In this document: piece after piece, positions 1 through 47,767 of the stretch | Position numbering within the stretch: the stretch's first letter is position 1 | How the letters are laid out: every line of letters begins with the position of its first letter | Virus record (IMG/VR): IMGVR_UViG_3300025131_000073 | Location: 1 to 47,767 of that record | Origin: a virus | DNA: 47,767 nt | Direction: 5' to 3' (one strand) | Program-made: the position numbers and the translations under genes | The notes under the pieces: model-generated | What the model was told of the DNA's origin: nothing | Database searches by the model: none | Seen by the model: only the letters and a program-made list of their open reading frames with translations

Positions 1-189
1 AAGCAGTTCATCAGTGACCATATCGCCCCGGGGAAGGCCCTCCGTGAGGGAGATGCCCAGGTTGCAGCAGCCTCTGGTTTCTCAGCCGCAAGGAGTGTCC
101 TGTCCCGAAGGCACACGCGAGCTGTGGACAGTGGCCTCCAGGCCCTGGAGGAGATTGAGAAGTCTGTAGATGGACCGAAGGCTGAGGTG
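1..189. repeat. Terminal overlap, left copy (circular closure)
   Basis: These 189 bases recur at the right edge of the window (47579-47767). I find one difference, T at 63 against C at 47641, which is a silent third-position change in a valine codon. The same reading frame runs through both copies. This is what a circular or circularly permuted genome gives when it is assembled as a linear contig. A short physical terminal repeat is the alternative, but the copy lies inside a gene, which makes that less likely. Confidence 0.9.
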
Positions 190-894
190 AAGGCCCCCGA
201 GTCTGCCATCGTGGGCAACTTCGCTGAGTGGGCAGCTGGCTACACCGGCCCCAAATTCAACTTCATCCACTGCGATTTCCCCTACGGCATTGGGATGCAC
301 AGGTCAGGCCAAGGGCGCGCGGTCGAGTGGGACAACTACCAGGACAACCCGGAGATATACTGGGACCTTCTCAAGGAGTTGGACACCCACTTGGGAGCCA
401 TCGCGCACTCCAGCTGCCACGTCATGTTCTGGTTTTCCATGAAATTCTATTGGGACACCCTCGCACAACTCAAAGCAATGGGCCTCACGGTAGACCCCTT
501 CCCCCTGGTGTGGCACCGCTCAGACAACAGCGGCATCCTGCCTGACCCCACCCGCGGCCCCAGGCGGACCTACGAAACCGCCTTCATGTGCCGGCGCGGG
601 GACAGGCCAGTAGTCAAGTCTGTCGCCAATAGCTATCCCGCACCCACCACGAAGTCCGAGCACATGAGCGAGAAGCCTGAGCCTGTGCTTCGTCACTTCT
701 TCCAACTGTTCGTGGACAACACCACCACCTTGCTGGACCCCACCTGCGGAGGTGGAGGCGCACTGGTGGTGGCTGAGGAGATGGGTGCCGAGCGCATCTT
801 CGGCATGGACATCAACCCAGAGCACGTCACGACAACCAATCGCCGGCTGCAAACAGCCCGGAACATCCAAGCGCTGAGGGAGAAGGAGACATGA
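1..894 (+). CDS. ParB/Srx-DNA methyltransferase fusion, C-terminal part (gene spans the join)
   Basis: This is the C-terminal 297 residues of a protein whose start lies at 47189; joined, it is about 427 residues. It resembles a beta-class amino-methyltransferase (N6-adenine or N4-cytosine): the catalytic motif reads CDFPYGIG (variant of DPPY), and the AdoMet-binding motif DPTCGGGG followed by GMDIN comes after it, as expected for this class. The N-terminal part carries a ParB-type nuclease/DNA-binding fold. Such fusions are common in phages and plausibly modify phage DNA to evade host restriction. The target sequence cannot be told. The stop TGA overlaps the start of the next gene (ATGA). The apparent start codons near 124 are artefacts of the cut; the frame is open to base 1. 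Confidence 0.85.
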   Translation, partial: KQFISDHIAPGKALREGDAQVAAASGFSAARSVLSRRHTRAVDSGLQALEEIEKSVDGPKAEVKAPESAIVGNFAEWAAGYTGPKFNFIHCDFPYGIGMHRSGQGRAVEWDNYQDNPEIYWDLLKELDTHLGAIAHSSCHVMFWFSMKFYWDTLAQLKAMGLTVDPFPLVWHRSDNSGILPDPTRGPRRTYETAFMCRRGDRPVVKSVANSYPAPTTKSEHMSEKPEPVLRHFFQLFVDNTTTLLDPTCGGGGALVVAEEMGAERIFGMDINPEHVTTTNRRLQTARNIQALREKET

Positions 895-1514
895 GCTATC
901 CCAGAGTAGTGCGGAACCTTAACCTGAAGCCTACAGGACAATCACGCACCTTAATGCCCTCCCCCGTGGGCATCTGCGGCTACAAGGGCGCTGGCAAGAC
1001 AACCGCTGCGCTTGCCCTCCGAGCCAAAGACTACCGCAGTGTCCCCTTCACCTTGCCCCTCAAGCGAATGCTCTTGGCCTTCGGCCTAAGCGAGGAGCAA
1101 ATCAACGGCAGGCTCAAGGAGAGCCCCACCACACTCCTCTGCGGCAAGACCCCTAGATGGGCCATGCAGTCCCTGGGGGTCGAGTGGGGCCACAAGCTGA
1201 TCCACGAGGACATCTGGCTCGCCGCATGGGAAGCCGAGGTCGAGCGCTCCAATGACGAGGGGGATGACCCAGTCGTGGTGGACGACCTGCGCTTTCACAA
1301 CGAGGCCAGACGTATCATTGACCTTGGCGGGATCATCATCTATATCTCCCGCGAAGGCTGTGGCCCCAGCGACCATTCCACCGAGACCGAGGCCGCGAGG
1401 CTCTACCGTGACTTCGTAATCGTCAACGACCAAGACCTGGAGTACATTGATGCTTGCATTGGAGGAATACTGGAATGCTGCACCCGTACCCCCAACAATC
1501 GTCCCGGGCTCTAA
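891..1514 (+). CDS. Deoxynucleoside monophosphate kinase-like P-loop protein
   Basis: A 207-residue P-loop protein. The Walker A motif GYKGAGKTT lies at about residues 30-38, and a segment VVVDDLRFHNEA follows near residue 125, in the arrangement seen in phage dNMP kinases such as T4 gp1. These enzymes phosphorylate dNMPs, including modified ones, to feed phage DNA synthesis. The neighbours (methyltransferase, polymerase, UDG) fit a nucleotide or replication role. The start ATG overlaps the upstream stop, with AAGGAGAC just before it. The last 65 bases overlap the start of the UDG/exonuclease gene. Substrate specificity is unknown, and another P-loop kinase is possible. Confidence 0.7.
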   Translation: MSYPRVVRNLNLKPTGQSRTLMPSPVGICGYKGAGKTTAALALRAKDYRSVPFTLPLKRMLLAFGLSEEQINGRLKESPTTLLCGKTPRWAMQSLGVEWGHKLIHEDIWLAAWEAEVERSNDEGDDPVVVDDLRFHNEARRIIDLGGIIIYISREGCGPSDHSTETEAARLYRDFVIVNDQDLEYIDACIGGILECCTRTPNNRPGL

Positions 1515-2535
1515 GGCGCTCTTCTTAGCTGAGGCCCCCGGCGCCGAGGAAGATGTCCTTGGCGAGGTCCTGATTGGGGAGTCTGGCAAGGAGTGCACAG
1601 AGATGCTGTCCGCCGCGGGCATCCCCCGCAGCACTGTCAGCCTTGCCAACGTGCTCCCACGCCGGCCAATGCAGAACAACCTCAAGAGCCTCTGCGTTAA
1701 GAAGGCAGAGGTCCCGGCCAGCTATACCTACCCTCCAGTATCCGGCCAAGGTAATTACCTCCACCCCGAAGTCCTCAACGACGCGCTTCCCAAGCTGCGA
1801 AGGCTCCTTGAAGAGCTCAAGCCCAACCTTGTCGTAGCCATGGGCAACACTGCCCTGTGGGCTATGTGCCAGGTCACCGGGATCAACAAATACCGAGGCA
1901 CTGTGCTGCCAGCCCAGTTGGTCCCAGGCCTCAAGGTCCTGCCTACCTTCCACCCAGCCTATATCCTGCGAGTGTGGAAAGAGCGTGTGGTCCTGGTCTC
2001 TGACTTCATCCGCGCGCGCCAGGAGCTCCAGTACCCTGACATCCGCAAGACCTCTCGAAAGATATGGATTGAGCCCACCTTGGGAGACCTGGATACATTC
2101 CAGCGGGAACATCTCCAGGGCGCCGAGGTTGTGTCCTGCGACATCGAGACTTTCCGCCGGCAGATCACCTGCATAGGCTTCGCGCCCAACCGGGGGCACA
2201 CCCTGGTCGTCCCCTTTGTAGACCGGGGCAAGGAAAACTGCAGCTATTGGGAGACCCCTGAGGACGAAGCCCGCGCGTGGAGGTGGGTGCGGAACCTCCT
2301 TGAAGGTCCCACCCCGCTGGTATTCCAGAACGGCCTCTACGACTTGCAGTACCTGGCCCTCTATGGCTTCCGTCCCACCCGGTTCCTGCACGACACCATG
2401 CTAATGCACCACGCGCTGCATCCCGAGATGAAGAAGTCCTTGGGCTTCCTGGGCTCCCTGTACACTCAGGAGGGCGGCAGCTTCAAGCTGTTCAACCCCA
2501 AAGGGTCTGACCACTTCAAGCGAGAGGATACCTGA
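1450..2535 (+). CDS. Uracil-DNA glycosylase fused to the 3'-5' exonuclease half of a split family A polymerase
   Basis: 361 residues, two domains. Residues about 20-195 resemble family 4/5 uracil-DNA glycosylase: AEAPGAEED near the start and HPAYIL from H168. Residues about 220-361 are a DnaQ-like proofreading exonuclease: Exo I is D231-x-E233 in CDIET, and Exo II has N294 and D298 in FQNGLYD. The usual Exo III motif (Y-x3-D) is absent. The protein stops at KREDT, where homologous phage polymerases continue; Exo III is found at residues 30-34 of the separate polymerase gene at 3354. ATG 1450 is preferred over TTG 1447 (GGAG seven bases upstream). The stop overlaps the next start as TGATG. Confidence 0.8.
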   Translation: MLALEEYWNAAPVPPTIVPGSKALFLAEAPGAEEDVLGEVLIGESGKECTEMLSAAGIPRSTVSLANVLPRRPMQNNLKSLCVKKAEVPASYTYPPVSGQGNYLHPEVLNDALPKLRRLLEELKPNLVVAMGNTALWAMCQVTGINKYRGTVLPAQLVPGLKVLPTFHPAYILRVWKERVVLVSDFIRARQELQYPDIRKTSRKIWIEPTLGDLDTFQREHLQGAEVVSCDIETFRRQITCIGFAPNRGHTLVVPFVDRGKENCSYWETPEDEARAWRWVRNLLEGPTPLVFQNGLYDLQYLALYGFRPTRFLHDTMLMHHALHPEMKKSLGFLGSLYTQEGGSFKLFNPKGSDHFKREDT

Positions 2536-2798
2536 TGTCAACATTCGAGCAGATCGCCAAGGAACGCCAGGTCGTAGTGCATTCCCACATCTCATCCGCG
2601 GTTGCCAACTCCAACCAGGGCACCAAGCTGGCCATCGGGATGCACACTGAGGGACTGTCTACCCCGGACAAGGTCCCTGGTCAGCTAACCCAAATCCAGG
2701 TCATCATTATGTCTGTCGCGGAAGCCGAGCACTTCCTGGTCGGTGTGCAGAAGGTTCTGTCGAGAGTCCGCGCAACACAGCTGAGAGACAAGGGATGA
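2535..2798 (+). CDS. Small unknown protein inserted in the polymerase locus
   Basis: 87 residues with no recognised family. The sequence is soluble, with a mixed composition, a hydrophobic strand IQVIIMSV near residue 58 and a basic C-terminus. It is the first of three small genes that separate the exonuclease and polymerase halves of the DNA polymerase. Its ATG overlaps the exonuclease stop by one base (TGATG) and its stop overlaps the next ATG (ATGA), so all are likely made from one message by coupled translation. No function is proposed. Confidence 0.65.
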   Translation: MSTFEQIAKERQVVVHSHISSAVANSNQGTKLAIGMHTEGLSTPDKVPGQLTQIQVIIMSVAEAEHFLVGVQKVLSRVRATQLRDKG

Positions 2799-3031
2799 AG
2801 GGGCACACGTTCTTTAATCTGTTCAGGTACGGCCTCAGCTGTTCCCTGAACGAGGGACGGTTTCCCAATTTTCATCTGACTATTAACAACAAGCACACGA
2901 GTATCCAGTTCTACTTCTACATAGCCATCACGAACAGACTACGTTTCTATGCTATGAAGCCCTGGAGACAACCTTGGAAACTGCACGTTGGAAGGATGGA
3001 GTCATGGATCGACCCAAGGTTAGTCGGATGA
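2795..3031 (+). CDS. Small unknown aromatic-rich protein, locally AT-richer
   Basis: 78 residues, rich in F, Y, N, R and W, with no recognised family. The stretch coding residues about 25-50 is visibly richer in A and T than its surroundings, which suggests a recent arrival. It begins with ATG overlapping the upstream stop (ATGA), and its own stop overlaps the ATG at 3028. There are no cysteine pairs, no P-loop and no convincing membrane segment. It is the second of the three inserts that split the polymerase. Confidence 0.55.
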   Translation: MKGHTFFNLFRYGLSCSLNEGRFPNFHLTINNKHTSIQFYFYIAITNRLRFYAMKPWRQPWKLHVGRMESWIDPRLVG

Positions 3032-3354
3032 AGTCCCTGGTCATCATCGAGTCCCCCTACGCTGGTGAGATCGAACGCAACACCCTGTATGCCTGCCGCG
3101 CCATGCTGGACTCTCTCGACACAGGAGAGGCCCCCATCGCCAGCCATCTCCTGTACACCCAGATGCTTGACGACAACATCCCTGAACACCGCGCGCTCGG
3201 CATCGCCTGCGGCCTTGCATGGCGCAGGGTCACTGACTACGCTGTGTTCTACATGGACTACGGGATGTCCAGCGGAATGCTTGAGGCCAAGGAGCTGTAT
3301 GACAAAGAGGGACGCGGCTACGTCGAGCGCTTCATAGGAGAGAACCCCACCTGA
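3028..3354 (+). CDS. DUF7768-like protein (nucleoside 2-deoxyribosyltransferase-like fold)
   Basis: 108 residues. The pattern IIESPYAG, then ERNTLYACRAMLDSL, APIASHLLYTQ, LDDNIPEHRALGI and DYGMSSGM is typical of a small phage-borne family annotated DUF7768/DUF4406, which is related in fold to nucleoside 2-deoxyribosyltransferases. Members may act on nucleosides or nucleotides, but their reaction is not established. ATG 3028 is preferred because it overlaps the upstream stop (ATGA); longer forms from TTG 2974 or ATG 3004 are possible. Its stop overlaps the polymerase start (TGATG). It is the third insert in the polymerase locus. Confidence 0.7.
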   Translation: MKSLVIIESPYAGEIERNTLYACRAMLDSLDTGEAPIASHLLYTQMLDDNIPEHRALGIACGLAWRRVTDYAVFYMDYGMSSGMLEAKELYDKEGRGYVERFIGENPT

Positions 3355-4934
3355 TGGCCCGCATTATAGACTCAGCCAACCTCAAGCAGAAACTCAACGG
3401 CCAGATCGAAGGCTTTGCCGCGGAGCAACAGCTCTGGATATACAACGGCATGGACTGCACAGTAACCCGTGAGGTCCTGGACTCCCTACAGCCCCAACTC
3501 GACCACGAAACCGCTAAGACCTATGAGTTCGAGCGCCTGATGTGCATCCCCGCTATGGCTATGATGCGCCGGGGAGTGCTCACCAGCAGTGCATACAGGT
3601 CTGAGCTCGTAGGGTACTTCCAAAAGCGAATGGCCAAGGTCCAGAATGTCCTGGACACAATGGCCAGGGCTGTCTGGGACAAGGGGCTGAACTACAACTC
3701 CTCGAAGCAACTCCAGGAGTTCTTCTATGACACGATGATGCTCCCACCTATATATGTTTCCGAGAAGGGCGTCCGTCGCAGGTCCTGTAACCGTGAGGCC
3801 CTGGAGCAGCTGGAGATCTACCTGTACGCCCGGCCATTCATCCGGGCTATCCTTTCTCTCCGTGAGATGAAGAAGAAGCTCCAGGTCCTCCTTGCAGGCA
3901 TCGACGAGGACAAGCGTCTCCGTACCTCCTTCAACGTGGGCGCAACGGAAACCGGGCGCTGGTCCTCCAGCCATAACGCCTTCGGCACCGGGGACTCTCT
4001 CCACCAGGTCACCGAGGTCATCCGCCGGCTGTTCATCGCAGACCCTGGACACATCCTCGTCAGCGTTGACCTCAAGGGCGCCGAGTCTTGGGGTATGGCG
4101 GGCCTCTCCGGAGACAGGAAGTACCTGGCAGCCTGTGAGTCTGGCGATGTCCACACCGCTGCGGCCAAGATGATGTGGCCTGAGCTCCCATGGACCGGGG
4201 ACCTTCGTCTGGACCGTGAGCTCTCTGAGGAGATCTACTACCGCCACTTTTCCCGCAGAGACATGACCAAACGTGGGGGCCATGCCACCAACTACATTGG
4301 CTCTGCATGGGGCATTGCCAAGAAGCTCCAGATCGAGCAGCAGGTGGTCGCCGAGTTCCAGCGGGCATATCTCAAACTCTTTCACGGTATCGACGAGTAC
4401 CACACAAAGACCTCCGAGGAGCTCGTTCTGGGAGAAGACTTCGGAGGTAATCGCGGGGCGCCCCGCCAGCTTCGCACTCCCATGGGCCGACGCAGGACCT
4501 TCTTCGGCCGTCCCTGGGACGACGCCACCGTGCGCGAGGCAGTTGCGTACCGCCCGCAGTCGCTGATTTCCGATGTACTCAAACTCGGAATGCTGTGGGT
4601 GTACCAGGAACTGGAGCCAACCTTCCAGCTACTTCAAGAAGGCCACGACTCAATCCTGGGCCAGGTTCCAGAGGCTCGGGTTGAGGAACTGGTAGAACGC
4701 GCGCTCCTCCTCATGACCATCCCCATCAAATTCCGCTCAGGCATGGAGTTCGCAATACCTCTTGAGGCTTCCGTAGGCTACAACTGGTCCAAGGCGGACC
4801 CAAAGCGCAAGCGTTTCAAAGACGGCAACCCGGGTGGACTGGTAGATTGGGAGGACTACAAGAGTGGAAAAGCTACGCCCAAACGAGAGAGTGCTTCCCT
4901 CTTGGATCAAAGGCTTTCTGGCATACTGCAATGA
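3354..4934 (+). CDS. Family A DNA polymerase, polymerase half of a split enzyme
   Basis: 526 residues. Motif A is DLKGAES with D239, motif B is the region RRDMTKRGGHATNYIG (about residues 300-316), and motif C is HDSI with H431 and D432. These are the catalytic elements of a PolA-type replicative phage polymerase. The N-terminus carries LWIYNGMDCTVTREV: Y30-x3-D34 fits Exo III of the proofreading domain, although Exo I and II are encoded separately at 1450-2535. About 27 residues before it look like new N-terminal sequence. The 3' end overlaps the primase/helicase gene by 71 bases. It is probably the main replication polymerase, working with the detached exonuclease subunit. Confidence 0.9.
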   Translation: MARIIDSANLKQKLNGQIEGFAAEQQLWIYNGMDCTVTREVLDSLQPQLDHETAKTYEFERLMCIPAMAMMRRGVLTSSAYRSELVGYFQKRMAKVQNVLDTMARAVWDKGLNYNSSKQLQEFFYDTMMLPPIYVSEKGVRRRSCNREALEQLEIYLYARPFIRAILSLREMKKKLQVLLAGIDEDKRLRTSFNVGATETGRWSSSHNAFGTGDSLHQVTEVIRRLFIADPGHILVSVDLKGAESWGMAGLSGDRKYLAACESGDVHTAAAKMMWPELPWTGDLRLDRELSEEIYYRHFSRRDMTKRGGHATNYIGSAWGIAKKLQIEQQVVAEFQRAYLKLFHGIDEYHTKTSEELVLGEDFGGNRGAPRQLRTPMGRRRTFFGRPWDDATVREAVAYRPQSLISDVLKLGMLWVYQELEPTFQLLQEGHDSILGQVPEARVEELVERALLLMTIPIKFRSGMEFAIPLEASVGYNWSKADPKRKRFKDGNPGGLVDWEDYKSGKATPKRESASLLDQRLSGILQ

Positions 4935-6150
4935 GACTGTTGCCCCGATACATTACCTGGAGTGGTCTGCGGCCCACGCTATTGCGGCTGCTCTGCAGAG
5001 GAAAGCCTGGGTCACCTACAACGGCGAAAGACTCTACTCCAACCTCTTCATCCTACTTGTGGGACCCCCACGGATTGGTAAGTCCACAGCAATCAAGCGC
5101 GTCAGGCGCCCGATGGAAAAGGTCAAAGACATCAAGATCGCAGCAGACTCAGTCACCAAGGAGCAACTCTACGTAGCCATGGAGAAAGTCTCTAATTCCC
5201 TGGCGCATGTAGATCTCCCAAGCATTCCAGGGCTGTACAACCATGCCTCCTACAACATCACCAATACAGAGTTTGGGGTGATGCTCTCCAAGGAGGACAA
5301 GCAGTTTATGCTTGCCCTCTGCAAGATGTATGATTGCGAGGACACCTTCCGCCACGAGATAAAGACTGGGGACAGCTCCCATATCGAGAATGTGTTTCTG
5401 AATATGATCGGCGCGGCCACCCTGGTAGGCCTCCGTGATATTCTTCCAGAGGCCGCCTTCCAGACCGGCTTTGCCGCGCGCCTCAACCTTGTCTATGCCT
5501 CCGAAAAACGCGGAGCCCACAAGCCCACCCTGGGTGAGGACCCAGAGGAGAAGATGACCGAGGACTCCGGGGATGCCGAGCTCTCCAAGGCCCTGCGGCG
5601 GGACCTCAATAGTGTGCACAAGCTGTCCGGGCCTTTCGCTTTCGCCCCTGAAGCCCGCGCGGCATTCTTCAGCTGGCTTGAGAGCGGGATGCATCCGAAG
5701 GTCACGCATATGCAGTTCGCCTCCTACAACGATGCCAGGGATATCCACCTGCTCAAGCTGGCCATGGTGCATTCCGCTGCAGTCAGCAATGACATGATTA
5801 TCACCATGCAGAACTTCCTCGACGCCAAGGACATGCTGGAGCGTAACGAAGCACTCATGCCGCAGGCTATCACCTACGTTGGAGCCAACGAGCAGCAGGC
5901 CTACATCGAGGAGGCCCTGAGGTTCATCGCCACCGAGTATGTCCGCAGAGGGATGAAGCCAGTCCCTGCATACCTGGTGCGCCAGCAGATCTCCCCCAGG
6001 ATACCTGTCCAGTTTATCCGCTATGTGATGAACGAGATCGGCTATCAGGGCCTTGCGGAAATCATAGGCGAACCACCACACCACGCGTTCAAGCCTAAGT
6101 CTGCGCTGGTACTTGAGGCTGAACACAAAGAGACAGGGGGAGGGCAATGA
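4864..6150 (+). CDS. DUF3987-type primase/helicase P-loop protein
   Basis: 428 residues from a GTG start. The Walker A motif GPPRIGKS is at residues 67-74, preceded by SWIKGFLAYC and a segment EWSAAHAIAAALQRKAWV. This matches phage DUF3987-family helicases or helicase-primase partners that sit beside PolA-type polymerases. The GTG start lies inside the polymerase gene, but conserved family sequence begins within about 10 residues of it, so a later start would truncate the domain. The C-terminal third (ARG- and helix-rich) may be a DNA-binding region. The stop overlaps the zinc-ribbon start (ATGA). Likely replication-fork helicase or loader; no separate primase was recognised. Confidence 0.7.
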   Translation: MEKLRPNERVLPSWIKGFLAYCNETVAPIHYLEWSAAHAIAAALQRKAWVTYNGERLYSNLFILLVGPPRIGKSTAIKRVRRPMEKVKDIKIAADSVTKEQLYVAMEKVSNSLAHVDLPSIPGLYNHASYNITNTEFGVMLSKEDKQFMLALCKMYDCEDTFRHEIKTGDSSHIENVFLNMIGAATLVGLRDILPEAAFQTGFAARLNLVYASEKRGAHKPTLGEDPEEKMTEDSGDAELSKALRRDLNSVHKLSGPFAFAPEARAAFFSWLESGMHPKVTHMQFASYNDARDIHLLKLAMVHSAAVSNDMIITMQNFLDAKDMLERNEALMPQAITYVGANEQQAYIEEALRFIATEYVRRGMKPVPAYLVRQQISPRIPVQFIRYVMNEIGYQGLAEIIGEPPHHAFKPKSALVLEAEHKETGGGQ

Positions 6151-6419
6151 CAAAACAGTACCCGGAAGCTAGGCCATTGCGCTGCGCGAAATGCAACGCG
6201 AGAAGCAGGGTCTACACAACAGAGCACCAGGTTGGCAAATGCAAGCGCTATCGTAAGTGTCCCGGCTGTGGAGAGAAATGGATTACGATAGAGGTCAATC
6301 AGAAAGACTACAAAGACCTCGTTCGCCGAGCCCTGATTGTCGAGGGAATAGCTGCACAGATCAACACAGACTTAGAGCAGAAATTAGTTGCTGCACTGGA
6401 AAGGATAGGAAATGGCTAA
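6147..6419 (+). CDS. Small zinc-ribbon protein
   Basis: 90 residues. CxxC pairs at C13/C16 and C38/C41 form a four-cysteine zinc ribbon similar to NrdR N-termini and Ogr-type activators. A basic linker lies between the pairs (KCKRYRKCPGC) and a helical tail follows (residues about 55-90). It is probably a nucleic-acid-binding regulator. It is the last intact gene of the replication block, coupled to the primase/helicase through ATGA. The endolysin stump starts inside its last codons. Confidence 0.7.
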   Translation: MTKQYPEARPLRCAKCNARSRVYTTEHQVGKCKRYRKCPGCGEKWITIEVNQKDYKDLVRRALIVEGIAAQINTDLEQKLVAALERIGNG

Positions 6420-6558
6420 CGGCGCAGCCCCACGGCGGCTGCGCGTCCCTATTGAATGGGGCGGTGACTGGCGCAGCTTCAAGGACGGGCCACACTGGCA
6501 ACTGCCTTGGGCAGAGTATCCTATCACAGCCACGGGTGCTGGCTCAGATAGTAGCTGA
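6412..6558 (+). pseudogene. Stump of an M15C peptidoglycan endopeptidase (endolysin), C-terminus only
   Basis: A 48-codon frame starts at ATG 6412, inside the end of the zinc-ribbon gene, and stops at 6558. Residues about 12-41 (VPIEWGGDWRSFKDGPHW, then QLPWAEYP) match the C-terminal signature of M15C L-alanyl-D-glutamate endopeptidases, where WGGDW holds the catalytic Asp and PH the last zinc ligand. The family is normally 120-150 residues with an earlier H-x(6)-D zinc pair; that part is missing, and TAG at 6406 closes the frame upstream. No N-terminal half is found nearby in any frame. It is therefore probably inactive, the result of a deletion. Confidence 0.75.
6422..6444 (+). terminator. 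GC hairpin at the end of the replication block
   Basis: A perfect 8-bp stem, GCGCAGCC paired with GGCTGCGC, with a 7-base loop. It lies just after the zinc-ribbon stop and inside the endolysin stump, near the point where the plus- and minus-strand blocks converge. No U-tract follows, so it would be a weak or factor-dependent terminator, or only a message-end stabiliser. Confidence 0.4.
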
Positions 6559-6621
6559 CCATCACGATAGTAGGCGCGGCGTAGTAAGCAACGGCAGCGA
6601 CAGCCAGGGCACAGAGCAGTA
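6559..6621. other. Short convergent gap
   Basis: This gap lies between the endolysin stump (plus) and the last minus-strand lipoprotein gene. I see no gene, clear hairpin or repeat in it. Confidence 0.4.
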
Positions 6622-6903
6622 TCATTCAGGCTCGAGCCCCGACTCCACTTCCGGCCTCGGTGCCCAGATGTTGATGTTCCTGGTCCCACACAGGAGCCGG
6701 AAGCCAGCGCGGAAGTCATACCCGCGCTGGTCGATCTGTCTGCTCAGCACGTCCATCGGCATTGAGCAGAACCGATCAATCACCCCGTTGATAGCCACGT
6801 CAACTTCCACCTGTGCCGCCGCATCCAGGGCCTTGAGTTCCGCCTCATAGCGAGAGCAACCAGCGAGCAGGAACAGGGCGAACACTAATACTATTGTCTT
6901 CAT
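6622..6903 (-). CDS. Small lipoprotein, spanin candidate
   Basis: 93 residues starting MKTIVLVFALFLLAGC, a signal peptide with lipobox LAGC, so it is probably lipid-anchored in the host envelope. The mature part is short, with one conserved-looking helix (AELKALDAAAQVEVDVAI) and two further cysteines. It is the third gene of a holin-lipoprotein-lipoprotein set, which suggests a lysis role such as outer-membrane spanin, though no inner-membrane spanin partner is recognised. ATG 6903 is preferred: AAGGGAG lies about 9 bases upstream and the ATG overlaps the upstream stop (ATGA). TTG 6912 is the other option. Confidence 0.6.
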   Translation of the reverse strand: MKTIVLVFALFLLAGCSRYEAELKALDAAAQVEVDVAINGVIDRFCSMPMDVLSRQIDQRGYDFRAGFRLLCGTRNINIWAPRPEVESGLEPE

Positions 6904-7223
6904 GGATGCCAACTCCCTTTAACCGCATGCTCAGCCTCATGCCAAGCCGCACACATCAACTCCCTCGAAACCTGCCCGGCCGGCAACCAAACGATAATCT
7001 TATTCTCGAAGTAGAACGTAACCGCCAGTGCATTCGGCCCCTTCTTCTCTCTAATCTTATCAAGCGGCATGAACACTAACACCACCCGGGTATAGTCTGG
7101 AATAATCAGCTCCTTACTCGGCGGGAACTTCAAGAACTCACACGCAAAGGGGTCCTGGCCGGGCGGGGAGGGATCAGCACACCCGGCCAGGAACAATACG
7201 AACGCTAGCAGGAGCGCTCGCAT
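6900..7223 (-). CDS. Lipoprotein with HExxH zinc-peptidase-like motif
   Basis: 107 residues. The N-terminus MRALLLAFVLFLAGC is a lipoprotein signal (lipobox LAGC). Near the C-terminus the sequence WHEAEHAVKGSWH has HExxH followed by x3-G-x2-H, close to metzincin-like zinc-binding sites, so a very small membrane-tethered metallopeptidase is possible. The middle part (VVLVFMPLDKI, VTFYFENKIIVWL) is beta-rich. It sits between the holin-like gene and another lipoprotein and overlaps both (TGATG, ATGA). The role may be in lysis; the peptidase activity is inferred from the motif only. Confidence 0.6.
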   Translation of the reverse strand: MRALLLAFVLFLAGCADPSPPGQDPFACEFLKFPPSKELIIPDYTRVVLVFMPLDKIREKKGPNALAVTFYFENKIIVWLPAGQVSRELMCAAWHEAEHAVKGSWHP

Positions 7224-7390
7224 CAACGATCTTTACCGATAGCCGCAACAATCCCAGCGATAGCCAAGCCGGCGGCCACGATGCCCTCAGCCACTTCCGG
7301 CTCCAGCACTACACCCGCCGCCGTGAGGAAACTCACGATGCCGAGCCAAGTGCTCCGCTCCCGTAGACGTGCCATTAACCAGTCGAACAT
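7223..7390 (-). CDS. Holin-like small membrane protein
   Basis: 55 residues, MFDWLMARLRERSTWLGI, then two hydrophobic stretches (IVSFLTAAGVVL and VAEGIVAAGLAIAGIVAAIG) and a basic end GKDR. Size, two helices and place at the head of a lysis set fit a phage holin that permeabilises the inner membrane. ATG 7390 is chosen because GAGGAG lies about 7 bases upstream; the longer frame to 7438 would translate the 31-bp dyad and is unlikely. Its stop overlaps the next gene (TGATG). Confidence 0.65.
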   Translation of the reverse strand: MFDWLMARLRERSTWLGIVSFLTAAGVVLEPEVAEGIVAAGLAIAGIVAAIGKDR

Positions 7391-7403
7391 GTCACTCTCC
7401 TCT

Positions 7404-7434
7404 GTATAGCTATCCGCAACGCGGACGTATATAC
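7404..7434. promoter_or_regulatory. 31-bp interrupted dyad, copy 1
   Basis: The pattern is GTATA-N4-TCCGC-N3-GCGGA-N4-TATAC, with both arms perfect here. It fills the gap between the end of the giant virion gene (7435) and the ribosome-binding site of the holin-like gene, so it is placed to control lysis-gene transcription on the minus strand. The same architecture recurs at 33358-33388 and 41874-41904. A dimeric regulator's operator is the simplest reading; an RNA hairpin is also possible. Confidence 0.75.
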
Positions 7435-10400
7435 TCACCTCGTGAAAGCCAATGCCTTCACTGTCGCCCTTGCGCGAGCGTCATCCATCTGGCGCTCGAT
7501 CAGGTCAGTTTCTTGCTTGGCCCTCCGTGCCTTAGCGCTTCGCAGGACTGAGTCCATGATCCCATCCATGGACGCTTCCCGTGCAACCACCTGCAGCATC
7601 CGCGAGTCCCCTTCACGCTCTGCTTCAGCCCAGGCGCTGCCAAGCTCAGAGATACGCGATCGGAGTTCATCCTGGCGCCTCCACAGGAGCCCAGAAGTCT
7701 CGAACCGTCGCTGGATGTCCGTGGGAGTCAGGCCCAGCGCGAACAAGGCACCCTGTCCCAGAGACACATCCGAGAGCAGCTTGTTGCCGGTGTTGAGACT
7801 CCGAAGGCTTCGATCCTCCAGCGCCTGCATTGCCTTGTACATTGTCCTGGGCGCAAGCGCGCGGAAGAACTGATCCCGTGTCCGCGAGCTAGCCATTGGG
7901 CTAGTCCCTGTGGCGGACCACTGATCCATCATCCCACCGATAGCCTTCCCCAGCGCCGACGCGCGATCCATCAGCGCGAAGCTGTACAGCATGCTCACGT
8001 CCCGCCCCAGGTCCGAACCCGGCGCCGCTGCGGAACCCTGCAGGGAAATCCCCGCGAACCCGGGGAGCCCGTAGAACATCCCGTCCATGAGTGCCCCAGT
8101 CACGTCCTCACCCAGGAGGTCTTCTGCCTCCCTCCTGTAGCCAAACCCATTGTAAGTCTGCTCGATCATGGACTTGTCAGAGAACGCCTCCACCGCGCCG
8201 TCCATGAGGGAGTATCCTGGTATGCCGCCTGCACCTGCAAGCACGCCCGTCCCAGCCATTTGCCACAGCAGTGGCGCCCAGTTCGCGCGCTGAACTCCCT
8301 CGTTGGTATACAGCATGAAGTTGGCGATATAGTGCGATGACCAATTCTTGAACAGCCCCAGGGTGCTCCCGACCGCGCCTTGCATGAGCCTCGATCTATC
8401 CGCGGCGGTGTACAGGAACATCGTCCGGTCAGTAAACTGCTTCGCGAATTGGTACAGCGCCTCGCCCTCCAGCCCGTGGAAATCTCTCCCTGCAATCCGT
8501 CCGAGGACAAAAGAGTGACCACGCGCTAGGACCTCCGTCCGCGCCGGGAGATAGCTAGAGATAGCCTCTACCCCAGCAAGGAATCCCTCGCTGTCCTTCC
8601 CAAAAGAGCTGCGCATTAGCACTCCCAGGCTGGATTTCTGCCCCACAAACTCCTCAGCAAACCGTGGGTCCAGGGCACCCTCTCGCATCCCCCTGGCGAT
8701 GTCCGCGATCAAGTATTTGTCCGCCCCGGCCAGCTCCTTGAAACTCTGGCGCAAAATCTTCAGTGGCTCTAGCACCGATGCACTGCCACGGATAACACCG
8801 TCTTTGCCTATCAGCGGCACTGTAGTGTAATGCCGTTGCAACACCTGGATTGGCGCGTTGAGCACGTAAGCAAGCTCTGGCATTGAGGTCTGGATTGTAG
8901 TCGCAGCGTTCAGCAGCGGGAACCCCAGGTTGCCCATGCCCAGTGTCCACTGGAACATCAACCTATTGGACTGGCGGAAAATCTTCGAGGCCCCATTGCG
9001 TCCGAGAAAGGGCTCCAGCGGCTTGTCTACATAAGACTCGATAAGCTTTGCCACTGGCCCAAGCTGGCCTGAGAGGTCATTCAAGCGCTCTTGCAGCTGG
9101 CGCTCCAGCTCAGGCTCTTCCCCTCGCAGCTTGCTGAGTTCCGAGGTATACAGCCCGTCTTTCCGTACCATGTTGTCAGCGATCAGCCTCTCGCGCGCGA
9201 AGATGTTGCGCTGGACAAGTTCCCTGAATTCCCGCAGAGTCATCGGCTCCGTAGAACCCATGAAGCCCTGGACACCCTTGGCCTCTTTAAGAAACGCGGG
9301 CGAACCCCCTACCCGAAGGGACTCCGCTGCCAGATTGCTCGCGCGCAGGAACTCATCTGAGCTCATGTTGATCTGGGCCGCCAGGTTGAGCTCCTCCGCA
9401 AAGCTCCGAGTTCCCAGCACGGACACCTTCATGAAGTCTCGATCCTGCCAGCGCACTGGCATTCCCTGCGCGCCCAGCTGCTCAGTGATCTCATTCGCCT
9501 CCCGCACTGCAGAAGCCTTATCCCGCCCGCTGGCTACCCAGACTACATCGCCGCGAGTCCCATCAGGGTTCACCTTCCGCACAGCGATACGGAAGTCCCC
9601 GCGCCAGGCCCGCGACAGCATATAGTGTCCCGGCAGGGGCACGAACTTCCCGCCATCCCCAAGGCCCTGCAGGATACCCAGCCGCCGGTTGAACTCGACA
9701 TCCAGCCCTTGCAGCCTTCGGAACAGGCTCTTCACCCCTTCCGAATAGGCACCAGACTCAACGGCCTCTAAGGGCAGCCTCTTGACAAAGATCACGTTGA
9801 CGTCCACGAGGTCTCTATCCGTGAACCCTTTCATTATATCGTCCAGACCGCCCTCGCGCTCGACCTTCCCAAGCAGGGTCCGCACCGCTGACTGCCCCAG
9901 GGCGAACTTCGGCACACCAAAGACGATCTCAGCCGCACGTTGTTCCGCGCGCGAGAACGCGTACCGGGCCGCGCCCCAGAGAGCCGACGCGCGTGGACTC
10001 GCGGTGAACTGCGCCAGCGTAGGCGAGACAAACATCTTCAGGAACCGCCCAGAGTTCAGCCCCGCTTGACCTATCTCCTGAGCCAGGGTGCGCAACTCGG
10101 GGCTGGCGCTCCGTTCCAGCATCGCAGACAGCATTGGCCCCATGGCCTTCGGGTTCCGCACTGCCTCGCCCAGGAATTCCCGTGTGGAGGTCGCCTCCAG
10201 GATATCCACGAATTCCCTGTAGATCGGCACACTCATCTTTTCCGCAGTGCGTATCTGTGCCTCAATAGGCCCAAAGGCATTCATCTTCACGTTGCGGGAA
10301 AACCCCGCATAGCTGCCCGGCGCGAAGAGTTCTGGCCTGTCGGTTTTAAAGATCACCCATTCATCCGCAGCGCCAGTCTTGTGCGGGTCCCCACGGAACT

Positions 10401-11496
10401 TCTTGGCCATCACGAACAGGCCCTCATTGCGCTCCTTGGTAACAAAGAGGTTCTGCCCCCTGGTTGGCCCCATGGACTCTTGCAGTTGAGTCAGCAGCTT
10501 CTTCGCCTTCGGGTCTGTTCCTGGCTGCACCACCCGCAGGAACTGGGTAAATTCCTCCAGGCGCCCCTCGAAGCCAGGCCCGAGTCGCTCTATCTCATCT
10601 GCACTTCGACGCAGTGCCTGGTGTGGGAAGGTCTCAAGTATGCTGGCAAGCATCGAGGCGCGGATGTTCTCGTCTTTGATCCCACCGCGCCCGACAACAT
10701 TAACTCGGAAGCCTCCCTCCCTGAGTATACTTTCCAGCTTGCGCGAGCGTTGCTGGCCATTCGCGCCGTCAAATGCCCGGAAGTGTTTTGTCTCCAGCGC
10801 AGGGATAGTCCTCTGTGAGCGAATATGCTGGATGAGGTCCCGCTCATAGTCATCCATTGCCAGCCGTACATCATCCGCATGGGGCTGCTGGCGCAGGGTC
10901 CTGAGCTTCCGCAGCTGCACATGCGGCACGGCGTTCAGGTTAATGTCCCTCGGGAGCAGAGCCTGGAGCTTTCGCCCTGAGCTTTGCAGCCGGCGCTTCA
11001 GCGGGATAGCCTGGGTGAAGCCCTTCAAGAGCCCGGCGCCGCCACCTATGAGGGCCAAGTCCAGCGCTGCGTCCCCGGCTACCCCAGCGGGGTCCTCGCC
11101 CAGCGTCGCGGCGAGAGCCACCCTCCCAGCCTCAAACGGCAGCAGCGCGCCGGTGGTCTCCAGTACCGTGGCCCGCACCGGCCTGCCAGCCTTAGCCGCA
11201 GCCTCTGCCCCACGGAACAAAGAGCTCACCAGCGGAAGCGCCTTGGAAGCTGCTTGCACTGGACGCAGGAACGGCACCAGGAAGGTCGCGCCTTCGCCTA
11301 GGAGTTCCGAGGTCAGCCCTAGCGCAGGGTTCCTTTGTCGAAACTTATCCACACCCTCCAAGGGGTCCAGCCCGATGAGTTCCGGGCCGGCGGCGGAGAT
11401 AGCACTCTTCCCAAAGAGCTCAACTCCCTCCAAGAAGTCAGGCTCAGTCGAGGGCGTCCCTATCAGGGCACGGACACGTTGTTCGCTGATGGGCAC
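7435..11496 (-). CDS. Giant virion protein, probable DNA-ejection/internal core protein
   Basis: 1353 residues, the largest gene. No enzyme motif is clear. The N-terminal 170 residues are Ala/Gly-rich with amphipathic helices; hydrophobic Gly/Ala stretches also occur near the C-terminal third (LLWQMAGTGVLAGAGGIPG). A central segment (about residues 620-680) reads like a small alpha/beta domain with GRDKASAVREANEI. Size, composition and position at the end of the structural block fit podovirus internal virion (ejection) proteins that form a channel across the cell wall. The start is GTG overlapping the upstream TAG. It may contain polyvalent-protein-type domains; a lytic domain was looked for and not seen. 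Confidence 0.6.
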   Translation of the reverse strand: MPISEQRVRALIGTPSTEPDFLEGVELFGKSAISAAGPELIGLDPLEGVDKFRQRNPALGLTSELLGEGATFLVPFLRPVQAASKALPLVSSLFRGAEAAAKAGRPVRATVLETTGALLPFEAGRVALAATLGEDPAGVAGDAALDLALIGGGAGLLKGFTQAIPLKRRLQSSGRKLQALLPRDINLNAVPHVQLRKLRTLRQQPHADDVRLAMDDYERDLIQHIRSQRTIPALETKHFRAFDGANGQQRSRKLESILREGGFRVNVVGRGGIKDENIRASMLASILETFPHQALRRSADEIERLGPGFEGRLEEFTQFLRVVQPGTDPKAKKLLTQLQESMGPTRGQNLFVTKERNEGLFVMAKKFRGDPHKTGAADEWVIFKTDRPELFAPGSYAGFSRNVKMNAFGPIEAQIRTAEKMSVPIYREFVDILEATSTREFLGEAVRNPKAMGPMLSAMLERSASPELRTLAQEIGQAGLNSGRFLKMFVSPTLAQFTASPRASALWGAARYAFSRAEQRAAEIVFGVPKFALGQSAVRTLLGKVEREGGLDDIMKGFTDRDLVDVNVIFVKRLPLEAVESGAYSEGVKSLFRRLQGLDVEFNRRLGILQGLGDGGKFVPLPGHYMLSRAWRGDFRIAVRKVNPDGTRGDVVWVASGRDKASAVREANEITEQLGAQGMPVRWQDRDFMKVSVLGTRSFAEELNLAAQINMSSDEFLRASNLAAESLRVGGSPAFLKEAKGVQGFMGSTEPMTLREFRELVQRNIFARERLIADNMVRKDGLYTSELSKLRGEEPELERQLQERLNDLSGQLGPVAKLIESYVDKPLEPFLGRNGASKIFRQSNRLMFQWTLGMGNLGFPLLNAATTIQTSMPELAYVLNAPIQVLQRHYTTVPLIGKDGVIRGSASVLEPLKILRQSFKELAGADKYLIADIARGMREGALDPRFAEEFVGQKSSLGVLMRSSFGKDSEGFLAGVEAISSYLPARTEVLARGHSFVLGRIAGRDFHGLEGEALYQFAKQFTDRTMFLYTAADRSRLMQGAVGSTLGLFKNWSSHYIANFMLYTNEGVQRANWAPLLWQMAGTGVLAGAGGIPGYSLMDGAVEAFSDKSMIEQTYNGFGYRREAEDLLGEDVTGALMDGMFYGLPGFAGISLQGSAAAPGSDLGRDVSMLYSFALMDRASALGKAIGGMMDQWSATGTSPMASSRTRDQFFRALAPRTMYKAMQALEDRSLRSLNTGNKLLSDVSLGQGALFALGLTPTDIQRRFETSGLLWRRQDELRSRISELGSAWAEAEREGDSRMLQVVAREASMDGIMDSVLRSAKARRAKQETDLIERQMDDARARATVKALAFTR

Positions 11497-12875
11497 TAGG
11501 GACCTGCAGGTGCCGGGGCGGTGATGCTACGGATGATCCAGTCTGTGAGACTCTGCCTGACGTCAGCCATGTCCTCAGGCTGTACACGTGTCATCAGGTC
11601 TTCCAGGCTTTCGTATCCGAAGGCTACAGCTGCTTGGTTATAGAGTTCCTGCGCCCGCGCTGGGTCTTGCGCGATGAACTGCATTCCCTCCGCGCGGGCA
11701 GCTGCAGGGATTTCCCCAGCCATAGCCTGCTGCAGCTGCCATTGCTCCAGCGCGTTCATCGACTGCGCCGCCGCGATGTTCCCGTACAGCCCTGCAATAA
11801 CCCGCAGGTTGGCCGCCGCGCTTTCCATGCGCGCCTGTGCTGCGTTCATGTTCTCACTTGCGACGGCCAGACGGTTTTGCTCATTCTCCGAGCGCACGTC
11901 GAAATCTGCGCGCGCGATCTGGCTTTCCAGCTCTGCTTGCGTGCGCGCAAAGTCCTGCTGCGCCGCTGCGAGTTCAGCCTCTTCTGACCGCTGCTGCTGG
12001 TCCAGCGCCGCCATGGACTCCAGCCCACCGGCGCCCGCCCCGGCAAGCAGCCCCGCAAGGCCAAAGTCTCCTAGCTCAGTGAGTCCCTGCAGTCCACCAC
12101 GCGCGATCCCCGCCAGGATGTTCGACGTGCGCAAGTCCTGATCCTCCTCCAGTGGCTGAGGCTCCCCACGCTCTAGCGCTTCCCGCGCGGCCTCGAAGTC
12201 AGGTGACGCCACGTCGCGCGCCTGGATTGTAGGTGCAGCCTCCGAGGTCTGCCCAAGCGCATCGAGGACAGACTGAAGCGCGCCGAGGTCAGGCCCGCCA
12301 GCAATTGCCGGAGGTGCAGTGGGAGCTGCCGCGGGAGCCACCCCAGGCACAGAGACTTCTGTTGCCGGTGCCCCGATCGGCTCGGATAAGAAATCATAGA
12401 TACTGGGGAGCCCAAGAGTCCCCACATCAATAAGCGCATTTGCTGCTCCGCGCAACATATGCTCACCACGCGGGGCGCCAGGCTCAGGGGGACCAAACCG
12501 CGGTGTCGGCGAGGTCAGAAAATCCCCAATCGCATCGAAGGTGTCGCTAAGAAAACTTCCAGGATTAACATTGTAGCCCGGGTACAAATCCGCTGGCCCT
12601 GGCGCTGGGAAACTTGGAGTCGCCGCGGACAGGTCAGGCCCCAGAGCCGGGTGGAATGCAGCGGCTGGAGAGGCTGCAGAAGCTACAGGAGGCGCAGAAC
12701 CAAAGGTGGGCAGACTCACATCGGGCGCGCCGGCAGGAACAAAACCCCTGGTTGCGCCAGTGGGCTGCACAGCTGGCACCGGGAGCCCTGTTGTCTGCGG
12801 GAACGGGTTGATGCTCCCTTGCAGGAGCAGAGCTTGCAGGATGTCCGGCGTGATCGAACCTTTGAGTTCTGCCAT
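11496..12875 (-). CDS. Ala/Gln-rich putative internal virion protein
   Basis: 459 residues. The N-terminal half is Pro/Ala/Gly-rich and low in complexity (residues about 20-190). The C-terminal half is a long coiled-coil-like region rich in A, E, Q and R (AELAAAQQDFARTQAELES, SENMNAAQARMESAAANL), as found in ejection proteins. It lies between two other putative internal virion genes. ATG 12875 has AGGA upstream. There is no enzymatic motif. Confidence 0.6.
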   Translation of the reverse strand: MAELKGSITPDILQALLLQGSINPFPQTTGLPVPAVQPTGATRGFVPAGAPDVSLPTFGSAPPVASAASPAAAFHPALGPDLSAATPSFPAPGPADLYPGYNVNPGSFLSDTFDAIGDFLTSPTPRFGPPEPGAPRGEHMLRGAANALIDVGTLGLPSIYDFLSEPIGAPATEVSVPGVAPAAAPTAPPAIAGGPDLGALQSVLDALGQTSEAAPTIQARDVASPDFEAAREALERGEPQPLEEDQDLRTSNILAGIARGGLQGLTELGDFGLAGLLAGAGAGGLESMAALDQQQRSEEAELAAAQQDFARTQAELESQIARADFDVRSENEQNRLAVASENMNAAQARMESAAANLRVIAGLYGNIAAAQSMNALEQWQLQQAMAGEIPAAARAEGMQFIAQDPARAQELYNQAAVAFGYESLEDLMTRVQPEDMADVRQSLTDWIIRSITAPAPAGP

Positions 12876-12884
12876 CTGCTTATC

Positions 12885-13871
12885 CTATATATCCGCGTAG
12901 CCCGGAGGACCTCGACGACCTAGCCTTGCTGCTGTGACTGGAGGTGCAGCGTAAGGCATTCCACCACCACCTCCGAAGAGGTTTGTGAGCGCCCCAGGGA
13001 AAGCCCCGCCGCCACCGAACAGACTCGCGGCCATCCCGGCGCCTCCAAGGAGCCCCGTGGCAATCTGCGAGCCAATTCCTGGAGTCCCACCAGAAACAGT
13101 TCGAGTATCGCTGGTCGTCCCCGAGGACCCCGCAGGGATAGTGCTGAGGATATTGGCCTCAGAGATCAGTGGCCTGAACGCGGCGCCTTCTGCCTCAGCC
13201 CGCTGCGCCAGAGCCTCTTGGATTGGCAACGCGTCCAGGGCACGTTGTCCGGCACCGGCGCCTCCGATAAGCTGCGCCGCAGGCAGCCCTGCCGTCGCGC
13301 CAGCAGTCAGCATCGCGAGCGCCTCGTCCCGCAACATGCTCTCCCTGGCGAAATTCTCTCCAACCATCCGCGCGGAGATATCACCAGTGGTTGTGCCGAC
13401 ATCCCGCCCTGCCTGCCGGATAGTCTCAGGCAACCGGATATTGTCTCCGGCGCCAAACAGTTGAGCCCTGGATGCAAGCTCTGGCAGGATGAGCTCGCTG
13501 AACTGTCGCTCTACTGGACGGATTGCCGCAGCGATGTTCTGCGCCAGCGCCGGGTTGCTCGCCGGGTCCAGGGTGTCCCCTCGCAGGCGCGCCAGGGCAA
13601 GCTCTCCGGCAGAGGCCCCGCCCTCAGCAAGCAACGGCAGAGCCTGGCGCCCAATGCCCTCCGCGAGCCCCAGAGCCTCAGTCTCCCGTGGGTCTGCCTG
13701 AGCCACGAACGGCCCGGCAAAGGGTGTGCTCGGCGCCCCAAGACTTGCAGCCCTCGCGCGCGGCGCAAGGCCAGTCTCTGGATCAAAGAAGAAAGGCCGG
13801 ATGTCAGAGGAAACCGTGTTGTCCGACTTCCCTACCGTCTTGGTCACTTCATCGCTCTTGCCAAAACCCAT
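12885..13871 (-). CDS. Ala/Gly-rich putative DNA-transfer/internal virion protein
   Basis: 328 residues, rich in A, G, L and P with many short helices (residues about 60-240) and a glycine-rich C-terminal tail (FGGGGAFPGALTNLFGGGGG). P22-type DNA-transfer proteins have this type of composition, with membrane-active glycine/alanine stretches. ATG 13871 is preferred over GTG 13874, with GGAG six bases upstream. Its role is inferred from composition and order. Confidence 0.55.
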   Translation of the reverse strand: MGFGKSDEVTKTVGKSDNTVSSDIRPFFFDPETGLAPRARAASLGAPSTPFAGPFVAQADPRETEALGLAEGIGRQALPLLAEGGASAGELALARLRGDTLDPASNPALAQNIAAAIRPVERQFSELILPELASRAQLFGAGDNIRLPETIRQAGRDVGTTTGDISARMVGENFARESMLRDEALAMLTAGATAGLPAAQLIGGAGAGQRALDALPIQEALAQRAEAEGAAFRPLISEANILSTIPAGSSGTTSDTRTVSGGTPGIGSQIATGLLGGAGMAASLFGGGGAFPGALTNLFGGGGGMPYAAPPVTAARLGRRGPPGYADI

Positions 13872-13880
13872 CACAGACTC

Positions 13881-14291
13881 CTAGGCATCATGCAGTTTCT
13901 TCACCAACGTCACCCGAGACTTAGCATATTGCGGCAGCAGCTTGATCCAGCCCTCACGACCTTCAACCTCAACCTCAGTGCAATTCTGAGCCTTTGCCCA
14001 GTCTTCGATCCCGCTGATCTTGTCCATCCAACGCCTGATACCAGTACCACAAACCCCAGTGATAGTACAGACTTTCTTCAGCGGAAATGTTGTAACATAC
14101 GTGAAGCATATACCCAGTATCTGCGGCCCTTCTGAGATACACCAGAGCTGCAGCTTTCCATGGAAGAGGTCTCCCTGGAGGTCCCCCGGGCGGTACTTGG
14201 CCTCTAGCATCCGCTCAAAGCCGTCCATATGCCACAGCCTTGGCAGTGCAGCCGCGGCGGCTTCGCTGGGTATGAGAGATAGGTCTATCAC
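13881..14291 (-). CDS. GNAT-fold-like small phage protein
   Basis: 136 residues. The pattern of an N-terminal helix, a beta hairpin (LQLWCISEG, ILGICFTYVTTFP) and the C-terminal signature VEGREGWIKLLPQYAKSRV is seen in phage proteins annotated as GNAT-like acyltransferases; the acetyl-CoA loop is not clearly preserved. These genes often sit between fibre and ejection-protein genes, and their function is unknown. The GTG start overlaps the fibre stop (GTGA). Confidence 0.5.
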   Translation of the reverse strand: MIDLSLIPSEAAAAALPRLWHMDGFERMLEAKYRPGDLQGDLFHGKLQLWCISEGPQILGICFTYVTTFPLKKVCTITGVCGTGIRRWMDKISGIEDWAKAQNCTEVEVEGREGWIKLLPQYAKSRVTLVKKLHDA

Positions 14292-15412
14292 ATCGTTGCC
14301 GTTGCTACGTTGCCGTACACAATTACTGATAAAAACTCTGGGTTCTGTGCATGATTTGCTGCATCTGAAACACTGATCCGAAATACATCAGATGCAGTAT
14401 CTTGAATACCTATATTATGAGGATTGCCACCCGACGAGTCTACTATAGCACTTATAGGATACCAACCATGAGTAGCTGTCGTTGTCACTGTAGCCATGTC
14501 CACAGATAAAAAGATATCAAATACACCTGTAGAAATTCGTTCCATGTTCCCCACATTATGCCCAAATATGGGGGCTACTTGTGTTGCAGTTGCAACTGGA
14601 CGATGAAATGAACCAACAGCAACTGGCATCAGCGGATGGTGCAGCAGCAAATCAGCTGGAATAGCCTTGGTGCCATTGGTGCCAGCTTGGACCTCGGTCG
14701 CGGTAGAGAGCTGGATACCCCCAATCGCATCATGGCGGGTCTCCCACAAGGTCCCCCAAGCCGTGGTATAGTCCCCATTAGCCGTCGCTGTGGCTGTGAC
14801 GGTTTGCAGGATGTACTCTGACGCGGAGCCCACAGCCAGTCGCGTGGCCGCTTTGTCCAGCCCGGCAATCACGATGTCGCCCTGGGTTGTCACGACCTGC
14901 CGCGAGTCCGCCGAGATATGCCATTCGGAGGCGCCTGAGATGATGGTGATTGCAGCGTACTGGGCACTCAATACTATCGTGGTAGCCCCGTCGATTGTCT
15001 CCGAGCCGTTTCCATCCACAGTGACGGTGTTGGTGCTGGAGTCGATCTTCTTGATTGTTGTCTCCAGCCCGGCGCCCGCAGAGGCCAAGGTTGGCAGCGT
15101 GACCGTGCGGTTCGCGCCCGAGGCATCCACCGTCACCAGCAACTGGTGTTCTGCCAGGGTGATGGTGTAGTCTGCAGTCTTGGCTAGGACAAGGCTGTCC
15201 CCTAGCGAGCCCCGGATGATCCAGCCGTCGTCGGAGGAGTTCCGCTGCTTGAGCACGTTGTTGGTGGTGTCTGCCCAGAGCATATAGGCAACCGTAGTGC
15301 TCGGCGCGGAGGCGCCTGACTGCAGCGACGTGATAGCCGCCAGGGCGTTGTTCACGTCCGTCCTGAAGTTCGGGAACGTCTGGTTGGCAATATTGAAATC
15401 GTGCTGGCTCAT
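14288..15412 (-). CDS. Tail fibre/spike-type receptor-binding protein
   Basis: 374 residues. The N-terminus SQHDFNIANQTFPNFRTDVN, followed by NALAAI, GAS.P.TT.AY.LWADTT and LKQRNSSDDGWI, is a recurring attachment module of phage tail fibres. The rest is beta-rich and Thr/Ala/Gly-rich (TVTLPTL, TVDGNGSETIDG, TTIVLSAQYAAITI), with a C-terminal domain from about residue 250 that may bind the host surface. The start ATG overlaps the upstream stop (ATGA). No chaperone or depolymerase active site was recognised. Confidence 0.75.
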   Translation of the reverse strand: MSQHDFNIANQTFPNFRTDVNNALAAITSLQSGASAPSTTVAYMLWADTTNNVLKQRNSSDDGWIIRGSLGDSLVLAKTADYTITLAEHQLLVTVDASGANRTVTLPTLASAGAGLETTIKKIDSSTNTVTVDGNGSETIDGATTIVLSAQYAAITIISGASEWHISADSRQVVTTQGDIVIAGLDKAATRLAVGSASEYILQTVTATATANGDYTTAWGTLWETRHDAIGGIQLSTATEVQAGTNGTKAIPADLLLHHPLMPVAVGSFHRPVATATQVAPIFGHNVGNMERISTGVFDIFLSVDMATVTTTATHGWYPISAIVDSSGGNPHNIGIQDTASDVFRISVSDAANHAQNPEFLSVIVYGNVATATM

Positions 15413-15840
15413 CCTCGTAGCTCCGTCACCAGTAGCGTCGCCCGGGACAACTCAGCCGGGCCTGTGAGGTTAACCTTGTAGATCACGTCTTGGTCCAGCG
15501 GCTCTTCCAGGGCCATCATGGAGATGGAGCCGCTCCCCAGAGAGACCTCATCGTAAACACTTGTGGTGCCACGCACCATCTGCCCAGTGACTTCTGCGTC
15601 AGCCTGCGCCATGAACAGCACAACAGTCAACGCCCTTGGCTGCTTCGGCACCGAGACAGTCAGGACCTCAGCCGCGCTGTCTCCCAGGGTCTGCGCATCC
15701 ATCGCAACCGCGCGCCACGCAGGACAGGCAGAGTATCGCGCTAGGTCTGTCAGGTAATCCGACAGGGCTCCACGGAGGTCTGTCAAGAACCCCTTGACGT
15801 CAGCCCTGGGAAGCGGCAGTTGCGGAACCCGAAATACCAT
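15409..15840 (-). CDS. Small virion-block protein, unknown
   Basis: 143 residues. The first 60 are helical (ADVKGFLTDLRGALSDYL); the rest is a beta-rich domain with hydrophobic strands (LTVVLFMAQ, SRATLLVTELRG). It lies between nozzle and fibre genes and overlaps both, which suggests a small tail or connector protein, perhaps linking fibre to nozzle. No family was recognised. Confidence 0.6.
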   Translation of the reverse strand: MVFRVPQLPLPRADVKGFLTDLRGALSDYLTDLARYSACPAWRAVAMDAQTLGDSAAEVLTVSVPKQPRALTVVLFMAQADAEVTGQMVRGTTSVYDEVSLGSGSISMMALEEPLDQDVIYKVNLTGPAELSRATLLVTELRG

Positions 15841-17399
15841 CAGAAATCATCCCCTCCAGCGACACCCAGGACCTCGAACCCACCCAGACGAAAGGCATCA
15901 TCAGTGGCTGTGCATGTCAACTTCACGGTCAAGAATGCTGTCTCCCTCTGGGAGTTGGTGAACTCAAACCCATCCGCAAGCGCCGCAGCGGTGTCCCAAT
16001 CAATCGAGTCGTCTATGTCCTCCTGGTAACCCAGGGTAATGTTGCAGCCTGCCCCTGCTAGGTCCCTGATCCGCGTTCTGACCACATCCACGAACTTGTG
16101 AACATCAGGGTCCCCGAGGTCCAGCGGCTTGGTCTGGACACTTTTCGCTAGCGCAGACCCGGCAGCGTTGTCCGTGCGCCCTTGTGCAAAGAGCCCACCA
16201 GTGGCTGTACCCCCAGTGGGGTAGTCTAGCACAGAGCGCTCTGTCGCCGCGCTCCGGCCGTAGTCCCCGATTGTCCAGCTGTTGTTGAGATATCCATAGG
16301 CCAGGCTTTCGCTATTGTCTGTATCGGACCCCTTGGGGTAATACCAGACAATGCGGCTTTGCGCCTCATCGTGCCAGCCCCAAATCTTGGTCTGTTGCGC
16401 TGTGTTGAGGTTGTCGGTGATGTAGGAACGGAGCGCAGGGTCGCTTATGTAGTCAAAAGCCTCACTCCCATCACTCGCCCAGATACCCAGAGGTCCCCAG
16501 CCATAGTGCCGCCCGTTGGCCTCCACTACCGAGTGTTTCGACAGCGCGCCAATCCCTGTAGCCGCGCGCTTGTGCCCGAACATGAACGGCGCCTGGACAA
16601 AACTCAACCTGAACGAGGCATTCGCTCCGTACATCATGATAGCATCGCCAAGCATCACCGCCGCGACCATGGCCCCCGGGAGCTCGCGCACAATCGCCTG
16701 TCCTGCTGTTGGATACTGCACAGGGTCCCAGTTCTCTGGCTGACCCGCAGCGCACCAGGAGTACCCGCGGTCGGAGTCCGAGGTGTTAAACAGTAGGAGG
16801 AACTGACCCAGGCGCAGCACGATCTCAGCGGTGTCCACCAGCACCCCCGCGAGGGCAGCAAAGGCAGTGGTCTCGTCCTCCTTGTAGACCTGCACAGCAT
16901 CAATCCCGTTGGCGGCGAAGGTCCAGTCCCCCCAGGACTCCATGCTCCAGAGTGTAGCCGGCGTGGTTTCCAATTGGTCAGTGAAGCCCTGGTAGAGGCC
17001 GCCCAGGCTAGCTACGGCTCCGCCTGTGGTTCGCTGGAGACTTGTCGCCGTGCCGATGTAAACCGCAAGGCCGCCGGTGGACAGGCGCTGTTGTAGTAGG
17101 CCGTTGATGGGAACAGCAAGAGAATTAGAATAGGTAGTCCCTGGACCACCATCATCGAAGTCCCCAGGTGCATCATCGAAATCTCCCGTTGCGTCGTCGA
17201 ACAACAGAGGGAACCCGTCCGGGGTGTTCCAGCCTTTGTCGGTTAGCACCGCTCCGTCATGGAACACAACATTGGAGCCAGTTTTCCACAGCGGTACACT
17301 GAACTCATGCACAGAGGGAAACACCCCGGAGTCCAGGGGAATTTGCACAGTGTCCTGGATCGACGCGCGCTTGGGATATGCAGCGAGCCGGTCAGCCAT
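15840..17399 (-). CDS. Tail nozzle-like protein (P22 gp10-type)
   Basis: 519 residues. The body is a series of beta segments with conserved-looking turns (FHDGAVLTDKGW, LYQGFTDQLETTP, SWGDWTFAANGIDAVQVY, SDRGYSWCAAGQPENWD, GWGPLGIWASDG, ARSRIVWYYPK-like), as in P22 gp10-related tail nozzles that form a beta-propeller and close the tail. It follows the adaptor gene, as expected for a short tail. ATG 17399 is preferred; the longer frame would need TTG 17441, and the ATG start overlaps the adaptor stop by 8 bases. Confidence 0.65.
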   Translation of the reverse strand: MADRLAAYPKRASIQDTVQIPLDSGVFPSVHEFSVPLWKTGSNVVFHDGAVLTDKGWNTPDGFPLLFDDATGDFDDAPGDFDDGGPGTTYSNSLAVPINGLLQQRLSTGGLAVYIGTATSLQRTTGGAVASLGGLYQGFTDQLETTPATLWSMESWGDWTFAANGIDAVQVYKEDETTAFAALAGVLVDTAEIVLRLGQFLLLFNTSDSDRGYSWCAAGQPENWDPVQYPTAGQAIVRELPGAMVAAVMLGDAIMMYGANASFRLSFVQAPFMFGHKRAATGIGALSKHSVVEANGRHYGWGPLGIWASDGSEAFDYISDPALRSYITDNLNTAQQTKIWGWHDEAQSRIVWYYPKGSDTDNSESLAYGYLNNSWTIGDYGRSAATERSVLDYPTGGTATGGLFAQGRTDNAAGSALAKSVQTKPLDLGDPDVHKFVDVVRTRIRDLAGAGCNITLGYQEDIDDSIDWDTAAALADGFEFTNSQRETAFLTVKLTCTATDDAFRLGGFEVLGVAGGDDF

Positions 17400-18060
17400 C
17401 AGAGGGGTACCGCATCTGGAGGTTGCCTCCGCCGAACTCAAGCGAGGTCTCAGCGATGTCCATGGTGTCGTAGATTTCCTGGCGAATAGCCTGCCAGCGC
17501 TTCATTCCCTCAGTATCCCGAAGGCGCGCGGAAATATTATACATGACCTGGGCCTCCACGAGGTCATCCCCGTTGGTGAACCACCAGCTGGTCGCGGTCC
17601 CGGTCCCGGTGCCGAAGTTGGAGAACTCGAAGAACCCGGCCTCGGCAACTTCTGTGCTGGCTGTTTGGGCATTCAAGACCAGGTCCACGTCCCGATCCAG
17701 CCAGAACGCGGTAGGGACCCCGGTAGTCGCGGTGCTGTAGGTGGTAGTCCGCGCGGACAGGTCCTGAGGCTTGATCTGATCCAGGTAGATGAATTCACTA
17801 TTGGAGTCCACAATCCGCAGGAAGTCCACCCGCTTGACCAGCTTATCCGTAGCGCTGAGGATATCCGCGAGCACCAACCGCCGGGTCGCAGTGGTCATCG
17901 AGATCGAGCTCGCGAAGAAAAACATGTTGTGGAAGTTGTTGTTCCGCTCCAGCTGGCGCACAGCTTGCTTGATCCGGATGAGCAATACATCATCCAGCGC
18001 TGTACCCCGGCCCAGGGTGGCCGAGATATTGGTCAGGACCTCGCCAAGGTCAGCCGCCAT
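17392..18060 (-). CDS. Head-tail adaptor protein (SU10/P22 gp4-like)
   Basis: 222 residues. An N-terminal helical half (IKQAVRQLERNNNFHNMFFF), a beta-rich middle (RLVLADILSATDKLVKRVDF, SEFIYLDQIKP) and a C-terminal helical end with RDTEGMKRWQAIRQEIYD are features of adaptors that extend the portal. It lies between the Maf-like gene and the nozzle, in the usual order portal-capsid-adaptor-nozzle. ATG 18060 overlaps the upstream stop by 11 bases. Confidence 0.65.
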   Translation of the reverse strand: MAADLGEVLTNISATLGRGTALDDVLLIRIKQAVRQLERNNNFHNMFFFASSISMTTATRRLVLADILSATDKLVKRVDFLRIVDSNSEFIYLDQIKPQDLSARTTTYSTATTGVPTAFWLDRDVDLVLNAQTASTEVAEAGFFEFSNFGTGTGTATSWWFTNGDDLVEAQVMYNISARLRDTEGMKRWQAIRQEIYDTMDIAETSLEFGGGNLQMRYPSDG

Positions 18061-18898
18061 CCTCCGCTTCCTTCTCGCCCTCGGTTATAGTCTGGGCTTC
18101 CTTCTCGATCGAGTCCTCGATAAACTCAATCCCAGCAGTTGTGGCTTGGGAGTCCGCGAAGGCTTCCACGCGCCACGCGCCAGAGTCCAGTATCCCAAGC
18201 GTCGGCTGGCAGGGGCCGTAGCCGTAGAACAGGTCGTCCTTGCCGGTGAGCCTGGGCATGGTGTCCATCAGGAAGCTCCGAGGCGCCACCGAGATAGTGT
18301 GCCCCATCACCTTGCCCATGCCGATCCAGTACTCCACGTTGCAGCGTCCGTGTTCGTAAGGGTTCTCCCGCCCGGGTATTTTGTAGTTGTAGTCACACCC
18401 GAACAGGTCGATCTTGCCCGGCTCGCCCGCGAGGTCGAAACAGAGATACGCATAGGCAATCGCGTAGGCAACCGAGTTGACCAAGTAGGAGGACTTGTAC
18501 GCCTGGATGACTTCATGCAGCGGGTACTCCATCGTGCAGGACAGGTCCTCGATCGCTCTGCAAGTCACCACAGGAATGTCATGATGCTTGTAGATGTCTA
18601 GGTAGCGTCGGTGAGGCTCCCAGGTCCAGTCGTGGATGTTGAACGAGCGGTGATGGCGATAGCAGAATGCAGCGGCGTTGACTGTCCAGACTTCGCTTCC
18701 CTCAGCGTAGAAGCGGTGATGTTGGTCGTACCCAGCGGTGATCCAATCCAGGCCGGAAGTTCCCATGCCTAGAATGGTAACGTGGTTCAGCGGAATAGGC
18801 TGTTGGACTCGCTCTTCGCCAAGTCCAGACAGCCGAACGGGTAGGGCCGGAGGAGGGGCCGAAGCCCCTCCCTCAACCTTCCGTGCGTCTTCGCCCAC
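18050..18898 (-). CDS. Maf/DUF115-like protein, possible glycosyltransferase
   Basis: 282 residues. A nucleotide-binding-type start (NHVTILGMGTSGLDWI) at about residue 38 is followed by VNAAAFCYRHHRSFNIHDW, NSVAYAIAYAYLCFDLAG, KIDLFGCDYNY and CNVEYWIGMGKVMGHTISV. This layout resembles motility-accessory-factor (Maf)/MptE-like proteins, some of which transfer pseudaminic acid onto flagellin; related phage proteins in capsid-tail blocks have no proven role. The GTG start follows the decoration-gene stop directly. A C(UUCG)G hairpin lies in its first codons. The 3' end overlaps the adaptor gene. Confidence 0.55.
   Translation of the reverse strand: MGEDARKVEGGASAPPPALPVRLSGLGEERVQQPIPLNHVTILGMGTSGLDWITAGYDQHHRFYAEGSEVWTVNAAAFCYRHHRSFNIHDWTWEPHRRYLDIYKHHDIPVVTCRAIEDLSCTMEYPLHEVIQAYKSSYLVNSVAYAIAYAYLCFDLAGEPGKIDLFGCDYNYKIPGRENPYEHGRCNVEYWIGMGKVMGHTISVAPRSFLMDTMPRLTGKDDLFYGYGPCQPTLGILDSGAWRVEAFADSQATTAGIEFIEDSIEKEAQTITEGEKEAEDGG
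18852..18871 (-). terminator. C(UUCG)G hairpin just after the capsid/decoration genes
   Basis: On the minus-strand message this is a perfect 8-bp stem, GGAGGGGC paired with GCCCCTCC, closed by a UUCG tetraloop. It lies 28 bases after the decoration-gene stop and inside the first codons of the Maf-like gene. There is no U-tract. It could lower expression of downstream genes relative to the capsid genes or protect the capsid message from 3' decay. Confidence 0.5.
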
Positions 18899-19420
18899 CT
18901 AGCTGGACCTCGGGACCATGTACAGCAGGAGCCCCGTGCGGCCGGCTGTGGCCGTTGTGGTCTGCTGCGATGCGTAGATGATCTCGTCGCCCTGGGAACC
19001 CTCGTAGGTGATCCACGCCGTGGCTGTGGAAAAGATATTGAGGGCGCCGGTAGCCGTGTCGGTAGCAAAGATGTAGTCATCGAGGATGGCGTCGTCATCC
19101 TCCTTGGTGCCGATTGTGAGCGTGCGGGCCGTGGCGGTGCCTGTACCAAAGGCAGCCTCCACGGGCACGATAGCGCCCACGATCTTGAAGTCGAACGGGG
19201 CAGACTTCGAGCCCACGTTGACGTTGGTGGTTGCCGAGCTGTGGAGCATGTAGCCAAGGTCCATGATGTACAGACCAATGGCTTCATCTCCCCTCTGTCC
19301 CTGGTTCGTCGCTGTCGCAGAGAAACCAGGGACTTCCCGCAGGACCCCATCGGGCACGACCCCACGGGACCGTGCTTCGGCGATAGGGTCCCGACGGATG
19401 GCTTGGGTAGCCGTTGCCAT
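18899..19420 (-). CDS. Putative capsid decoration/head protein
   Basis: 173 residues, beta-rich with many Thr and Ala. It directly follows the major capsid gene, the usual place of a decoration or head-stabilising protein. Possible core strands are EAIGLYIMDLGYML, FDFKIVGAIVPVEAAF and RTLTIGTKEDDD. It has a strong ribosome-binding site (GGAGG, 9 bases before ATG 19420), in keeping with high output. No family was recognised; the role is inferred from position and composition. Confidence 0.55.
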   Translation of the reverse strand: MATATQAIRRDPIAEARSRGVVPDGVLREVPGFSATATNQGQRGDEAIGLYIMDLGYMLHSSATTNVNVGSKSAPFDFKIVGAIVPVEAAFGTGTATARTLTIGTKEDDDAILDDYIFATDTATGALNIFSTATAWITYEGSQGDEIIYASQQTTTATAGRTGLLLYMVPRSS

Positions 19421-19433
19421 GTGTCAGTCCTCC

Positions 19434-20651
19434 TTACGAGTCAGCCGCGGCCGAGGACACGCCCTTGATGAGGAAGTGCGAGAGGGGGTGGTGAATTTCC
19501 AGTCCCATCTCGGTGAGGTAGCCAGCCTTGAGGCCGTCCACGCCACGGTCCTGCATGTCGTTCTGGAACTTGGTGTCGCTGTCCTTGAGGGGACGATACA
19601 CCAGCTCAGCCATGTCGAGGACCACCATCCACGAGTTCCGGGCGGTATAGTCGGCAGTGCCGGTTGTGCCTCCGAGGAGGCGATTGAAGAGCGGGTGAGT
19701 CTTGCACACCAGCTCGCCGAACGGGCAGCTCAGCCGCGTGACCGCCATTCCAAACTCCTTGATCCCCGACTGGATGTTCCAGGTCGAGTTCTTCCGGATG
19801 ATCTGGTTGAGGGTCAACAGGGCTGTATTGCCCAGGAAGCAGACCTTCTCCTGAGAGCCCCACCGGAACATGCGTTCCAGCCAGCCTTCCAGGGTTTCCA
19901 TATCGACTGCCGTGCCGGCGTTGTTGACGACGTTGGTTGAGTCGATATACTCGATGGCGCCGCCTGTCGTGCGGAGCGGCTTGCCATTGCGCGTGGTCTC
20001 AGTGCGGGTTCCGAAGAACAGGGCTTTCTCAATCGCCTGCTGGTGATCCTCGAAAGCCTCGCGCTTCGCTTCCTTGAGTGCATCGCCCGTGCGAAGCCGA
20101 GTCTTGAGCGCCGTGCGGGTCGCCTCCAGGGTGTTCCGGAAAATCTGGGTGTAGTTGTACACCTTGACCGGATCGTAGTTGATGCCTGTCGGCGCCGGCG
20201 AGCCTTCCTCGAAGGCCGAGCCGATGACGAACAGGTTGGGGTTGACGCCGGCGCCGGTGGCGGTGATTGCCGCCGCTGTGGCCGTGCCGGTGTAGGCGCG
20301 CTGGACTGGAATAGCCGTGTCCGAGGACGGATCGCTTGTCACGATCACGATCTCGTTAGACTCCTCCAGCAGCAACAGGTCGCCTTCCTTCAGCGTCAAC
20401 GCGTCCGCGCTCACCGTGAGCGTGGTCACTGCCGCTGTGTGGGTAGTGGCAAGAGCCAGCCGTTGACTGGGCATGGTCTTGGTCCACCAGTTGAATTCAG
20501 GATCGTCCGTGCTTTTCGACTTGAGCATTGAGGTCATGGCGAAAAGCGGGGCCATCCCGTTCGGCTGGAGGAGCATGATGCCCTCCCGCCAGTTCTTGGG
20601 ACGTTGGTTGGCTACAAAGCCAGACGTGTCCCGCAGGCCCTGAATGGACAT
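19434..20651 (-). CDS. Major capsid protein, SU10/DUF5309-like
   Basis: 405 residues. The pattern MSIQGLRDTSGF, GMAPLFAMTSMLKSK, FNWWTKTMPSQRL, then IFRNTLEATRTALKTR, QAIEKALFFGTRTE and GKPLRTTGGAIEYI is characteristic of SU10-type (DUF5309) HK97-fold capsid proteins. The middle (about residues 60-160) is a beta-rich insertion. It has a strong ribosome-binding site (GGAGG, 6 bases before the ATG) and lies directly after the scaffold gene. No prohead protease is seen next to it, so processing is not expected, although a secreted protease is coded far upstream. Confidence 0.85.
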   Translation of the reverse strand: MSIQGLRDTSGFVANQRPKNWREGIMLLQPNGMAPLFAMTSMLKSKSTDDPEFNWWTKTMPSQRLALATTHTAAVTTLTVSADALTLKEGDLLLLEESNEIVIVTSDPSSDTAIPVQRAYTGTATAAAITATGAGVNPNLFVIGSAFEEGSPAPTGINYDPVKVYNYTQIFRNTLEATRTALKTRLRTGDALKEAKREAFEDHQQAIEKALFFGTRTETTRNGKPLRTTGGAIEYIDSTNVVNNAGTAVDMETLEGWLERMFRWGSQEKVCFLGNTALLTLNQIIRKNSTWNIQSGIKEFGMAVTRLSCPFGELVCKTHPLFNRLLGGTTGTADYTARNSWMVVLDMAELVYRPLKDSDTKFQNDMQDRGVDGLKAGYLTEMGLEIHHPLSHFLIKGVSSAAADS

Positions 20652-20661
20652 GCGTTACCTC

Positions 20662-21639
20662 CTATCCAAGAGTGCTGAGGATGTCGTTTGAAGTTGCGTC
20701 CTCGGGAGAGGTAGCCGGCGCGCCAGGACGAGCGCCTGGACGTGCCTGTGGAGCTGGCTGTTCCGCGCCATTCGGCTTCGGCACGAACCCTGCCAGAGCA
20801 AGGGCTTGGAGAACCCGAGCGCCAAGCGCGTCACGGAAGTCAGGCGTCCAGGGAGCCTTGCCCCCAAGTTCACCCTGCAACTTCTGCGCTTCAGCTGAGA
20901 CAGTCGGGCCAAAGGTTTTCAGCTGCGGGAACTTCCCGTAGAAGTCGTCTCTGACCTGCTCTTGCCGCGCCTGTACCGTTGTAGTCTCTTGAGTCCTGGT
21001 TTGGACACTCTCGGAGACCTCGCGCGCGACATGCTCAGCTACGCGTTGGTGGACAGACACCGCGATGGACTGAACCAGGTGTCCCAGCACTTGACGCGCC
21101 GGTTCACGTTGCTCAGCCTCGAGCCCTGGGAACAGAGCATCCATGTACTGGTCTGGGACCTGCACAGGATACTGGTTTGCGATCTCGGCAGTCTTCGCCG
21201 CGGCAGTATCTGCAGGCTGTGCAGGTGCTGTTACCGCTGCGAGTTGACCTTCCAATTTCGCAATCCGCTCCCGAAATGCGGCTGCCTCATCGGGCTTGGC
21301 AGCTTCCGCTGCCGCCTTCAGTCTTGCTGCAGCATCCGGCTCTTCCGAAGGCTGCTCTCCAGGAGGCTTCTCTCCCTCCTTCTCAGACGGCTCGCTCGCC
21401 GCTCCCGCCTTGGGGCTTGGTTCGCCATCGGCCTTGGGAGCTTCTTCGCCTTCGCCTGGGGTCTTTGCGTCGGCGGGCTCGGAGGACCCGATATCCTCAG
21501 CCGTTGACGCAAATGGGTCTCGGCCAAGTATGGCCTCGATATCAGCATCCACTGACGGGTTGGCGCCCGAGTCAGGGATGGGGCTTGTTGCGGGCTCAGC
21601 GGACTCAGCAGCGGGAGTGGGGGTGGGATCGTCAGCCAT
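20662..21639 (-). CDS. Scaffolding protein
   Basis: 325 residues. The N-terminal 120 residues are acidic and Pro/Glu/Ala-rich, the middle is helical with coiled-coil character (AAFRERIAKLEGQLAAV, EHVAREVSESVQTRTQE), and the C-terminus is Pro/Ala/Gly-rich. Together with the position directly before the major capsid gene, this is typical of phage scaffolds that guide shell assembly. ATG 21639 is chosen: AGGAGG lies seven bases upstream, and the longer frame would translate that site from a TTG. Confidence 0.8.
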   Translation of the reverse strand: MADDPTPTPAAESAEPATSPIPDSGANPSVDADIEAILGRDPFASTAEDIGSSEPADAKTPGEGEEAPKADGEPSPKAGAASEPSEKEGEKPPGEQPSEEPDAAARLKAAAEAAKPDEAAAFRERIAKLEGQLAAVTAPAQPADTAAAKTAEIANQYPVQVPDQYMDALFPGLEAEQREPARQVLGHLVQSIAVSVHQRVAEHVAREVSESVQTRTQETTTVQARQEQVRDDFYGKFPQLKTFGPTVSAEAQKLQGELGGKAPWTPDFRDALGARVLQALALAGFVPKPNGAEQPAPQARPGARPGAPATSPEDATSNDILSTLG

Positions 21640-21895
21640 TGTTTTCCTCCTCAACTATATCCTCAACGGTGTCCTCAGCGGCACACTCGTGTAGTACCTC
21701 AATCGCGCGCAGGAGCCCACTGGACTGCCCCTGCTGCTTGGTCGCCTGGGCTACGCCCTCCGAGGTGGTCAGGTCCATGCTAGCCAGGGAACGCAGGCCA
21801 GCATCAGCCTCTTCCTCGACCTCTGCCAACGCCGCGACCATGACAGAGGAGGCAAGCACTCGTCTTAGTTCCTCACGCCGAGAAGGAGCCAGCAT
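21632..21895 (-). CDS. Small acidic helical protein between portal and scaffold
   Basis: 87 residues, strongly helical, with an Arg-rich start (LAPSRREELRRVLASS) and an acidic end (AAEDTVEDIVEEENNG). It overlaps the portal gene by 23 bases and the scaffold start by 8, which implies tight co-expression. It may be a head-assembly helper; no family was recognised. Confidence 0.6.
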   Translation of the reverse strand: MLAPSRREELRRVLASSVMVAALAEVEEEADAGLRSLASMDLTTSEGVAQATKQQGQSSGLLRAIEVLHECAAEDTVEDIVEEENNG

Positions 21896-23846
21896 CGGTC
21901 ACTCTACTCCCAGGGTTGCGCTCCAGCGTCTGACCGCCTTGGGAACTCCCGCCAAGCGCGCTCGGGATGTCCACAGCGTCACCAGCCTGCACCATCTTCT
22001 CCACCTCTGCGTCAGGCCTTGGCTCCAGCCGCATCGACTCAATATCCTTCGCGCCGCCGAGTTCCGCAACATGCTCGAATATCTTGGACAGGCTGTAGCT
22101 TTGTCTCAGTGCGGGGTCCGCTTGGACAGCCTGAAACACCTGTCTCCAGACATCAAACATGGCTATACGATCAATGGGGAGTGTACCATCATGGATTGGA
22201 TAATGGAAGTCCCCCACGACCTCAGTAGGTCCAATGTTGATGGGTTCCGCTATACCTTCCTGCCCTACCACTTGCAGGAGGTATTCCTCGGAGAGATACT
22301 GCTGGGTGTTCAGGCTCATCTGCTCGGTGAGGTCCACGAGGCCCTGAGCCGAGATCAGGCGCCCCTGGGCCGACAGCCGGGAAGCCGCGGACTCCCCAGA
22401 GATGCGCACCTCGGAGGCTGTCTTGCGACTGCTTCCCTCCTGGACCCCCATGAGGTTCTCGGTCACGGCGGACAGCTGCTGCCCCATCCGCATGAACAGC
22501 TCAGCATCCCGCACGTGTTGGCCGGTCACGTCAGCGACAGGGAACTGGGTGATAACAGTTCGGACATCCTGGCCAAACGCGCTTCGCTTCAGTCGAAGGA
22601 TACGCGCCGCACTGGGGTTCTTGAAGTCCTGCATTTCGACGCGGCTGGGGTCTACAATGAACATGTTGTTCAGGGTTCGCCGCACGTTGTCGATATGGGA
22701 GTTAATAAGCCAGGTCACTGCATCCTGCAGCGGCCCGAGATAGTCAGCGATCCCGAGTTGGCCAAAGCCGTAGCCCATGGTGTAGGGCTCTGAGACACAG
22801 ATCGGGTGCATCCCGTGGTCCATCCCCAGGGGCTCAGCCTGCACAATAACCTTCTTGTTCAGGATGGTGAACAGCCACTTCTCAGGGGCTTCGCTCTCCC
22901 CGAGACCCAGCTCCGCAGGGATGATCTCCACTGAGCCCTGGTCCCGCTGGACAAACGCCTTGGGCAAGGTGGTCTGGCCCCCCGGGGTCGAGGTGCCCAG
23001 GGCCCGAATGCTCCGCGCGGAGTCGGAAACCTTCGCCTGCGGCAGGGCTTCCGGAGTATGCTCCACCCACTTGAGCTTCCCGTCAGCCTGCTCGCGCAAC
23101 AGGATATGCCGCCCGGTGAAGTCCCGCCAGAACACGAACTCCCCAAGCCGATTGACCTCAGTCATCGGCACGCGCGGATCAGGGAAGAACATAAACGGGT
23201 CTTGGGCAATCACCGTGTTGCCCTGGTACACAATGCGCTGTTCCCGGGAGCGTTGCATAGAGCCATTGGCTCCGGTGATGACCGTCCTCATCGCGGAGGT
23301 GTTTTCCCACAGGGTCCGCATCACCCCAAGGCCATAGACTTGGGTATCCTGCAGGAACTGGAACAGATGCTTCACCAGCCGGGAATGGTCCGCCTGGAAC
23401 TGCAGCAGAGTCTCCATAGCCTGCACAGCCTTGCTGCCGCCTTCTTTGTAGCTGCCCACCTGGAACATCGGTCGGCGCCCGGCGAAGGTGTGCAGGAGGA
23501 AGGTCACGATGGTGGACACGGTAGCGAAGGTGTAGGGCACGATGATGGAGGTAATCTTCGGCGGCTCCCCTGCATCGTTGAGCGCCGCGAGGTCCTCCTC
23601 CCACTTGGGCAGATCAATGTAAGCCTGGATCTTTTTCTCCTGCACCGACCAGCGGGAGTAGAACTTGGACATCTCCTTCTCAGAGTCTTCCAGCCGGGAC
23701 ACGAGATAGTCCAGGACCGTCCGATGCAGCTCGGTCCCCGGCTTTAACCTGTCGATCGGGCGCCGGTCCGAGTCAGTCGCGGTGAAGGAGGGCCAGTCCG
23801 CCTTGGGAAGGGCTAGGCCTTGCGACTCTGGCGCGGTATCGGCCAT
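21873..23846 (-). CDS. Portal protein
   Basis: 657 residues, the size expected of P22-like portals. Typical features include an N-terminal helical region with WSVQEKKIQAYIDLPKW, a stem/wing region with FTILNKKVIVQAEPLGM, GYGFGQLGIADYLGPLQDAV followed by WLINSHIDNVRRTLNN, and a Gln/Ser-rich C-terminus. It forms the dodecameric DNA gate at one capsid vertex. It lies between head genes and scaffold, and its start overlaps the upstream stop (TGATG). Confidence 0.85.
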   Translation of the reverse strand: MADTAPESQGLALPKADWPSFTATDSDRRPIDRLKPGTELHRTVLDYLVSRLEDSEKEMSKFYSRWSVQEKKIQAYIDLPKWEEDLAALNDAGEPPKITSIIVPYTFATVSTIVTFLLHTFAGRRPMFQVGSYKEGGSKAVQAMETLLQFQADHSRLVKHLFQFLQDTQVYGLGVMRTLWENTSAMRTVITGANGSMQRSREQRIVYQGNTVIAQDPFMFFPDPRVPMTEVNRLGEFVFWRDFTGRHILLREQADGKLKWVEHTPEALPQAKVSDSARSIRALGTSTPGGQTTLPKAFVQRDQGSVEIIPAELGLGESEAPEKWLFTILNKKVIVQAEPLGMDHGMHPICVSEPYTMGYGFGQLGIADYLGPLQDAVTWLINSHIDNVRRTLNNMFIVDPSRVEMQDFKNPSAARILRLKRSAFGQDVRTVITQFPVADVTGQHVRDAELFMRMGQQLSAVTENLMGVQEGSSRKTASEVRISGESAASRLSAQGRLISAQGLVDLTEQMSLNTQQYLSEEYLLQVVGQEGIAEPINIGPTEVVGDFHYPIHDGTLPIDRIAMFDVWRQVFQAVQADPALRQSYSLSKIFEHVAELGGAKDIESMRLEPRPDAEVEKMVQAGDAVDIPSALGGSSQGGQTLERNPGSRVTDAGSFSA

Positions 23847-24142
23847 CAGACGTTCTTGGCTCCACTGAAGTCTGGCAGCGCTTTGAGCGCCACGTAGGCC
23901 TCAGCCATCGAGGCTTCTTCAGAAGCCGCGTCAAAGGGCCAGAGCGTGTCTGCCCCACCGATAGCGAAATAGGTTGGCGCATTGGCTACAGGTGTTTTGC
24001 CAGCATCACGTGCAGCTTTGCTAAGGTAGGAGAGGAACCCCAACCTCCCCACCCTGTTCTCCAGGTCCAGTTCCATGTAAACCAGCCGGTGATAAGCCGC
24101 CTTCACACCGCTGGGATACTCGATGCTCTTTTGAAGTGCCAT
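23846..24142 (-). CDS. Small unknown virion-block protein
   Basis: 98 residues: a charged helix (HRLVYMELDLENRVGRLGFL), then a Gly/Ala-rich part with DTLWPFD. It has a strong GGAGG five bases before the ATG. It lies directly upstream of the portal, with overlapping stop and start. No family was recognised; a head-assembly role is only implied by place. Confidence 0.55.
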   Translation of the reverse strand: MALQKSIEYPSGVKAAYHRLVYMELDLENRVGRLGFLSYLSKAARDAGKTPVANAPTYFAIGGADTLWPFDAASEEASMAEAYVALKALPDFSGAKNV

Positions 24143-24151
24143 TCAAGCCTC

Positions 24152-24736
24152 CTATGAAGCAGTCGTACTGTTGGTGATGAGGCCTTTTGTAGCCAGCTCA
24201 GCCAGAAGATCAGCAAGCGCAGCCTCTGGATCATTGCGCGCGCCGGAGATTGTAGCTTTGATTGAAGCCCCGGCTCCAAAGAAAGCAATCCGAGTCGCGC
24301 TGGAAACACGAGAGACAGAAAACCCAATGGAGGCGCCATCGCCTCCACATATCTCTGTAACCCCGGCGGCTTTTGCTGAGATAACAAGACTGATATTGGC
24401 GTCAGTTCCGACAGCAAGGAGTGTTGGCTTATTGCTTGAGGTCGCTCCCGAGAACTGCCAGCTATTTACCGTTGAGGCCGAGGTGGACCTAAACTCAACA
24501 ATTTCCACGCCACCTGACGTGATTGCCAGAATATCCGAGGATTTCCAGGCAATACCCGTGTCGGGATCTGCGCGGTTGGGAATCACGGTTGGATTGATAC
24601 TGCTGGCTGCTTCATTCAGCAACGTCGGGCCAGCCGCATTGCTTAGCCAGAGGTCCCCAGTTAACTGCCCACCACTCTTCCGAAGGAACGAAGGAGTCGC
24701 GTGTGGCTGGCGGTGTATGCGGGAGAGCGTACTCAT
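24152..24736 (-). CDS. Fibre-like virion protein
   Basis: 194 residues. The segment SGGQLTGDLWLSNAAGPTL, then ADPDTGIAWKSSDILAITSGG, resembles the beta-helix repeats of phage fibres that read 'G.L.GDL....'. The later half is Ser/Ala-rich with VSSATRIAFFGAGASIKAT. It may be a second small fibre or a capsid fibre. Its stop overlaps the next start (ATGA). Confidence 0.5.
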   Translation of the reverse strand: MSTLSRIHRQPHATPSFLRKSGGQLTGDLWLSNAAGPTLLNEAASSINPTVIPNRADPDTGIAWKSSDILAITSGGVEIVEFRSTSASTVNSWQFSGATSSNKPTLLAVGTDANISLVISAKAAGVTEICGGDGASIGFSVSRVSSATRIAFFGAGASIKATISGARNDPEAALADLLAELATKGLITNSTTAS

Positions 24737-25056
24737 GACGGAGGTGTTCCGTAGAAGGCCAGGGTCAGCACCGCAGCCACATCGGCGATCACGCTGAAGG
24801 TGGTCACGCCTTCGAGAGAGCGCCAGTCAGGGTTCATTTCCGCGGCGCTGCCATCGGTCACGTCTGAGGCTGGAATTGTCGCGGTGCCAGCGTCCCAGCG
24901 AACCCAGAAGTCTGCGTCGGCTGCAAGGAGCACCACATTCGCGCCCTGGTCAGGGGTCACGGTCTCGGCCACGCCGGACGCCAGGGAAAGGGAGTCAACA
25001 TACTGAGCCGCAAGCGGCGCGCCACCTACGACCATGTACTTACTGAGGGTTCCCAT
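24733..25056 (-). CDS. Small beta-rich virion-block protein
   Basis: 107 residues, Ala/Val/Thr-rich with alternating hydrophobic strands (NVVLLAADADFWVRWDAG, TTFSVIADVAAVLTLAFYG). Similar small jelly-roll-like proteins in other phages decorate fibres or heads. GGAGG lies about 8 bases upstream. It is the first gene after the large terminase; no family was recognised. Confidence 0.55.
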   Translation of the reverse strand: MGTLSKYMVVGGAPLAAQYVDSLSLASGVAETVTPDQGANVVLLAADADFWVRWDAGTATIPASDVTDGSAAEMNPDWRSLEGVTTFSVIADVAAVLTLAFYGTPPS

Positions 25057-25068
25057 TCAGCACACCTC

Positions 25069-26667
25069 CTATATCACGCTGTACTCGCCGCCGATCTCCT
25101 CCAGGAGGGGCGGCATTTCATCCTCTGCGAGGTCCACTTCCCCAACTGCATGGGCGGCGTAGGGGTCGAGGAGGGCAATAGCTCCTGCTTCGCTGTCGAT
25201 GTAGTCATCATGCTGCTCGATCCCGGGCCGGAAGTCAAGGAGTTGAGCTTCCAGCTCGGGGAAGCGGCGGATGTGAGCTATATACCCTGCTGCATACCGA
25301 GGTTGCAGGATGCCCATGATACGCTCTTCCTTCTTGGTGTGGTGAGTGACCGGGACCACCTCGAAGTAGTAGTTATGGCGGAACATCTCCTCGCGTATGA
25401 GGTGCACCAGCGCGGCTTGGTAGGAGTTGCTTTCCACGCCACACTGCGAGGGCTTATGGTACATCGCCAGCTGGAAGTACTGATCCACAAGCTCCCGCGG
25501 AGTGCATCCTCTCTTGCCCCAGGACTCCAGGATATAAATGCGACCGTTCTCGTGGATACCCGCCACAGTGATGGTGGCCTCATCCGCGCGCCGTCGCTCC
25601 GAGATCGCCGGGTCCAGGAAGATAGCCTTCTGCATGGGCTTCTTGTTGTCCGGGACCTCCCAGCGGATATACTCCGGCTTGAAGGTCTGCAGGTCGGAGG
25701 GCCTGGACTCGTTGAAGTACTCCATGTAGTAAACGTGCAGCATCCCGGCGCGGGTGTAGCTCAGCTTTTCGCTTTCCAGCGCTGCGTCGTCCATGCGGTC
25801 AGGCCAGAGGAGCTCCCCATTCGGAAGCCGCGCGCCGAACTTCACAACTGTCCATTCCGGGTCGTTGGACCAAGTAGGGAGTAAACACTCCGGATGGAGC
25901 ATCGTGCCCAGTGCGGTGATGTTGGCGTCAGGGTTCATAATCGCAAGCGCTGGCTTGAGGTCACCGTAAGCCCACTCAATAGTCTTTTGCCTTTGGGCCT
26001 CGGTGGAAACGCTTTCCTTGTCCTCAACATCATCCACGAGTATCTTCACCGGACGCTGCCCTCTGTGCAGCAGCCCGCGGACCTGGGAACCCCGCCCCCT
26101 GGCGGCCATTGCTATTCCATGCTTAGTCTCAAAGAAGTCATGCGCCCAGCGCTCAGGGTCCTTGAGTTTCGGCTGGAGGTCCCCAAAGACAGCCTTGATC
26201 TTGGGGTTGTCTATGAGTTCCCGCTTGACGTTGTCCAGCTGCATTTCCGCGTGCTTGCCGCCCTCGGAGACATACACTGTGAAGGGGGTGACTTTGTAGA
26301 GGATGTCGGAGAGGGGAACCGCGATCCCTGCAATGGTGGTCTTGCTGTATCCGCGCGGCACCATGAGCAGGGTGAACTTGCCCAGGTCCATGCGCACTGT
26401 GCCATCAGGGAGCAGCTGGAACACCCGATGGATGATGCCGTCTCCGTCCTCGTGGAAGAAGTGCTCGCATATCTTATCAAGCTCTCCATAGATCGGCAAC
26501 CACGAGGCGTCCCGGGTCAGGATGGCCAAGATGCCTCTGTGGAACCAGGGGATAGGCTTGGGGAACAAATGTGGCAGGAAGGTCTTGCAGAACAGTACCT
26601 TGTCCTGGAAGCACCGCAGGGCCAGCTTCTGCTTCTCCTCTCGGGAGAGTCCTGGGCCCTGGGTCAT
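25069..26667 (-). CDS. terL: Terminase large subunit
   Basis: 532 residues. Walker A reads VPRGYSKT at about residues 103-110 and Walker B ILVDDVEDKE near residue 215; both belong to the packaging ATPase. The C-terminal nuclease has FLDPAIS near residue 340 and a late acidic stretch HDDYIDSEAGAIAL. The enzyme pumps DNA into the prohead through the portal and cuts concatemers. The small subunit is more than 6 kb upstream, an unusual separation, with glycan, protease and virion genes between them. The start overlaps the stop of the HiPIP-like gene (ATGA). Confidence 0.9.
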   Translation of the reverse strand: MTQGPGLSREEKQKLALRCFQDKVLFCKTFLPHLFPKPIPWFHRGILAILTRDASWLPIYGELDKICEHFFHEDGDGIIHRVFQLLPDGTVRMDLGKFTLLMVPRGYSKTTIAGIAVPLSDILYKVTPFTVYVSEGGKHAEMQLDNVKRELIDNPKIKAVFGDLQPKLKDPERWAHDFFETKHGIAMAARGRGSQVRGLLHRGQRPVKILVDDVEDKESVSTEAQRQKTIEWAYGDLKPALAIMNPDANITALGTMLHPECLLPTWSNDPEWTVVKFGARLPNGELLWPDRMDDAALESEKLSYTRAGMLHVYYMEYFNESRPSDLQTFKPEYIRWEVPDNKKPMQKAIFLDPAISERRRADEATITVAGIHENGRIYILESWGKRGCTPRELVDQYFQLAMYHKPSQCGVESNSYQAALVHLIREEMFRHNYYFEVVPVTHHTKKEERIMGILQPRYAAGYIAHIRRFPELEAQLLDFRPGIEQHDDYIDSEAGAIALLDPYAAHAVGEVDLAEDEMPPLLEEIGGEYSVI

Positions 26668-26885
26668 ATCTGGAGCTCCTCCTCCACACTCGCATCATTG
26701 TCCTCTGGCTGCCAGAGAACGCAGACGCCGTTGGGGTGGATAGGGCCAAGGACATACTCGCAAGCCCCAGGCGAAAGGAAAAACAGACAAACCGCGCACG
26801 CGCGCTGAGGAGTCGTCGCGTCAGTATAGCCAACGGACTCTTGCTCTAGCTTATCGCCAATGTCGTCGAGGAGTACCTTAACCAT
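26664..26885 (-). CDS. Small four-cysteine protein resembling high-potential iron-sulfur proteins
   Basis: 73 residues with cysteines 30, 33, 42 and 55: C-x2-C-x8-C-x12-C, ending GVCVLW. The end (C-x6-I-x3-G-V-C-x2-W) is almost the HiPIP signature, which has an aromatic residue where V54 stands. HiPIPs are small [4Fe-4S] electron carriers; here a structural zinc or iron-sulfur site is equally possible. It is coupled to terL (ATGA) and to the giant ART-like gene (TAATG). Similar small cysteine proteins are scattered in phage genomes without known function. Confidence 0.6.
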   Translation of the reverse strand: MVKVLLDDIGDKLEQESVGYTDATTPQRACAVCLFFLSPGACEYVLGPIHPNGVCVLWQPEDNDASVEEELQI

Positions 26886-29800
26886 TATTTCACCACAATC
26901 TGGCCCTTCTGGTAGGCCTCGACAAGCATCAGGCGAACCTCATGCTCAGAGGCGTCCAGGAGAGCTTTCATCTCAAACTTGGATACTTGTGTGGGTAGGG
27001 CTTTATCCGGCAGGCTTTCCAGCATTGTCATTGCGGCGCTCTGGAGTTCCCCTACCGACACACCCGGCATGAACACACTCTCTGTACTAACTCCCTCCGG
27101 GAGAGAGTTATCAAGAATGTCCATGAGCTCAGAACTAACCTTCGGGTCGATTGGCTCCGGCTCTATCAAGTCTTTAAGGAAACTTTCCAGCTTGGGCTCT
27201 GGGACGGCACTCAGTTCATCTATTGCCGGGTTCAGCTTGCCTGCGTCTATGGCGTCCTCGATTACCGTAGCCGCGTGCGTGTCAGCTACGAGCAACATTT
27301 CATCAAGCTCTGCTTGGGGAACATGTGGGAGCGCAAAACCTGCGTTGACTGGGTCTTCAATGACAGCGGCCAAATCCTCTGCAGCGTTAAACGCTTCCGC
27401 AGGCCCGTCGAAGAACTGGTACTGTGTTGGGGGTAGACCAGACGGCGGGCCTAGCTTGCCCTCATTGATGACCTCTCCAATTATGTTATACTGCTCAGGG
27501 TCCGCCACGAGCAATATCTCGTCAAGCTCCTCCGTGGACATGTCTGGGAGTTCAATAGCTGGATCGGCGTTGTGGTCTATGATATTGTCCACCAAGTCAC
27601 TGGCGGCAAACTTAGCTTCTTGCTCAGTGACAAAGTGTTGGAAAGCCCCGGGGTCAAACGGGTCTACAGTACTTTGAGTAGGAGAAAATCCCGGCGCGCT
27701 GTTCACAACGAGCTTACCCGAGCCGACCAGATCAGATAAGGTCTTGTATTTATTTGGACTTGCGTTATCCGCAAGCGTTTTCGCCATCATCTGACCGATC
27801 ACGAAGGGCGCTCCCGTAGGCTGATTTGCCTGCGCAACCAAACTAGTAATTTCACTATCAACAAACGCGCTCGTCATGGGGCCTGCGCTTGTGGCGCCCT
27901 TGATCGCGTTCTCCAGCACATTTACGTTAGCCTCTATGTCAGAGAGTCCCATTGCTGGATTATCCAACTTAAACTTCTCCGCAGGCGTCGATGGTTGTGG
28001 TACAGCTCTAGTATCCCCGGTCACGCTACTGGTCAGCCCGTCGTTCCAGAAGCCTAGCCGCTGGCTCTCTCTGAACTCCATCGCATGCGACCGCCGCGAT
28101 CCGGCAAAGTATTGATAGAGCTCATGCCGCGCGCGTACCATCTTCCTGTGCGCCTCGTTCATCACAGGGCCGTGCTCCGCCAGCAAATCTTCGCTTTTCT
28201 TCTTAGCCGCAGCCATTTCGGCGTTTATCCTTTCCGTAACAGCCCGCGTTTCTGCCAATCTGTAGGCTGCGTCATCGCGTAGTTCGGTTATTTCAAAAAT
28301 AGACCTTCCAGAAGGAGACGCATTTATGTTGAGGCGCGCCAGGCTTAGTTGATGCTCCAGCTGATCCAGCCCCATTTGGAGACTCTCAATACTGGGGAGC
28401 ATTGAGATGTTTTGCGCATGACCCTCTGCTTCGCGCATAGACCTCTGTGCTGCCTTTAACGCATTGGCGGCTCTTTGCGAAACCCTCTTTTGAGCCATCA
28501 CGTTACGCCAGAGCGCGCCTGCTTTGATTATCCATTCCAGGTCTTCTTGCCCCCAGCCGCGGAACTTGGTCAGGCGCTCCACAGGGCCATGCCCAGCTTC
28601 AAGTTTCTTGTCCGGTCCCCAGAAAAATTCCTCCATCTGAGCTGGAGTCAATTTATGATTGAACCCTGCCGCTTGAATGTCGCCCAACAAATCTATTGCT
28701 ATGTCTGCATTGTCCGCGATATCCTCCTGCCTGTACCACCAGGCCGCGCGGAAGGCCCGACTCTCTGAAGTTGCCGCGTCAGCAAGAATGTTGCGGTAAC
28801 CTGAGGGCCCGACATGCCCAGTACGCATTATCGAGTCTCGATACGCAAAATCGTTCCTGCGGTCAGTACGCCCAATGTCAGCGTACTGCGCAGATAGATC
28901 TTTCAACTGCTCCTTTTCTTCTCCTGCACGAAGAACCAGCCTTGTGGCGCGATCTGTCTCTGCGACAGTCATCTCTCGCGGGAACAAGAAACCCTGTCCA
29001 CGCTGTCCACCCTGCCCATAAGCCCAGAACTCATGCTCGTTGTAGTAGTTCATGGGCTTGTGTGCGCCAAGCAGTCTCCCAAGCTGCTGTGCTGTGCTCA
29101 CGGTGTACCGCGCCGGGGATAGGTTCATGGCCCCTTGCACCACACTGTCGGGGATATCCACAACAAGCATCCGGTCTTCCAACGCGGAGCCAACCTCGTT
29201 GAGCCGTGTTTCGTTCTGGAGTGCGCGCTCGTCCAGCGCGTCCTGCACCTTCGGCTCTCCCACAGAGGGCATGGCTGCAGATGGGAATACACGCTCTTGC
29301 CGCGTTTGGCGCGTACCCGGCATAGGACTGCCAGCAAAGCGCCCAGCTGTCTCCGCAGTGAGACTAGACGACGTCCCTGGAATTTTGAGCTCAGCTGAGC
29401 GCCCAGTGTTGAAACCCTCTCTAATAATGGACTCTTTCGCCCCCGCACTGCTAGTTCCATGGAACAGCGGTAGCTTTCGCTTGGACCCGCGCGTGCTGTC
29501 GGGGAAGTCAGTAGCGCGGCTGGCTTTGTGTGGAACCTTATCGCCAACCTGGAGCGTGAATGCGTCTCTGAGCTCCCTGTCTGTCAAGCTGGTTGGAATT
29601 TCGCCCGGGGCTGAAGTCTCAACTATTGCGTTGAGTGCTGCCGGGGCCGGGGCCGCTGGAGCTGGCGGCAGCGGAGGCAAGACCTCCACTGGAGGTGGGA
29701 GATTTATTGCCGGCCCAGACGTTGGGGCTGGAAGGGCAGGCTGCGCCACCGGCGCAGGCAAAGCCGGAGTAGAAGCAGCCGCGCCCGTTCCCTTCCCTGC

Positions 29801-30121
29801 TGCGGACGTAATGTCCTCAGCCGCCTCGCCCAAGAGCTTCCCGCCCTTGGTGAGCCCCTTGCCGCCAGGGAACAGGCCAGCGATCATCAGCGCCGCGGCC
29901 CCGGCATTCAGCGCGCTGGAGCCATAGTTGCCCGCAAGGAACGCCTCGCGCGCGCGCCCTGCCGCGGGCACCCCGGTCTCCTCGAAGGCTGCAGGGAGGA
30001 TATCTTCCGCAGGCAGGGCCCCCACGAAATTCCCAAAGCCAACACCTGTGGCAGGGACGCCCAGTGCAGCGGCAGTGCGCTTGGCGTCCAGCACTGGAGT
30101 CTGCACTGGGGGCGGCGCCAT
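26885..30121 (-). CDS. Giant virion-type protein with an ADP-ribosyltransferase-like segment
   Basis: 1078 residues from ATG 30121 (1093 from TTG 30166). An Ala/Pro/Gly-rich N-terminus (to about residue 185) is followed by an ART-like region, about residues 218-360: LFHGTSS (first His), GTSSSLTAETAGRFAG, and NYYNEHEFWAYG, which could give the His-Tyr/Ser-Glu triad. The middle (about 500-700) is coiled-coil-like; the last 300 residues have repeated acidic modules (EELDEILLVAD and QAELDEMLLVAD, each followed by an I-x-x-x-x-N/D-x-GKL unit). It may be an injected protein that modifies host targets, like T4 Alt, but this is inference. It lies next to the terminase, away from the other ejection proteins. 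Confidence 0.55.
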   Translation of the reverse strand: MAPPPVQTPVLDAKRTAAALGVPATGVGFGNFVGALPAEDILPAAFEETGVPAAGRAREAFLAGNYGSSALNAGAAALMIAGLFPGGKGLTKGGKLLGEAAEDITSAAGKGTGAAASTPALPAPVAQPALPAPTSGPAINLPPPVEVLPPLPPAPAAPAPAALNAIVETSAPGEIPTSLTDRELRDAFTLQVGDKVPHKASRATDFPDSTRGSKRKLPLFHGTSSAGAKESIIREGFNTGRSAELKIPGTSSSLTAETAGRFAGSPMPGTRQTRQERVFPSAAMPSVGEPKVQDALDERALQNETRLNEVGSALEDRMLVVDIPDSVVQGAMNLSPARYTVSTAQQLGRLLGAHKPMNYYNEHEFWAYGQGGQRGQGFLFPREMTVAETDRATRLVLRAGEEKEQLKDLSAQYADIGRTDRRNDFAYRDSIMRTGHVGPSGYRNILADAATSESRAFRAAWWYRQEDIADNADIAIDLLGDIQAAGFNHKLTPAQMEEFFWGPDKKLEAGHGPVERLTKFRGWGQEDLEWIIKAGALWRNVMAQKRVSQRAANALKAAQRSMREAEGHAQNISMLPSIESLQMGLDQLEHQLSLARLNINASPSGRSIFEITELRDDAAYRLAETRAVTERINAEMAAAKKKSEDLLAEHGPVMNEAHRKMVRARHELYQYFAGSRRSHAMEFRESQRLGFWNDGLTSSVTGDTRAVPQPSTPAEKFKLDNPAMGLSDIEANVNVLENAIKGATSAGPMTSAFVDSEITSLVAQANQPTGAPFVIGQMMAKTLADNASPNKYKTLSDLVGSGKLVVNSAPGFSPTQSTVDPFDPGAFQHFVTEQEAKFAASDLVDNIIDHNADPAIELPDMSTEELDEILLVADPEQYNIIGEVINEGKLGPPSGLPPTQYQFFDGPAEAFNAAEDLAAVIEDPVNAGFALPHVPQAELDEMLLVADTHAATVIEDAIDAGKLNPAIDELSAVPEPKLESFLKDLIEPEPIDPKVSSELMDILDNSLPEGVSTESVFMPGVSVGELQSAAMTMLESLPDKALPTQVSKFEMKALLDASEHEVRLMLVEAYQKGQIVVK

Positions 30122-30140
30122 GAGGGCCTTGAGTAGAGGG

Positions 30141-30347
30141 TTAGCCAAGGCCAAGTCCTCGCCCAACCGCTGCCTGCGGGGTGGGATTGGAGCCCAGAGC
30201 TTGAGCTATGAGCTCCGCGGACAGCTGAGGCAGAGGCAGGGAGCCCGGCAGCTGCGGCAGAGTAAGCCCCAGCGGCTTCACAGGCGGCCCTGGCTGGGGG
30301 CTCTGCTGTAGGGACAGCATGAGCTGTAGGGGGGTGAGCCCCGGCAT
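30141..30347 (-). CDS. Small Pro/Leu/Gln-rich protein
   Basis: 68 residues of low complexity: LTPLQLMLSLQQSPQPGPP, then PLGLTLPQLPGSLPLPQL. Its start overlaps the PseB-like stop (TGATG, or GTGATG with the GTG at 30350), which supports translation. No family was recognised; it might act as a linker or peptide ligand. The repeated PQL/PLP units could also be an eroded fragment of the neighbouring giant gene's Pro/Ala-rich start. Confidence 0.45.
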   Translation of the reverse strand: MPGLTPLQLMLSLQQSPQPGPPVKPLGLTLPQLPGSLPLPQLSAELIAQALGSNPTPQAAVGRGLGLG

Positions 30348-31288
30348 CACACTGTCTCCAGGCGCGCGTGGAGATCAACAGGGCCAAGAACCCAGGGGTT
30401 GCTATCCGAGCGGTACTCGAAAGCTGCGGACAGCGGGGCGCCTTCACTGGAACCGCAAACGAAGCGGCCCTCTTGTTGCTTGAACGCCTGGGCCTCGTCA
30501 TTGGAGATCACCACCTCCGCGAGCTTCTCCACGGCGCGGATGCCGGTGATCTGGGTAGGCATACCCAGGGCCTCTGCCAGGTCAGTGATACGGAAGCTTG
30601 GCATCTCCGGCACGATGATCTCCCCACCGGGAGAGTTCTGCAGGGCCTCAAGTGTCAGGTCCACTGCCCCTTGCAAGGTGAACCAGAAGCGGGTCATCTC
30701 TGGGTGCGTCACCGGCAACGCTGTGGCACCTTGGCCAATCAGCTTGCGCCACGCCGGGATGATCGAGCCTGTGGAGCCCGCGATGTTGCCGTAGCGCAGC
30801 ACAGTGAAGCGTGTGTCTTGTGTGCCTGCATATACCCCTGCGTTGGCCATAAGGCGCTCGGCACATAGCTTGGACGCACCATACACTGTGACTGGCGCGG
30901 CAGCTTTGTCGGTGGAGGTCATCACGACATGCTTGATCCCTCGGTCCAGCGCGGCCTCGATCACGTTTTGCGTTCCCAGCGTGTTGATCCTGACAGTCTC
31001 GAATGGGTTGTACTCAGCTGTGTCCACACATTTGAGCGCAGCTGCATGTACAACATAGTCCACGCCAGCGAAAGCACGCAGCAGCCGCGCTGGGTCGCAT
31101 ATGTCTCCGATGAAGAACCGCAGCGCTGGGTGATCCCCAAAGGCAATACGCATTGAGTTGTGTTTGTGCTCGTCGCGAGACAGCACGATAACCTTGGTTG
31201 GCTTCCAGCGTGACAGGAGCTCGGCTACCAGCGCGCGCCCAAAGGCACCAGCTCCGCCAGTTACGAGAATAACTTTTTCGTTGAACAT
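30347..31288 (-). CDS. pseB: UDP-N-acetylglucosamine 4,6-dehydratase (inverting), PseB-like
   Basis: 313 residues. The Rossmann NAD(P) motif TGGAGAFG is at residues 10-17, the catalytic region TSTDKAAAPVTVYGASK has D127, K128, Y136 and K140, and RYGNIAGSTGSIIP and MTRFWFTL follow. This is the signature of PseB rather than of the retaining FnlA/CapD type. PseB catalyses the first step of pseudaminic acid synthesis. No PseC, PseG, PseI or PseF is in this genome, so it probably feeds a host pathway, perhaps altering surface glycans. ATG 31288 (AAAGGG upstream) is preferred over TTG 31324. It stands in the late block, not with the PseH-like gene. Confidence 0.75.
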   Translation of the reverse strand: MFNEKVILVTGGAGAFGRALVAELLSRWKPTKVIVLSRDEHKHNSMRIAFGDHPALRFFIGDICDPARLLRAFAGVDYVVHAAALKCVDTAEYNPFETVRINTLGTQNVIEAALDRGIKHVVMTSTDKAAAPVTVYGASKLCAERLMANAGVYAGTQDTRFTVLRYGNIAGSTGSIIPAWRKLIGQGATALPVTHPEMTRFWFTLQGAVDLTLEALQNSPGGEIIVPEMPSFRITDLAEALGMPTQITGIRAVEKLAEVVISNDEAQAFKQQEGRFVCGSSEGAPLSAAFEYRSDSNPWVLGPVDLHARLETV

Positions 31289-31304
31289 GTGCAGCAGCCC
31301 TTTC

Positions 31305-31544
31305 CTATGGCCCTGGGAGCCCAACCAGCGACAGCACCGCGTACAGCACCGCGAGGCAGCACACAGCCATGACCCCCAGGGCTGCAGCTTCCAGGCGCGC
31401 GGTCCGTTTGCCTAGGGAGTGCATCTTTTCTTTCCCTGCCTCCAAGCGCATCACCACGTAGGTCTGGAAATCCATCTTCGTGCCGCCAATGAATACATGA
31501 CCATTGCCGTCGCTTCGCACAGAGGTTTCGGTTTTGTGTATCAC
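31305..31544 (-). CDS. Small single-span membrane protein
   Basis: 79 residues: a charged N-terminal half and one hydrophobic helix near the end (LEAAALGVMAVCCLAVLYAV), so an N-in or C-in bitopic membrane protein. The GTG start overlaps the protease stop (GTGA). Its place next to a secreted protease and sugar gene suggests an envelope role (host-surface change, inhibition, or an anti-holin); no family was recognised. Confidence 0.5.
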   Translation of the reverse strand: MIHKTETSVRSDGNGHVFIGGTKMDFQTYVVMRLEAGKEKMHSLGKRTARLEAAALGVMAVCCLAVLYAVLSLVGLPGP

Positions 31545-32362
31545 TCCTCAACCTCCTGACACTCTTCCCGCTCGACTTCATCATCAAGGACAAAACCAAA
31601 GCAGTTAGATCGTAAGAACGCACGCACTGTTCCCATTTTGATTGCCCAGCCCATATGCGTAATAGCTCCAGCACCCCAAGCTACGGATACCATAGCTGGC
31701 ACGCCAATCATCTCATACCGGCGGCTGTCGATATTCCTGTGGAAGAGTGCACCGCCACTGTTGCCAAAGATGATGGGTGCCGTGGCAAGAAGATACGGAT
31801 AACCATCTACCACCTCTTCCATGTGACCGAGCACGCCATCCGTCATGAAGGGAGGTTTCCCAAGCCCTCCACCTACGGCATAGACCGTCTCGCCTTGATA
31901 CAAGTGCTCGTCTTCAGGCAGGAGATTGGCCACATGGCTCACCCCATTCTCTCTGTCCCGTATCTGGATCAAGGCTAAATCTGCGTTGGCGTCATAGGCC
32001 ACGATATCGCCAGTCTTGCCTGACGTGCCAATGAAGGCGCTGAGGTTGTTGTATTGGTGCCACCGGGCTTTCACTGGAGATCGACGCTCGGTCTTCACGT
32101 CCTCTTGCTTCTGCGGGTTCCATTCTGTGCCGACCTTGATGGCTCCAGCTACAACATGACGATTTGTGAGAATGAAGGTTTCCCATTCACCAGCTTCATT
32201 CTTCTGAGAATAGATGACCGTACCTGAACCCATTCCGCGCCCGGCTTCAACCTGCACAACAGCATAAAGCATTTGCTGGTGCTTGAGAACAATCTCGGGC
32301 GTTCGAGCCTGTGCTGTCCACGCCGTGACGAGCAGCACACAAGCAAATATACACTTGTACAT
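31541..32362 (-). CDS. Secreted trypsin-like serine protease
   Basis: 273 residues. A signal peptide (MYKCIFACVLLVTAWTAQA) is followed by a chymotrypsin-fold protease: H69 in NRHVV, D128 in ADLALI and S202 in GNSGGAL, the full catalytic triad. It resembles the protease domain of DegP/HtrA-type enzymes but has no PDZ domain. It is expected in the host periplasm, not in capsid maturation. It could act in envelope remodelling, superinfection exclusion or lysis. The ribosome-binding site GAGAGGA precedes ATG 32362. Its substrates are unknown. Confidence 0.75.
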   Translation of the reverse strand: MYKCIFACVLLVTAWTAQARTPEIVLKHQQMLYAVVQVEAGRGMGSGTVIYSQKNEAGEWETFILTNRHVVAGAIKVGTEWNPQKQEDVKTERRSPVKARWHQYNNLSAFIGTSGKTGDIVAYDANADLALIQIRDRENGVSHVANLLPEDEHLYQGETVYAVGGGLGKPPFMTDGVLGHMEEVVDGYPYLLATAPIIFGNSGGALFHRNIDSRRYEMIGVPAMVSVAWGAGAITHMGWAIKMGTVRAFLRSNCFGFVLDDEVEREECQEVEE

Positions 32363-32377
32363 TATCGTCTTCCTCTC

Positions 32378-32818
32378 CTAACGCGCCCTCCAATGCCAAA
32401 CGAGAGGGCCATTGCTAGGGCCAGCGAGTGCCTCGGCCGGGCCCTTGACAAGATACGGGCCAACCCCTGCAGAGAGATTGTGGCAAACTTCAACAAGAAC
32501 AAGACGATCAGCAGGCCACATGCAGCCAACAAGCCGAGCGTATCTCGCAAGCTGATGAAAAGCGTCCTCGGTGTGGGAGAGCTTGGCCTCCAGGAGCAAA
32601 GTGCCTTCGGGCAGGCGAAGGAGGCCATCCGGAATGGCATAGCGCGTGCGGCCAGCCTCTTCATACTCCAGGCATGGTTGGGCAAGGAGCGAGCGCCCCG
32701 GGTAGCAGCGCTCAAGCTCCTTGAGGACCTTTCGCTCATAGGTCCTGCCCCGGGCCGCTGAGCCCCGGAGCCCCACCCTCTGCAGGCGGGAGAGCCACTC
32801 CGGGGGACTCTTGCACAA
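32378..32818 (-). CDS. PD-(D/E)XK nuclease-like protein
   Basis: 146 residues from TTG 32818. The fold signature is ARGRTYERKVLKEL (helix), then IPDGLL (motif PD) and TLLLEAK (E-x-K), followed by HQLARYARLV. These are the catalytic elements of PD-(D/E)XK endonucleases. It overlaps the small terminase by 83 bases, which suggests coupling to packaging or DNA processing. GAGGG lies five bases before TTG 32818; longer starts at ATG 32842 or 32884 are possible. The substrate (junctions, ends, host DNA) is unknown. Confidence 0.6.
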   Translation of the reverse strand: MCKSPPEWLSRLQRVGLRGSAARGRTYERKVLKELERCYPGRSLLAQPCLEYEEAGRTRYAIPDGLLRLPEGTLLLEAKLSHTEDAFHQLARYARLVGCMWPADRLVLVEVCHNLSAGVGPYLVKGPAEALAGPSNGPLVWHWRAR

Positions 32819-33476
32819 CCGTACCCTCGATGGTTTGGGCATTGGCTTGCTTCGCCGCTTGCTTGATCGCCGTGAGTTCGTCATCAGTGAGCCCCCCAGA
32901 GTTGCTGGACTCAGAGCGCTGGACTGCTGGGTGTCCTGTGCGGTCAAGGAGGTCCCCCACGATTTTGTGCACCTGAGCCAGCGGAGTGTCCGGGTCCTCG
33001 ACAGCCGCATGGAGTCTCCCGAGGCCCTCATAGGCTGCCAGCTTCATGCGCGCAGCGGGGTCGGCCACTGTGGCTGCATCCCGGCGCTCTTGGTAATAGG
33101 CCACCAGCTGGCGCATCCCCTGGGCCTTCTTCAGTGTGGAGATGGTGGAGGCACTCATCTTGAGAACCTGCGCGATGTGGACGTTCTTGTAGCCAAGCAC
33201 CAACATCCGCGCGATCTCGTGGTGTTTCTCGCGGACAGCGGGGATGTCGTAGGAGCTAGGCTTGGCGTCCTGGCGGGCGACCTCGAGCTCAATCAGATCG
33301 TCCTCGGTGAGCTCTCTGACTGAGTGGATGTTGAGGGCGGGCACGGGAAGCGCCCCGGTATAGCTGTCCGCATTGCGGACGACTATATCCACCCCGCGCG
33401 CCGGCTTACCCTCCAGGAGCTCCGCCACCCTGGTCTCTAGCCCGTCCAGGTCGTCTATCACAGGCACCTCAGCCAT
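32736..33476 (-). CDS. terS: Terminase small subunit
   Basis: 246 residues. A helix-turn-helix (YKNVHIAQVLKMSASTISTLKK) with helical flanks (RQLVAYYQERRDAATVADPAARMKL) and TPLAQVHKIVGDLLDRTGHP match phage TerS proteins, which bind the packaging start and load the large subunit. ATG 33476 is chosen; GTG 33575 would add 33 residues. The 31-bp dyad copy 2 lies in its early codons (33358-33388). It heads the late minus-strand block. Confidence 0.65.
   Translation of the reverse strand: MAEVPVIDDLDGLETRVAELLEGKPARGVDIVVRNADSYTGALPVPALNIHSVRELTEDDLIELEVARQDAKPSSYDIPAVREKHHEIARMLVLGYKNVHIAQVLKMSASTISTLKKAQGMRQLVAYYQERRDAATVADPAARMKLAAYEGLGRLHAAVEDPDTPLAQVHKIVGDLLDRTGHPAVQRSESSNSGGLTDDELTAIKQAAKQANAQTIEGTVVQESPGVALPPAEGGAPGLSGPGQDL
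33358..33388. promoter_or_regulatory. 31-bp interrupted dyad, copy 2 (inside terS)
   Basis: The pattern GTATA-N4-TCCGC-N3-GCGGA-N4-TATAT differs from copy 1 by one base in the outer arm. It lies about 90-120 bases after the terS start codon, inside the reading frame. A repressor or activator bound here could control read-through of the late block. Confidence 0.7.
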
Positions 33477-33913
33477 AGCTTCAATCCCTGGCTGTCCGCG
33501 CAGCTCTCCTGCCAGCTCCCGCCCACTGTACCCAGCCGCGCGCGAGTTGTCAAGCCTTGGTGCGCCCAGGCGCACGCTGCCGGGGCGGCCCCGCTATACA
33601 GTTTGGGTCTATATCCTGTCCTGTGCGAGCAATTTGAACGGTGGACCCTGTGAATGGTAAGTACCATTCACAGGGGGGCGCCCCGCATGCTAAGGCAGCA
33701 TGGCTGCCATGCGCCGGGTGCATGGCTCTTGGCATGGCCCTTGCCGGGCAAGAATCGTGCCAGTTCAAGAACCGTGCCATAGGTCATGCGCCACGCGCAT
33801 GGCTGGGTTGCATACATATCATAGGTCATGGCATTGAACTTCAACCTTGGCATCCCCATATCAAGTATACGGTTGGCGGTTGTCGCCACCCGGGCCAAGC
33901 AAGGAGACCTACA
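33477..33913. promoter_or_regulatory. Divergent control region, repeat-dense
   Basis: There is no gene in these 437 bases between minus-strand terS and the plus-strand gene at 33914. It holds a 30-bp palindrome (33646-33675), GCATGGC at 33698, 33720, 33732 and 33797, CATAGGTCATG at 33778 and 33820 (42 bases apart, four helical turns), and CGTGCCA twice around 33756-33779. A possible plus-strand promoter is TTGAAC near 33834 with CATATC 17 bases later. This density of short repeats is that of a switch region for early and late transcription. Confidence 0.55.
33646..33675. promoter_or_regulatory. 30-bp perfect palindrome, operator candidate
   Basis: Two 14-base arms, CCCTGTGAATGGTA and its exact complement TACCATTCACAGGG, flank a 2-base centre AG. 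It lies in the divergent gap, where a dimeric repressor could control both directions. As RNA it would form a long hairpin, but there is no adjacent U-tract or gene end, so a DNA operator is favoured. Confidence 0.7.
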
Positions 33914-34513
33914 TTGGCACAACGGAAAGCGGAAGCGTTCGACGACGCAACCTATGCGGAAGCGTTGGCGGACAACGTGGAATTCGACCTTGCGGCGCAA
34001 GGCTTGATTTCCGTCACCATGCCGCGCGAGACTACCTTCACCGTGTATCCCAAGACGGCGTCACTTCGCAAGGTTTACACGCTTGACCTTGGCGACTTGT
34101 TCGCGGACCTGGGCGACGGCGTCGGGGACTTCGTGGCGCACTTGGTCATGCATGGCGCGCAGATCAAGTGCCAAAGGTCCAACGCGGCCGACTCGACCGA
34201 TACGCAAAGGCCGCACGATACGGCCTTGGCGATTTGCGCGGGGGACATCGGCGGCGCGGGCGAGTCCGGTCCCACGTGGATCACGGAACTCCGCAAGGGC
34301 GTCGTCGCGGCCCTTCGCAAGAACGGCGAAACGGCCAAGGCCGCAAGCGCAGCGGCCAAGGTCATCAAGTCGCGGGAAGACCTTTTCGCGACCTACAACG
34401 AAACGTCGGCCACCCGGCTTGCGAACGATGCCGACGAGTCTATGCAACGGTATGCCGACCTTGGCGGATTGGACATGTCGGCCCCGCCGACCGAGACGCC
34501 GCCGACCGAGTAA
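33914..34513 (+). CDS. Unknown acidic protein at the head of the plus-strand block
   Basis: 199 residues from TTG 33914, with AAGGAGAC at 33901-33908 deciding the start. The first half has beta-type stretches (FDLAAQGLISVTMP, FTVYPKTASLRKVYTLDL); the second half is helical and Ala/Lys-rich (ALRKNGETAKAASAAAKVIK) with a Pro/Thr/Glu tail. No family was recognised. It lies between the switch region and the origin candidate and ends in a strong hairpin, so it is probably made early and in quantity; a DNA-binding role would fit but is not shown. Confidence 0.65.
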   Translation: MAQRKAEAFDDATYAEALADNVEFDLAAQGLISVTMPRETTFTVYPKTASLRKVYTLDLGDLFADLGDGVGDFVAHLVMHGAQIKCQRSNAADSTDTQRPHDTALAICAGDIGGAGESGPTWITELRKGVVAALRKNGETAKAASAAAKVIKSREDLFATYNETSATRLANDADESMQRYADLGGLDMSAPPTETPPTE

Positions 34514-34527
34514 GACCACAAGGGGAC

Positions 34528-34547
34528 GGGGCCGGGCAACCGGCCCC
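34528..34547 (+). terminator. GNRA hairpin, terminator candidate
   Basis: A perfect 8-bp stem, GGGGCCGG paired with CCGGCCCC, closed by a GCAA tetraloop, begins 15 bases after the stop of the unknown gene. It is followed by CCAACCTTTTCC, a short pyrimidine/U stretch. A plausible intrinsic terminator. Confidence 0.6.
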
Positions 34548-34585
34548 CAACCTTTTCCATTTGACCTGCCGCCGTCCAGGTTTGT

Positions 34586-34628
34586 CCCGGAGGATGAGGC
34601 ACCATCACCTCCTCACCCATCCTCCGGG
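34586..34628 (+). terminator. Second hairpin downstream
   Basis: An 11-bp perfect stem, CCCGGAGGATG paired with CATCCTCCGGG (34586-34596 and 34618-34628), has an inner GAGG/CCTC pairing in the loop. It follows the GNRA hairpin by 38 bases and may back it up, insulating the origin candidate from transcription. Confidence 0.5.
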
Positions 34629-34672
34629 GTCAGGCCCTTAATGGCAGCGTGGTGGTCTAGCTTGCCCCCACC

Positions 34673-34933
34673 AGCAAACCTTCAGCAAACCTTCAGCAAA
34701 CTCAAGTGAACTGCAGCATTATCCCAAACAGCGCATCGCGGCCATCCCGCCCAAGGCAAAGGTGAGCTATACAGGCCAAGGAGCTCAGTCTAATATTTTT
34801 TTTTTTTTATATACACTCAAGGACAGGACCCCCAGGCTGGGGGATATAGCTGACCGGGACCACCCGGCAAGATGCCCACCATGCACTGTTTGGCAACTTG
34901 GGGAAGTTCACTTGAGTTTGCTGGCAGTTTGCT
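34673..34933. other. Candidate replication origin: symmetric iterons around an AT-rich core
   Basis: There is no gene here. On the left AGCAAAC occurs at 34673, 34684 and 34695 (11-base steps); on the right the inverted GTTTGCT occurs at 34916 and 34927 (again 11). A 19-base arm CAGCAAACTCAAGTGAACT (34694-34712) is exactly complemented at 34905-34923. Inside it, a 13-base arm (34724-34736) is complemented at 34881-34893 with one mismatch. The gap between outer and inner arm is 11 bases on both sides. The axis falls at about 34808, next to a run of 13 T (34796-34808) followed by ATATA. Iterons flanking an AT-rich core are typical of origins. Confidence 0.6.
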
Positions 34934-34978
34934 GGTACTTGGGGTCATTGGCTTTGCCCCAGCGCTACACCAAACCTG

Positions 34979-35007
34979 TTGACCGCGCGCGCCGGGTGTG
35001 GTATCGT
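34979..35007 (+). promoter_or_regulatory. Sigma70-like promoter upstream of the accessory block
   Basis: TTGACC (34979-34984), a 17-base spacer and TATCGT (35002-35007). The spacer ends in GTGTGG, as in the promoter at 41947-41976. The first gene starts at 35084 with AAGGAGAC at 35072. It lies just right of the origin candidate. Confidence 0.6.
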
Positions 35008-35083
35008 GTTGGGGTTAGGGCAATTGCGCCCACAGGCCACCGGGCGGCCGTTCCAACCTACCCCGCCCAACAAGGAGACTACC

Positions 35084-35353
35084 ATGCAAACCAACCAGGT
35101 TACCAAGGACCAACTCACCCGTTGGGTCGCAGCACTCATCACCACAGTCGATGATTGCGGCTCGGCACCCGCCGGCGTCCTGTACGCCGGGTTCCAGACC
35201 GATGGGATGCCCCATGATAACTTCACCCACATCCTGGGTGTGTTGGTCCAGGGTGGGATCATCAAGGTCCAGTCCAACATCGTCACCCTCACCGCCGAAG
35301 GTCGGGTGAAGGCCAACGAGTTGAACGCCGCCATCGCCAAGGCAAAAGGATAA
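35084..35353 (+). CDS. Small protein, possible winged-helix fold
   Basis: 89 residues. The segment GVLYAGFQTDGMPHDNFTH followed by ILGVLVQGGIIKVQSNIVTL, TAEGRV has the look of a compact helix-helix-wing fold found in many short phage proteins of unknown role. The start ATG is fixed by AAGGAGAC at 35072-35079. First gene behind the promoter at 34979, so it may be an early host-takeover or regulatory protein. Confidence 0.6.
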   Translation: MQTNQVTKDQLTRWVAALITTVDDCGSAPAGVLYAGFQTDGMPHDNFTHILGVLVQGGIIKVQSNIVTLTAEGRVKANELNAAIAKAKG

Positions 35354-35364
35354 GGAGACCAGAC

Positions 35365-35577
35365 ATGACCACGCACTCCATCGACCAGTACTTACGCCCC
35401 ACCACCGTTGCTGAGATCATCGCCGACCTGGTGGATCAATACTCCCGGGACGGCTTGGGCCAGGCTGAAGTCAACAGCCTCTCCGAACACATCGACGAGC
35501 AAATGGCCCAGTTGGTCGATCTCGTTGGCCTTCCCGATGCGCTTCGCCTTGTGACCTCGACGGTCCCCCGGGCCTAG
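35365..35577 (+). CDS. Small acidic helical protein
   Basis: 70 residues, acidic and helical (VAEIIADLVDQYSRDGLGQAE, then EHIDEQMAQLVDLVGLPDAL). No family was recognised. AAGGAGAC at 35352-35359 fixes ATG 35365. Followed directly by structured leader A. Confidence 0.55.
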   Translation: MTTHSIDQYLRPTTVAEIIADLVDQYSRDGLGQAEVNSLSEHIDEQMAQLVDLVGLPDALRLVTSTVPRA

Positions 35578-35580
35578 ACC

Positions 35581-35618
35581 CCACCACAGAGTGCATCTTC
35601 GGGTGCACTCGATGGTGG
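35581..35618 (+). promoter_or_regulatory. Structured RNA element A (CA/GA internal-loop hairpin)
   Basis: An outer stem CCACCA/TGGTGG (35581-35586, 35613-35618), a 2x2 internal loop CA/GA, and an inner stem GAGTGCAtc/ggTGCACTC closed by a UUCG tetraloop. The flanking CA-GAG and CTC-GA recur in elements B (37042) and C (38317), while the stems differ in sequence. It lies between the gene ending at 35577 and the one starting at 35683; a further hairpin with GGGG/CCCC and CTTGG/CCAAG follows at about 35637-35662. A regulatory leader, terminator or processing site. Confidence 0.6.
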
Positions 35619-35682
35619 CGCTTAGGTCACCGGAACGGGGCTTGGCCCAAGGGCTTGACCCCATAGCCTGGAGAAACACACA

Positions 35683-36150
35683 ATGGCTAACAAGATCGAA
35701 CTCGCCCACGTTGAGTTGGGTATCCGCACGGTTGACACCCCCAGCCCGGGGCGCATCCCCGACAGGCTGTCCGAAGCCACGATGACCTTGCTTCAGGTCC
35801 ACGCGGCCAACGGTGACCTGGCTTGGGTCGGGGACATGTGCAATGAGCTGGAACACGGGATCGTCCCGCTCGATGCGGAAGAGAAGGCTGCATCTTCCGG
35901 TGCGGACAACATGTTCTACATCGACTCAGCGCGGGCCATTGGCAAGGTCGTGGAAGACGGCAACTGGACCGAGCCAGTCGACCCCGACAACGGGGAGCCT
36001 GGCACCGACGTGTTCGCGGCTCTTGCCATGGGCTACGCGCACGCAGTCGAACGCATGGTGGAAGAAAAGATGAACCCGAAGACCTGGGACATCTATTGCT
36101 TCGAATATGCGATCGAAACCTATTGCCACAATACAGTCGAAAAGTGGTAG
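35683..36150 (+). CDS. Unknown acidic protein
   Basis: 155 residues, acidic (EEKAASSGADN, DPDNGEPGTDVF) with helical segments (ARAIGKVVED, YAHAVERMVEEKM) and a C-terminal aromatic/cysteine stretch (TWDIYCFEYAIETYCHN). No family was recognised. ATG 35683 follows GGAG about 11 bases earlier. Expression may be affected by structured element A upstream. Confidence 0.55.
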   Translation: MANKIELAHVELGIRTVDTPSPGRIPDRLSEATMTLLQVHAANGDLAWVGDMCNELEHGIVPLDAEEKAASSGADNMFYIDSARAIGKVVEDGNWTEPVDPDNGEPGTDVFAALAMGYAHAVERMVEEKMNPKTWDIYCFEYAIETYCHNTVEKW

Positions 36151-36158
36151 CAAGGACC

Positions 36159-36189
36159 GGGGGCGGTAGGCCACGCGCTTGCCGCCCCC
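36159..36189 (+). terminator. GC-rich hairpin after the gene ending at 36150
   Basis: A perfect 8-bp stem, GGGGGCGG paired with CCGCCCCC, with a 15-base loop that can pair further. It starts 8 bases after the stop. No U-tract; a short CCTTCCGAAGG hairpin follows before the next ribosome-binding site. It lacks the CA/GA loop of elements A-C. Confidence 0.5.
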
Positions 36190-36215
36190 ACCTTCCGAAG
36201 GGAGCCTTGAGTACA

Positions 36216-36509
36216 ATGCCCAGACCTAAGATCACCCGTCAAGCCGAGCGCCTGCGGGTATTCCACTACATCAAGGAATATCGCAGGATGTGTGCGGGCC
36301 AGGACCCAAGCAATCGCGAGATCGCTGAATGGGTCGGCATCTCCGAAGGCCTCGCGCAGGACCACGTCAACGGGCTCCAGGGCGCCACGGGCCTCGGCGA
36401 GATCAAGCGTTCGCGGAAGGGCCTGCTCAAGTCCCCGCGAGAGAACGACGCCAACCTCGTCGAGGTGGATACATTCATCCAGGACCACGGCGGAAACAGG
36501 AGACTATAG
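36216..36509 (+). CDS. Small helix-turn-helix DNA-binding protein
   Basis: 97 residues. PRPKITRQAERLRVFHYI, then NREIAEWVGISEGLAQDHVN and GEIKRSRKG, form a winged helix-turn-helix like the N-terminal domain of LexA-type repressors; there is no C-terminal peptidase domain. It is a good candidate for binding one of the palindromes in this genome. ATG 36216; GGGAG lies about 12 bases upstream. Confidence 0.65.
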   Translation: MPRPKITRQAERLRVFHYIKEYRRMCAGQDPSNREIAEWVGISEGLAQDHVNGLQGATGLGEIKRSRKGLLKSPRENDANLVEVDTFIQDHGGNRRL

Positions 36510-36516
36510 GAGACCC

Positions 36517-37029
36517 ATGATGGAACACACCAAAATCTCATGCCACCAGGATGGCACTTTGCGCATCGGCCTGTCCGACAAGGACTACAGCTTGCTCGGC
36601 AAGCCCGCGCGGATCAACGTCAGCCTTGGCGAAGAGAGCCTGTATCTCTCCGCCGTCCCGGAAAACGACAGCAGGTCCGGATGGGGCCTCAGCGATCGCC
36701 TTGGTCGCCCGTTCCTCCAGATCACATCCGGTTTCACCTGCGATCGCCCCTTCAGCGGCGAACAGGTCAACACCCAGTGGTTCGACCGCACCCGCAAACT
36801 AGAGATCAAGCCGCATGAGGGTGTGACCTTCATCAAGCGCAATGGCCGCACCCCTGAGCACACCAGGGCACAAGCCATGCCACGCCGCCCCAGGGTCTCG
36901 TCCGAACTTGACGGCTTGAAAGCGGCAGTCCAGACCATCAACAAGGCTGTCGCCACCGGCACCGCCAAGGCATTCATGCAGTCTGGGCGCTTGGTTGTCG
37001 AGGCCACAACCGTCACACGCCTGGACTAG
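36517..37029 (+). CDS. Unknown protein, beta-rich then basic
   Basis: 170 residues. The first 90 are beta-rich (TLRIGLSDKDY, RINVSLGEESLYLSAVP, FLQITSGFTC); a basic middle (RNGRTPEHTRAQAMPRRPR) follows and a helical end. This could be a nucleic-acid-binding protein, but no family was recognised. ATG 36517 or 36520, with AGGAGAC at 36508-36514. Followed by structured element B. Confidence 0.55.
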   Translation: MMEHTKISCHQDGTLRIGLSDKDYSLLGKPARINVSLGEESLYLSAVPENDSRSGWGLSDRLGRPFLQITSGFTCDRPFSGEQVNTQWFDRTRKLEIKPHEGVTFIKRNGRTPEHTRAQAMPRRPRVSSELDGLKAAVQTINKAVATGTAKAFMQSGRLVVEATTVTRLD

Positions 37030-37041
37030 GAAGCCCGGAGC

Positions 37042-37111
37042 CCAGCACAGAGGGGGAGGCCGCGCGCTTCCCCCTCGATGGTGGCCTTCCGCCACTAGGG
37101 GCACAGCCCCT
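37042..37111 (+). promoter_or_regulatory. Structured RNA element B plus CACAG-loop hairpin
   Basis: An outer stem CCAGCA/TGGTGG with one G-G mismatch (37042-37047, 37079-37084), a 2x2 loop CA/GA and an inner 11-bp stem starting GAGGGGGA. It is followed by a small hairpin AGGGG-cacag-CCCCT at 37097-37111, which recurs after element C. It ends five bases before AAGGAGAC (37116) of the ATPase-like gene at 37130, so the structure is placed to affect its translation. Confidence 0.6.
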
Positions 37112-37129
37112 CTTCAAGGAGACTGACCA

Positions 37130-38317
37130 ATGACCATCTGGTTCCAAAACCCCGGCGAGCTCGACATTCGAGGCGCCACCATCATGGGCCTGCACGCCAA
37201 GGAGGGGGACCACCCCGTGGGCTTCTTCGGCACTGGGCTCAAGTACGCCATCGCTGTGCTGCTCCGCACCGGCCATGAGGTGGTGATCCACTCGGGCGAG
37301 ACCGAGTACAGCTTCACCACCATCCAGGAGTCTTTCCGCAATGAGCAAGTGGACCTGATCTGCATGCAGCAGGACCAGGAGCCCCTCCGCGAGCTGGGCT
37401 TCACCACAGACCTCGGCAAGAACTGGGAGGTCTGGCAAGCCTACCGTGAACTCCGTAGCAACGCCCAGGACGAGGGCGGCCGGGTCGAGACTGGCGCGCC
37501 CGCGCCCACTAAGGGCACCACCCTCATCGCTGTCACGGGCACTGGCATCCAGACCGCGCACGCCAAGCGCGCGGACTACTTCATCGAGTCCTCGCCCATG
37601 CTGGACCTGTCCACCGTCCACGTCCACAAACAGCCGGGGCTCGCCATGTTCTACCGTGGCATCAACGTAGGCCCGCATGGGAAGATCGGGCTGTTCACCT
37701 ACAACATGATCGCCAACGGGCGCCTCACCGAGGACCGTACCATGGCCAACACCTGGCAGTTCGGGCGCGCAATCGGCGAGGGGCTGGCCCAGTACTGCGA
37801 GGACGAACGCTTCCTGCGCAAGGTCCTGACCGCCCCCAGGGACAGCTTCGAGGCTGGGTGCATCCTGTTCGACACTGCCGATTCCACCGACGAGTTCATC
37901 GCCCTCGTTACCAAGCTGGGCAAGCAAGGCCGGCTCACCAACCAGTCTGCCAAGAGCATGGTCGAGCGTGAGGTGGCTGAGACCCTTGACCCCGAGGCCT
38001 GCAAGCTCACCGCCACGGAACTCACCCAGCTCAAGCGCGCCAAGGACTTCTGCAACTTCGGGGGCTTCCCTGTGCAGAACTACCCCATCATCCCCGTCGA
38101 GGTCCTGCCCGGCGGCGCGCTGGGCTTGGCGAGGAACGAGACCATCTTCGTCGCCCGCAACTGCTTCGGCCAGGGCACTAAGCAGGTCGCCGCGTGCCTG
38201 ATAGAAGAGTGGGCGCACCTGGCCCACGGCTTCTCCGACGAGTCTCGCAACTTCCAGAACTGGCTCTTCGATCGTTTGGTCTCCGCGATCGAAGACCGGC
38301 GCGGTGAGCCCGTCTAG
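37130..38317 (+). CDS. GHKL-type ATPase-like protein with motifs in permuted order
   Basis: 395 residues. A G-box-like motif GFFGTGLKYA is at residues 31-40, and an N-box-like motif YRELRSNAQDEGG with E107, N111 and D114 comes after it. In usual GHKL (Hsp90/MutL/gyrase) ATPases the N-box comes first, so the fold looks circularly permuted. A C-terminal segment near residue 358 (IEEWAHLAHGFSDESRNF) resembles a degenerate metallopeptidase helix and is conserved-looking. Homologous phage and bacterial proteins exist, but I know of no assigned function. AAGGAGAC at 37116 fixes the start; both neighbours are structured elements. Confidence 0.65.
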   Translation: MTIWFQNPGELDIRGATIMGLHAKEGDHPVGFFGTGLKYAIAVLLRTGHEVVIHSGETEYSFTTIQESFRNEQVDLICMQQDQEPLRELGFTTDLGKNWEVWQAYRELRSNAQDEGGRVETGAPAPTKGTTLIAVTGTGIQTAHAKRADYFIESSPMLDLSTVHVHKQPGLAMFYRGINVGPHGKIGLFTYNMIANGRLTEDRTMANTWQFGRAIGEGLAQYCEDERFLRKVLTAPRDSFEAGCILFDTADSTDEFIALVTKLGKQGRLTNQSAKSMVEREVAETLDPEACKLTATELTQLKRAKDFCNFGGFPVQNYPIIPVEVLPGGALGLARNETIFVARNCFGQGTKQVAACLIEEWAHLAHGFSDESRNFQNWLFDRLVSAIEDRRGEPV

Positions 38318-38392
38318 GCTGCACCGCAGAGGGGCCAGGGAATTGGAACGCTCTGGCCCCTCGACAATGCAGCCCGAAGGGGCACAGACCCC
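38317..38392 (+). promoter_or_regulatory. Structured RNA element C plus CACAG-loop hairpin
   Basis: An outer stem GGCTGCA/TGCAGCC (38317-38323, 38368-38374), a larger internal loop that keeps CA-GAG and CTC-GA, and an inner 10-bp stem GAGGGGCCAG/CTGGCCCCTC. It is followed by GGGG-cacaga-CCCC (38379-38392), matching the second hairpin of element B. It begins on the last base of the ATPase-like gene's stop codon and ends shortly before AAGGAGAC (38408). Confidence 0.6.
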
Positions 38393-38419
38393 CGATACTC
38401 AAACTGAAAGGAGACCCTG

Positions 38420-38770
38420 ATGCAAGTTGTCAAAGACTGCTGCCCCGTGTACGAGGACGCCTGTGGTCATGATGAGGCTGAGGAGTTCGCAGGGGTCATC
38501 TATGGCCCGCACGGCGGCCGGCCTGGACCCTGGGATGTGTACTTCATCGAGAACACCTATGTTCATCCCGGCCCGGAGTTCGTGGAACGCACAACCTACT
38601 GCTGCCGCGGCAGCGACGAGGACAGCGACTACCTGTCCGGCGACCTACGCGACCTCACTCACGAGGTCCACGGGCGCGACAACACGCCTGTATCCGCTGA
38701 GTTCTACCTGTTCCGGCTCTGCATGCTGGAGCTGTACTTCCACCTCAAGGAGACCCACAAGGAGTTCTGA
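38420..38770 (+). CDS. Unknown small acidic cysteine-containing protein
   Basis: 116 residues, acidic, with several cysteines (CCPVYEDACGHDEAEEF, TTYCCRGSDEDSDY) that could bind a metal. No family was recognised. Its last codons carry AAGGAG sites that serve the helicase gene two bases later. ATG 38420 is fixed by AAGGAGAC at 38408-38415. Confidence 0.55.
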   Translation: MQVVKDCCPVYEDACGHDEAEEFAGVIYGPHGGRPGPWDVYFIENTYVHPGPEFVERTTYCCRGSDEDSDYLSGDLRDLTHEVHGRDNTPVSAEFYLFRLCMLELYFHLKETHKEF

Positions 38771-38771
38771 A

Positions 38772-40271
38772 ATGCCCCACCCATTCACCTCCCAACAGCA
38801 GGCCTTCGTGGATGCCATGCTGCATTCCGAAGGCTCTATCCTCATGGAGGCTGTTGCCGGAAGCGGCAAGACTACCACCATGGTCGGCGGCGCCAATGCG
38901 CTGCCGGAGTCTACCAGCATCATCGCTTGCGCCTTCAACAAGCGCAACGCAGACGCCCTGGACCAGGTCATGCCAAGCCATGCCACCTGCAAGACCATGA
39001 ACGGCCTGGGCCACAAAGCCTGGGGCAGGATGACCGGCAAGCGACTGGCCTTGGAAACCTCCAAGACCTTCCAGCTGGTCAAGCGCCTGGAACTCTGGGA
39101 TTTCGCGGATATCATGCTGGCCTCGCGCATTGCGAAGTCAGCCGGGTACATCCCAGAGGGAGCCATGGGAGGCGCCAACGCCAGGGCTCTGCATTCCGAA
39201 GGCGAGGAGTTCTGGCCCCAGTGCATTGACGACCACCTCATCGACACCAAGGGCAGGGACAGGGCCTGGATGAATGCAGCGGATGACCTCGTCCGCGCCT
39301 CCATCAAGGAGGCTTGGCAGGGCAGCATCGACTTCGACGACCAGATCTACATGACAGCCCTCTGGGGAGCTCCCATGGATGTCGCAGATGTCGTCATCGT
39401 GGACGAGGTCCAAGATATCTCGCCCATCCAGCGAGTGATGATCCACCGCATGGCTAAGCGCCGCCTTGCCGGAGCCGGCGACCGCAACCAAGCCATCTAC
39501 GGCTTCCGGGGCGCCAGCTTCAGCTCCATGGACGAGTTTTCCCATGAGTGGAACTGCACTGAGATGCCACTCACTGTATGCTTCCGCTGTCCCCAAGAGG
39601 TCGTCCGCGAGGCCCAACAGCTGGTCCCCCACATCGAGTGGGCTGACGACGCCCCCCAGGGCCTGGTCCAGCACCACGAGAAATGGACTATCGGAGACCT
39701 GCGCTCCGGGGATGTCATCATCTGCCGGAACAACAAGCCGGCGGTGAGCCTGGCCTTCGCCCTGCTCCGTCAAGGGGTCCACTGCACGGTCCTCGGGCGC
39801 GACATTGGGAAGAACCTGATCCGTCAGGTCAAGAAGATCGCCGACCGCCTGGGCACCACGGACCTCCTGGAGTGGCGCAAGGAGCTGGACCATTGGACCG
39901 CCAACGAGTGCGGAGTTGCCCGCGCCAAGTTCAACGAGGGCAAGGTCCAGAACCTTGAGGACCGGCGAGACACCCTGCACATCTTTGCCGAGAACTGTGG
40001 TGGGGACGGGATCGAGCATCTGATCGCCGCCATTGAGAGGCTGTTCTCTGACAGCAAGGCGCCGATTACCTTGTCCACTATCCATAAGGTCAAGGGCCTG
40101 GAGTTCCCGCGCGTGTTCTTCCTGGATCGGCACCTGCTCCCCAGCAAGTATGCCAATGGAGGAGACCAGCTCCAGCAGGAAGACAACCTGGTCTACGTGG
40201 GCATCACCCGCGCGCTGGAGGAGCTTCACTACATCACATCGGAAGGACTACAGTACGCTCCGAGCAACTAA
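38772..40271 (+). CDS. SF1 (UvrD/Rep-like) DNA helicase
   Basis: 499 residues. Motif I is AGSGKT at about residues 29-34, motif II VVIVDEVQDISPIQR, motif III GDRNQAIYGFRGA, later HKVKGLEF (motif V) and NLVYVGITRALEEL (motif VI). These are the SF1A helicase motifs, here in a shortened protein without large 1B/2B insertions. It likely unwinds DNA in repair or recombination-dependent replication, with the HIRAN protein downstream. ATG 38772; AAGGAG lies 8 bases upstream in the previous gene. Confidence 0.85.
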   Translation: MPHPFTSQQQAFVDAMLHSEGSILMEAVAGSGKTTTMVGGANALPESTSIIACAFNKRNADALDQVMPSHATCKTMNGLGHKAWGRMTGKRLALETSKTFQLVKRLELWDFADIMLASRIAKSAGYIPEGAMGGANARALHSEGEEFWPQCIDDHLIDTKGRDRAWMNAADDLVRASIKEAWQGSIDFDDQIYMTALWGAPMDVADVVIVDEVQDISPIQRVMIHRMAKRRLAGAGDRNQAIYGFRGASFSSMDEFSHEWNCTEMPLTVCFRCPQEVVREAQQLVPHIEWADDAPQGLVQHHEKWTIGDLRSGDVIICRNNKPAVSLAFALLRQGVHCTVLGRDIGKNLIRQVKKIADRLGTTDLLEWRKELDHWTANECGVARAKFNEGKVQNLEDRRDTLHIFAENCGGDGIEHLIAAIERLFSDSKAPITLSTIHKVKGLEFPRVFFLDRHLLPSKYANGGDQLQQEDNLVYVGITRALEELHYITSEGLQYAPSN

Positions 40272-40303
40272 GAGACCTTCATCCTCTGAAAGGAACCCAC
40301 CTC

Positions 40304-40585
40304 ATGATCCTCGCAACCTTCCCCGTCGCCGGTCTCCAGTACCACGCCGGCATCGCCTACGCTGACGCCATCAACGAGAACGATGAGCTTCAGCTTGTCC
40401 GTGAACCTACCAACGCGCACGACTCCCAGGCCGTGATGGTCTTCCACATGGGCATCCAGCTTGGCTACCTCCCGCGCCCGGTCAACCAAATCGCCTTAGC
40501 CCTGAAGGTAGCGGGCTGGGAGATCACCGCGGAGGCAGAGCACAGCGGCTCGGCCAATGTGGTGCTGAAGGGAGAACCAGCCTGA
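40304..40585 (+). CDS. HIRAN-domain protein
   Basis: 93 residues, essentially one HIRAN domain: FPVAGLQYHAG, DELQLVREPTNAHDSQAVMV and IQLGYLPRPVNQIA. HIRAN domains bind 3' ends of single-stranded DNA in Rad5/HLTF-type remodellers; stand-alone copies occur in phages next to helicases, as here. It may guide the upstream SF1 helicase to stalled forks. The stop overlaps the next start (TGATG). Confidence 0.75.
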   Translation: MILATFPVAGLQYHAGIAYADAINENDELQLVREPTNAHDSQAVMVFHMGIQLGYLPRPVNQIALALKVAGWEITAEAEHSGSANVVLKGEPA

Positions 40586-40920
40586 TGGGACAGCCCAAAA
40601 CAGTCCAGCGCTTCGGCCAGACCAAAGCCCTGGCGGACAAGGCCCTGGAGCTCGGCACTGTCACTGTGCAGGGCCTGACCGAGAACGCTTCCCGGCAGCT
40701 TGCCAACCGCCTGAGCGCCCTGCGCCATCGGGACCGGCAGGAGACCAAGAAAGCCTACTCCCCTGAGGACCCGGAATACGACACGAGTCCCTATGACGCC
40801 CTGAGCTTCATCAGGCAGGAGAAGGAGGGGGACAGTTGGGAGCTGGTCATCACCACTGAGAACATCAAGGGCATAGGGCTCAGGGTCCTTGGCCCAGACG
40901 GGAAGGAGATTGAGCTATGA
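40585..40920 (+). CDS. Unknown small protein
   Basis: 111 residues. A helical, basic N-terminal half (TQ/K/R-rich, ASRQLANRLSALRHRDRQETK) precedes a beta-rich end (WELVITTENIKGIGLRVLGP). No family was recognised. It is coupled upstream (TGATG) and downstream (ATGA) in a row of four small genes behind the HIRAN gene. Confidence 0.55.
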   Translation: MGQPKTVQRFGQTKALADKALELGTVTVQGLTENASRQLANRLSALRHRDRQETKKAYSPEDPEYDTSPYDALSFIRQEKEGDSWELVITTENIKGIGLRVLGPDGKEIEL

Positions 40921-41408
40921 CCCAGGCCCTCCTCCAGTCCCTGGAGTCCACCCTCGAAACAGTCGAGGCCGTGGGCCATCCAGACACCCAGAAGCTCCAA
41001 GCTGAACTCATCGTCGCAATCGTGCGCCTGCGTGAGGAGGCTAAGCAAACAGCGCTCGGCCTGGAGGCGGGCGATCCCTATCCCCTGGCGCCCAAGGACC
41101 CCAGGCCGCGCAAGTGGCTGTGCTGGTGGGATGAAGACTTCAACGCGCTGGTGCTGCAGTCCCAGACTGGCTACTTCATCTCCTTCTCCATCTCCGACGG
41201 CTTCTGGCAAGCGATCCAGACCGAAGCCCGCGCGCCTGGGTTCATCCGGGAGCTGGAGTCCAAGCGCACTCCTGAGAGCCCGGACCCCAAGCGCCTGGAC
41301 GATCGCACGGTGCTGGCTGCGAAAGCGGCCTGGGAGCAGGAGCGTGGAGTCAAGCGATATGCGTCCAGCGGAAAGGTACATATAACCCTGGAGGACCTGG
41401 ACCTATGA
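40917..41408 (+). CDS. Unknown protein
   Basis: 163 residues. A helical start (LLQSLESTLETVEAV) is followed by a Trp-rich beta segment (KWLCWWDEDFNALVLQSQTGY) and a helical, charged end. No family was recognised. ATGA overlaps on both sides imply co-expression with its neighbours. Confidence 0.55.
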   Translation: MTQALLQSLESTLETVEAVGHPDTQKLQAELIVAIVRLREEAKQTALGLEAGDPYPLAPKDPRPRKWLCWWDEDFNALVLQSQTGYFISFSISDGFWQAIQTEARAPGFIRELESKRTPESPDPKRLDDRTVLAAKAAWEQERGVKRYASSGKVHITLEDLDL

Positions 41409-41605
41409 CCCCTGTCCTGTACCTCCTCTTCGCCGCGCACTGGGCCCTGCTCCTCCCCGGAAACCAGGTGGAGTCCCATCACACCAAGTCCCAGTTCCGA
41501 TCCTGGGACTACTGCATGGAGTATATCTCCCGGTCCTCCCCTAACCAACACATCCTGCTCGCCATCTGCGAGCCTTTCACAAAGGATAAGGAGTTCCCAG
41601 AATGA
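41405..41605 (+). CDS. Small secreted or membrane-anchored protein
   Basis: 66 residues. A hydrophobic N-terminus (VLYLLFAAHWALLLPGN) looks like a signal or anchor, followed by a short polar part with two cysteines (DYCMEYI, AICEPF). It may act in the host envelope. ATGA overlaps on both sides. No family was recognised. Confidence 0.5.
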   Translation: MTPVLYLLFAAHWALLLPGNQVESHHTKSQFRSWDYCMEYISRSSPNQHILLAICEPFTKDKEFPE

Positions 41606-41862
41606 CCACCTTCAAAACCGAGAACGAGCGCGACGAGGAAGAGGTTGTGTACCTTCATCTCGTGCGCGGAGACGATGGCATTAGCTTGATTGCCTACAAC
41701 GATGCCGGAGTCCAGCAGACCTTGCTTTGCGTCAACCTCGACGGAGCCATCTGGCGCAAGGCCCTGGCCCTCGGCCCCGCCGCCAAGCTCGGCATCCCGC
41801 TGGACCCCAGCGAGCCTACCCGGAAGGTAGTGTCCTTCGAGTACTCTGGGGAGAGGAGGTAG
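41602..41862 (+). CDS. Unknown small acidic protein
   Basis: 86 residues, acidic start (ENERDEEEVVYLHLV) and a predicted beta sheet (ISLIAYNDAG, QTLLCVNLDG). No family was recognised. It is the last of the coupled row; the dyad copy 3 begins 12 bases after its stop. Confidence 0.55.
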   Translation: MTTFKTENERDEEEVVYLHLVRGDDGISLIAYNDAGVQQTLLCVNLDGAIWRKALALGPAAKLGIPLDPSEPTRKVVSFEYSGERR

Positions 41863-41873
41863 CAGGGGGCCGG

Positions 41874-41904
41874 GTATAGACATCCGCATCGCGGACAGCA
41901 ATAC
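41874..41904. promoter_or_regulatory. 31-bp interrupted dyad, copy 3
   Basis: The pattern GTATA-N4-TCCGC-N3-GCGGA-N4-AATAC has one changed base in the outer arm. It lies 42 bases upstream of the -35 box of the promoter at 41947, as an upstream activator or operator site would. It belongs to the set 7404 and 33358. Confidence 0.75.
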
Positions 41905-41946
41905 CCAACCCGCTCAAACTAATGAGACACCGGCGCGTTAAATCTG

Positions 41947-41976
41947 TTGACAATCCCGCGCCCGGTGTGGCAAAAT
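41947..41976 (+). promoter_or_regulatory. Sigma70-like promoter before the gene at 42046
   Basis: A perfect -35 box TTGACA (41947-41952), an 18-base spacer ending in GTGTGG, and CAAAAT (41971-41976) as -10. The gap 41863-42045 holds otherwise only dyad copy 3. The same GTGTGG before the -10 occurs in the promoter at 34979. Confidence 0.7.
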
Positions 41977-42045
41977 GCACCATTGGCAAACGAAACTTTG
42001 CCTCGTTCGGGCACCCCACCAACCACAACGCTGAAAGGTTACCAA

Positions 42046-42546
42046 ATGAAATACACAGCCAAGACCCAGCGCAATGCGCTGACCATTGCAAAGACCTCGT
42101 TCACCATTCCGGCCCCCTTCGCGGAGGGCCACGCGGTCACGGCGAACGAGGCTGCGGCCCTGAACCAGCTGCTCGCCGAGAATATCCGCAACAACTTCGC
42201 CAAGCGCGTTAAGGAGGGGGGCGAAGCCGATCCTCCAGTCGCTGCGGACGTGCTCCAGGCCGAGCTCGACCAGTACGTGACGGAATACGAGTTCGGCGTT
42301 CGGCGCTCCGGCGGCGGCCGGTCCAGCGACCCGGTCGAGGTCGAGGCCATGTCCATCGCCAGGGACAAAGTCAAGGACGCCCTGCGGGCCAAGGGCTACA
42401 AGCTCGCGGACATCTCTGCCGGTCGCATCACAGAGCTGGCCTCCGAGTACCTCGAGAAGAACCCGCAGTGGCGCGAGACGGCCAAGAGCGTCGTCGAGCA
42501 GCGCAACGCCACGGCCGACGAGGTGCTGGAAGACATCACAGCGTAG
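42046..42546 (+). CDS. Phage-conserved-type helical protein, unknown
   Basis: 166 residues. ALNQLLAENIRNNFAKRVKE, YEFGVRRSGGGRSSDPVEVEA and IARDKVKDALRAKGYKLADI resemble a family of short phage proteins of unknown function with the 'NIRNNFA...YEFG.R..GG...DPVE' pattern. It is helical and charged, with its own strong promoter and a cluster of hairpins after it, so it is probably abundant; a DNA-associated role is possible. ATG 42046, AAAGG seven bases upstream. Confidence 0.65.
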   Translation: MKYTAKTQRNALTIAKTSFTIPAPFAEGHAVTANEAAALNQLLAENIRNNFAKRVKEGGEADPPVAADVLQAELDQYVTEYEFGVRRSGGGRSSDPVEVEAMSIARDKVKDALRAKGYKLADISAGRITELASEYLEKNPQWRETAKSVVEQRNATADEVLEDITA

Positions 42547-42665
42547 GGGGGATTTCGCCAGACATCCCTCTTGCATGGCCCGGTGGTGGGTTTGGGTCTC
42601 CTTGGACCTGCCGCCGGGCCTCCAGCGCGAGGGAGCCCAGGTCTCCCCTAACTGAGCTCCCTCGC
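42547..42665 (+). terminator. Run of three hairpins, terminator candidate
   Basis: First, GGGAT/ATCCC close to the stop codon. Second, a 10-bp stem GGCCCGGTGG (42577-42586) with its partner at 42611-42620, one T-G pair. Third, a perfect 10-bp stem GCGAGGGAGC (42627-42636) with GCTCCCTCGC (42656-42665), followed by CTTTCCC. The third is the best terminator candidate; the ribosome-binding site of the next gene follows directly. Confidence 0.55.
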
Positions 42666-42683
42666 CTTTCCCTGGAGCCTTAG

Positions 42684-43205
42684 ATGAGCCCTCTCCATCC
42701 CACCCTCCCCCTCATGCGCAGAGCCTTACGCTCAGACGCGCGCACACTCATTCGCTGGGCCAATGACCCAGAGGTTATTTCAATTTCCCTGAACCGTACA
42801 GGCCGCATTGCCTGGGCCGATCATGTCAGATGGTTGGAAGCCCGCCTGGAGGACCCAGACACCATGATCTGGATCGCCGAGGGTCGCCGAGCAGGTCCCA
42901 ACGCCACACCGGACACTCCGGAAAATATTCCCATAGGCTATGCGCGGGCGCAAAGAGGTCCAGAGGGCTTAGAGATCAGCATCTACCTCATCCCTGCCGA
43001 GCGCCAGCGCGGGCACGGCGCCCAGATGTTGAACTTCGCCAGCGCCGAGCTGTCCAGCCGCTGGCCCAGCGAGCCCATCATCGCTCGCATCCTGCATGAG
43101 AACCACGCCTCGCGTCAGTTGTTCCTCCAGGCAGGCTTCCGCCTTGTTGCCACTCTTGGCGACCACCTCCTGTACCGTCACGACCCTGTACATGTCCCCG
43201 ATTGA
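42684..43205 (+). CDS. GNAT acetyltransferase, PseH-like
   Basis: 173 residues. The start MRRALRSDARTLIRWANDPEV, split here after residue 11 by ARTL, is typical of acetyltransferases of nucleotide-sugar pathways (PseH or PseG-fused types). ISIYLIPAERQRGHGAQML carries the acetyl-CoA loop (R/Q-x-x-G-x-G/A), and ILHENHASRQLFLQAGF follows. PseH acetylates the 4-amino sugar after PseB and PseC have acted, so it would fit with the PseB-like gene at 30347, 11 kb away. Another sugar or protein substrate is possible. ATG 42684; GGAG seven bases upstream. Confidence 0.6.
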   Translation: MSPLHPTLPLMRRALRSDARTLIRWANDPEVISISLNRTGRIAWADHVRWLEARLEDPDTMIWIAEGRRAGPNATPDTPENIPIGYARAQRGPEGLEISIYLIPAERQRGHGAQMLNFASAELSSRWPSEPIIARILHENHASRQLFLQAGFRLVATLGDHLLYRHDPVHVPD

Positions 43206-43395
43206 CCTCATGAAGCAAGCTCTCGCAGCACCCTTTGGCATTGCTGTCAGCGTCAGCGATCCCACCGCGCTGCGCGACCAGTGCTATAAGGCCCGCAGGG
43301 AGCTCAACGGCGCCGAGCCCAGCTTTGCCTCTTTGAGCTTCCATCTGTTCCGCGACGAGCTCTACATCATAAGCATAGGTGACACCGTTGGATGA
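43192..43395 (+). CDS. Small phage-type protein, unknown
   Basis: 67 residues. LMKQALAAPFGIAVSVSDP, LRDQCYKARREL, LSFHLFRDELYIISI matches a pattern common in short phage proteins with no known function. It overlaps the acetyltransferase end by 14 bases; ATG 43210 is an alternative start. Its stop lies within the next gene's first codons. Confidence 0.5.
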   Translation: MSPIDLMKQALAAPFGIAVSVSDPTALRDQCYKARRELNGAEPSFASLSFHLFRDELYIISIGDTVG

Positions 43396-43588
43396 AGACC
43401 TAAAGATTGTAGCCCTCCGTCTCTTTGCCATAGACGTGGATACCCTCAAGAGGTTCTACGAGCACCGGGGCGGCTACAACAACGCCGTGCGCCTGATCGT
43501 CAGGCGCCATGCCAGGAAGCTGCGCGAGAAGGAAGCGCAGGAAATCACCCCACTGAGAGAAACCGCTGAAGGAGACGCGACAGGATGA
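43388..43588 (+). CDS. Ribbon-helix-helix-like small protein
   Basis: 66 residues from TTG 43388, AGGTGA five bases upstream (GTG 43379 is the alternative). IVALRLFAIDVDTLKRFY, then GGYNNAVRLIVRRHARKLRE, has the strand-helix-helix pattern of Arc/MetJ-type DNA-binding proteins. This makes it a second candidate to bind the dyads or the palindrome. The stop overlaps the next start (ATGA). Confidence 0.5.
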   Translation: MDEDLKIVALRLFAIDVDTLKRFYEHRGGYNNAVRLIVRRHARKLREKEAQEITPLRETAEGDATG

Positions 43589-43779
43589 ACGACTTTGCAA
43601 AGAGAAACTCTACAGCCGCTGCATACTTCTGCGGCGGCTGTGGCGTGTACCAGCCTCTCGGACGCCTCATCTGCGAGAGCTGCGACAACGACCTAACGAA
43701 GAACATCATCAAGGGGGTTTTCCTCATCCCTGATGCAGAGAAGTTACAGCGCATTTACCAAGGAGACCCTTCCACATGA
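43585..43779 (+). CDS. Small zinc-ribbon protein
   Basis: 64 residues with C16/C19 and C30/C33 as a compact zinc ribbon (CGGC and CESC). A possible nucleic-acid- or protein-binding regulator. AAGGAGAC at 43569 precedes ATG 43585, and ATGA overlaps follow. No close family was recognised. Confidence 0.6.
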   Translation: MNDFAKRNSTAAAYFCGGCGVYQPLGRLICESCDNDLTKNIIKGVFLIPDAEKLQRIYQGDPST

Positions 43780-43988
43780 CCAACAACCTCCAACTCCCCA
43801 CCGGCCTCACTGTTGGCGAGCTCTTCGCCAAGGACCCGGTCTCCATAACCGACGCCGAGCTGGATGACCTTGTCGCAGTGCTGCGATCCAAGCGCCTGGA
43901 GTGGCGCAAGGCCGAGGAGATTGCCAAGGCCACAGGCAAGAAGCCCAAGGCGGATAGCTCAGTGACCCTGGAAAGTCTGGGCCTGTAG
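43776..43988 (+). CDS. Small helical protein
   Basis: 70 residues: TVGELFAKDPVSITDAELD, then DLVAVLRSKRLEWRKAEE, a helical hairpin with a basic tail (KATGKKPKAD). No family was recognised. AAGGAGAC at 43760 precedes ATG 43776. Confidence 0.55.
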   Translation: MTNNLQLPTGLTVGELFAKDPVSITDAELDDLVAVLRSKRLEWRKAEEIAKATGKKPKADSSVTLESLGL

Positions 43989-43990
43989 TC

Positions 43991-44233
43991 GTGGGCTTAT
44001 TTCACAAGATAGACGACGCCTTTGTTATCACTTTAAGCAAAGGCGTGTTTCGTCAGGTCGAGGTGTACCATCGAGAACAGAGAGTTTATGCCAAGCACGG
44101 CTCAGGATACATAAGACTCTTGGGGGCTAGGTGTACGTCAACCCCAAACGTCTCCTGGGACGAGCTCGATGACCCGAATGACTTGATAGATAAAACTGGT
44201 GGGCGCTTCGGTGCCCCACAGTACACGCACTAA
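43991..44233 (+). CDS. Small phage protein of a widespread unknown family
   Basis: 80 residues from GTG 43991. KIDDAFVITLSKGVFRQVEV, YHREQRVYAKHGSGYIRL and TPNVSWDEL follow a pattern I recognise from many phages (a beta-rich protein ending in 'W.EL' before an acidic tail), without known function. The start has no good ribosome-binding site, so coupling to the gene ending at 43988 is likely. Confidence 0.55.
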   Translation: MGLFHKIDDAFVITLSKGVFRQVEVYHREQRVYAKHGSGYIRLLGARCTSTPNVSWDELDDPNDLIDKTGGRFGAPQYTH

Positions 44234-44243
44234 GGAGACTCCA

Positions 44244-45299
44244 ATGCCGCGTTCCCAATTCACCACAGAGCTCCCTTCACTCCAGTACGCCTGGGACAAT
44301 TCCTCACTGGAACCCTTCAAGGCCTGCCGGAGGAAGTACTACTACAACATGATCCTCATGAGGGTTCCCTCCAACACCGCCCCGCCGCTGGTATGGGGCG
44401 GCCTGTATGCCAGCGCGCAGGAGAAATTCGACAAGGGCTACGCCGAGCACGGGGACTTTGACAGAGCGCAACGCGATGCAGTGCGCTGGGCCCTCCAGGA
44501 GTCAGGCAAGAGGGAGCCTGGCTTCACCTGCGACGATCCAGAGTGCGGCACATGGCAATCAGGGACCATCGCAGACTACGAAGGCGTCCCGCCAAACTGT
44601 CCCTCCTGTTCCGAGCCCATGCTGTCAACCTCCCACTGGGTTCCCTGGACCTCCGACGACAATCGCCGCAGTCGCTTCACCCTGGTCCGTTCCATTGTGT
44701 GGTACACCGAGCAATTCCACCCGGAGCAGGACCCCCTGGAGACCTTGATCCTCCCAGACGGCTCCCCCGCGATCGAGTTGTCCTTCCAGATCTCTCTCGG
44801 GATCACCACACCCTTCGGCCAGGATTACCTCTGGTGCGGCCACATGGACAAGATGGCCAGGCTTCCCGAGGGCGGAGTCTACGTCCAAGAGCGCAAGCAT
44901 ACCGTGACCACCCTGAACCCCAACTACTTCGACAGGTTCTCTCCCAACGGCCAGATCTCCGGATACAACTTCGCCGGCGAGGTTCTCTTTGGCGAGACCC
45001 CGAAGGGCGTCATCGTGGACGCTACCCAGGTCGCCGTGGGGTTCACCCGGTTCCTTCGTGGCTACGCTCACCGCACCAAGAGCCAGATCAAAGAGTGGTT
45101 GCATTCCACCCTCTACCATATCCGCCTCGCGGAAGAGTGTGCCAAGCATGACGACTGGCCCATGAACGATGCCAGCTGCTTCATGTACGGTGGGTGCCCC
45201 TACCGGGAGATCTGCAACAAGGACGAGTCCGTGCGGGATCGGTTCCTGGAGTCCAACTTCAAGGAACGAGACTGGAACCCGTTGGAGGTGAGGGAATAG
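44244..45299 (+). CDS. RecB/Cas4-like PD-(D/E)XK nuclease with iron-sulfur cysteines and an inserted zinc ribbon
   Basis: 351 residues. The nuclease motif is D202 in GHMD and E216-x-K218 in QERK. C28 in the first helix plus C312, C318 and C324 near the end are placed like the [4Fe-4S] ligands of Cas4/AddB. An extra zinc ribbon (C96, C101, C119, C122) is inserted between helix and core. Such enzymes degrade DNA ends in recombination; the Sak4-like and SSB-like genes downstream fit. AAGGAGAC at 44232 fixes ATG 44244. Confidence 0.75.
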   Translation: MPRSQFTTELPSLQYAWDNSSLEPFKACRRKYYYNMILMRVPSNTAPPLVWGGLYASAQEKFDKGYAEHGDFDRAQRDAVRWALQESGKREPGFTCDDPECGTWQSGTIADYEGVPPNCPSCSEPMLSTSHWVPWTSDDNRRSRFTLVRSIVWYTEQFHPEQDPLETLILPDGSPAIELSFQISLGITTPFGQDYLWCGHMDKMARLPEGGVYVQERKHTVTTLNPNYFDRFSPNGQISGYNFAGEVLFGETPKGVIVDATQVAVGFTRFLRGYAHRTKSQIKEWLHSTLYHIRLAEECAKHDDWPMNDASCFMYGGCPYREICNKDESVRDRFLESNFKERDWNPLEVRE

Positions 45300-45301
45300 C
45301 C

Positions 45302-45526
45302 ATGCCCATCGTCCAGTCCAGACACAAGGACCCCGAGCGCATTGTGGAAGACAAGAGGGAGAAGCCCTCCGCGCCAGCAGTGCAATCCGACGGCCCTCGC
45401 GTGCGCTCCGAGAACCTGCGCACGGACGGTGGGCTTCAACTCCCTTCAGGATACATCGCTTACCCTGACTACCACGACTACCCAGTCTGCTGCACCACAT
45501 CAACCACTGAATGGAGAAAGCCATGA
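45302..45526 (+). CDS. Unknown small protein
   Basis: 74 residues, charged N-terminal half (QSRHKDPERIVEDKREKPS) and a Tyr-rich end (YIAYPDYHDYPVCC). No family was recognised. GGAGGTGAGGGA precedes ATG 45302; the stop overlaps the next start (ATGA). Confidence 0.5.
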   Translation: MPIVQSRHKDPERIVEDKREKPSAPAVQSDGPRVRSENLRTDGGLQLPSGYIAYPDYHDYPVCCTTSTTEWRKP

Positions 45527-45912
45527 GCCCCAAGCCTAAGCCTGACGTCCCCAACCGTGTCGTGAACGATCATGTCCTCGGCGCCATTTCAATGCTCAAA
45601 GCCGTGGATGAGAACCTTGGCACGGTCCTTGAGCAACTGGACTTCCAGCAGCGCAGAGCTATCCAGGACCTCCAAGGCGAGGCCCGCGAGCGTGAGGATG
45701 AGCTCCGCGCCGTCCGCGCCGAGCGGGATCAACTCCAGCGCGAGCTCGCCCGCCTCCACGGCTACATCGAGGCGCGCAACGAGGAGGACCTGATCCGCCG
45801 GGGCGGAATGCGGAGCGAGCACAGCGAGGCAATCATGCGCCCCGCACAACCCAGACCCTATGGGGACTCCCCCATGACCGCAAGCGCTGTGCTTGGGAGC
45901 CGCCACAGATGA
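45523..45912 (+). CDS. Coiled-coil protein between nuclease and Sak4-like genes
   Basis: 129 residues. A long charged helix (QGEAREREDELRAVRAERD, QLQRELARLHGYIEARNEE) is a likely coiled coil; the tail is Pro/Arg/Ser-rich. It may be a scaffold or adaptor in the recombination set. ATG 45523 is preferred over 45511 since it overlaps the upstream stop (ATGA). Its stop overlaps the Sak4-like start. Confidence 0.6.
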   Translation: MSPKPKPDVPNRVVNDHVLGAISMLKAVDENLGTVLEQLDFQQRRAIQDLQGEAREREDELRAVRAERDQLQRELARLHGYIEARNEEDLIRRGGMRSEHSEAIMRPAQPRPYGDSPMTASAVLGSRHR

Positions 45913-46712
45913 AACCCTTTTCCGAGCACCATGGCCGCAGCGCTACCAAGCTCTGCTTTATCGGCGACTCCGGCTCAGGAAAAACCGGCGCCTTGGCTGC
46001 CCTGGTGAACGCCGGTCACAAGCTGGCCATCTGGGACTTTGACAACGGCCTGGACATTCTCTGGGAGTTCTCGGACCCCGAGCTCCTCAAGGCCAATGTC
46101 CAGTTCGAGACCTACATCGACAAGGTGAAAATCCAGGGCACTCGCACCGTCCACGTCAAGGTAGACTCTGCAGAGCTCTCCACCAAGTCCCTCAACGAGT
46201 TCATCAACGGCGAGCCGACTGACAGGATCATGGTCATCGACTCCGGCACCCACTGGGGTGAGTCCCTGCTCCGCTTCGCCATGAAAATGAACCCAGGCGC
46301 TACCCGCTGGGAGTCCTTCGGTCCCGCCATGGAGATGCAGGAGGGTCTCCTCAACGCCTTCCATGGGGTGCCCTGGCTCAACCTCATTATCTGCTGGCAC
46401 AAGAGCCCCCAGGACATCGACCCTGACTCGGGGCTCAGCCAGTTCTACCCGAGCGCTCTGGGAAAGAAGCTCCCGCCCAAGGTAGGAACCTACTTCAACA
46501 ACGTAATCGCTATCGAGTCCAAGGGCTCAGGCGAGAACGCCACGCGCTCAATCCGAACAGTCTCCGGCAAGCAGCTGGAACTGAAGACCTCGGCGCCACG
46601 GTCAATCCCTGCGGAGATACCCCTCGCGGTGGACAAGAACGGCCTGGCTCAGAGGGGACTCGCGGAGTTCTTCCGCATTGCTCAAACCCAGAAGGGAAGC
46701 ACCCAGTCATGA
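45909..46712 (+). CDS. Sak4-like RecA-fold ATPase (single-strand annealing protein)
   Basis: 267 residues. Walker A GDSGSGKT at 19-26, a strand AIWDFDNGLDIL, and Walker B RIMVIDSGTHW near residue 104 with a helix-rich end are typical of Sak4/AAA_24-type shortened RecA-like proteins of phages. These anneal single strands with help of an SSB, coded next here. Together with the Cas4/RecB-like nuclease it would form an end-resection and annealing module. ATGA overlaps on both sides. Confidence 0.75.
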   Translation: MKPFSEHHGRSATKLCFIGDSGSGKTGALAALVNAGHKLAIWDFDNGLDILWEFSDPELLKANVQFETYIDKVKIQGTRTVHVKVDSAELSTKSLNEFINGEPTDRIMVIDSGTHWGESLLRFAMKMNPGATRWESFGPAMEMQEGLLNAFHGVPWLNLIICWHKSPQDIDPDSGLSQFYPSALGKKLPPKVGTYFNNVIAIESKGSGENATRSIRTVSGKQLELKTSAPRSIPAEIPLAVDKNGLAQRGLAEFFRIAQTQKGSTQS

Positions 46713-47140
46713 CAGACCTCAACGACATCCTCGACACAAAAGGCTCGGACTTCAAGCGTCCGCCGCTGGCGCCGACCGGCACCTATCTCTGCACCATCCA
46801 GAAGCGCGAGTTCGGCAAGAGCTCCAAGAAGCAGACGCCCTACGTCCGCTACACCTACATCAACCCGATCCCCCAGGACGACATCGAACCCGAGGACCTG
46901 GCCGACATCGACCTGTCCAAGCGGACCTTCCGCGATGATTTCTACCTCACCGAGGACGCAACCTACCGGGTGCGCGAGCACGGCGAGATCTGCGGCGTGG
47001 ACCCCGACCTGTCCATCCGCGAGATCATCGAGGAGGTCGTCGCCAAGCAGGTCCTGGTCTCCGTCGTCCAGGTGCCAAGCATGCGCGAGGGCTCCGACGA
47101 CATGTACAACGAGGTCCGGGGCTACGCCGCGGTCGAGTAG
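46709..47140 (+). CDS. SSB-like protein (partner of Sak4-like ATPase)
   Basis: 143 residues. PLAPTGTYLCTIQKREFGKS, split after residue 6 by TYLC, then KKQTPYVRYTYINP, FRDDFYLTEDATYRVREH and VLVSVVQVPSMREGSDDMY, form a beta-rich pattern as in short phage proteins placed beside Sak4 or RecT and annotated as single-strand binding. The acidic C-terminus lacks the usual SSB tip. The start overlaps the Sak4-like stop (ATGA). Confidence 0.5.
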   Translation: MTDLNDILDTKGSDFKRPPLAPTGTYLCTIQKREFGKSSKKQTPYVRYTYINPIPQDDIEPEDLADIDLSKRTFRDDFYLTEDATYRVREHGEICGVDPDLSIREIIEEVVAKQVLVSVVQVPSMREGSDDMYNEVRGYAAVE

Positions 47141-47146
47141 GTCGGC

Positions 47147-47168
47147 GGGGGAGGCTTCGGTCTCCCCC
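47147..47168 (+). terminator. C(UUCG)G hairpin after the SSB-like gene
   Basis: GGGGGAGGC and GTCTCCCCC pair (one G-T) around a UUCG tetraloop, six bases after the stop codon. TCCCTCTCTT follows, pyrimidine-rich but without a U run. A weak terminator or message-end stabiliser before the ParB-methyltransferase gene. Confidence 0.55.
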
Positions 47169-47188
47169 TCCCTCTCTTGGAGGCCAAT

Positions 47189-47767
47189 ATGGATACCATC
47201 TCTCCCAAGGACGTTATAGTCTCAAATCGCCAGCGCAAGGAGCTCGGCGATCTTTCTTCTCTGCGCGAGTCTATCCGCGCGCATGGGATACTTAATCCTA
47301 TCATTGTACGAGTGCTCGACGAAGAGACTCACCTTGTCGCCGGCGAGCGCAGACTCCAGTGCGCTTTGGAGTTAGGTATAGACCCAATTCCTGTGCGATT
47401 TTTTAGCTCGCTAAACTCCACTGAGACCAAGATCGTTGAGCTTGACGAAAACATCCAGCGCAAGAACCTCACCTGGCAAGAGGAGTGCCTCGCTGTCCTG
47501 GAACTCCATGACCTCTATTCCGAGCTCGGCGGCGAAGACTGGACCCAGGAGCAAACTGCCGAGCGCTCCGGATACTCCAAGCAGTTCATCAGTGACCATA
47601 TCGCCCCGGGGAAGGCCCTCCGTGAGGGAGATGCCCAGGTCGCAGCAGCCTCTGGTTTCTCAGCCGCAAGGAGTGTCCTGTCCCGAAGGCACACGCGAGC
47701 TGTGGACAGTGGCCTCCAGGCCCTGGAGGAGATTGAGAAGTCTGTAGATGGACCGAAGGCTGAGGTG
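47189..47767 (+). CDS. ParB/Srx-DNA methyltransferase fusion, N-terminal part (gene spans the join)
   Basis: 193 residues before the window ends; it continues at base 1 in the same frame. Residues about 1-100 are a ParB/sulfiredoxin-type domain: SLRESIRAHGILNPIIV, LVAGERRLQCALELG (the GERR box) and NIQRKNLTWQEE, then a helix-turn-helix-like part (QEQTAERSGYSKQFISDH). The methyltransferase domain follows in the other piece. ATG 47189 has GGAGG four bases upstream. In such fusions the ParB-like part probably gives DNA binding; partition activity is not expected without ParA, and none is present. Confidence 0.85.
   Translation, partial: MDTISPKDVIVSNRQRKELGDLSSLRESIRAHGILNPIIVRVLDEETHLVAGERRLQCALELGIDPIPVRFFSSLNSTETKIVELDENIQRKNLTWQEECLAVLELHDLYSELGGEDWTQEQTAERSGYSKQFISDHIAPGKALREGDAQVAAASGFSAARSVLSRRHTRAVDSGLQALEEIEKSVDGPKAEV
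47579..47767. repeat. Terminal overlap, right copy
   Basis: This is the copy of bases 1-189, with the single difference C at 47641. See the left copy. A genome length of 47,578 bp follows if one copy is removed. Confidence 0.9.

Follow-up and report, generated by a model that had tools for sequence, protein, structure and literature searches.

A dyad-symmetric, A/T-centred element at the modular divergence of Kuura-like phage genomes is a candidate replication origin

In archaeal replication origins, ORBs of opposite polarity flank an AT-rich DUE, and this arrangement is believed to allow symmetric loading of two helicases (PMC6742236). The origins oriS and oriL of HSV carry inverted recognition boxes around an AT-rich spacer, and a palindrome or hairpin is possible there (PMC12543377). 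In phage lambda, iterons lie beside an AT-rich tract inside the O gene (PMC7466680). Mapped phage origins are few beyond the model phages, and those compared here consist of iterons beside an AT region or of short tandem iterons. We analysed a stretch of viral DNA of 47,767 nucleotides (IMG/VR record IMGVR_UViG_3300025131_000073, hereafter the window), in which an earlier note had proposed that a two-sided, repeat-rich region is a candidate replication origin.

The window represents a complete, circularly assembling genome of ~47,578 bp, because its ends (window 1-189 and 47579-47767) overlap over 189 bp with 1 mismatch and a nearly identical contig, G001, bridges the junction. This contig starts at window 34755 and, with its last 1.5 kb mapping to 16675-18150, spans the joined ends. 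The nearest named relative by portal and terminase is Caulobacter phage Kuura (portal 46% identical), and by these sequence markers the genome is Kuura-like and podovirus-type. Its structural genes occupy the minus strand (7.4-33.6 kb) and its replication genes the plus strand, from 35.1 kb via the junction to 7.2 kb. The element is located at the only divergence in the genome, between the structural (-) and replication (+) modules, where the earlier note had also placed it.

On the right, a promoter scan identified a sigma70-type early promoter (TTGACC-17-TATCGT, with TG before the -10; 34979-35007, + strand) reading into the replication module about 45 bp from the outermost iteron. By eye, a TTGAC-type -35 was present at the matching place in G002, G004, G007, G008, G010, G017, Kuura and Mel-JY34. 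The same scan found no leftward promoter from the element; its minus-strand hit lies at 33553, >1 kb away. The first gene to the right (35084-35353, +), of which an identical copy is present in L005, encodes an 89-aa predicted winged-helix DNA-binding protein and candidate arm binder. Its single-sequence model (pLDDT 83.8) is a winged helix with AspA, SSV1 F-93 and MarR-type proteins as nearest structures (E about 3e-3). This adjoining early gene is not conserved across the family, unlike the architecture of the element. Leftward, the nearest conserved gene (32736-33575, -) is a homologue of the putative small terminase of Kuura. A 14-bp perfect inverted repeat with a 2-nt loop (CCCTGTGAATGGTA; 33646-33675) is found 1.1 kb to the left of the element, where an ORF without Pfam or PHROGs match (33641-34513) starts. 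The replication module also contains a GNAT acetyltransferase (42684-43205), possibly a host-modifying or counter-defence protein.

Re-reading the sequence from 34665 to 34940 showed the iterons, arm pairs, 11-base spacings, axis and T13 of the earlier note to be base-exact. On the left, three AGCAAAC iterons begin at 34673, 34684 and 34695 on the plus strand (array 34673-34701) in 11-bp steps. Two copies on the minus strand, at 34916-34922 and 34927-34933 (array 34916-34933), are again separated by an 11-bp step and are inverted relative to the left set. Arms of 19 bp (CAGCAAACTCAAGTGAACT on the left, 34694-34712; right copy 34905-34923) pair perfectly, and inner arms of 13 bp (34724-34736 and 34881-34893) pair with 1 mismatch, the gap between the 19-bp and 13-bp arms being 11 bp left and right alike. 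Both pairs have their axis at 34808.5. The last base of a T13 run (34796-34808) falls on this axis, and T13 followed by ATATA forms an A/T core (34791-34813) that is a candidate unwinding element. The symmetry is longer than had been described: a full left arm of 69 nt (34683-34751) pairs without gaps with a full right arm (34866-34934) at 77% complementarity, with 114 nt between them, and an innermost inverted pair (GGTGAGCTATA) lies at 34761-34771 and 34845-34855. The region is intergenic, and stop codons recur along it in five of the six frames. The element forms a single extended dyad, roughly 150-280 bp in size, and occupies one place in the genome. Its layout includes two features of an iteron-type origin, namely non-coding direct repeats at helical spacing (11 bp in the window, lags of 10 and 20 across the family) and an adjacent AT-rich region that could unwind. 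In the core of G001 (L005 1-400, aligned with window 34755-35155) we noted T14 in place of T13 and a difference of one further A, for which slippage or assembly error are both possible.

We compared the symmetry with that of shuffled sequence. Scored about a fixed centre, the symmetry reached 38.5, against 9.8 +/- 1.55 (maximum 19.5) in 5000 dinucleotide shuffles, and the phased pattern of three plus two inverted heptamers occurred in 0 of the 5000. The element is the most dyad-symmetric site of the whole 47.8-kb window, and only in its core does the window contain a 24-mer in which 22 or more bases are A/T. A genome-wide search for AGCAAAC, which the earlier note had suggested, gave 8 copies against 5.1 expected, so that the heptamer as such is not rare and what is unusual is its clustering and phasing. 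The 19-bp arm was found elsewhere only in G001, which is essentially the same phage and was also the only close relative retrieved through the flanking genes; a blastn search of phages with the region gave no match. In IMG/VR, a search with the AGCAAAC x3 pattern returned 74 stretches, none with the two-sided design. Among other virus contigs, L051, L039 and L043 carry long AGCAAAC arrays in 11-bp steps, with >40 copies over about 600 bp in L051.

To examine the element in relatives, we gathered genomes by searching IMG/VR with a portal profile, a TerL profile having given mostly distant matches. Members were judged if they reached far enough upstream of the terminase, and contigs G013 and G015, which end near the divergence, were left out of this judgement. 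We parsed 27 elements: that of the window, those of four isolates (Kuura, Mel-JY34, VS-ABTNL-3 and a Desulfofustis phage) and those of 22 metagenomic contigs. The layout recurs in these genomes where the modules diverge, as inverted arms around a core that is usually A/T-rich, often with repeats phased at 10-12 bp in the arms on both sides, and the letters of arms and iterons are completely different among the relatives. The conservation of the arms in relatives, which the earlier note had named as a check, therefore held for symmetry and failed for sequence. Since the elements were picked partly for their symmetry, a symmetry score alone would be circular here, and the independent evidence lies in coincidence with the A/T core, position and phasing. 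The strongest dyad site usually coincided with the A/T tract, at the equivalent place in members.

In 23 of the 27 elements the core includes a homopolymer of A or T that is 7-19 bases long. It is T in G002 (T17), G004 (T9), G009 (T10), G012 (T18), L194 (T12), L196 (T19), L200 (T10), L201 (T13), L211 (T17) and L230 (T15), and A, with orientation unchanged, in G007 (A13), G008 (A10), L241, L081 and L083. In the isolates the cores are T12 (Kuura), T9 (Mel-JY34), A8 (VS-ABTNL-3) and A17 (Desulfofustis phage), and Kuura is less symmetric, with a score of 16 and an empirical fraction of 0.023. Cores without a homopolymer were (TA)n in G010 and TATATATTTTTT in G017, and the palindromes of G005 and G006 lack a long run. 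The L248/G006 element (oriented 2537-2680) is a nearly perfect palindrome of 144 bp (85%) with a central hairpin in place of the A/T homopolymer, and more TCATTGAGT-type repeats lie outside it. In G011 and G014 the element seems to be absent. The two-sided design was not shown by EBPR podovirus 3, Roseobacter CRP-810 or LUZ24, and PaMx41 has a local inverted repeat only.

Repeats facing each other across the core were found with many different sequences: CAAAAC-type on the left at about 11 bp and GTTTTG-type on the right in L196, ACTGCCC four times on the right with 1 inverted copy on the left in Kuura, CCTCCTA against TAGGAGG in L230, AAAAGCCCTC against GGGCTTAT in L200, and repeats of ACGTACCCACC against 1 inverted copy in G009. 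In pooled flanks, repeat lags were raised at 10 (z 6.5) and 20 (z 6.2), and a codon period of three was absent. These lags would be expected of proteins binding one face of the helix. The best lag was identical left and right within many elements, an agreement that is not independent, because the arms are mutually symmetric. A lag of 8 was also raised (z 4.8), best in G009 and L199, for which helical phasing gives no account. Together, the shuffles and the conservation exclude a chance palindrome, and the element is real, a family-wide cis element and very probably a working control site.

The sister phages G007 and G008 allowed us to follow the arms against an almost constant gene background. 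Between these contigs the small terminase is 90% identical, the UvrD-type helicase 87%, the Cas4-like nuclease 96%, the UDG-exonuclease 97% and a methyltransferase 93%; the comparison covered the replication enzymes available for both, with DUF3987 left out. The core AAAAAAATAAyACTATATA and the promoter are kept. The arms are unrelated, with scores of 8.5 left to left, 11.5 right to right and 8.0 and 7.5 crosswise against a null of about 9, and they pair with their own partners at 22.0 and 23.5. Both arms have thus been replaced in concert between genomes whose genes are up to 97% identical, and it is the symmetry itself that is maintained. Reading of the arm sequence by any of the conserved enzymes compared is disfavoured, because these are 87-97% identical despite a complete change of arms. 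Likewise, the arms are unlikely to be recognition sites of the small terminase, 90% identical in this pair, with which they do not co-vary as a pac site would. G007 and G008 share only 43% identity in the gene that comes first on the right of the element; its co-variation with the arms is suggestive only, because other early genes diverge about equally.

We also considered which replication proteins could act at the element. The family encodes its own PolA, a UvrD-type helicase, a Cas4-like nuclease, a Sak4-like ATPase and a DUF3987 protein. In the window, the 1447-2535 product combines a uracil-DNA glycosylase domain at its N-terminus with a PolA-type 3'-5' exonuclease in one fusion protein, and a separate ORF (3354-4934) encodes the PolA-type polymerase domain; both proteins have matches across the family. 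DUF3987 domains are predicted helicases that replace MCM or DnaB in mobile elements (PMC5862659). The family-conserved DUF3987 gene of the window (4864-6150, +) encodes an AAA+ protein with a predicted C-terminal winged helix, a candidate helicase or initiator. The protein has a P-loop ATPase, and its model (pLDDT 61.7; the middle, residues 93-234, is unreliable and not modelled) contains a winged-helix-like C-terminus, with weak ORC/MCM fold matches. A sequence search of this protein against solved structures was uninformative. For a Pseudomonas PaMx41 protein labelled as a primase, the annotation includes an HHpred note that points to an archaeal Orc2. Pfam matches of the replication-module proteins scanned included no Orc1/Cdc6, the proteins searched against Pfam and PHROGs included no RepA_N protein, and by eye no DnaA box was recognised at the element. 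The distant DUF3987 protein and the neighbouring winged-helix product of 35084-35353 are candidates for an initiator that would bind the iterons.

Nucleotide skew, which the earlier note had also offered as a check, did reach extremes near the element. In the window, the cumulative keto-skew maximum lies 0.5 kb and the GC maximum 1.7 kb away, and in Kuura the cumulative GC maximum is 73 bp from the element. Extremes were also close in VS-ABTNL-3 and Mel-JY34, and less close in the Desulfofustis phage. However, skew cannot part replication from transcription, because coding direction switches at the element too; the pattern is expected of an origin but equally of a coding-strand switch, and we dropped skew as proof of an origin.

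We give an even chance to the reading that the element is a bilateral, bidirectional replication origin. The earlier proposal has fared well as regards an origin-like cis element, which the family-wide architecture supports; the role as an origin, including replication firing, bidirectionality and the identity of the binder, is what we infer. The site is non-coding and intergenic and heads the replication module, which favours an origin. Weighing against it are the mapped terminal-repeat edge of Kuura, which falls inside the element, and the two contigs that seem to be without one. Under the origin reading, proteins bound to the helically phased repeats of both inverted arms would face each other over the A/T core, the core would melt, and one fork would be established in each direction. 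Forks would run co-directionally with the modules, leftward through the structural and rightward through the replication genes, and would encounter one another close to the convergent junction, around 7.3 kb. The DUF3987 AAA+/winged-helix protein may serve as helicase or initiator, and the arm binders may be fast-evolving early proteins, here the winged-helix product next to the element. More tentatively, the wider proposal is possible that a podovirus-type family of ~44-50 kb uses a two-sided dyad origin in which symmetry and not sequence is conserved, together with a DUF3987 (MCM/ORC-like) helicase.

A rather unlikely alternative is that the element serves the genome terminus or packaging, either as a palindrome used in cutting concatemers and making direct terminal repeats or as a docking site for terminase. 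In T7, nicking and hairpin-primed synthesis have been proposed for concatemer processing, and hairpin formation would explain why symmetry is maintained and why pairing is kept without sequence. Kuura has a direct terminal repeat of 606 bp, mapped by PhageTerm (PMC9959647), whose inner edge falls in the interval separating the left iteron from the T12 core, 57 bp away from the latter; G001 starts 41 bp left of T13; and the two contigs left out above, G013 and G015, stop close to the divergence. The window record, for its part, assembles as a circle. The small-terminase homologue as first conserved gene to the left fits such a role, but the G007 and G008 arms share nothing despite their similar small terminases. 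The proximity of the Kuura edge is partly expected, because the edge falls in the one ~1-kb non-coding divergence, and LUZ24 likewise has its terminal repeats at the divergence without such an element. Moreover, a hairpin needs neither phased direct repeats nor an A/T core, and the arms of the window are only 77% paired across their 114-nt gap. A role in the terminus or packaging, which the earlier note had not considered, is thus a live rival to the origin reading, and concatemer processing and origin roles may also be combined in one site.

An operator between the divergent modules is also unlikely in our judgement. Here a regulator, such as the winged helix of 35084-35353, would bind the phased repeats on both sides, and the resulting DNA loop would toggle transcription between early (+) and late (-), with the A-tract as a bend or UP-element. 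The position between divergent modules, the sigma70-type promoter near the outermost iteron and the MarR/AspA-type fold predicted for the adjoining gene are all consistent with this. However, an operator of this kind is at odds with the lack of a leftward promoter from the element in the scan, with an adjoining early gene that is not conserved in the family as the architecture is, and with the A/T tract on the dyad axis, which of all features varies least and for which an operator array has no need. A transcription terminator or a chance palindrome, including a hairpin-telomere site, is very improbable. The earlier note had offered a terminator for the core, where T13 follows a weak GAGCT/AGCTC pair. 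This did not hold, as the scan found no terminator at the core, where the run lies in the dyad loop with no GC-rich hairpin right before it, and the run is A in several relatives of unchanged orientation. Chance is countered by the shuffles and the conservation, and a hairpin telomere by the direct terminal repeats at the ends of Kuura.

If the origin reading is right, the strongest dyad together with the most A/T-rich site at the modular divergence would be a signature of the likely origin in uncultured phages. It also raises the question of whether symmetry is kept by a fast-evolving arm binder or by a DNA mechanism that copies arm onto arm. Kuura, which is cultured and has mapped termini, provides a testable system.

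Among known systems, the terminal-repeat edge near a palindrome in Kuura recalls the T7 concatemer junction, but the arms of these phages change while the small terminase stays. RepA_N iterons, such as those of PLE from Vibrio cholerae, have inverted sub-repeats that converge on poly-A (PMC7145576); in that system every short iteron forms such a unit and is repeated in tandem, whereas the phage element is one large dyad. Lambda shares iterons and an AT-rich tract in a phage, but its origin lies within the initiator gene with iterons beside the AT region, and the arrays described here are bilateral, inverted and non-coding. The likeness to HSV oriS and oriL lies in inverted boxes, an AT-rich spacer and a possible palindrome or hairpin; HSV, however, is a eukaryotic virus whose OBP initiator is an SF2 helicase, and the phage arms are longer and fully variable between relatives. 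As in archaeal oriC, an AT-rich core lies between opposite-polarity, initiator-type repeats whose sequence and number vary among relatives (PMC6742236), so that in layout the phage element matches opposite-polarity elements flanking a DUE. The DUF3987 protein, with its P-loop ATPase, predicted C-terminal winged helix and weak ORC/MCM matches, adds to this likeness. Differences are a PolA-type polymerase, no Orc1/Cdc6 by sequence among the replication-module proteins scanned, the DUF3987 gene being non-adjacent at about 17.6 kb with its weak fold match, and repeats mostly in 10-12-bp steps. On our best reading of these comparisons, the plan of the putative origin resembles archaeal or HSV origins rather than that of lambda. 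If so, an archaeal- or herpes-style solution would exist inside bacteriophages, in which phased arrays turn over jointly while the A/T core stays.
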